From NCBI GenBank assembly GCA_029247405.1, contig JAQWLH010000216.1:1-33143 (forward strand): a DNA stretch of 33,143 bases. Reading direction: 5' to 3'. Shown here one piece after another: positions 1-33,143 of this stretch. The DNA is from Mariniblastus sp. GTDB lineage: Bacteria > Planctomycetota > Planctomycetia > Pirellulales > Pirellulaceae. The position numbers and the translations under genes are program-made. The number at the start of each line of letters is the position of its first letter. Within the stretch, counting starts at the first letter, position 1. A model generated the notes under the pieces. That model ran no database searches. It was not told the origin of the DNA and saw only the letters and a list, made by a program, of their open reading frames with translations.

Positions 1-480
1 AGTTGCAATCCAAGGCATCAGATTCAACCGATCAGAGAATCCATTGGATTCGTCCTTGGAATTTCCCTTGCGGTCCTCAAGCCGCTTTAGAATCTTGCTG
101 GTCGTCAAGACAATCGAAGCTTTGGCATTCTCGGCAATCGCATTGATCCGCCCCATCTTTCGATTACGAGGAGGTGGGTAAGCCGGCACCGGAACGACTC
201 CAGCGTAGTGGCACGCAAAAAAAGCGGTGACGAACTCAAGCCCCGGATCGTACATCATGAGTGCACGCTGGCCAGCGAAACCCATCGAGACGAGTTGAGC
301 TGCAATCGCTCGCGCATTCCGATCCAACTGGCCAAAAGTGAGTGTGTCACTCACTTCTTCGCCTCCTTCGAGGAAACGATAGGCAATCGATTCAGGCTGA
401 GCGATCGACCAGTATCTCAGTCGTTCCAGAAAATTCGTTTCCGGGGGCGAATAAGGGGATAGCAATTCTTCAAGATTCAC
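1..480 (-). CDS. Fatty acyl-AMP ligase / acyl-CoA synthetase-like protein, N-terminal part (cut by window edge)
   Basis: The frame is open from the left edge to an in-frame stop at 559-561; 160 residues are visible. The likely start is GTG at 478-480, because no ATG lies between it and that stop and a GGAG sits about 10 nt upstream. Residues 45-110 match the N-terminal subdomain of AMP-forming (ANL) enzymes: TLTFGQLDRNARAIA, then a Y-D-P-G-L-E-F stretch, then AGVVPVPAYPPPRNRK (residues 93-108). The run of prolines after VPAYP is typical of fatty acyl-AMP ligases, which activate fatty acids for transfer to carriers in lipid or polyketide synthesis. The adenylation core motifs and any fused ACP or PKS domains lie outside the window, so substrate and product cannot be judged. 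Family assignment is firm; FAAL over acyl-CoA ligase is probable. Confidence 0.85.
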   Translation of the reverse strand, partial: MNLEELLSPYSPPETNFLERLRYWSIAQPESIAYRFLEGGEEVSDTLTFGQLDRNARAIAAQLVSMGFAGQRALMMYDPGLEFVTAFFACHYAGVVPVPAYPPPRNRKMGRINAIAENAKASIVLTTSKILKRLEDRKGNSKDESNGFSDRLNLMPWIAT

Positions 481-962
481 TTCGTAAGAACTCCGGGTTC
501 CATCTGGACCTTGGTGACCTGATCGTTGAGCACGAACAGGTCGCCAGTGACGCGAATGTCACATTAAGTTTCACCGAGATTATAACACTTCCGTAACTTA
601 TCTATCAGTCCGTTTCGCCCCTGTTTCACAGCGAAGACGCTCAAGCCGTTTTGCCCAAACTGCAGAATCCGTAAACCACGGTCTCACCTATATAACCGTT
701 GGTCGCAGGCAAAAATCAGTGACATCACGCGGATAATTTATTCTCCCCAGCTCCATAAAAACTGAAACGCTCGTAAAACTCGGGGATTATGGCGATTTGA
801 ACTCTTCCCTCACACAAACTGTTGGTGAAAAAGCCAATGTTGAAAGGAATGTGAGCATTTTTCAAGTTTTTACGATTGAAAGTCCGAAAACAAATAAAGG
901 AACCAGTAATTGCCCTCAACGGCCAGGATTAGTAGCGGTCTAACATGTACAGAGAAAAACAC
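481..962. other. Intergenic region between divergent acyl-AMP ligase and small membrane protein
   Basis: About 480 bases with no convincing gene. The short open frames here have no recognisable motifs. The only signal I see is the TATAAT on the minus strand at 579-584. The region should hold the promoters of both flanking divergent genes. Confidence 0.5.
579..584 (-). promoter_or_regulatory. Candidate -10 box upstream of the acyl-AMP ligase gene
   Basis: A perfect TATAAT on the minus strand, about 100 nt before the proposed GTG start at 480. No convincing -35 box is seen at 16-18 nt spacing, so this is only a candidate. Confidence 0.3.
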
Positions 963-1172
963 ATGTCGATTTTACAAGCTGAACCATCCCAAACCAAACC
1001 AAGAACTCCAGGGGCTATGAAACGGTGTCGTTCTTGTTGGCGTGAAGACGTTCATCATGCGGTCACATTCTCACCAGTTGTGTTTGGATTTTTGTTGGTT
1101 GCAACCTTCGGTTTGATCTCCGTTGTTCGACCCTCACGTTGCTGTTGTTGTGGTACCGTCCGGGTGCTCTGA
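963..1172 (+). CDS. Small single-helix membrane protein with flanking Cys pairs
   Basis: The predicted product has 69 residues. It has a CxxC pair near the N-terminus (Cys22/Cys25), a hydrophobic stretch of about 17 residues (roughly 38-55, VVFGFLLVATFGLISVV) and a second cluster, CCCCG at 60-64, which contains a C-x-x-C-G. This arrangement, a split zinc-ribbon-like set of cysteines around one membrane helix, is unlikely by chance in a random frame and argues that the gene is real. Start choice is open: ATG at 945, 963 or 1017 are all in frame, none with a strong ribosome binding site. The 1017 start would leave a 51-residue protein beginning MKRCRSC. I do not know its function; metal binding or redox at the membrane is a guess. 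Confidence 0.5.
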   Translation: MSILQAEPSQTKPRTPGAMKRCRSCWREDVHHAVTFSPVVFGFLLVATFGLISVVRPSRCCCCGTVRVL

Positions 1173-1254
1173 ACTCGATTGCCATCAGTTTAAAGCAATG
1201 TTAATTCTTGAAATGACATTTAGCCTGATCTGTCGACGAGGGTTGGTTCGCGGT

Positions 1255-1830
1255 TCAGATCATGTTTTCCTTCGCAAGGCTAAGTTCCCGCTGGCTTAAG
1301 TAAGAGTTGAGTCTCATCGTAGGCTTGATTTCGCTTGAGGCGTACACCCGCGAGACTTGTTTGCCTGAGACTGACAAGTAGTAATCAATCTTCCTGCGGT
1401 TCTGATTCCATCTAATGTCACAGATCGTTGCGATTACCGGATTCAGACGTCCGTACTGAGATTTGACCTGCACCAGGTCATTTAGTTCGTAACCATCACT
1501 GCTAATCTCAAGCCAAATAGCAGGCAGTGCACGAAACGATGACTCACCGTACTGAAACACCGAGTAGCCAAGTTCCCGGTCGGCGAAATTCGGGCACTCG
1601 CTGCGACGTAAAACTCGGTTACCCGGGATGAACTTCTTTGCAATCTCGACGTCTTCGGGGTGTAGCCAGAACGGCTTTTCATCGGACCACCAGAGGCAAA
1701 CCCCGAAAGTCGGACCGCGTCTAAGTTGGGAATCGGATGCTGGGACGAAACTGGCCTGAGGTTGATCGCCGGTCACCTCCTCAGAAAGTTCTATCGGTCC
1801 AGTGCCCGGATCAAACTGATCATCAATCAT
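1255..1830 (-). CDS. Conserved-looking hypothetical protein, 191 aa
   Basis: I do not recognise a named family. The ATG at 1828-1830 is the likely start; a TTG two codons upstream (1836) is possible. The first 40 residues are acidic and probably disordered. The rest is rich in aromatic and charged residues with a mixed beta pattern: a WWSDEKPFWLHPEDVEIA segment (about 47-64), an arginine-rich RVLRRSEC stretch, then LPAIWLEISSDGYELNDLVQVK (split here as LPAIWLEISS and DGYELNDLVQVK), and near the end DIRWNQNRRKIDYYLSV. That last part resembles a small beta-barrel reader or KOW/SH3-like fold, but this is a guess. No signal peptide or membrane helix is seen. It lies downstream of the gap terminator, so it is probably transcribed from its own promoter between 1831 and 1913. 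Confidence 0.75.
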   Translation of the reverse strand: MIDDQFDPGTGPIELSEEVTGDQPQASFVPASDSQLRRGPTFGVCLWWSDEKPFWLHPEDVEIAKKFIPGNRVLRRSECPNFADRELGYSVFQYGESSFRALPAIWLEISSDGYELNDLVQVKSQYGRLNPVIATICDIRWNQNRRKIDYYLSVSGKQVSRVYASSEIKPTMRLNSYLSQRELSLAKENMI

Positions 1831-1913
1831 TGCCAATACCCACTAAACGCCCAAACTTCTTGCCCTTGTCTTCGACAAACAAATAGGCTCGATTCCTTTA
1901 TGTCTGCACCGGC

Positions 1914-1941
1914 AAAAAAAAAGCGCGGTGCGTACCGCGCT
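1914..1941 (-). terminator. Rho-independent terminator of the gap gene
   Basis: Perfect 8-bp stem AGCGCGGT / ACCGCGCT with a 4-nt loop (1922-1941), followed on the minus strand by a run of nine T (1914-1922). It lies 67 nt past the gap stop codon. This is a textbook intrinsic terminator. Confidence 0.9.
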
Positions 1942-2007
1942 GGAAGAACCGTAAAATCACGGCAATATTTTTGTCAAATCCGCTCAGGAGTTTGAATCAA
2001 GCGGGAA

Positions 2008-3057
<1,050 letters not shown>

Positions 3058-3080
3058 TCATTCCGAGCTAATACAATAAG

Positions 3081-4061
3081 ATGAGAATTGACGTTGTGGT
3101 GGACACGCCACAATTCACAACGGACACTCCCATCGACGGGGCGACGATAACAGATCGCAGGCGATTTGAGCAAGTGGGTAGAATATCCGGAAAGATTGGA
3201 AAAGCTTCTTTGAATAACCCAGAATCCAATGAAAATGAGCCCTCAGATCCTCGCAGAATTGATGCGCCTTGGCAGGTCCCGGTTGGGGTGACACAAGGGA
3301 ATTGGGACTATGTTCGCGCCAATCAGATTGCGAGCGATTACGACTCATTTGTCGATGGTGATCCGTTAACTCGGGTTGATTGGCAGATCATTGACCGTTA
3401 CCTGCCCGCAATTGATGCACAGAGCGAAGGCAACCCTGGTCCTGTCGTTGCAGATTTTGGTTGTGGTACCGGCCGGACACTCAAACCTTTGTTGGAGCGA
3501 GGCTACCGTGGAATTGGCATCGATCTTTCAATACCCATGCTCCGTGAGTTTAAGAAAAAAACTGATCAAAACTTGAGTCAGCATGCCTGTCCACTACTTT
3601 TACACGCCAACTTGGTGGAATTGGATTCACTCAAGAGCGGCTCAATTGATCATGGGATTTGTATGTTTAGTACGTTGGGCATGATCCAGAACTCGGTTCA
3701 CCGAAGCAGCTTTCTTCGCCACGTGCGAAGAATTTTAAAACCAGGGGGGCAATTCATTCTGCATGCCCACAACACTTGGTTCCATCTTCGACACCCGGGT
3801 GGAATCCGCTGGGCAATTGGAAATGCCTGCGGTTGCATCTTGGGAAAAAATGAATTTGGAGACCGAATTGCAAACTATCGTGGCCTTAAACAAATGTTCA
3901 TTCACAGTTTTCGCCGACGTGAATTATGGTCTGATTTAACTAACTCTGGATTTACCGATCAAACCTGGTTTGGAATCAAACCAGGGCAGACCGTCCTCGA
4001 CGACCGACTCCCGTTGGCAAGCGATTTGCGATTGGTTGGTTGGGTTGTTGTTTGCCGATAG
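3081..4061 (+). CDS. Class I SAM-dependent methyltransferase
   Basis: The core begins near residue 75 (GNWDYVRANQIASDYDSF). Motif I is VADFGCGTGRTL (123-134), followed by an acidic residue in GIGIDLS (D148), and a post-motif region with SGSIDHGICMFSTLGMI and HVRRILKPGGQFILHAHN. This is the classical ubiE/SmtA-like Rossmann methyltransferase. The substrate cannot be told. The first 43 residues look non-conserved. A TTG at 3210, with GGA 9-10 nt upstream, would give a 283-residue protein starting just before the conserved part and would leave room for the divergent gap promoter; ATG 3081 is kept because it is the only ATG. The gene is divergent from gap and 125 bp upstream of a small TPR gene on the same strand. 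Confidence 0.88.
   Translation: MRIDVVVDTPQFTTDTPIDGATITDRRRFEQVGRISGKIGKASLNNPESNENEPSDPRRIDAPWQVPVGVTQGNWDYVRANQIASDYDSFVDGDPLTRVDWQIIDRYLPAIDAQSEGNPGPVVADFGCGTGRTLKPLLERGYRGIGIDLSIPMLREFKKKTDQNLSQHACPLLLHANLVELDSLKSGSIDHGICMFSTLGMIQNSVHRSSFLRHVRRILKPGGQFILHAHNTWFHLRHPGGIRWAIGNACGCILGKNEFGDRIANYRGLKQMFIHSFRRRELWSDLTNSGFTDQTWFGIKPGQTVLDDRLPLASDLRLVGWVVVCR
3094..3113. promoter_or_regulatory. Inverted repeat upstream of gap, possible operator
   Basis: TTGTGGTG / CGCCACAA arms (8 bp, one G-T type mismatch) flank a 4-nt spacer. It lies 64-83 nt before the gap start codon, in the gap-methyltransferase divergent interval if the methyltransferase starts at 3210; otherwise it falls in the methyltransferase N-terminal codons. 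A regulator site is inference only. Confidence 0.3.
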
Positions 4062-4186
4062 CAAACTGCAGAAGCTGTCGCCGCCTCTGTTGTGGCAAGC
4101 AGTTGTCACCGCGACTGTCTGACCTGTAGAATCGTCCCATTGTTGATTTTTAAAAACTGAACTCATCTATTCTGAGATCCATTCGA

Positions 4187-4495
4187 ATGTCGCGTCGCGA
4201 ACAACTTGAAAGCATGCTTGCCGATTCGCCCGAGGATACGTTCCTCCGATACGCTTTGGCGATGGAGCTCGAAAACGAAGACGAAAACGAAAAGAGCCTC
4301 GCGCTTCATCAAAGTTTGATGAAGGAGACTCCACCCTACGTCCCTTCATTCTTTATGAGCGGGCAGCAGCTGGCGAATCTAGATCGGATCGACGAGGCAA
4401 GGCAAATCTTGGCGCAGGGGATCGAACAAGCTGAAGCCCAGAATAATTTGCATGCTGCAGGAGAGATGCGGCAATTTTTAGACTCGCTTGATTGA
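4187..4495 (+). CDS. Small tetratricopeptide-repeat-like protein, 102 aa
   Basis: This short all-helical protein has TPR-type helix pairs: residues 11-45 (DSPEDTFLRYALAMEL, then a helix with SLALHQSLMKE) and 50-100 (PPYVPSFFMSGQQLANL, DRIDEARQILAQGIEQA). The pattern W/L-G-Y-A-P of TPR units is loosely kept, with alanines at the packing positions. No signal peptide or catalytic motif is present, so it probably binds a partner protein. The ATG at 4187 is a good start because the coding pattern begins there. The gene shares strand with the BRCT-MerR-TPR gene about 390 bp downstream, and both carry TPR helices; a functional link is speculation. Confidence 0.82.
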   Translation: MSRREQLESMLADSPEDTFLRYALAMELENEDENEKSLALHQSLMKETPPYVPSFFMSGQQLANLDRIDEARQILAQGIEQAEAQNNLHAAGEMRQFLDSLD

Positions 4496-4887
4496 GTGGA
4501 TTGCCCCAGTTGATGGCGCCAGTCGATGGAATTCGCAACATGCCATTCGGCAGGATCAGCAGCTCCAACAGAAATCAACGGGCTCCAAATTGAGTGACCG
4601 ATAATTCGCACGTCGCTCGTCGAGCTATTGACAACTATTCCACAGGCATTGGGCGTTGATGGACCGTCGCAGAAATGGGGCGGTTGAGTGATAAAGTTTG
4701 CCTGACCCGATTTTGTGGCCAAATCCGCCTGATTCTTCGGTAGTTACTCCGCGAAATGGGCTCCCTCGAATTGATTTCAGCCCGCCGAGGATTACGGTCG
4801 CGGTGAGTGCGATTAATCATTGACATCGTCCGAGCCGTCTTCGAGACTATCCAAATTGCCCGGACGCTCGCCAATCAACTGGAAATT
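4496..4887 (+). other. Intergenic stretch before the BRCT-MerR-TPR gene
   Basis: About 390 bases without a convincing gene. The open frames on the minus strand have no recognisable protein pattern. The region ends with an in-frame GTG at 4807 and codons up to 4888 that could be a 27-residue N-terminal extension of the next gene. No clear terminator is seen after the small TPR gene. Confidence 0.4.
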
Positions 4888-6099
4888 ATGGAACTTCAAC
4901 AGGCAGTCAAACAACCGGCCGGTCCGGACTCGGCGATTTCAGGAATGCGCGTCGCGTTTGTTGGCAAGCTTGGTGGAATGAATCGAAAAGAAGCCCGTGA
5001 ATTCGTTCGCAATTACGGTGGGACGATGGCCGAGCGAGTCGACTCGGAAGTTGATTTGGTGGTGATTGGTGCCGATGTTGATCCGCTTGAAGATCCCGAG
5101 CGATTGCTGGATGAATGGGTGATTCAGGCATGCGATGAGGGACGCATTGTCATCATCAACGAAACTCAGTTTTGGCAAAAGCTAGGATGGGTTGAGCCAG
5201 AAAATGAAGTTGGCAATCTCTACACACCCTCAATGTTAGCAGGTTTGTTGGACGTTCCGCTGTCGACGATTCGACGCTGGCATCGGCGTGGGCTCATTCA
5301 ACCCGTTCGCCAAATAAAGAAGCTGCCATATTTTGATTTTCAGGAAGTTGCGTCAGCTCGAAGGATTGCTCATCTGATTGCTTCAGGAGAAACACCCAAA
5401 GCAATTGAAAATAAGTTGTCTCGATTAGCAGAGCTTTATCCCAATCAGCAGCGGCCGTTATCACAGTTGTCTGTTATCGTTGAAGGCCGCAACGTTTTGT
5501 TGCGTCAGAGCGAAGGATTAGTTGAACCAGGTGGGCAACGAAGAATTGACTTTGCTTCGCTGGATCAAGTCGAAACGATTGACGAAGTAAATTTGCTCTC
5601 GATTGAAGAAGCCAAGCAGCCAAAATCGATTCAGGATCTTGTGACTCCAAGTGAGTTCATTGCGATGGCGATTGAGTTCGAAGACGCTGATGATCCGGAA
5701 GCGGCGATTCAAGTTTATCGTGCCATGTCGCTGGCCTTCGGCACCTCTGCTGATATTTGTTTTCGAATTGCCGAATTGCTGTATCAACAGTCAGACTTGT
5801 CCGGCGCAAAAGAACGATATTTTATGGCGGTCGAGCTGGACGAATCATTTGTGGAAGCCAGAGCGAGTCTAGGATGCGTCTTGGTTGAACTCGATCAGAA
5901 CGAATTGGCCCGTTCCGCATTCATGGGTGCATTGGATCATCACGCTGATTATCCAGACGTCCATTTTCATTTGGCAAGATTGCTCGATGAAATGGAGTTG
6001 TCCAGCGATGCGCAATCACACTGGCAAACCTTTTTAGAACTCGCACCTAAAAGCCCTTGGGCTGAGGAAGCCCGGATTCGTTTGGGCGTCGAAGATTAA
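4888..6099 (+). CDS. BRCT - MerR-type helix-turn-helix - TPR fusion protein
   Basis: Three modules are seen (numbered from the ATG at 4888). A BRCT-like domain at about 18-100 has GMRVAFVGKLGGMNRKEAR, the NYGG glycine pair and LVVIGAD, as in DNA ligase and RFC BRCTs. A MerR-type winged helix at about 111-178 has YTPSMLAGLLDVPLSTIRRW, then the HRRGLIQPVR wing, then FDFQEVASARRIAHLI. A TPR array at about 258-403 has SADICFRIAELLYQQSDLSG and YPDVHFHLARLLDEMEL. This suggests a DNA-associated regulator that recruits partners through TPRs and a BRCT. The MerR part lacks the usual long dimerisation coiled coil and effector domain. The start could be GTG 4807, adding 27 non-conserved residues; ATG 4888 has GGAAA just upstream. 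Target genes are unknown. Confidence 0.85.
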   Translation: MELQQAVKQPAGPDSAISGMRVAFVGKLGGMNRKEAREFVRNYGGTMAERVDSEVDLVVIGADVDPLEDPERLLDEWVIQACDEGRIVIINETQFWQKLGWVEPENEVGNLYTPSMLAGLLDVPLSTIRRWHRRGLIQPVRQIKKLPYFDFQEVASARRIAHLIASGETPKAIENKLSRLAELYPNQQRPLSQLSVIVEGRNVLLRQSEGLVEPGGQRRIDFASLDQVETIDEVNLLSIEEAKQPKSIQDLVTPSEFIAMAIEFEDADDPEAAIQVYRAMSLAFGTSADICFRIAELLYQQSDLSGAKERYFMAVELDESFVEARASLGCVLVELDQNELARSAFMGALDHHADYPDVHFHLARLLDEMELSSDAQSHWQTFLELAPKSPWAEEARIRLGVED

Positions 6100-6513
6100 G
6101 CTCAGGGTGAAAGACTCAGTGGCGAATATCGGGGCAACGGCATCTGCCAACCTATGATTGAACCAACTGCGGCTGTGGTTCTTAGCGGACGTGGTCAAGA
6201 TCAGCGATGCGGGTTCGTTTTTTTGAATCAAGCACGAGGTGGCGAGAGACTTTACTCGGGAAGATCTACTTTTTGATTGTTTGGACAATCAACCCTCGGG
6301 TGGGCTCTGTGTTTTTTTAAAAATTAAACTTGCTTGTCGCGGGAGTGGTTGAGCTGCAATGCGAATGCGACCAACAATGCGTGGATAGATTAAGCAGGTT
6401 CGATCACGGGGCTGGATTTAGTCGTTTAAGTTTTGCCGAAACTAGTCCATGCACACCTGTTGAAATCCAATGTTCGTCTTCATAGATGAATTGAACTGAG
6501 CGGGTTTTGGGGG
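6100..6513. other. Convergent intergenic region with a stem-loop
   Basis: About 410 bases between converging genes. A perfect 8-bp stem TTGATTGT / ACAATCAA with a TTGG loop lies at 6273-6292, and a T7 run follows on the plus strand only 20 nt later (about 6312-6318). This could act as a weak terminator for the BRCT-MerR-TPR gene but is not a standard one. No gene is evident. Confidence 0.4.
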
Positions 6514-6864
6514 TTACCAGTCAAGCCATTCATAGGGCTGTTTGGGCCAGCCCCATGTTTCGGCGAGTGCGTCGGCAGCAGCTTCGCGGCAAGTAAATTC
6601 TCCCCAGCCTCCGTTTCGCAAATAGGCATGAGCGAACTCATGCGCAACGATGTAGCAGGCGAAAGCGTCTGAGCATTGTTCCAATCTTGGTTTTAAAACC
6701 ACGCAACGGCTTGTTCCTTGTGGACTCAAGTCGGGCATTAAGACCTTGCGACCTTGCCCAGGCTCGCAATCGTCCAGTGAGACGCGGAAGTTTGAGTCCT
6801 CATGGAAATCATTTAAGACCTCTTGAGGTAGTTGTGATAGCACTTTTGTGATGCAGCCGGCCAA
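6514..6864 (-). CDS. HExxH (putative metallopeptidase-like) protein, N-terminus uncertain
   Basis: From the TTG at 6864 the product has 116 residues. Residues 75-79 are HEFAH, a zinc metallopeptidase HExxH motif in a helix (CYIVAHEFAHAYLRNGG), followed 14 residues later by CREAAADALAETWG, whose Glu/Asp could supply the third ligand. It is short for a protease and might be a small archaemetzincin/gluzincin-like or ImmA-type domain; the family is not recognised with certainty. Protein-like sequence continues upstream of the TTG in the same frame for 20 codons (SPWRPDIYERYLEAFPTLPR) to a TAA at 6925-6927, but has no ATG, GTG or TTG there. An ATG at 6930-6932 is one frame off and would join this frame if the AAA at 6924-6926 had one more base. 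So a frameshift, a sequence error or a non-standard start is possible. Confidence 0.7.
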   Translation of the reverse strand: MAGCITKVLSQLPQEVLNDFHEDSNFRVSLDDCEPGQGRKVLMPDLSPQGTSRCVVLKPRLEQCSDAFACYIVAHEFAHAYLRNGGWGEFTCREAAADALAETWGWPKQPYEWLDW

Positions 6865-7107
6865 GCGAGGAAGGGTTGGGAATGCTTCAAGATAACGTTC
6901 GTAAATGTCTGGTCTCCAAGGGCTTTATACATCTGTTTGTTAAGCAATACCGGTTAGGCGATGGCCGCCGATAATCCCATCCAATCGGGTGGTGAGGGAT
7001 TTCCTTGCCAACTCTAACGGTTTTTCCGAATTTTCATAACTGGGAGTTTCTCCGGCAATCGAAGCCGTCGTAGGTCAACGAATGCGGGTATCACAAGGAT
7101 AGCAGCA

Positions 7108-8784
7108 ATGTCATCATTTCGCATTACAATCGCCTGCCTGATTTTTTTGCTGGGGGGGCAGGCCGCAATGGCTTGGCAGCAAGATCCAGAGCTACGGTCG
7201 GTGGTGTCGGGCAATGGTTTAAAATCTAACCTTTATGGCACGGTTGTTCCGTCATTCTCCAATACAAAGTTCGCGCGAAACGATGCTCAAATTGCTCCGG
7301 CGATTCGCCGTTGGGACTCTTCGACCGATTCTACTTCACCCCTAACGCGATACCCGGTGTCTCCAAGTGTCGCTGCCGAAGCACGACCTAAGCAAGAGAG
7401 CTCGTCTCGATCGCAAAAAGAAATGAATTACGAGCACGCGGAAACTCAACCAGTCGAAGTAAGTGTGCTCGCCCCTCAAGGTAGAGAGAAGAGGAAAGAA
7501 AAGTTGGCACAACTGATGCCGGCGAGTTTCTCTTCACGCAGCACCGCAGCTGGAAAACTGGCTGCATCCACTGCTTTCAGCGAACCATCGCACCCAATGA
7601 ACCGGTATCCTTTGTCTCAAGATGATCAAGGTGCTGTTCACAGCGAATCGCAAATATCAGTTTTGTCTAAAAAATCTTCGTCTCAGAATCCTCAGCATTC
7701 TTCGCGGACGAATATTCCGCAGCCCCAACTGGCAGGCTCCAATAGCGGAGAAATTGCTCAACCATCTTTGCCCACGTTTCAGCAAGCTTCTCGCCCGGGG
7801 GCGGCCTACCGCCCGGATCCAGGGCATCGTAACTCAATGCCGATGCAGAGGCACTATCAAGCACCCGACAATGGCGAACAATTTGAGTTCGAAAATAAGA
7901 AAAACGAATACCCGCCGATGCGTGAAATTCTGGCAACTGGCCGTTACTTTGGGTCAGCTGGAATCCTGGTGGCCCGCCCTCACTTTCAGGGGAATACTGC
8001 TTTTTTAACCTCGTCAGCAACATTTGAGGAAAGGATTGCTTTTGATTTTGATCACGAAGCCGCGCCACTGATCCGGATGGGATTCGAGTCGACTTACGGG
8101 CCGGGTGTTGAATTTGAATACCTTCAATACGAGGAGGCATCCAATCAGGCATCCTTCACGGCAACCAATGGAGTAACCGCCGAATTTAGAACATCGTTGG
8201 ATGCCCCCGGTCAGTTCAGTCGAATCGCGGCGACCAATGCTGGAGAAACGATTTCTGCCGAGCACTCCCTAGATGTTGAAACATTTGGAGTTTCGTTTTT
8301 TAAAGAGGTCCAGCTACCTATTTCAAGAATTAACGGGCGGTTTGGATTGCAGTATGTCAGTGTTTTTCAAAATGTAGATGCAACCTTGACCGATGCTGGA
8401 GGTGTCGTGCTCGGGACGTTGAATTCACGATCGGATATGCGAGCTTATGGACCAAGGTTTACATTTGAGTATTACCGCCCACTTGGTCACACCAAGTTGG
8501 AGTTTGTTACCTCAGTTGGTGGTTCGGTTTTGTTTGGAAGACGGGATCAATTTATCAGCAATTCTCTCTCGAAAGACTTCAGTTCGGTCGGTTCCGATGA
8601 GTTTCTCACTTCCGTTGAATTTAGTTCTGGTGTCCAGTACAAGCACAATATCGGCGAAAAAAGGTCGGTATACGCGCGTCTGGGAGGCAACTATTCGACT
8701 TGGATTGGTGGTGGTTCGGCCGTCGATTCGCATGGCGATTTCGGCCTGCGTGGTTTTTCTTTTGCGGTTGGCTACAATCGTTAG
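7108..8784 (+). CDS. Secreted, outer-membrane beta-barrel-like protein
   Basis: The N-terminus is a signal peptide (ITIACLIFLLGGQAAMA, cleavage near residue 22). Residues 25-260 are low in hydrophobics and rich in Ser, Gln, Pro and Arg, so probably a disordered periplasmic or linker region. From about residue 270 the sequence becomes an alternating beta pattern with Gly/aromatic strands (ATGRYFGSAGILVARPHF, IRMGFESTYGPGVEFEYLQY, FGLQYVSVFQ, YGPRFTFEYYRPLG, VYARLGGNYSTWIGGG) and a terminal GFSFAVGYNR. Such a pattern is expected of a transmembrane beta-barrel, like the MOMP-like proteins common in planctomycetes. A good AAGGAT ribosome binding site lies about 9 nt before the ATG. It is followed 74 bp later by the DUF389 gene on the same strand. 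Cargo or ligand is unknown. Confidence 0.8.
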   Translation: MSSFRITIACLIFLLGGQAAMAWQQDPELRSVVSGNGLKSNLYGTVVPSFSNTKFARNDAQIAPAIRRWDSSTDSTSPLTRYPVSPSVAAEARPKQESSSRSQKEMNYEHAETQPVEVSVLAPQGREKRKEKLAQLMPASFSSRSTAAGKLAASTAFSEPSHPMNRYPLSQDDQGAVHSESQISVLSKKSSSQNPQHSSRTNIPQPQLAGSNSGEIAQPSLPTFQQASRPGAAYRPDPGHRNSMPMQRHYQAPDNGEQFEFENKKNEYPPMREILATGRYFGSAGILVARPHFQGNTAFLTSSATFEERIAFDFDHEAAPLIRMGFESTYGPGVEFEYLQYEEASNQASFTATNGVTAEFRTSLDAPGQFSRIAATNAGETISAEHSLDVETFGVSFFKEVQLPISRINGRFGLQYVSVFQNVDATLTDAGGVVLGTLNSRSDMRAYGPRFTFEYYRPLGHTKLEFVTSVGGSVLFGRRDQFISNSLSKDFSSVGSDEFLTSVEFSSGVQYKHNIGEKRSVYARLGGNYSTWIGGGSAVDSHGDFGLRGFSFAVGYNR

Positions 8785-8858
8785 GTTGAGGCCGTGGGCT
8801 GCTTTCGAATCCGCCTCTTGACCAGATCACTCGGATTCTCTTTAGAAGAAAATCAAAC

Positions 8859-10583
8859 ATGACTGTTGCTGTTTTTGTGACAAGTGAATCGGATGCGAAC
8901 TGTCTGATTTCATGGGGAGTTCGAATTGCCTGCGCAGAGCATTCTGAATTACTGGTGATCTGTCCTCGTAAGTCAAAAGGCAAGCGTGCCTGGAAGTCGT
9001 TGGAAGTTTCCAGTCAGGGCGATAACGTTTTATTCGGAGCCGTATTTGATGTTTTGCAGAATCTGGATCCTGAGAAAGTTGTACTCAAACAGGACATAAA
9101 AGCTGGAATTGAATCATCGGATCTGGATCGGACTGCGATTGAAACACGCGAGCTGATTTCGCCCAACCCAGAAGATGCTTTTGTCGAAGAGTTGGGGGGC
9201 CTCGATGTTCAGACGCTCGTGCTCCCAGCGCACGTTCCAATCAAGGGGGCATCAGAAAATGAAATGGCCTGGGCCCAAAAGCTGTTTAAAATTGCACCTT
9301 GCCAAGTTGTGATGGTCCGAGGGAATCCGCCTAGTTTTAATTCTCCTCTCCGGATTCTGGTGGCCAGTCATGACGAGACCAGTTCCGATGATCTGTATGC
9401 TGTTTCTCATGCCAGTCGGTTGGCCAAAGCAACTGAAAAGAGCCAAGTGACCGTCCTTTATGTGCGACCGGATGATGATGTTGTCGCAAGACAAGTCGCG
9501 GAAAAGCACCTTCGACAGCTTGAGCGGGGGCGAATTGAAAAAACGATTACTTTGGGGAACCGCATCGAATTAGCGGACTCTTTCACCGAAGGAATCAACC
9601 GACTGCCACTCGATGAATTCGATCTGGTATTGGTCGGAACGCGAAACGCCAAGACAATCGGGATGATTTTGCGCGAAGTCGGACAGTCAGAAGAAGGTGG
9701 CTCGATCGCGGTTTCGGTCGCTCGAGTTGCCGTGCCGCTTACCGATCGGGTTTGGGGGCGATTTCGTTCGTTGGTCCGAAGTAAGGTTCCGCAGCTTGAT
9801 CGTGAACATCGTGTTTCATTGGTAGATCGGCTTCAAGATAATTCAAAGTTTGATTTTGACTTTGTGGCATTGATTTCGCTTTCGACTTTGATTGCCGCGT
9901 TGGGGCTGGCGAGGGATTCAGGGGCTGTTGTCATCGGGGCAATGCTGGTGGCTCCCTTGATGACACCGTTGGTCGGTATGGGATTTGCGCTGGTGCAGGG
10001 CAATACCAAACTTATTCGCAGCGCGCTCAAATCAGTTGCCTTCGGCTTTACCGTAGCTCTGTTGATCGGCGCGTTTGTGGGGCTGTTGCTTCATGTGTTT
10101 GCGCCACACCTTGAAATTAGTTTGCAAATGCGACAGCGTGATGCGCCAAACATGCTCGACTTTGTTGTTGCATTAGCCAGTGGGGTAGCCGGCGCTTATG
10201 CAATGGGGCGCCCCAATTTGGTTTCCGCGCTTCCGGGAGTTGCGATTGCTGCCGCTCTGGTTCCACCCATTGCCACATCTGGTTTGGCCCTCATGATGGG
10301 GGACTTTTTGTTGGCGGGTAACGCGTTACTTTTGTTTTTTACCAACATCATTGCGATCGTCTTAGGAACAACAATGACGTTTTGGGCGGTTGGAATAAGC
10401 ACGCGCGTCAGTGCCGATGGGCGGTCGCCCCAAGTCTGGCCACGATATTGGTTTTATGGGTTTGTAATCATCTCTTTTTTACTAGCTCTGTTTATGTCTT
10501 ATGTGAACCCGGTCGATCCTGCCGAAGCGTCTTCGGAGCGTGATGCCCGAAGAGGCAATATTCAGGCACTAGTAGACCTTTAA
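8859..10583 (+). CDS. DUF389 membrane protein with N-terminal USP-like domains
   Basis: This 574-residue inner-membrane protein has a C-terminal DUF389 domain at about 335-500, with the family hallmark RDSGAVVIGAMLVAPLMTPL (352-371) and roughly six membrane helices to about residue 545. The first 290 residues are cytoplasmic and look like two Rossmann-type universal-stress-protein folds: residues 1-155 (MTVAVFVTSE start, APCQVVMVRG end) and 163-290 (PLRILVASHD start, FDLVLVGTRN near the end). DUF389 proteins have no settled function; a link to transport or stress signalling is inferred from the USP-like modules. The ATG is preceded by a purine-rich AGAAGAAA. It probably shares a transcript with the outer-membrane-like gene 74 bp upstream. 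Confidence 0.92.
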   Translation: MTVAVFVTSESDANCLISWGVRIACAEHSELLVICPRKSKGKRAWKSLEVSSQGDNVLFGAVFDVLQNLDPEKVVLKQDIKAGIESSDLDRTAIETRELISPNPEDAFVEELGGLDVQTLVLPAHVPIKGASENEMAWAQKLFKIAPCQVVMVRGNPPSFNSPLRILVASHDETSSDDLYAVSHASRLAKATEKSQVTVLYVRPDDDVVARQVAEKHLRQLERGRIEKTITLGNRIELADSFTEGINRLPLDEFDLVLVGTRNAKTIGMILREVGQSEEGGSIAVSVARVAVPLTDRVWGRFRSLVRSKVPQLDREHRVSLVDRLQDNSKFDFDFVALISLSTLIAALGLARDSGAVVIGAMLVAPLMTPLVGMGFALVQGNTKLIRSALKSVAFGFTVALLIGAFVGLLLHVFAPHLEISLQMRQRDAPNMLDFVVALASGVAGAYAMGRPNLVSALPGVAIAAALVPPIATSGLALMMGDFLLAGNALLLFFTNIIAIVLGTTMTFWAVGISTRVSADGRSPQVWPRYWFYGFVIISFLLALFMSYVNPVDPAEASSERDARRGNIQALVDL

Positions 10584-10633
10584 GCATTTCCAGTTAGTAA
10601 CTGAACTCTATTTTTCGCGATTGTGATTTGTTG

Positions 10634-10664
10634 CCTGCCTCCAAGAATGGGTGGCTTGGGCAGG
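10634..10664 (+). terminator. Stem-loop after the DUF389 gene, possible terminator
   Basis: A 10-bp stem (CCTGCC..CAAG / CTTGGGCAGG) with a 2-nt bulge and 9-nt loop, followed by GTTTCG, not a T-run. It could be a terminator or an mRNA 3' end structure, and is 51 nt past the stop codon. Confidence 0.35.
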
Positions 10665-10742
10665 GTTTCGTGAAAAACCAATTGGATCATGCAGAATAGC
10701 CGGGAAATACAGGTTGAAATCAATACACGACACATTTTCGGA

Positions 10743-10772
10743 TTCGACATAAGACGCGCTGCACACTAGAAT
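10743..10772 (+). promoter_or_regulatory. Candidate sigma-70-type promoter of the DUF1080 gene
   Basis: TTCGAC and TAGAAT are separated by 18 nt. The predicted transcript start near 10779 leaves a leader of about 110 nt before the ATG at 10888. Matches are partial, so this is tentative. Confidence 0.3.
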
Positions 10773-10887
10773 TTGGAGACCGATTCACTTTGTTGTATCG
10801 CCTGTCCTTTTTTTCCTCGATTGATTCTTTTCAGTCGTTCAGAGTACGAAATAATCTGTTTGAATAAAACAGTCACAGGAGAAGAGC

Positions 10888-12222
10888 ATGTCACCGCTTT
10901 CGATCACGCGTTTTTTGGCGATACTCTGCTGTGCAGGGATGTTGCAGCTTGGTTTCGTCGAAATCATCGAGGCCCAGTCCATACCACAGCTCCCGAGGCC
11001 TGATATCGGAAACCCGGGCGGTCAAGGAGCCGGCACTCAACAAGGTAGCGGAAGACAAGGAAAGCCGAGACGTCCACGTCCGGGCATCCAAGGTGCTGAC
11101 ATGAGCACCGATAAATCGGAAAATAAGATTGGCAAGTTCGAAGAGCTTTTGGAAAATAAAGATCTCAGTCGCTTCCGCGGATACAAGCAAACTGCCGTTC
11201 CATCAGGTTGGAAAATGGATGGCAAAAATGTGCACTTTGACGGTTCGGGCGGTGGTGACATGGTCACTGTCGACGAATACGACAATTTCGAACTTCAGTT
11301 TGATTGGAAGATTTCAGCAGGTGGCAATAGCGGGGTCATGTACCGCGTTTCGCTCGGCGACAACGCTCCCTATTTCTCGGGCCCAGAGTATCAGGTTCTT
11401 GACAATGACAAGCATGCCGATGGAAAAAATGAACTGACCTCCGCAGGGGCTCTCTATGCGATGTATCCGCCGTCTGAAAAGAGGGCTCGGAAAGTCGGGA
11501 TTTGGAACACCACCAAGATCATTGTTAATGGCAATAAGATCGTCCATTACCTCAATGGCACGAGAATCGTCGAAGCCGAAATTGGTAGTGACGATTGGAA
11601 TTCCAGACTAGGCAAAAGTAAGTTTAATAGTTGGGAGAAGTTCGCTAAGAATATAAGTGGGCATATTGCTTTTCAGGATCATGGTAATGAAGTCTGGTTT
11701 CGGAAGATACGAATTAAGCGATTGCAACCGTCGGCGATGGCTTCCAGCAACAACCAGCGAGGAAGTACTAATTTTGGCCAAAACAATGGTCCGGGCGGAC
11801 TCGCTCCCCCTTCGTTAGGCGGTAACCGAGGTGGACCACCAGCGGGTGTTGGTGATCGTGGTGGCCGTGGATCTACTCCACCCGCAGCTGGTGGGGGTAA
11901 CTCACGTCAGATGTCCAATGGAAAATCGAGACGTCCGCGTCCTAACTTCAAGCCCGCGGAATCGGGTTTTGAGTCCGGGGACGACAAGAAAGCAGGCGAC
12001 GATCGTGGTGGTCGTGACAATGGACCTGGCGGGCTTGCTCCTCCTTCATTAGGCGGTCAGCCAGCGGGTGTTGGAAATCGCGGTGGAAGTACGCGACAGA
12101 TGTCCAATGGAAAATCGAGACGTCCCCGTCCGAACTTCAAACCAGCGGAATCGGGTTTTGAGACGGAAGACGATAAAAAGGGTGACAAGAAAGAAGATGC
12201 GAAAGATAACAAAGACAATTGA
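10888..12222 (+). CDS. Secreted DUF1080 (3-keto-disaccharide hydrolase-like) protein with duplicated C-terminal tail
   Basis: A strong AGGAG lies 6 nt before the ATG. Residues 1-30 are a signal peptide (FLAILCCAGMLQLGF, cleavage near EA-QS). A Gly/Gln/Arg-rich linker follows. Residues 83-279 form one DUF1080 / LamG-like jelly-roll domain: FEELLENKDLSRFRGYK, FELQFDWKISAGGNSGVMYR, FSGPEYQVLDNDKHAD, KVGIWNTTKIIVNGNKIVHY, GHIAFQDHGNEVWFRKIRIK. Members act on glycosidic bonds of 3-keto sugars or bind carbohydrates, which suits secretion. The last 165 residues are Gly/Pro/Arg-rich and contain a duplicated unit (see the repeat entries), ending in a Lys/Asp/Glu tail. The repeats resemble a charged cell-surface anchoring or flexible tail. 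The gene ends with a clear terminator, so it is likely transcribed alone. Confidence 0.93.
   Translation: MSPLSITRFLAILCCAGMLQLGFVEIIEAQSIPQLPRPDIGNPGGQGAGTQQGSGRQGKPRRPRPGIQGADMSTDKSENKIGKFEELLENKDLSRFRGYKQTAVPSGWKMDGKNVHFDGSGGGDMVTVDEYDNFELQFDWKISAGGNSGVMYRVSLGDNAPYFSGPEYQVLDNDKHADGKNELTSAGALYAMYPPSEKRARKVGIWNTTKIIVNGNKIVHYLNGTRIVEAEIGSDDWNSRLGKSKFNSWEKFAKNISGHIAFQDHGNEVWFRKIRIKRLQPSAMASSNNQRGSTNFGQNNGPGGLAPPSLGGNRGGPPAGVGDRGGRGSTPPAAGGGNSRQMSNGKSRRPRPNFKPAESGFESGDDKKAGDDRGGRDNGPGGLAPPSLGGQPAGVGNRGGSTRQMSNGKSRRPRPNFKPAESGFETEDDKKGDKKEDAKDNKDN
11785..11973 (+). repeat. Tail repeat, copy 1 (in the DUF1080 gene)
   Basis: It encodes NGPGGLAPPSLGG, a Gly-rich spacer with PAGVGDRGG, then RQMSNGKSRRPRPNFKPA ending in ESGFE. 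The last 66 bases (11908-11973) match copy 2 with only a few, mostly silent, differences. A degenerate GKPRRPRPG sits near the N-terminus of the mature protein at 11059-11085. Confidence 0.9.
12019..12162 (+). repeat. Tail repeat, copy 2 (in the DUF1080 gene)
   Basis: Second copy of the same unit with a shorter spacer (PAGVGNRGG). The matching 66 bases at 12097-12162 are 189 bases (63 codons) from copy 1. Synonymous changes between copies suggest selection on the protein, or an older duplication. Confidence 0.9.
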
Positions 12223-12263
12223 GCTTGAACTGATTGTCCAACACTAAAACGAATTGTTTTATT

Positions 12264-12297
12264 CGCCCGGTGATCAAGTCACCGGGCGTCTTTTTTT
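12264..12297 (+). terminator. Strong Rho-independent terminator of the DUF1080 gene
   Basis: Perfect 10-bp stem CGCCCGGTGA / TCACCGGGCG with a 5-nt loop (12264-12288), then TC and seven T. The T-run ends directly at the ATG at 12298. Confidence 0.93.
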
Positions 12298-13725
12298 ATG
12301 GAATCTGAATACCAATCATTCTCAGATCTTTTCCCGATGCGCATGACGAGCATCGAGAAATTCCACTGGCTAGATGCCACCGATGAGTATCCCAATGTCC
12401 TTTTCACTCGGATCCGGTTCAATCAAAGAATTGATCCTGTTCTCGCGCGGCAGGCATGGCAGCTGACGATTCAGCGACAGCCATTTTCCGATGTCGAGCC
12501 ATGTCGGATTAACGGTCAATGGCACTGGGTGCAAGGTCCACGAGGTGGCTCGGACTCGTCGGAACCCAGTAGCTCTTTTGAAGACTGGAATGGAACTCAT
12601 TTCAATTGGCAAGAAAGTTCAGTACCTCCGACAACTTGGCGTTATCGTGAGCACCTTACTCATTCCCCGACCGGAAGTTGCTTGAGTGTCTTCGTCTCGC
12701 CAAGCCTGTCAGATGACGGGCAGACGAACGGTGGCCACGTGTCTGAAGTTTGGCTGTATGTTCATCACGCACTTGGCGATGGCGCTGCCGCCGTGATGGT
12801 CGTCAATGAGTGGAAAATGATTTATGCCAATTTGCTTGCGAAGCGTTCTTATGACACGGGGCTCCACCGATATGATGTTAATCTGCTCAAAAGCAGAAAC
12901 AAACTTGGGTTGTTGTCGTGGCGGTATTTAAAACATCTTTGGAAACAACCCGTCGCGCTTTTTGGTGCCGCCAAGTTTGCGTTTCGCAAGACCGTAGAGT
13001 TGATTCCTGCTCGTTCTCCAGAAACGAAAAACCATGGGGGCCATCCAGCAATCATGGGACGCTGGTTGAGCCAGGAAACACTGGTAAAACTGAATCAGCA
13101 CGCCCGGTCAAATCGAGTGACACTCAATACAGTTATGCTGGGGCAATTATATCTCGCTCTTGCGGACTGGAGAGCGAGTCGGGGTGGTCATTCAGAAGAT
13201 GACTGGCTTCGAATTATATTGCCGATCAGCATTCGTAATATATCGGATCGTCGAATGCCTGCGACCAACCGGGCAACGATTGTGCAAATCGATAGGCGTG
13301 AACGAGATGCGAAGAAACTCTCTGATTTTTATCGTGGCATCGATCGTGAAATCAAGGTGATTCGCGGCTGGCAACTCGACAAGATGTTTTTGATTGCCGT
13401 GCGAGTGATGTCGGTGTTTGAGCCGCTTCTTCTGCGTTCTGCAAAAGATGAAAAGTCTCGCGGCACAGCGGTGTTCACCAATTTGGGCGAACCGTTAAGA
13501 AAGAGCCACCGTGCTGGTGCTCGTGATTCATCGCTTGGGAGCCCATTGCCAGTTGTAGATTTTGATTGTGTTGGCCCCATTCGCCGAGGGACCGCAGTGA
13601 ATTTTTCGGTCTCAAAGTTTGACAAAACAATGCGAGTCTCACTTCATTTTGATAGCAAGCTTTTGACATCGGAAGAAGCTTTGGGGTTGCTCGAAATGTA
13701 TTTTGGGAGGTTAGAAAAAGTATAA
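12298..13725 (+). CDS. Condensation-domain / wax-ester-synthase-like acyltransferase
   Basis: The protein has the HHxxxDG active-site motif of the CoA-dependent acyltransferase superfamily: VHHALGDGAA (His156, His157, Asp161, Gly162). Later features also fit the chloramphenicol-acetyltransferase-like double fold: WLRIILPISIRN (fourth quarter), GTAVFTNLGEPL and the C-terminal GTAVNFSVSKFDKTMRVSLH. Members make wax esters, triacylglycerol or NRPS peptide bonds, or acylate polyketides; which applies is unknown, and no carrier or synthetase gene is adjacent. The ATG at 12298 abuts the upstream terminator T-run, so an authentic start at ATG 12337 or 12343 (MTSIEKFHWLDATDE) is more plausible: the conserved N-terminal pattern begins there. 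The 475 residues are standard for one full domain pair. Confidence 0.82.
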   Translation: MESEYQSFSDLFPMRMTSIEKFHWLDATDEYPNVLFTRIRFNQRIDPVLARQAWQLTIQRQPFSDVEPCRINGQWHWVQGPRGGSDSSEPSSSFEDWNGTHFNWQESSVPPTTWRYREHLTHSPTGSCLSVFVSPSLSDDGQTNGGHVSEVWLYVHHALGDGAAAVMVVNEWKMIYANLLAKRSYDTGLHRYDVNLLKSRNKLGLLSWRYLKHLWKQPVALFGAAKFAFRKTVELIPARSPETKNHGGHPAIMGRWLSQETLVKLNQHARSNRVTLNTVMLGQLYLALADWRASRGGHSEDDWLRIILPISIRNISDRRMPATNRATIVQIDRRERDAKKLSDFYRGIDREIKVIRGWQLDKMFLIAVRVMSVFEPLLLRSAKDEKSRGTAVFTNLGEPLRKSHRAGARDSSLGSPLPVVDFDCVGPIRRGTAVNFSVSKFDKTMRVSLHFDSKLLTSEEALGLLEMYFGRLEKV

Positions 13726-13977
13726 CCGCCAGCATGATGATTGACGTTTACAAGTGATAGTCAGCGGGGCTGTGGAGGCAATTGAGGATGGAATAGCTGG
13801 CTCTTTGGTTACTTCGCGAATGGTTGCGAGTGCTCAGCTTGATTGTTGAATATTCATTGCATTCTTCAACATCATGGATTCGAAGCGCATCTTATTAGGT
13901 CGTGGGTGCAAGTCTTCAGTTGACCTACACCACGCTAGAAATGTGAAATGAAATTGTCGGGCAGTGCTTGGGAAGCA

Positions 13978-15243
13978 TTAACCGGGGATTGACTCGCCAG
14001 CGATCAAATCGCTGGGAGATTGTCGTCTGCGAATTAGGTGCAATTGAGATCCGTCGACCAGCACCTCGGCTGCAAATGGCTTGCTATTGTAATTAGACGA
14101 CATCACGTACCCATAGGCTCCTGCACATTCAATGATCAGGTGATCGCCGACCGCGGCACCTGGCAGCTCGCGTGAGCATACGAATCCCCCCTCTTCTTGA
14201 GTGAAGATATCACCTGATTCACAAAGCGGTCCACCGACAATGACTGATTGGGTCTCGCTGGATGCGTCACCTGCAAAAGCGACTGACATCGGATGGTAGG
14301 CGCCGTATAAAATCGGGCGGGCCAGATTGTTGAAGCCCGCATCAACGAGGTAAAACTGGTTTGCCCCCATCGATTTGATGGCACGAATTTCAGTGATCAG
14401 GAAACCGCATTCGGCGACCAGGAATCGGCCGGGTTCAATTTCTAAACTAATCGAATGACCAAATTCGGCCTCGAGTTCCTTTCGTGTCTTGTCCCAAAGC
14501 TGGTAATACCGGTCGACATCGAGTCCAGTGTCGGTGTCTCGATAAGGAGTTGGTAAACCACCGCCGGCACTGATCGTCGTGATTGACGAGCCAACACGCC
14601 GAGCCGTTTCTTTCATCGACTCACAGACTTGAGACAAGTGTTCAAAATCTGTACCAGAGCCAATGTGCATGTGGAGCCCCGTGACTGAAAGCTCGTGTTT
14701 TGCTGCGAGTTCGACGCAATTTTCAAGCTGTTCATGCCAAATGCCGTGTTTTGACGATTCGCCCCCCGTGTTTGTTTTTGCACTGTGCCCATGTCCAAAA
14801 CCTGGGTTGATGCGAAGGGTAATGCTTCGCCCGGGTGCCTTTTGCCCGAGCTGCTCAATCATGTCGGGTGAGCCACAATTGACATGCAGATTTTTGTCTA
14901 CAACCAACTCTAAAGCTTCACGATCGAAGATGTCAGCGGTGTAGACGATTGGGTCAGGTTGGCCGTTGTATTCGTATCCGGCAGTTTTTGCACGAAATAC
15001 CTCGCCAGCGCTCACCGCATCAACGAGCACCCCGTTTTTTCGCATGAGATCTAGAATCGCGATATTTGAATTCGCTTTTTGCGCAAATCGAATGACGTCG
15101 AATTGGCGGAGCTGCTCAATGCGGTCGCGGATGATTTGAGCATCGTAAACATAAGTTGGAGTGCCAAACTTGGTCGCCAGCTCTTGAATGGAGTGGCCGC
15201 AAATTTCTGTTCGGACGGTCGAGAATTGTTGTTGCACAGTCAT
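13978..15243 (-). CDS. lysA: Diaminopimelate decarboxylase
   Basis: The enzyme is PLP-dependent and converts meso-diaminopimelate to L-lysine, the last step of lysine synthesis, in the cytoplasm. Hallmarks seen are the PLP lysine in RFAQKANSN (Lys56), HIGSGT (193-198) where many enzymes have HIGSQ, the GGG-containing SAGGGLPTPY, EIEPGRFLVAECG, the CESGD segment with Cys341 that closes the active site, and GAYGYVMSSNYN. The 421-residue length is normal. The ATG at 15243 lacks a good ribosome binding site; a possible -10 TACAAT on the minus strand at 15289-15294 would give a leader of about 40 nt. The gene is separated from the corC-like gene upstream by 194 bp with an inverted repeat, so it may have its own promoter. 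Confidence 0.96.
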   Translation of the reverse strand: MTVQQQFSTVRTEICGHSIQELATKFGTPTYVYDAQIIRDRIEQLRQFDVIRFAQKANSNIAILDLMRKNGVLVDAVSAGEVFRAKTAGYEYNGQPDPIVYTADIFDREALELVVDKNLHVNCGSPDMIEQLGQKAPGRSITLRINPGFGHGHSAKTNTGGESSKHGIWHEQLENCVELAAKHELSVTGLHMHIGSGTDFEHLSQVCESMKETARRVGSSITTISAGGGLPTPYRDTDTGLDVDRYYQLWDKTRKELEAEFGHSISLEIEPGRFLVAECGFLITEIRAIKSMGANQFYLVDAGFNNLARPILYGAYHPMSVAFAGDASSETQSVIVGGPLCESGDIFTQEEGGFVCSRELPGAAVGDHLIIECAGAYGYVMSSNYNSKPFAAEVLVDGSQLHLIRRRQSPSDLIAGESIPG

Positions 15244-15345
15244 ATCCGCAAGCGTTTCTCAATAAAAAGAGATTGTTTTAGAGCCGTGATTGTACGTAAC
15301 CGAAATCGGAAACAACAGGGCCAAAACGTTTAAGCGGTTCCGCCG

Positions 15346-15369
15346 TGGCAGTCGTCACATTGACTGCCA
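15346..15369. promoter_or_regulatory. Inverted repeat between lysA and the corC-like gene
   Basis: Perfect 8-bp arms TGGCAGTC / GACTGCCA separated by 8 nt. No T-run follows on either strand, so it is not a standard terminator. It lies about 100 nt upstream of lysA and could be a regulator site or an mRNA stem-loop. Confidence 0.35.
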
Positions 15370-15437
15370 AGATTTCGATTGGCTGATCGGGTTTTATGTG
15401 AAGCGAGGCACTTGCTCAAGCGTTGCCGGATCTTCCG

Positions 15438-16721
15438 TTAAGATTCTAATTCTTCATCGAGTAAAGTCACACGGACTGATTTTATTTGTCTTCGATTGGC
15501 TTCTTGTATGTTGAATTGGACACGCCCAATGATCAGCTCATGACCCGAGCGGGGGATTTCGTTCAACTGATGCATGATCAAGCCGGATACGGTATCGAAT
15601 TGATCATCATCGGGTAATTCAAGACCTAGCTTCTCATTTAACCGAGCGATGTGAACCGTACCAAGAACATCAGCCTGTTCCGGGTTGAGAATCATGATGT
15701 CTTCGCTTTGGTCTTTGTCGGTTTCGTCAACGATTTCCCCGACAATTTCTTCCAGAATGTCCTCGATCGTGACAACGCCTGCGAGTCCGCCGTACTCGTC
15801 GCGAACGATGGCCATGTGGGTCCGCACATGCAGAAACTTGCTCAACATTTCATCAAGCAATGTCGTTTCGGGGACAAACATCGGATCTCGGAGTAGCTTG
15901 CGAAGCCCCCGACGTTTGCTTTCGCTTCTCAATGATTCTCGCAAAAGATCTTTGGCGTAAAGCAATCCAACAATGTTGTCGATGGTCTCCTTGAAAACCG
16001 GGATTCTCGTCCGGCCCGATTTGACGACAAATGTCACCATCTCTTCCCAATCGGTTGATTCTTCCAAGGCATCAACTCTTGAACGGTGCGTCATCACCGC
16101 CGCAACATCGTTATCATCAAGCTCCATGACTCCTTCGATCATGTCACGAGTGTCAGGCTCAAGAAATCCGTCGTGTTCGGCCTCCGAAACCATGGAGAGG
16201 ATTTCGTCTTCGAATGCCTCTTCTTCATCATCTTCGTCTTCGTCTTGCCCACTGGCTCTCGCAAAGATCAAGGAAACAAACCGCCCGCCGACCATCAGCG
16301 GCCAGGCCAGCGACGAGACGACCCACCACCACCGCCAAGTCCGGAAAAGGAATTGAACTGCTCCGATACGAGTAACGGACCAGGGAATCCAGCTAATCGA
16401 AAAGACCAGACAAAACGCCACGAGTGCCATTAGAGAAATGATGACCAATGGGTCGGTTTCGATTGCCGCTTGGGCACCGATTAACCAAGCTGTCATTGAA
16501 ACCACGGCGACAGCGGTAGCGATCGCCTGAAGGATACCCGCACCAAGAGCAAGTTGGTCTCGAAGATCGAAAATTCTTCCAAAAAGCTGGGGCTGTTTTT
16601 TTTGTTTGCAGTACTCTTCGAGTTCGTGCCATTGGATTTCATTGAGCACGACTGATGCGGTCGCGCAAAAAGTCGTCAGTAAATACGCAAGAATCATCAG
16701 CCAGAAAAGCGTGGGTGCCAT
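15438..16721 (-). CDS. CNNM (DUF21) / CBS / CorC-HlyC domain membrane protein
   Basis: This protein has four N-terminal membrane helices (about 5-26, 58-82, 91-113 and 131-153) forming a DUF21 domain, a very acidic linker (GQDEDEDDEEEAFEDE, 158-173), a CBS pair (about 205-330, with VDALEESTDWEEMV, RTRIPVFKETIDNIVGLLYA and MAIVRDEYGGLAGVVTIEDI) and a C-terminal CorC_HlyC domain (about 345-425). Such proteins (CorC/YtfL/CNNM group) are linked to Mg2+/Co2+ efflux or regulated cation transport; the haemolysin label is historical. It starts at ATG 16719-16721, and the stop of ybeY shares one base with it (TGATG), which implies translational coupling. It is the last gene of the phoH operon. Confidence 0.93.
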   Translation of the reverse strand: MAPTLFWLMILAYLLTTFCATASVVLNEIQWHELEEYCKQKKQPQLFGRIFDLRDQLALGAGILQAIATAVAVVSMTAWLIGAQAAIETDPLVIISLMALVAFCLVFSISWIPWSVTRIGAVQFLFRTWRWWWVVSSLAWPLMVGGRFVSLIFARASGQDEDEDDEEEAFEDEILSMVSEAEHDGFLEPDTRDMIEGVMELDDNDVAAVMTHRSRVDALEESTDWEEMVTFVVKSGRTRIPVFKETIDNIVGLLYAKDLLRESLRSESKRRGLRKLLRDPMFVPETTLLDEMLSKFLHVRTHMAIVRDEYGGLAGVVTIEDILEEIVGEIVDETDKDQSEDIMILNPEQADVLGTVHIARLNEKLGLELPDDDQFDTVSGLIMHQLNEIPRSGHELIIGRVQFNIQEANRRQIKSVRVTLLDEELES

Positions 16722-17230
16722 CAGGAGCCCTCACGTTCATTCAAACCGGAATCCGATTCGAAATCTTTCCAACGATGCTCGATGCCCATTGATTGAAGAT
16801 ATCTTTTTTCTGCGTCCCGCATTTCTTGTGCGTCAGATTCATGTTTGTCATCGTACCCCACCAAATGCAGAGTCCCATGGACAACGTAGAGCAGGAGTTC
16901 GTCCTCGGCAGTCCCGCCGACTTCGTGAGCCATGCGGGCCGCGGTGTCGGTGCTGACAATGAGTTGCCCGCTAAGGGAGCCGATGTTTTCGTCTCGGTCG
17001 AGTACAAAACTAATGACGTCAGTTTCGTAATCATGCTCCAGGTATTGCTTGTTGAAACTTCGAATCGTTGGGTCATCTACGATTGCAATACTGATTTCCG
17101 ATTTGGATATCGCATGGTCTTTCAGGATCTGGTGAACCACGGTGATGAGAGGATCGGAATCAATCGGTAAAGATTGTTCGTCAGCAATTTCGATTTTGTG
17201 ATCAGGGTGAGGCAAGTTTGCTCGGGGCAA
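16721..17230 (-). CDS. ybeY: Endoribonuclease YbeY, 16S rRNA 3'-end maturation
   Basis: YbeY is a zinc-dependent single-strand RNase acting in late 16S rRNA maturation and ribosome quality control. The 169 residues match the family. Motifs seen are NKQYLEHDYETDVISFVLD (60-78), GSLSGQLIVSTDTAARM (84-100) and HGTLHLVGYDD (118-128). The zinc triad is normally His-x3-His-x5-His; here His118 and His122 are present but the third position is Asp128, with His130 two residues later. The apparent start is TTG at 17230 with no ATG or GTG upstream before the previous stop. It lies 22 nt after the HD phosphodiesterase stop, inside the phoH-pgpH-ybeY-corC operon, an arrangement common in bacteria. Confidence 0.94.
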   Translation of the reverse strand: MPRANLPHPDHKIEIADEQSLPIDSDPLITVVHQILKDHAISKSEISIAIVDDPTIRSFNKQYLEHDYETDVISFVLDRDENIGSLSGQLIVSTDTAARMAHEVGGTAEDELLLYVVHGTLHLVGYDDKHESDAQEMRDAEKRYLQSMGIEHRWKDFESDSGLNEREGS

Positions 17231-17252
17231 AAAGTCTTGGGGCAGTCGGCAA

Positions 17253-19574
17253 CTACGCCGATTGGTGTTCTGGGTATTTTACGCGAGCATGATACATCGC
17301 GTTAAGAGATTTTATCAAAGATTCTTGAATTGTAAAAAGCTCTTGAATGGTGATATTACACTCGTCGAATTGTCCATCATCAAATTTCTTTTTTGTGATT
17401 TCTTGAACAAGGCTTTCAATTCTCGCTGGAGCCGGTTCACGGAGGGCACGACAGGCACTTTCAACGGCATCGGCCAACATCATTACCGCAGCTTCGGGGG
17501 TTTGTGGCTTAGGGCCGGGATAGCGGAAATCAGCTTCGTCCACCGGTGGGGTGCCGTTGTCTTCTTTGCTCTGTTCTTCCTGCTGCTTGGTCGCTCTATT
17601 AAAAAAGTACTCGACCAATGTTGTTCCATGGTGCTGCTCAATCATGTCGATAATTCGTTGGGGGAGTCGATGGGTTTTGGCGATTTCAATCCCATCCTTA
17701 ACATGAGCTATGATGACCAGAGTGCTCATTGTGGGCACCAGATCGTCGTGCTTGTTTCGTCCACCGCCTTGGTTTTCAATGAAGTACTCCGGTTTCCGCA
17801 GCTTGCCAACATCGTGGAAATACGCACCCACCCGACAGAGTAGGCCGTTCGCACCAATCGCCTCGGCTGCGGCTTCACTCATCGAGGCAACGTTGATGCT
17901 GTGGTTGTACGTGCCGGGAGCTCTTTGGACGAGCTCTTTGAGTAGAGGGTGGTTTGCATCACTTAATTCTAGCAAACTGATGTCAGTTTGAATGTCGAAC
18001 CAACGTTCAAGAAATGGGAGCAGGGCAGTCATCACCAAGCCTGCAATACCTGCACCTCCGGAAAACCATAATGCGTCGGTTACCAACGGCCAGCTCAGTG
18101 GTTGGCCTAGCAAGTAATGGGCACCAATTGCTGTCGGGAATACAATCACGGCAACAATAATTCCGACGTTGACGAGCTTGGTCCGACTGCGAATGGTTCG
18201 GCACATAAGGGCGGCTGAAGAGGAGGCAGTCGTCAAAATAATCAATTCGCCCAAACCAAATCCATGGGCTACTGTGAATGCGAGTGAAACCAAAGCGCCC
18301 AACATCAAGGCGAGTTCCATGTGGTAGGCAATCGCGATCGTCATCGAGAAAATCGTGATAGGAATGATCTCGGATCTCCATTCGACGCTCATGGAAACCA
18401 GCCAAGCGACCGTCAGCGTGAAAAGCAAGAGTCCAAGTAGAATTGAAAACTGCTTTAAATCATCAAGTAAATGTCGATCGCGATAAAATAGATATTGGCA
18501 AACCATTGAAAAAACGGCTGTAAATAATCCAAAGAACATGAAGGATCGTAAGAGCTTGGTGCTCAGGGTCTCGGTCGCGATGAGTTCCGCATGTTCGGCT
18601 CGCAATAGTTTGATGTCTTCATCTTCGAGGGGGATCCCGGCTTTGATGCCACGCCGATCGTAATCCAACTGTTCAAGAGGTTCTCCAGGCTCAATTCGCG
18701 TCTCTTCGGGTGTCAGATTGTTGATCACTAGATCGACACCTGCCTTGGACTTTTGTTCATCCAGTGTCAGTGTCGACGGCAGTTGTGGTTTCAGCCAATC
18801 GAAAATTCTTTGAGCGACCAATTCACTGCCAGTGATGATTTCTGATTTGGTGCCTAGTTTCTCAATCAACTGTTCGTGCAGTTCATCCGCGATCTCCCCA
18901 ATGCGAACATCGGAAACATCGACGGTATATCGAGTTTCAAAGTTTCCTTTTCGGTAAACTTCGATCTCCTCCATGTTGCCTTGGCCGATTTCATGTTTCA
19001 AATTGTCAAGCAACCCATATTTGTCAAAATTTAAGAATGCTTCTTCAACTGCCGTACGGATGTTTGCAAGTTTTTCGTCCGCGGCGATTGCCTCTCGAAA
19101 CAGATTGAACGATTCTTCATCGGCTGCCGTGCCGGGAGTGTCGTTGGCGGTTGATGGGAAAAATTTGGACCAGACATTCGTCTCTTTTTCCTGGACTTCG
19201 GCGAAAGTCATAAGCTTGATTTCAAACAAGTCCTTCAAGAGAGCTTGTCGCAATTGATCCAATGGCTGGGGATCGTTCTCGTAAAAGCAGCGAAAGTTTC
19301 GTCGCTCTCGCTCACGTTTCTCATCCGTCTTTTTCAAGTCGGTATACATGAAAGACGTGTGCGCATGAAGATCTCGCAGCGGTGCTTGGCGAACGCGGTA
19401 AGCAAAAGGCGGATCCCAACCAAACATCACCACGTAAAGGATCAAAGTGGTTAAGGCGCATAAGCCGATTCTTGCCCAAACGTCACCGCGACGAAGGAAT
19501 TCTACAATCTGTTGAAAAGAGCCTTTGGGCGCTGGAAGCATCCAACGACTTCGGTTCGACGAGGCGTTTGACAT
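17253..19574 (-). CDS. 7TM-HD domain protein, PgpH-like cyclic-di-AMP phosphodiesterase family
   Basis: Architecture: a first membrane helix (about 35-51), an extracytoplasmic 7TMR-HDED region (52-335), a cluster of about seven helices (338-525) and a cytoplasmic HD domain (about 545-720). Metal/catalytic residues seen are His558 in YNHSINVASM, His587-Asp588 in AYFHDVGKLRKPEYF, a histidine in IIAHVKDG, and EQHHGTTLVEYF. This is the family of Listeria PgpH and B. subtilis YqfF, which cleave cyclic-di-AMP. Planctomycete substrate specificity is not shown by sequence, so the symbol is left out. It lies 33 nt after phoH and 22 nt before ybeY, in the order phoH-pgpH-ybeY known from many bacteria. 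It may couple a membrane signal to the RNA-processing genes. Confidence 0.93.
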   Translation of the reverse strand: MSNASSNRSRWMLPAPKGSFQQIVEFLRRGDVWARIGLCALTTLILYVVMFGWDPPFAYRVRQAPLRDLHAHTSFMYTDLKKTDEKRERERRNFRCFYENDPQPLDQLRQALLKDLFEIKLMTFAEVQEKETNVWSKFFPSTANDTPGTAADEESFNLFREAIAADEKLANIRTAVEEAFLNFDKYGLLDNLKHEIGQGNMEEIEVYRKGNFETRYTVDVSDVRIGEIADELHEQLIEKLGTKSEIITGSELVAQRIFDWLKPQLPSTLTLDEQKSKAGVDLVINNLTPEETRIEPGEPLEQLDYDRRGIKAGIPLEDEDIKLLRAEHAELIATETLSTKLLRSFMFFGLFTAVFSMVCQYLFYRDRHLLDDLKQFSILLGLLLFTLTVAWLVSMSVEWRSEIIPITIFSMTIAIAYHMELALMLGALVSLAFTVAHGFGLGELIILTTASSSAALMCRTIRSRTKLVNVGIIVAVIVFPTAIGAHYLLGQPLSWPLVTDALWFSGGAGIAGLVMTALLPFLERWFDIQTDISLLELSDANHPLLKELVQRAPGTYNHSINVASMSEAAAEAIGANGLLCRVGAYFHDVGKLRKPEYFIENQGGGRNKHDDLVPTMSTLVIIAHVKDGIEIAKTHRLPQRIIDMIEQHHGTTLVEYFFNRATKQQEEQSKEDNGTPPVDEADFRYPGPKPQTPEAAVMMLADAVESACRALREPAPARIESLVQEITKKKFDDGQFDECNITIQELFTIQESLIKSLNAMYHARVKYPEHQSA

Positions 19575-19607
19575 GTTGGTTCGTGGGTCTCGTTTGAAAC
19601 TCGTTGG

Positions 19608-20555
19608 TTACTTTTGACCACCGGCATCGTAGGCACGAACAATGTCCGTGACCAAACGGTGGCGAACAATATCGGCAGCGGTCAAGTTAGCCACTGCGAC
19701 CCCTTCGATGTTCGGCAGTCGTCCCAAAGCGTCAATGAGTCCACTTTGAGTTCCGCGAGGTAAATCGATCTGAGTGTGATCTCCAGATACTACAATCTTT
19801 GAGCTGTTGCCCATACGGGTCAAGAACATTTTCATTTGCGAAATAGTTGTGTTTTGGGCCTCGTCGAGGATGATAAAGGCCTCGTTGAGCGTGCGTCCTC
19901 GCATATACGCCAGTGGACACACCTCGATTACGTCGCGCTGAATCAGTTGTTGCGATTGATCGTAACCAATCATCTCATGAATTGCATCCAGCAACGGTCG
20001 CAAATAGGGGTTGATTTTTGCTTGCAAGTCGCCCGGAAGAAAACCAAGACTTTCGCCGGCTTCAACTGCAGGACGGACCAAGACGATTCGGCGAACCCGT
20101 TGGTTTTTTAACGCTTCGACTGCCATGGCAACCGCCAAATAGGTTTTGCCTGAACCAGCAGGACCGACTCCAAATATCAAATCGTTCTGACGCATCGCTT
20201 CGACATAATTCGCTTGACCAGGCGTTCGCGGACGGATCTCTCGACCCACCTGAAGCGTCTCGATAGATTCAACCGATTTTCGGGGGGCTGACTCTCCGGT
20301 GACCCTCGCAATGGTTTCATTAAACAGCTCTGGAGTTAAATTGCCTTTGCGTCGCACAATCTCCGTTAACTGCTCGATGGCGTCCGTTGCCAAAGCAACC
20401 GCTTCATCACTGTCGCCTGAGACGCGGACTTGCCCATCGCGGTGGGTGATGTTGACGTTGAACTTTTCTCGAAGACGCCGAAGATGCTGATCTTTGGCAC
20501 CAAAAAGCGGGAGGATAAAATTGGGTTCGACAGATGAAATGGTCGCTTCGGTCAT
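19608..20555 (-). CDS. phoH: PhoH family ATPase
   Basis: Cytoplasmic P-loop ATPase of the PhoH/YbeZ group, associated with RNA metabolism and often acting with YbeY. The 315 residues include an N-terminal KH-like part (NFILPLFGAKDQHLRRLREK, 12-31), a Walker A GPAGSGKT (131-138), the conserved RPAVEAGESLGFLPGD (161-176), Walker B FIILDEAQ (227-234) followed by NTT, and a C-terminal MGNSSKIVVSGDHTQIDLPR. All expected motifs are intact. It starts at ATG 20553-20555 and is first in the operon phoH-pgpH-ybeY-corC, with a candidate -10 box about 100 nt upstream. No strong Shine-Dalgarno is seen. Confidence 0.96.
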   Translation of the reverse strand: MTEATISSVEPNFILPLFGAKDQHLRRLREKFNVNITHRDGQVRVSGDSDEAVALATDAIEQLTEIVRRKGNLTPELFNETIARVTGESAPRKSVESIETLQVGREIRPRTPGQANYVEAMRQNDLIFGVGPAGSGKTYLAVAMAVEALKNQRVRRIVLVRPAVEAGESLGFLPGDLQAKINPYLRPLLDAIHEMIGYDQSQQLIQRDVIEVCPLAYMRGRTLNEAFIILDEAQNTTISQMKMFLTRMGNSSKIVVSGDHTQIDLPRGTQSGLIDALGRLPNIEGVAVANLTAADIVRHRLVTDIVRAYDAGGQK

Positions 20556-20965
20556 CCAATAAGCGATGGCTTTTTTTACATCGCACCTGAGACAGGGGCT
20601 GAAATTGGTCGAAGCTCCGAATTCGCTTAAAAAGCCGATGCTTCAACACCTCTAAATTATAACTAATTGGTAAGGACAAACCGATGGTGATTTTGTTCGG
20701 CAGGCATTTACCGTGTGAATTATGCCGACCCAACTCGTCAGTTAGGCACGTGAGTAGGGCGCTTTGGGGATTCTTATGATCGAGTTTCAGGGTGATTGTT
20801 CAAGGATTGAGGATTAACGCAACGGAGTGAAAAGGCCAATTCTGGCAGCGGGTGGACGCCTTAGGGGGATTCTGACTTTACTTCGCTTTAATCCTTTTAG
20901 GATGAGCAAAACCACTCGACGACACCTAAACGCAGCGGCAATCTGAAACGCCGTGGGGAAGTTGG
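20556..20965 (-). other. Intergenic region before phoH
   Basis: About 410 bases. It includes a candidate -10 box for phoH at 20656-20661 and the 3' flank of the CBM9-like gene. No small gene, RNA gene or clear terminator is visible. Confidence 0.45.
20656..20661 (-). promoter_or_regulatory. Candidate -10 box of the phoH operon
   Basis: Perfect TATAAT on the minus strand, 98-106 nt before the phoH ATG, in an AT-rich patch. A TTGTCC lies upstream but only 12 nt away, so the -35 is unclear. Confidence 0.3.
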
Positions 20966-21625
20966 CTAGTCATTTAATTCGATCGTTTGCCAAAGACTGG
21001 GGTCTTCTGAAATGGGTAACTCGGGGCCGATCGCAAGAGTCTGCCTCCCGAGTTCACGGTCGACAACGGTGAAGTTAAAACCAAGCATACGGTGGTCGTT
21101 GGTGTTCCATCCGTTTAATGCCTTTCCTGATATAAAGGCTGAGATCTTGTAGCCTGTTTTGTTGATTTTCGAGGCGATGTCAATCTTATGACGATTGATC
21201 GTTGGTGAATCATCTTTGCTGCGATTGATCTTTAACATGCTGGCGATTGGCTTTTTGCCGTCGATTCCTCCACCGACCGGGAGTAGAGCAATCCAATGAC
21301 AGAATTTTGATGCGCGGTGCACGTTGTGAGTGTCGCGTGTGTCGATCCAGACTTGAATTCCATCGCTATCAAGGATTTGTGATTCGCGGCACCAGAGCGA
21401 TTGCTCTTTTTTGGTTATCTCCGATGAAATGAAAAGTCCCTTTTCACTCCATCCAACTCGCAGATCGGCAAACTGAAATTGGCCTTCGAATGCACCAAAA
21501 TTTGGTAACAGGTATTCGTCAGAAAGCTCGAAGTCACTGCTCGGTTTAGAATCAAACTTTTTGCAACCAATGCGGTATCGAAACAATAAGTTTTTTGGGA
21601 TTTGTGCGACGATTGAATTTGACAT
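20966..21625 (-). CDS. CBM9-like (carbohydrate-binding) domain protein, 219 aa
   Basis: A single beta-sandwich pattern typical of CBM9/DOMON-type modules: LRVGWSEKGLFISSEI (55-70), then DSDGIQVWIDTRDT (86-99), where the D-x-x-x-x-W-I-D-T-R-D signature is the best hallmark, then HRASKFCHWIALLPVGGG and a late strand HRMLGFNFTVVDRELG. No signal peptide is present, so unlike classical CBM9 proteins it appears cytoplasmic or non-classically exported. No catalytic domain is attached. It sits 130 bp downstream of uvrA on the same strand; no functional link to repair is evident. The role is unknown; sugar binding is inferred from the fold only. Confidence 0.78.
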   Translation of the reverse strand: MSNSIVAQIPKNLLFRYRIGCKKFDSKPSSDFELSDEYLLPNFGAFEGQFQFADLRVGWSEKGLFISSEITKKEQSLWCRESQILDSDGIQVWIDTRDTHNVHRASKFCHWIALLPVGGGIDGKKPIASMLKINRSKDDSPTINRHKIDIASKINKTGYKISAFISGKALNGWNTNDHRMLGFNFTVVDRELGRQTLAIGPELPISEDPSLWQTIELND

Positions 21626-21755
21626 AAGTCTAGCTGGATTGGTGTAAGACTGGGATTTAAAGGTTTAATCAAAGGTGCCGCACGAGCGGTCTAAGATTGA
21701 TGGAACCGATGTCGAGGTTAGGGATTCAGTGAATTGCGGGGGTCAATCAGGGGAC

Positions 21756-24700
21756 TCAAGCAGGTAAAGATTTTGCGTGTTCACTCAAAAAATTCTCTAG
21801 CTTTTGGCCGACCTGTTCGACGTCGATAAAACTCATTCGGAGCAGGTCCAGATCATCTTTGGTCGTTACCGTTGGAGCTTCGCCAATGTCAGCGACGCGA
21901 CCTACTTCCACACTGTCTTTAGGACCGGCAACCTCAAGCCAAACTCCATCCGGTTTTTTAGTTTGAATACTGACCCAAGGGTGTTTTTGCTGAGGCAAGT
22001 AGACGTGAACAACTTGCTTGTTGTTCCACAGGAATTGACTGTCGGGAGCTGCTTTTTGGATGACCTCTTGGAGCATTTCGAGGACTTCCGGTTGCCACTT
22101 GATCTTCTGCCCGGGCGTAAACCCTTTTCGCATTAGATGCCATTTTGAACCCAGCTTTGCCCAAGGGGACTCGTCCTCGACCTTGGCTTTATTTTGCTCC
22201 GGCTTGTTGCGGAAGCTGTCGAGTGCATCGTCAAGGAATTCCCAAAAACCAGGAATGTCTATTTCGGCCATGTTATTGGCACGGATTTCGATTTCTTGCC
22301 AAGAGCCCTTGGTGTTGGTCAGCTTGACCCTCGGTGTATTACCATAAACTGGAATGTCTTCGAGGTCATTCGGACGGAGCAGCGGGATTTGCTGGACTAA
22401 TTCATCACGCTTGAAGGTCTTGGGTCGGACACGGAATTTCATCTTTAAAAACCACGGATCACCCGTCAAAGCGTGGAAAAACGAGCCTTGGCTTTTCTTG
22501 GTTCCGTTGATTTCGACAACTGACCGTTCGTTCCAGTTGGTTTCACTTAAGCCTTGGTGCTGTTGAATGTAGTCGACCACTTTGGTCAAGATTTCACCGT
22601 CCCAGTGAACTGTTTCACCCCCCCGCCCTACTCGATCTTTGGAATGCCATAGTCGCCCGTCGGCTTCCCACGGCATCTTGGCGGCTGCTCCAACGTCTTC
22701 GATATCCATATCCCCTTTTTTCCAGCGATCGTCTTTCGCCGGATCGTAAACCTTACGTTCCTTGTAGGGATCTGACTCGAGTACTTCGATCATGGCCTCA
22801 CCGGTCCAACTGCGTGGCATTCCAGCTTTGCTTTTTCCGGTTTTGGAGGCCGCAGCCAAGGCTTCCTTGGCATACTCGACGACCATTTCTGGCGTACCTT
22901 GGGTGACGATCTGCCCGCCCCCGGCACCCGCCTCGGGGCCCAAATCAATCACCCAGTCCGCGGCTTTAATCATGTCAAGGTTATGTTCAATCAGAACGAC
23001 CGTGTTTCCCACATCAATCAACCTTTGAATTACATCCAATAACTTTTGGAGATCGTCAAAGTGGAGGCCTGTAGTTGGCTCATCCAGCAGGTACATCGTT
23101 CGGCCGGTGTCTGGTCTCGCCAGCTCTGCAGATAATTTTACTCGCTGTGCTTCACCTCCTGAAAGCGTTGGTGCACTCTGCCCAAGCGTTACATAGTCGA
23201 GTCCCACGTCGCAAAGCGTTTGCAGAATGCGGCGAATCTTGGGGATATTGTGAAACAATTTAACCGCTTCTCCACACGACATTTTTAGCACGTCATCGAT
23301 GGATTTTCCGTTGTATCGGACTGCTAACGTTTCACTGTTGTAGCGTTGGCCTTTACAGGTTTCGCAGGGGACCCAAACATCAGGAAGGAAGTGCATCTCG
23401 ATACAGATGTGTCCGTTTCCAAAACACTCCTCGCACCGACCCCCGGGGACATTGAAGCTGAATCGCCGCGCGGTATAGCCACGGATTTTTGAATCCGGTA
23501 GGTGTGCAAATAACTCTCGAATTGCATCAAAGGCACCCGTGTAGGTCGCCGGGTTGGAAGACGGCGAGTTACCAAGCGGAGTTTGGTCAACACGAATGAC
23601 TTTGTTGATATGCTCAATTCCACGAATCCCTTTGTGGGCGCCGGGGGTCTGTGTTGAACGATGAAGGCGACGGGAAAGGGCCTTGAATAAGATGTCGTTG
23701 ACCAGCGAACTCTTCCCACATCCACTTGGTCCGGTGACGACACTCAACGTTTCAAGTGGAAACTTGACTTCGATATCTTTCAAGTTGTTATGGCGAGCGC
23801 CAACGACGTCCAGCGTTGTCGCCAACTGCATCGGGGCGGCTGGCTTTTTGGCTGACTTTTTCTTCGTAACTTTCTTTTGAGTGGCTTTCTTCTTGGATGC
23901 TTTCGCTGGTTTGGGAAGGTCCAAAGACAAAGCGGGTCGTCGGTTGGACGGAATCGGAATCGCTTTTTTACGGCTCAGGTAAGGCCCAGTCACCGAGCCT
24001 TTATTTTTCGCCACGGTTTCGGGAGAACCGCTGGCTACGATTTCTCCGCCACCCGATCCCGCCTTGGGTCCAAAATCACAAACAGCATCGCTGTTTTCAA
24101 TGACCTCACGGTCATGCTCGACCACAATCATTGTGTTGCCAAGATCACGAAGGCGATGCAATGCCTTCAGTAATCGTGTGTTGTCGCGCGGGTGCAGGCC
24201 GATTGTTGGTTCGTCTAGCACATATAGGACACCGCACAGACCGCTGCCCAACTGGCTGGCCAGTCGGATTCGCTGGGCCTCTCCGTTGGAAAGCGAGGCA
24301 GCGGTTCGATTGATGGTGATGTATTCCAAGCCAACGTCGTTGAGAAAATCGACTCGGCCTTTGATCTCACGAATCAATTCACCGGCAATTTTCTTTTCAC
24401 GCGGATCGAGCTTCCATTTCTTCAAAGTCTTGGTCAACAAGCCGAGGGGAAGGCGGCAGATGCCATCAATCGTCATGTCACGGAAACGGACGGCTGAGGC
24501 ATCGTCACGAAGACGACTTCCGCCGCAACACCCACATTCAACCTCGCCGATCAGCGACTGCATTCGTTGGCGAAGTTGTGCCGAAAGACGAGACGCCTCT
24601 TCCATCGTTGGATAGACGCCTTTGTATTGAAACGAAAACTTGGTTTCGCCCTTGCTGTTTGTGACGGAGAACCAGCGGTCTGCCGAGCCGTAAAATACCA

Positions 24701-27700
24701 TGCGGCGATGGCGTGCTTCCAATTGGTTGAACGGAACGTCGATTGGTATTCCCGTCCCATTGGTCCAGGACTCCAGCATCGCCTTGGAAATGTTGGAATT
24801 GATATTTGGCCACAGCGAAATGGCTCCGTCAGCGAGCGAAAGTTCGGCGTCGTTCATGATCGCTGCTGGATCAGCCCCCGTTTGCACGCCGATGCCCTCA
24901 CAATCCGGGCACCAGCCAAGTTTGCTGTTGAAGGAGTAGTTGTGAGGCGTGAGCGCGTCGAAACTTCTTCCGCAGCATGAGCAGGAAAGATGCTGGCTAT
25001 GTTTAACGGTTCGCCAATGCTGTTCCGGGATTTTCTCATTGGTCTCGGCGACATGGATGATGCCCTTCCCGATTGCCAAGGCCGATTCCACTGAGTCGGC
25101 GATGCGTGAACGCGAAGCCTGCTTGATGACCAAGCGGTCGATCACAATTTCAATTAAGTGTCGAGAACGACGGTTGATGAGAGGCACTTCGTCGATCCCA
25201 TAGGTCACGTTGTCAACGCGAACACGGATGTAACCGTTGGTGCGGATTTCTTCCCAGAGTTGTTCGTAGGTCTGGTTGGTGTCGAGTGAGATTGGTGCCA
25301 TTAATAGCAACCGCGTCCCCTCTTCGTAATTTAAGAGCTTGTCGACAATGTTGTCACTGGTTTGTGTGCCGATCGCCAAGTCGCAATCGGGGCAATAAGG
25401 CGTGCCTAAGCGTGCCATCAGGATGCGCAGATAGTCGTAGACTTCGGTCACGGTGCCGACGGTACTACGCGGTGTCGAGCCGAGGTTTTTTTGTTCGATC
25501 GCAATCGCGGGCGAGAGACCCTCGATGTGCTCCACTTTTGGCTTTTCAAGTTGATTGACAAATTGGCGGGCGTATGAACTCAGGCTTTCCACATACCGTC
25601 GTTGCCCTTCGGCGTAAATTGTATCCATGGCCAAAGAGCTTTTGCCACTGCCGCTGGGACCGCAGAAAACAGTCATTTTGTCACGAGCAATATCAACATC
25701 GATTGAGCGCAGGCTATGTTGTTCGGCGCCGCGAACTTTGATTTCAGTTGCTTGGACCGGTTGCTTGTTCTTTTTGTTCTGAGGTTTGATGATCTCAGGC
25801 TTGGCAGCGAGGGCTTTCTTGAGGGCTCGACCGGTGTAAGACTCGTCGCATTGAGCGACCGTTTCAGGCGTGCCGGCGCACACAACTAGTCCACCACCTG
25901 ATCCACCTTCTGGGCCAATGTCAATGATCCAGTCTGCCGTCTTGATTACGTCCAAATTATGCTCCACAACCAAGACCGTGTTGCCGGCGTCGACAAAATT
26001 TTGTAGCACCTTGAGCAACATCGAAATGTCGGCGAAGTGCAGGCCGGTTGTTGGTTCGTCAAGCAGGTAAAGCGTTTTTCCCGTGCTGCGTTTGACTAAT
26101 TCACGCGCCAGTTTAATTCGCTGGGCTTCACCACCGGAAAGCGTCGGAGAGGGTTGACCAATCTTCAAATAGTCCAGACCAACGGCGTGCAACGTTTGCA
26201 GTTTGCTGAAAACTTTGGGGATGTTTTCAAAGAAAGTCATGGCTTCCTGAATGTCCATGTTCAACACGTCGGCAATGGATTTGCCGCGAAACTTGACCTG
26301 TAATGTTTCTCGATTGAACCGCTCACCATTACAGACGGGGCAAGTGACCCAGACATCGGCTAAAAAATCCATTTCAAGTTTGTTTGAGCCGTTTCCCTCG
26401 CACGCCTCACAACGTCCCCCTTTGACGTTAAAACTGAATCGGCCCGGCGGGTAGCCACGAGTTTTTGCTTCTGGGAGTTGGGTGTAGAGTTTGCGGATTT
26501 CGTCGAATAGTTTGATGTAGGTTCCAGGATTTGACCGTGGGGTTCGACCAATAGGTGATTGGTCGATTGCGATCATTTTGTCCATCAAATCGACATTTTG
26601 GAGCTCATCAAATTCGCCGGCTTCACTGATTCCACCGTTGAGGATTTCACGAAGTTCTTCTTTGACGATGTCATTTACCAGAGAACTTTTCCCACTGCCA
26701 CTAACCCCGGTCACGCAAACGAATTTACCGAGCGGGATTTCAACGTCGATGTTTTTCAAGTTGTTGTGACGGGCGCCTTTGATCCTGAAAACACGATCCG
26801 TGTCGAACTCACGTCGGGTTTCAGGGATTTTGATTTCAAGATCACCCGAAAGATACCGTGCCGTAAGGCTCTTCTTTGATTTGATTATTTCCGACGGGTG
26901 ACCTTCGACGACTACTTCACCCCCTCGGACACCGGGTCCTGGACCGAAGTCAATCAGGTAGTCTGCGGCACGCATGGTGTCCTCATCGTGCTCAACAACT
27001 ACGACCGTATTTCCCAGATCTCGAAGGTGTTGCAGCGTTTCGACCAAGCGGTCATTGTCTCGCGAGTGGAGTCCGATTGAGGGTTCGTCGAGAATGTATA
27101 GCACGCCTACCAAGCCGGCACCAATCTGGCCAGCGAGGCGGATTCGCTGGCTTTCGCCGCCGGAAAGCGTTGGAGCTGTTCGATTCAGCATCAAGTAATC
27201 CAGACCTACGTTGAGGAGAAAACCGAGGCGGTTTCGGATTTCTTTCAAAGGCTCTGTCGCGACCAGTTGTTTTATGTCGTCGAGAATCAATCCGCTGAAA
27301 AACTCGTGGGCATCAGCAATTGACAGGTCACAAACTTGAGGCAAAGACAGGCTGGGGTTCTCGGCGAATCTCTCACTGGATGTCGCGAGACGGAAATGCC
27401 GAGCTTGCTCGTTGAGTCGATCGCCTTCACATTCGATACAACTAACTTCAGCCATGTATTCTTCGAGTTTTCGAATTCTCGAGGCGCCGTTCGTGTTGCG
27501 GTATTTTTCGTCAAGCTCGGAAACAATGCCTGCGAATTTACCGCCATACTTCATAGGCGAGCTTCCACCCCGCCACGTAAACGTAATGTTAAGATCGCCG
27601 GTCCCGTAAAGCCAAACGTCTTGTTGCTCTTCAGTTAAATCTTCCCAAGCTGTTTCGAGCATGGTGCCTTTTTCAAGTTCATGCTCCCTTTCGTAGGTGT

Positions 27701-28802
27701 CGGCAACTCCTTGGTAAATATGTTTTTTCCAGCGGCCGAGATCTTTCCATTTCCCCAGCAGATCAAAGCAACCTTGCTGGAAAGATTTGACGCTGCCCGA
27801 TACCAACAAATCACGCTCAAAGGTGAAGACGTCTCCAAGACCATCGCAACCGGGGCACATCCCCTGTGGACTGTTGAAGCTGAACATCTGGGGCGTCGGC
27901 GGAGAAAAACTGATCGCACAGGCAGCACAAGCGTAGTCCGCTGAGTAGACGCGGTCCCCTTCGGCGGCAAATGATCGTTTGGCACGCGATTTGCGCTTCG
28001 TTTTGGTTTTTGCTTGGAGCTCATCCTCTATCGCAGCTGGAAGATTGGCTTCTGGATTGGTCGGCTTGGCTGAATCATCATCGTTATCGAGGGCGACAAT
28101 CAACGTGCCTTTACCGATTTTGAGCGCCGATTCGACGGTTTCGGACAGGCGTGCGCGAATGCCCTCTTTCGCGGTAATTCGATCAATGACGACTTCGATA
28201 TTGTGCCGTTTGGAGCGATCCAGATTAATTTCTGATCCAAGTGAGACAGTTTCACCGTCAACGCGGGCACGAACAAACCCCTTCTTCAACAACCCGGTAA
28301 ACAAGTCACGATGCTCGCCTTTTTGTTGGCGAACAACTGGAGCAAGCACATTGAACTGGGTTCCTTTTTCCAGCTGTAAAATGCTCCCGATGATTTGATC
28401 GCGTGTTTGAGCGGCAATGGGCTGATCGCACTTGGGGCAATAGCCCTGCCCGACTCGTGCATACAGGATCCGCAAAAAGTCGTAGATCTCTGTGATTGTT
28501 CCGACGGTACTTCGCGGGTTGTTCCCCGAGGACTTTTGGGAGATGGAGATCGATGGACTGAGTCCCGAAATCAAATCAACATCGGGCTTGGGCATTTGGC
28601 CAAGGAATTGGCGTGCAAAACTCGACAAGCTTTCAACGTACCGACGTTGGCCTTCCGCAAAGACGGTGTCGAACGCGAAAGAGCTTTTACCGCTACCGCT
28701 AACACCCGTGAGGCAAATTAGTTGGTTGCGGGGAAGGACAAGACTGACATCGCGAAGATTATGTTCGCGAGCACCTTTAACAACGATATCCGAAGCAGGC
28801 AT
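21756..28802 (-). CDS. uvrA: Tandem (double) UvrA excinuclease subunit A with novel C-terminal extension
   Basis: UvrA is the DNA-damage-recognition ATPase of nucleotide excision repair; the usual protein is about 940 residues and works as a dimer. This one has 2348. Unit 1 (about 1-975): Walker A GVSGSGKS (33-40), LSGGES (546-551), second Walker A (699-706), zinc module Cys798/801/821/824, LSGGEAQ (888-894). Unit 2 (about 1015-1980): Walker A GPSGSGKS (1048-1055), signature LSNGEAQ (1504-1510), second Walker A GPSGCGKS (1691-1698), zinc module Cys1790/1793/1813/1816, LSGGEAQ (1880-1886). Both units keep the insertion region that binds UvrB in normal UvrA. Lys-rich linkers occur at about 262-282 and 1629-1655. 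Residues 1990-2348 are an extension outside the UvrA family. The chain resembles a covalent UvrA dimer. No frameshift is seen over 7 kb. Confidence 0.96.
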   Translation of the reverse strand: MPASDIVVKGAREHNLRDVSLVLPRNQLICLTGVSGSGKSSFAFDTVFAEGQRRYVESLSSFARQFLGQMPKPDVDLISGLSPSISISQKSSGNNPRSTVGTITEIYDFLRILYARVGQGYCPKCDQPIAAQTRDQIIGSILQLEKGTQFNVLAPVVRQQKGEHRDLFTGLLKKGFVRARVDGETVSLGSEINLDRSKRHNIEVVIDRITAKEGIRARLSETVESALKIGKGTLIVALDNDDDSAKPTNPEANLPAAIEDELQAKTKTKRKSRAKRSFAAEGDRVYSADYACAACAISFSPPTPQMFSFNSPQGMCPGCDGLGDVFTFERDLLVSGSVKSFQQGCFDLLGKWKDLGRWKKHIYQGVADTYEREHELEKGTMLETAWEDLTEEQQDVWLYGTGDLNITFTWRGGSSPMKYGGKFAGIVSELDEKYRNTNGASRIRKLEEYMAEVSCIECEGDRLNEQARHFRLATSSERFAENPSLSLPQVCDLSIADAHEFFSGLILDDIKQLVATEPLKEIRNRLGFLLNVGLDYLMLNRTAPTLSGGESQRIRLAGQIGAGLVGVLYILDEPSIGLHSRDNDRLVETLQHLRDLGNTVVVVEHDEDTMRAADYLIDFGPGPGVRGGEVVVEGHPSEIIKSKKSLTARYLSGDLEIKIPETRREFDTDRVFRIKGARHNNLKNIDVEIPLGKFVCVTGVSGSGKSSLVNDIVKEELREILNGGISEAGEFDELQNVDLMDKMIAIDQSPIGRTPRSNPGTYIKLFDEIRKLYTQLPEAKTRGYPPGRFSFNVKGGRCEACEGNGSNKLEMDFLADVWVTCPVCNGERFNRETLQVKFRGKSIADVLNMDIQEAMTFFENIPKVFSKLQTLHAVGLDYLKIGQPSPTLSGGEAQRIKLARELVKRSTGKTLYLLDEPTTGLHFADISMLLKVLQNFVDAGNTVLVVEHNLDVIKTADWIIDIGPEGGSGGGLVVCAGTPETVAQCDESYTGRALKKALAAKPEIIKPQNKKNKQPVQATEIKVRGAEQHSLRSIDVDIARDKMTVFCGPSGSGKSSLAMDTIYAEGQRRYVESLSSYARQFVNQLEKPKVEHIEGLSPAIAIEQKNLGSTPRSTVGTVTEVYDYLRILMARLGTPYCPDCDLAIGTQTSDNIVDKLLNYEEGTRLLLMAPISLDTNQTYEQLWEEIRTNGYIRVRVDNVTYGIDEVPLINRRSRHLIEIVIDRLVIKQASRSRIADSVESALAIGKGIIHVAETNEKIPEQHWRTVKHSQHLSCSCCGRSFDALTPHNYSFNSKLGWCPDCEGIGVQTGADPAAIMNDAELSLADGAISLWPNINSNISKAMLESWTNGTGIPIDVPFNQLEARHRRMVFYGSADRWFSVTNSKGETKFSFQYKGVYPTMEEASRLSAQLRQRMQSLIGEVECGCCGGSRLRDDASAVRFRDMTIDGICRLPLGLLTKTLKKWKLDPREKKIAGELIREIKGRVDFLNDVGLEYITINRTAASLSNGEAQRIRLASQLGSGLCGVLYVLDEPTIGLHPRDNTRLLKALHRLRDLGNTMIVVEHDREVIENSDAVCDFGPKAGSGGGEIVASGSPETVAKNKGSVTGPYLSRKKAIPIPSNRRPALSLDLPKPAKASKKKATQKKVTKKKSAKKPAAPMQLATTLDVVGARHNNLKDIEVKFPLETLSVVTGPSGCGKSSLVNDILFKALSRRLHRSTQTPGAHKGIRGIEHINKVIRVDQTPLGNSPSSNPATYTGAFDAIRELFAHLPDSKIRGYTARRFSFNVPGGRCEECFGNGHICIEMHFLPDVWVPCETCKGQRYNSETLAVRYNGKSIDDVLKMSCGEAVKLFHNIPKIRRILQTLCDVGLDYVTLGQSAPTLSGGEAQRVKLSAELARPDTGRTMYLLDEPTTGLHFDDLQKLLDVIQRLIDVGNTVVLIEHNLDMIKAADWVIDLGPEAGAGGGQIVTQGTPEMVVEYAKEALAAASKTGKSKAGMPRSWTGEAMIEVLESDPYKERKVYDPAKDDRWKKGDMDIEDVGAAAKMPWEADGRLWHSKDRVGRGGETVHWDGEILTKVVDYIQQHQGLSETNWNERSVVEINGTKKSQGSFFHALTGDPWFLKMKFRVRPKTFKRDELVQQIPLLRPNDLEDIPVYGNTPRVKLTNTKGSWQEIEIRANNMAEIDIPGFWEFLDDALDSFRNKPEQNKAKVEDESPWAKLGSKWHLMRKGFTPGQKIKWQPEVLEMLQEVIQKAAPDSQFLWNNKQVVHVYLPQQKHPWVSIQTKKPDGVWLEVAGPKDSVEVGRVADIGEAPTVTTKDDLDLLRMSFIDVEQVGQKLENFLSEHAKSLPA
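21783..22166 (-). repeat. UvrA C-terminal extension, domain copy B
   Basis: Residues 2213-2340. Anchors are Pro2213-Trp2214, Trp2221-His2222, Trp2236 and Trp2259. The Trp spacing of 7, 15 and 23 residues is identical to copy A. This is repetition at the protein level; the DNA copies have diverged. Confidence 0.75.
22224..22673 (-). repeat. UvrA C-terminal extension, domain copy A
   Basis: Residues 2044-2193. Anchors are Pro2044-Trp2045, Trp2052-His2053, Trp2067 and Trp2090, followed by a DPWF segment (Trp2117) that corresponds to HPWV (Trp2276) of copy B. I do not recognise the domain family. Confidence 0.75.
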
Positions 28803-29486
28803 TGAGGCGACGTTTGGGTTTGGTCATGAATTTCGAACCACACATTCTACGCCTGTCACCAAAAATGCCCAACAGCCAACCGGGCCAAGTTCTCACAATC
28901 CCGCAACTGTTTTTCGCGCGTTTGATCTTGACAAGGCTGAGGGAACAAGTTTTGAAAAACGTTGATTGTTAGTGGGGAGGCAATGTCAGAGACAGAAGCT
29001 CTCGGTGGATCGCTATGAGAAAGCGATAACAACTGAGTGGGAGGTTGAAGCAAGCAAGAAACTTTTACTCGAACATAGGGCCGTGCCAAATTTCTTGTCT
29101 CTCATCAACAATCTGTAAAGACGAAGCGTTTAACCGTTGAGAGCGTCGGTTTTTCACCTGTAATTCAAGGCTGATCATCCGATATTTGACATCTGCCTAG
29201 CAACCTTCGATTCATCCGTGACGAGAGTTTGGGGTGTTTTCGGGTATCTATGACTTTGCCAAGTTCCTGCCCAAGTGCTTGGTCGGAACGGTTGAACGAT
29301 GATTCAAGCAGCCAAGCGAGATATCTCTGAAGGAAATCGGCCAGCGGGTGTCAGATTCCATGGGATGGATGGTTCACCGACTTTTGGTGTTGAAGATTAC
29401 ATCAAGCCAGTAGGACGAATCGTTTGTTGCAAGAACGAATCCAATGACGGCTTTGCGCGACTGCAGGGTGGTCCGTGGCGATGCGA
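28803..29486. other. Intergenic region upstream of uvrA
   Basis: About 680 bases between the uvrA start and the end of the acyltransferase gene. It holds a candidate uvrA promoter (28844-28872) and small hairpins (ATCGCT / AGCGAT at 29009-29027; AACCG / CGGTT at 29132-29151). Open frames here lack family patterns, and no tRNA-like cloverleaf or LexA-type box was found by eye. It is the longest gene-free stretch of the window. Confidence 0.45.
28844..28872 (-). promoter_or_regulatory. Candidate sigma-70-type promoter of uvrA
   Basis: TTGGGC and TAGAAT on the minus strand are separated by exactly 17 nt. The predicted transcript start is about 35 nt before the uvrA ATG. The -10 matches 5 of 6 consensus positions and the -35 only 3 of 6. 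Confidence 0.4.
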
Positions 29487-30716
29487 TCAATAGATGCCTT
29501 GCCTGCCTTCGTAAATTCGAGATTCTTTTTGCAATTCGAGAAGCATTGAGTTTAAGCTTGTTCTGATCTCGGTGATGAGCGGATCGGATTCAGCGTTTCT
29601 GTCTCGTTTGGTTGGCACCTCGATCGCTTCGCCGACATCGAGCACGACTTTAAGATTACCGTGGATCCGGCAATGGACAAATAAATCCTCTTCGAATTTT
29701 TCGATCGTCTCCAAAATTCGATCAACTGACCTTTGCTCGGTAACATATTTCTCTGGGTAGCAGTCAATTTGCTGGGCAAGATAGGTTTTCTCGAGATGTT
29801 TCCAACGGCGAAGCTTTTCTTCTGGGGTAACTTCGTTGCGGCTCATTTCTGGAAAGATCTTCATCCTCAAGTTTTTGACGCGAGTCTGAATGCCGCCTTT
29901 CGCAACAGCGCCCAGCCATTCTTCTTCGAGCGGCGCGAGTAGGTGATTGACCATATGAGTTTGACGTTCTCGCAGCGGTGTTCCGTGCGGGAGACGAACA
30001 TGATGCTCGAGTTCCTTGAGTGTCAGCATGGCGTCACCAATTTTGACAATCCGGTCGATCAGCGGGACCGTCAAGTCGGGTTTCCAAGTAAGTTGTTTTT
30101 CGACTTTTTGTAAAACATCTTGGGCAACTTTTTCGATGTCACCCTGGTAAAAGTATTTGATGCAGATCGGATGAGTGACGACCTTGCCACCTTCTTTGGC
30201 TTTTCTTTTGGCTGCGGTGCGAGCGATAAATGCTGGCCCTTCCATGAATGCCATCAGTTGGTCATTTGTTCGGCTGGTCGTTCCGGATGGAAAGATCAAT
30301 AAGGGCCGCTCTGCATTGACCAAAACGTTGATTGCGTAATCGACTGCTTTGCGATCCAACCCCTCGCGGTTGACACTGAACGCCCCCATTAAACGCACCA
30401 TAAAACTAGTGAAAGCCGTCTGGTTGAAAAGGTGCCAACTGGCCATCGAATACATCGACATCGGTGTTTCTTGACACAGATGGTACATCGCGATTGGGTC
30501 AGCGGTTCGGGGGTGATTGGGGGTGAGCATGACGCCGTGTTTGGCAGCAAGCGATGCTCGAAGCCTGTTGACGTTCCTGCATTCGTGCGCGACGACGCCG
30601 TGGTTTTTGCGTAAAAGGCCTTTGAATTTACCAAATTTGGTTAGCAATCGCTGTGGCCAGTGCCAAGTAAACGGGGGGACGAACTTGTACGGCTTTTCAA
30701 TCAGAATCTTTTGCAT
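29487..30716 (-). CDS. PlsC-like 1-acyl-glycerol-3-phosphate acyltransferase family protein
   Basis: Family: glycerolipid acyltransferases that transfer acyl chains to lysophosphatidate or related lipids at the membrane. Motif I NHx4D is present as NHPRTADP (His68, Asp73). The motif with NREG is seen in FSVNREGLDRKAVD (113-126). The motif usually written FPEGT is FPSGT here (142-146), with Ser144 replacing the Glu that helps bind the glycerol phosphate. The remaining 200 residues are charged and helical, longer than a minimal PlsC (about 240 aa). No clear membrane helix is seen except weak amphipathic parts. AAGG lies 7-10 nt before the ATG. The acyl acceptor may therefore differ from lysophosphatidate. 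It is upstream of uvrA on the same strand but 680 bp away. Confidence 0.86.
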   Translation of the reverse strand: MQKILIEKPYKFVPPFTWHWPQRLLTKFGKFKGLLRKNHGVVAHECRNVNRLRASLAAKHGVMLTPNHPRTADPIAMYHLCQETPMSMYSMASWHLFNQTAFTSFMVRLMGAFSVNREGLDRKAVDYAINVLVNAERPLLIFPSGTTSRTNDQLMAFMEGPAFIARTAAKRKAKEGGKVVTHPICIKYFYQGDIEKVAQDVLQKVEKQLTWKPDLTVPLIDRIVKIGDAMLTLKELEHHVRLPHGTPLRERQTHMVNHLLAPLEEEWLGAVAKGGIQTRVKNLRMKIFPEMSRNEVTPEEKLRRWKHLEKTYLAQQIDCYPEKYVTEQRSVDRILETIEKFEEDLFVHCRIHGNLKVVLDVGEAIEVPTKRDRNAESDPLITEIRTSLNSMLLELQKESRIYEGRQGIY

Positions 30717-31042
30717 GTCTTGCCTTCGAATTTACATAACCCAAAATACTGCCTTTTGAGGGCCGTTTTCGGGCGCGGGGCGATTGGCGATGAACAAGAT
30801 GTGTGGATTTGTTCTGTGTTTTAGTGATTGCGGTAGAGTTTCTTACACTCAATGGTGGGTTGGGTGAGTGTCCGTGATCGCGACCTGCATAGCATGCGGT
30901 TGAGATGCAGCGTGGTGTGACATTATCAAAAGTAGCGTGGGGATGCCCCAAGGAATTTTCAACGTAAAAAGACGACCAGCAAACGGATAGGTCACCGCCC
31001 GGGCGCGTCAGCATTTCGCGATAGAACTCATGCGGGCGATTA
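30717..31042 (-). other. Intergenic region between the PQQ-propeller and PlsC-like genes
   Basis: About 325 bases. A small hairpin TGGGG / CCCCA (30938-30950) followed on the minus strand by CTACTTTTG may weakly terminate the propeller gene. An open minus-strand frame across this region overlaps the propeller gene end in another frame and has no recognisable pattern. Nothing else is seen. Confidence 0.4.
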
Positions 31043-32326
31043 CTATTTTTCGTTGAGGTTGTAACAGTGAATGATTTCTTGATCGCGGACATAAAGTTTG
31101 CCGTCCGAAACGACCGGGTGTACCCATATTTTGCCTCTCGAAGATCGCCGTTTCGTTTGCGGGCTGATTTTAAACGAGCTGATGATCGAATGAGATTCGT
31201 GATCTGCCTTGATCAGTAGGACTCTGCCACCGCTTTCCTCGACGTGAATGAACATGCCGTCTGCATAAGTCACCGCACCTTTGCGAATCGCTCGGTCGCT
31301 CCAAGCAAGTTCGCCATCATCTTTGTTTTGACAGACCCAGGATTTTGAACTTGAGCCATAAAAATAATCGCCAATTTGAATCACGCCGCCATGATGATTC
31401 TGCATTACTTTGGAGCTCCAGATATCTTTGGCTTGCTCGTTAGCGACATCTACGAGTTTGGAGCCAACACCGTAGCCACTGGTGATATAGACTTTACCCT
31501 TATCCACGATCGGAGATGGGATGACAGCGGTGCGTCCTGGCCAGTCTGATTGCCATATTAATTCGCCCGATTCAGCATCGACGCCGACAACTGCAAGGAC
31601 CGTTAGTTGGACATAAATTGGTCGCATGTTTAATTCAACTGGAACGATTGAAGAGTAATGCGCGCCCGCTGGCCCTGACTGATTTCCGTTTTCAAGCATT
31701 TTGGTGATCGGTTTGGATTGCCAAATCTTTTTGCCTGATATTTTGTCGAGGGCGAGCATTGTCCCTTTTTTGCCGCCTGGGGTGCACACGACTTTGCCGC
31801 CGTCGACAAGTGGAGATTCTGAATATCCCCAATTGGGAACCCGTCCTCCGAAATCTGACATTTTAACGGACCAAATCTTTTTTCCGTCCGCCTTTTGCAA
31901 GCAGCTCAGTTCGCCGCTGGCAGCCATGAAGTAGACATTTTCTCCGTCAACGCTGGGAGTGCTTCGTGGGCCATCGCCCCACGCATTACGAAATTTGGTG
32001 CCGATGGTTTTTCGCCAAATCTCGGTTCCATCTTCGGCGTTGAGGCATAGCGCAAATTCTTTGTTGTCTTCCAGCCCCATCGTGAAGAGTTGGTCGCCGA
32101 CAATAGCGAACCCCGAATAACCTAGCCCCGCCTCTTGATTCACCCATAACTGTTCAGGGCCATCCGCTGGCCATGTTTTAAGCAACCCCGTTTCAGATGA
32201 AATGTCGTTCCGGTTGGGGCCTCGCCATTGGGGCCAATCGTCAAACCCCGAAGCACTGGTGACGCAAGCCAAGGCAATGGTGAGAAGCAATACGATTGGC
32301 ATTCTTTTTGCAAGCAAATCATTCAT
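31043..32326 (-). CDS. Secreted PQQ-like beta-propeller repeat protein
   Basis: A signal peptide (residues 1-27; RMPIVLLLTIALACVTSASG) precedes a characteristic planctomycete start, DDWPQWRGPNRNDIS. The rest is a propeller of repeated blades with the pattern A-x-D-G-x-x-x-W: CLNAEDGTEIWRKTIG, CLQKADGKKIWSVKM, ALDKISGKKIWQSKP, GVDAESGELIWQSDW, and NKDDGELAWSDRAI. Such proteins are usually non-catalytic scaffolds or BamB-like envelope proteins, not PQQ enzymes, because the PQQ-binding catalytic residues are not evident. An internal ATG at residue 9 is an alternative start directly before the hydrophobic core of the signal. Function unknown; cell-envelope location is inferred. Confidence 0.92.
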   Translation of the reverse strand: MNDLLAKRMPIVLLLTIALACVTSASGFDDWPQWRGPNRNDISSETGLLKTWPADGPEQLWVNQEAGLGYSGFAIVGDQLFTMGLEDNKEFALCLNAEDGTEIWRKTIGTKFRNAWGDGPRSTPSVDGENVYFMAASGELSCLQKADGKKIWSVKMSDFGGRVPNWGYSESPLVDGGKVVCTPGGKKGTMLALDKISGKKIWQSKPITKMLENGNQSGPAGAHYSSIVPVELNMRPIYVQLTVLAVVGVDAESGELIWQSDWPGRTAVIPSPIVDKGKVYITSGYGVGSKLVDVANEQAKDIWSSKVMQNHHGGVIQIGDYFYGSSSKSWVCQNKDDGELAWSDRAIRKGAVTYADGMFIHVEESGGRVLLIKADHESHSIISSFKISPQTKRRSSRGKIWVHPVVSDGKLYVRDQEIIHCYNLNEK

Positions 32327-32587
32327 TTGGACGAACCGTTAGACAGAGAGTAAGACTTTTTAAAACAGGGGCATTCATCGCTCAGGCCATTGTTTTAGTC
32401 TTTGTTGAGCAGTTTTCAAGTTCGTTAGTTGACGAAAAAAACTGCATCCCCGAGAACGAGATAGTTCAGCCGGATTAAGAGAGAGGGCAAAGCGGAGATT
32501 CTGAAGCAGATGAGTGAAAAGTTTTAGAAGAAATTGGATGCTTTTTGGGTGAGCGGCGTTGGGTTGGCGTCGTCAGGGCTTCGCATT

Positions 32588-33143
32588 TCAACTAAAAGTC
32601 GTTTGCGAGGGCAGCATCTCGGTAAAATCCTCAGACTCTTGTGCCCGTTCGCACAAGTCTTGAAATTGGCTTCGTACGTCGTCGTCGGTCAGTTGGAGTT
32701 GACTTCGCGAAATCGCTTCGAACTTATCCTCGTGACGTAGGAAGACGCTCACAATTTCTGGATCGAAGTGCGATCCCGATCCGCTGAGGATAATTGATTT
32801 GCTTTCGAAGTGGCTCAGCGGTTTTTTGTAGGGACGTTTGGATGTCAGTGCGTCATAAACATCTGCGACGGCGACAATCCTCGCGACCAGTGGAATCTCA
32901 TGATCCTTAAGGCCGTGAGGGTAGCCCTCTCCATTCCACTTTTCGTGGTGGTAGTAGGCAACTTGTTGGGCCGTGTGCATGAACGCGTTGTTGTACCCGA
33001 GTCGAGACTGGATTGCTTCAAGGCACTCTCCACCAATGAGAGTGTGAAGTTCCATCACTTCTCGTTCTTCTCGGGTTAAACTTCCTGGCTTGAGGAGAAT
33101 GGAATCTGGGATACCAACTTTGCCAATGTCATGAAGCGAAGAG
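32588..33143 (-). CDS. HD-GYP domain phosphodiesterase, C-terminal part (cut by window edge)
   Basis: The frame continues to the right edge; the upstream codons read SSLHDIGKVGIPDSILLKPG (split with 33143 in the first partial codon), so the ATG at 33058 is internal. The HD pair in HDIGK and the GYP signature HHEKWNGEGYPHGL identify the HD-GYP family, which hydrolyses cyclic-di-GMP. Further conserved parts are IVAVADVYDALTSKRPYKKP and GSGSHFDPEIVSVFL. About 80 residues of unrelated sequence follow the domain, with no further motif. The N-terminal sensor (often a response-regulator receiver or GAF) lies outside the window. A link with the PQQ-propeller gene is not evident; 261 bp separate them. 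Confidence 0.93.
   Translation of the reverse strand, partial: SSLHDIGKVGIPDSILLKPGSLTREEREVMELHTLIGGECLEAIQSRLGYNNAFMHTAQQVAYYHHEKWNGEGYPHGLKDHEIPLVARIVAVADVYDALTSKRPYKKPLSHFESKSIILSGSGSHFDPEIVSVFLRHEDKFEAISRSQLQLTDDDVRSQFQDLCERAQESEDFTEMLPSQTTFS

Follow-up and report, generated by a model that had tools for sequence, protein, structure and literature searches.

A duplicated alpha/beta domain at the C-terminus of the double UvrA protein of planctomycetes

In most genomes of the class to which Mariniblastus sp. belongs, the double UvrA protein ends in a duplicated alpha/beta domain, which is tethered to the last nucleotide-binding domain. As judged by sequence comparison, the domain is named by none of the family libraries searched (Pfam, NCBIfam, PHROGs and PDB sequences). 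We infer that the C-terminal tail formed by the two copies serves planctomycete UvrA as an accessory binding module, with DNA binding slightly favoured over protein binding.

The gene was found on a stretch of 33,143 nucleotides of Mariniblastus sp. DNA, the whole of which is referred to as the window (Table 1). The encoded protein belongs to the UvrA family according to two NCBIfam models, TIGR00630 (2499 bits; cut-off 729.8) and PRK00349 (2584.5 bits; cut-off 1147), and the Pfam domains UvrA_inter and UvrA_DNA-bind were each detected on two stretches of the frame, indicating that the chain is made up of two UvrA units. The same arrangement is represented by NCBIfam PRK00635, the double UvrA of Chlamydia, a model of 1809 positions, which leaves no room for the tail. 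The motif RSxTGEA, presumably the usual end of UvrA, is located at residues ~1997-2003, and the tail then extends to residue 2348. The fusion of UvrA in Planctomycetes, again with two units per chain, has been reported in PMC8567305, the available text of which assigns domains with Pfam 32 and describes no C-terminal domain; judged by titles, this was the only paper relevant to planctomycete UvrA in the literature covered, to which subscription papers mostly do not belong. Directly downstream of the UvrA gene and on the same strand lies an open reading frame of 219 residues (window 20966-21625, minus strand), for which only a sub-threshold NCBIfam match to a Zn-dependent hydrolase was obtained (17.1 bits; cut-off 570).

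Table 1. Position of the double UvrA gene and its C-terminal domains in the window, with conservation of the Trp/His set over 62 loci
Feature	Position	Strand	Basis or conservation
Fused double UvrA open reading frame, 2348 aa, with C-terminal domains	21756..28802	(-)	ORF list and translation; NCBIfam, Pfam
UvrA half 1, residues 1-998	25809..28802	(-)	Top-scoring PRK00349 stretch, residues 4-998
UvrA half 2, residues about 1011-1985	22848..25772	(-)	Second UvrA domain set; half-to-half matches in relatives
Linker of ~50 residues (1986-2035), contains RSxTGEA, precedes copy 1	22698..22847	(-)	Conservation over 62 loci
Domain copy 1, residues 2036-2204	22191..22697	(-)	Profile match to copy 2; alignment A3; AlphaFold2 model
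Domain copy 2, residues 2205-2348, reaches C-terminus	21759..22190	(-)	Profile match to copy 1; alignment A2; element order in tail model
Pro-Trp of copy 1, P2044 W2045	22668..22673	(-)	P 61/62, W 61/62 loci
Trp-His of copy 1, W2052 H2053	22644..22649	(-)	W 61/62, H 61/62 loci
Third Trp of copy 1, W2067	22602..22604	(-)	W 61/62 loci
Fourth Trp of copy 1, W2090	22533..22535	(-)	W 60/62 loci
Pro-Trp of copy 2, P2213 W2214	22161..22166	(-)	P 60/62, W 59/62 loci
Trp-His of copy 2, W2221 H2222	22137..22142	(-)	W 61/62, H 62/62 loci
Third Trp of copy 2, W2236	22095..22097	(-)	W 62/62 loci
Fourth Trp of copy 2, W2259	22026..22028	(-)	W 58/62 loci

The first-pass annotation of the window had proposed a duplicated domain at residues 2044-2193 and 2213-2340 (positions 22673-22224 and 22166-21783), marked in both copies by Pro-Trp, Trp-His, Trp and Trp at an identical spacing of 7, 15 and 23 residues. 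The coordinates proved to be right, the spacing was verified residue by residue, and true internal homology of the two copies was confirmed by comparison of profiles, by shuffling, by searches with the copy-2 profile and by the tree described below. A likeness produced by chance or by composition might be thought of, since at least four Trp came into register in 354 of 200,000 shuffles of both segments, but the full Trp/His set was generated in none of the 200,000. Moreover, hhalign of the copy-1 and copy-2 family profiles gave 98.9% (P 2e-17, 141 columns, 17% identity) as compared with 1.0% for the control of copy 1 against reversed copy 2, and a profile made from copy 2 alone had matches in 23 genomes of a phylum sample (n = 294), in 22 of which it picked up copy 1 too. 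Based on the shuffles and on the profile comparison with its blank reversed control, chance and composition were rejected and have virtually no probability left.

The copy profiles were built from 62 loci, representing 60 distinct sequences (two identical pairs): the window, ten loci reached by scanning genome contigs, solely with patterns derived from the window and all of them planctomycete, 22 loci from the phylum search and 29 from the family search. A total of 47 of these loci were included in the copy-2 search profile (A2). The 7-15-23 spacing is conserved in 57 of the 62 loci for copy 1, where the row of locus L033 is an alignment fill because this locus has a single copy, and in 49 of the 62 for copy 2. 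With respect to the bounds of the domain, both of the proposed segments lie within it, but the domains extend beyond the proposed limits, copy 2 continuing to the C-terminus and both copies carrying a conserved lead-in. The conserved basic residues in the 62-locus alignment include R2050, R2093, K2103, R2124, R2158, K2226 and K2282; the copies are not basic overall, their mean net charge per 100 aa being about neutral (copy 1, -2.3; copy 2, -0.3).

The view that the domain is unrecognised also withstood the searches, for nothing above the curated cut-offs was found in Pfam or NCBIfam with the tail or the copies, and no characterised sequence family aligns with them. PHROGs gave no match to the tail, and among PDB sequences there was no significant match to the tail or the copies. 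The best Pfam trace on the tail was SymE (PF08845) at 12.1 and 15.2 bits, and the same family was detected in one of 47 copy members at 13.9 bits; a SymE-like toxin was rejected, as all these values are below the curated cut-off of 29 bits. A trace of DUF1801 in one copy-2 member (E 0.035) was taken as chance among 47 scans.

Matches to the tail of the window were found in 134 of the 149 genomes of its family, and matches to the copy-2 profile in 180 of the 198 genomes of its class (completeness of at least 90% required) and in 23 of the 294 genomes of the phylum sample, two of them outside the class, the genome of the window being included in each count. No relatives of the domain were detected in viral contigs, and plasmids and phages gave nothing better than E 2. 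In profile searches covering the phylum, the domain appears so far to be restricted to planctomycetes.

Among the 18 non-matching genomes of the class, the UvrA end was inspected in 16 (G533 and G577 being left out). One copy-1-like domain each, missed by the copy-2 profile, was found in G470, G504 and G515; UvrA is cut by the contig end in G485, G502 and G313, and in G313 is also broken into frames; and the UvrA inspected in G523 and G442 is not double. The remaining eight (G536, G579, G585, G591, G452, G466, G303 and G472) have a double UvrA without recognisable copy, indicating that the domain can be dispensed with. The double UvrA of G472 (locus L228) carries a C-terminal tail of ~350 residues that matches neither copy and that is either very diverged or a different extension.

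Wherever UvrA was present on the same contig, the inspected copies were all located at the end of the UvrA frame or of its last fragment. UvrA is split into two or three genes in five of the inspected genomes, G087, G105, G024, G194 and G540 (loci L100, L101, L102, L103 and L180, respectively), and in all five both copies reside on the piece that carries the last nucleotide-binding domain. In the split pattern, UvrA1 and ~257 positions of UvrA2 form one gene, and the remainder of UvrA2 together with the C-terminal domains forms another, the distance between the genes being 12 kb in G024 and 0.8 Mb in G540; three UvrA pieces were found in G105 and G087. The assemblies of G024, G105 and G540 are single contigs. 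In G024, G194 and G540, UvrA sequence begins at the very start of the last fragment, which argues against a split intein.

A stand-alone gene for the domain was not proven among the frames inspected in the family, class and phylum searches. Candidates were rejected as contig ends (L115, L116, L175 and L178), as overlapping frameshift-like frames (L174, L179 and L181, the last with a run of N) or as parts of the split UvrA described above (L100-L103 and L180). A frame of 382 residues with both copies, L182 of G505 (55-1200, plus strand), is located near the contig start with no UvrA visible, and may represent a contig end, a frameshift or a separate gene. Further short frames from the class search, for instance in G333, G587, G492 and G495, fall outside the inspected set.

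A tree was made of 52 rows from 22 hand-picked two-copy loci and 8 single-copy loci, with a midpoint root and under a long-branch warning. The copy-1 rows were separated on one side and the copy-2 rows on the other (26 versus 26 including the singles; support 100/96), and both copies of two genomes from outside the class sorted with their own copy type. This split, which includes the genomes outside the class, implies that the duplication predates the diversification of the class, unless the domain was transferred. The single copies of L223, L225, L226 and L227 (family f104) were placed on the copy-1 side, and those of L104-L107 (f1, the family of the window) on the copy-2 side. Read from these sequences, the single-copy lineages represent losses of different copies, f104 keeping copy 1 and f1 copy 2. 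Since some lineages retain just one copy, of either kind, joint action of the two is not required, and such single losses favour partly redundant modules over an obligate pair.

The loss of either copy in different lineages, the eight double UvrAs with none and the location at the same protein end in the inspected loci would also agree with a mainly structural cap, which would lie against the second half of UvrA and stabilise the fused dimer while binding little ligand itself. Such a cap is rather unlikely, because the linker that precedes the domains (residues 1986-2035) was modelled at low confidence in an AlphaFold2 tail model from which UvrA was absent, and because the aromatic set is spacing-exact in both copies despite ~17% identity.

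Models were made with AlphaFold2 of the whole tail (11 sequences; pLDDT 72, pTM 0.46) and of copy 1 alone (pLDDT 85.6, pTM 0.84). In the tail model, copy 1 is composed of helix, four strands, helix, two strands and helix, and copy 2 of helix, four strands, a three-residue turn, two strands and helix. The copy-1-only model follows the order alpha-beta3-alpha-beta2-alpha after a helical lead-in, which holds the PW and WH pairs. The structural agreement of the two segments, on which the first-pass annotation had made its claim depend, was thus observed in the order of elements within the tail model, but the best structural neighbours differ between the two models.

In Foldseek search of the PDB, no row was obtained at E 0.001 for the tail model. 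Among the matches listed, a single compact one reached probability 1.00, namely 1kaf, the DNA-binding domain of T4 MotA (E 0.02, tenth by E-value; TM 0.63 by target; rmsd 3.9 A, 108 columns); 5jlt, the complex of MotA with DNA, was matched at probability 0.82-0.89. The nine rows that precede MotA by E-value, including glutamate dehydrogenase and LAGLIDADG endonucleases, showed probability of at most 0.51 and rmsd of 15-24 A, leaving the C-terminal 'double wing' domain of MotA as the best compact high-probability neighbour of the tail model. As MotA was absent from the best 50 rows for the copy-1-only model, the match would by elimination belong to copy 2. The BFVD fold search gave no useful lead, its highest probability (0.93, E 0.025) being that of the Bacillus phage G protein Gp484.

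The MotA domain is described as consisting of three helices and six strands (PMC2988021) and as straddling the DNA major groove (PMC6755090). T4 MotA differs from the host of the present domain in being a phage transcription factor, not a repair protein, and there is no sequence signal between MotA and the copies: against a set of nine sequences (T4 MotA and eight of 1103 phage records), hhalign gave 0.1-0.2%, as compared with 0.2-0.6% for the reversed controls. The value for YjbR against MotA, however, was also 0.1%, though the two structures are reported to be similar (PMC7641849). This pair being equally blank, the sequence test is insensitive, and its blank result is compatible with a shared fold.

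The mechanism that we tentatively prefer, at a confidence somewhat short of even, sees the copies as MotA/YjbR-like 'double wing' modules gripping duplex DNA beside the footprint of UvrA. UvrA is described as contacting DNA mainly via signature domain II, the insertion domain and the Zn3 hairpin (PMC7835731), and two double wings attached to the last nucleotide-binding domain could give extra flanking contacts. The module would work together with UvrA during the damage search, and its grip may keep the covalently closed UvrA pseudo-dimer on DNA, or stabilised at the lesion, during the loading of UvrB; an ordered aromatic core or a binding surface would be built from the almost invariant PW-WH-W-W set. 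This mechanism is supported by the linkage to UvrA, the occurrence in 180 of the 198 class genomes, the split genes, the MotA match and the conserved basic residues. It is weakened by the E-value and tenth rank of MotA, its absence from the best 50 rows for copy 1, the lack of a sequence link and the dispensability of the domain, and the near-neutral charge of both copies counts against a simple grip of DNA.

The same near-neutral charge and the strong conservation of the aromatic set are in agreement with a protein-docking module, the partner of which would be UvrB, UvrC, Mfd, RNA polymerase or a different region of UvrA itself. Peptide binding is a property of type III secretion chaperone-like domains, and the confident copy-1 model has proteins of this type as well as YbjN/DR_1245 proteins among its closest neighbours in the PDB, together with an unnamed Pyrococcus protein of the highest probability (0.77). 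These fold matches are weak, with TM of at most 0.44, rmsd mostly of 8-12 A and none at E 0.001, and the partner is hypothetical. Docking is a possible role of the tail, nearly as likely as the DNA grip.

YjbR belongs to the secretion chaperone-like fold class, in which the elements follow the order alpha-beta3-alpha-beta2-alpha, and the order of helices and strands in the modelled copies is similar to that presumed for YjbR; in E. coli, yjbR presumably adjoins uvrA. The proteins of the YjbR family are described as having the same double-wing fold as MotA, with single examples fused to nucleases, and MmcQ/YjbR (PF04237) is likewise a small alpha/beta domain that is fused elsewhere to DNA-acting proteins (PMC7641849). 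That the tail is a diverged member of this family fused to UvrA is nevertheless improbable. No match to PF04237 was detected up to E 10 in the tail and both copies, at E 1 in the 47 and 46 members, or in the genome of the window. Against 35 sequences of 37 YjbR loci (two under the cut-off being omitted), hhalign gave 1.3% for copy 1 and 1.0% for copy 2, within the range of the reversed controls (0.3-1.4%), and the PW-WH pair was found in 0 of the 35. No YjbR entry was included among the best 50 PDB rows of the fold search with either the tail or copy 1. Membership by sequence in either the YjbR or the MotA family was rejected, as hhalign was no better than the reversed controls. With low probability, the tail could also be a new planctomycete domain for recognition of damage or DNA in nucleotide excision repair, in which the spacing-exact Trp/His set makes an aromatic pocket for a base that is distorted or flipped, or for some other ligand, and the old pair restores a two-sided contact to the fused, asymmetric UvrA.

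For annotation, the tail provides a new domain family, and its host UvrA is among the repair proteins that have been studied intensively. An extra UvrA domain that was duplicated before the class diversified and then lost copy by copy suggests a planctomycete addition to the damage search, and the tail is a defined part that could be removed to learn which factors limit UvrA on DNA in the living cell.
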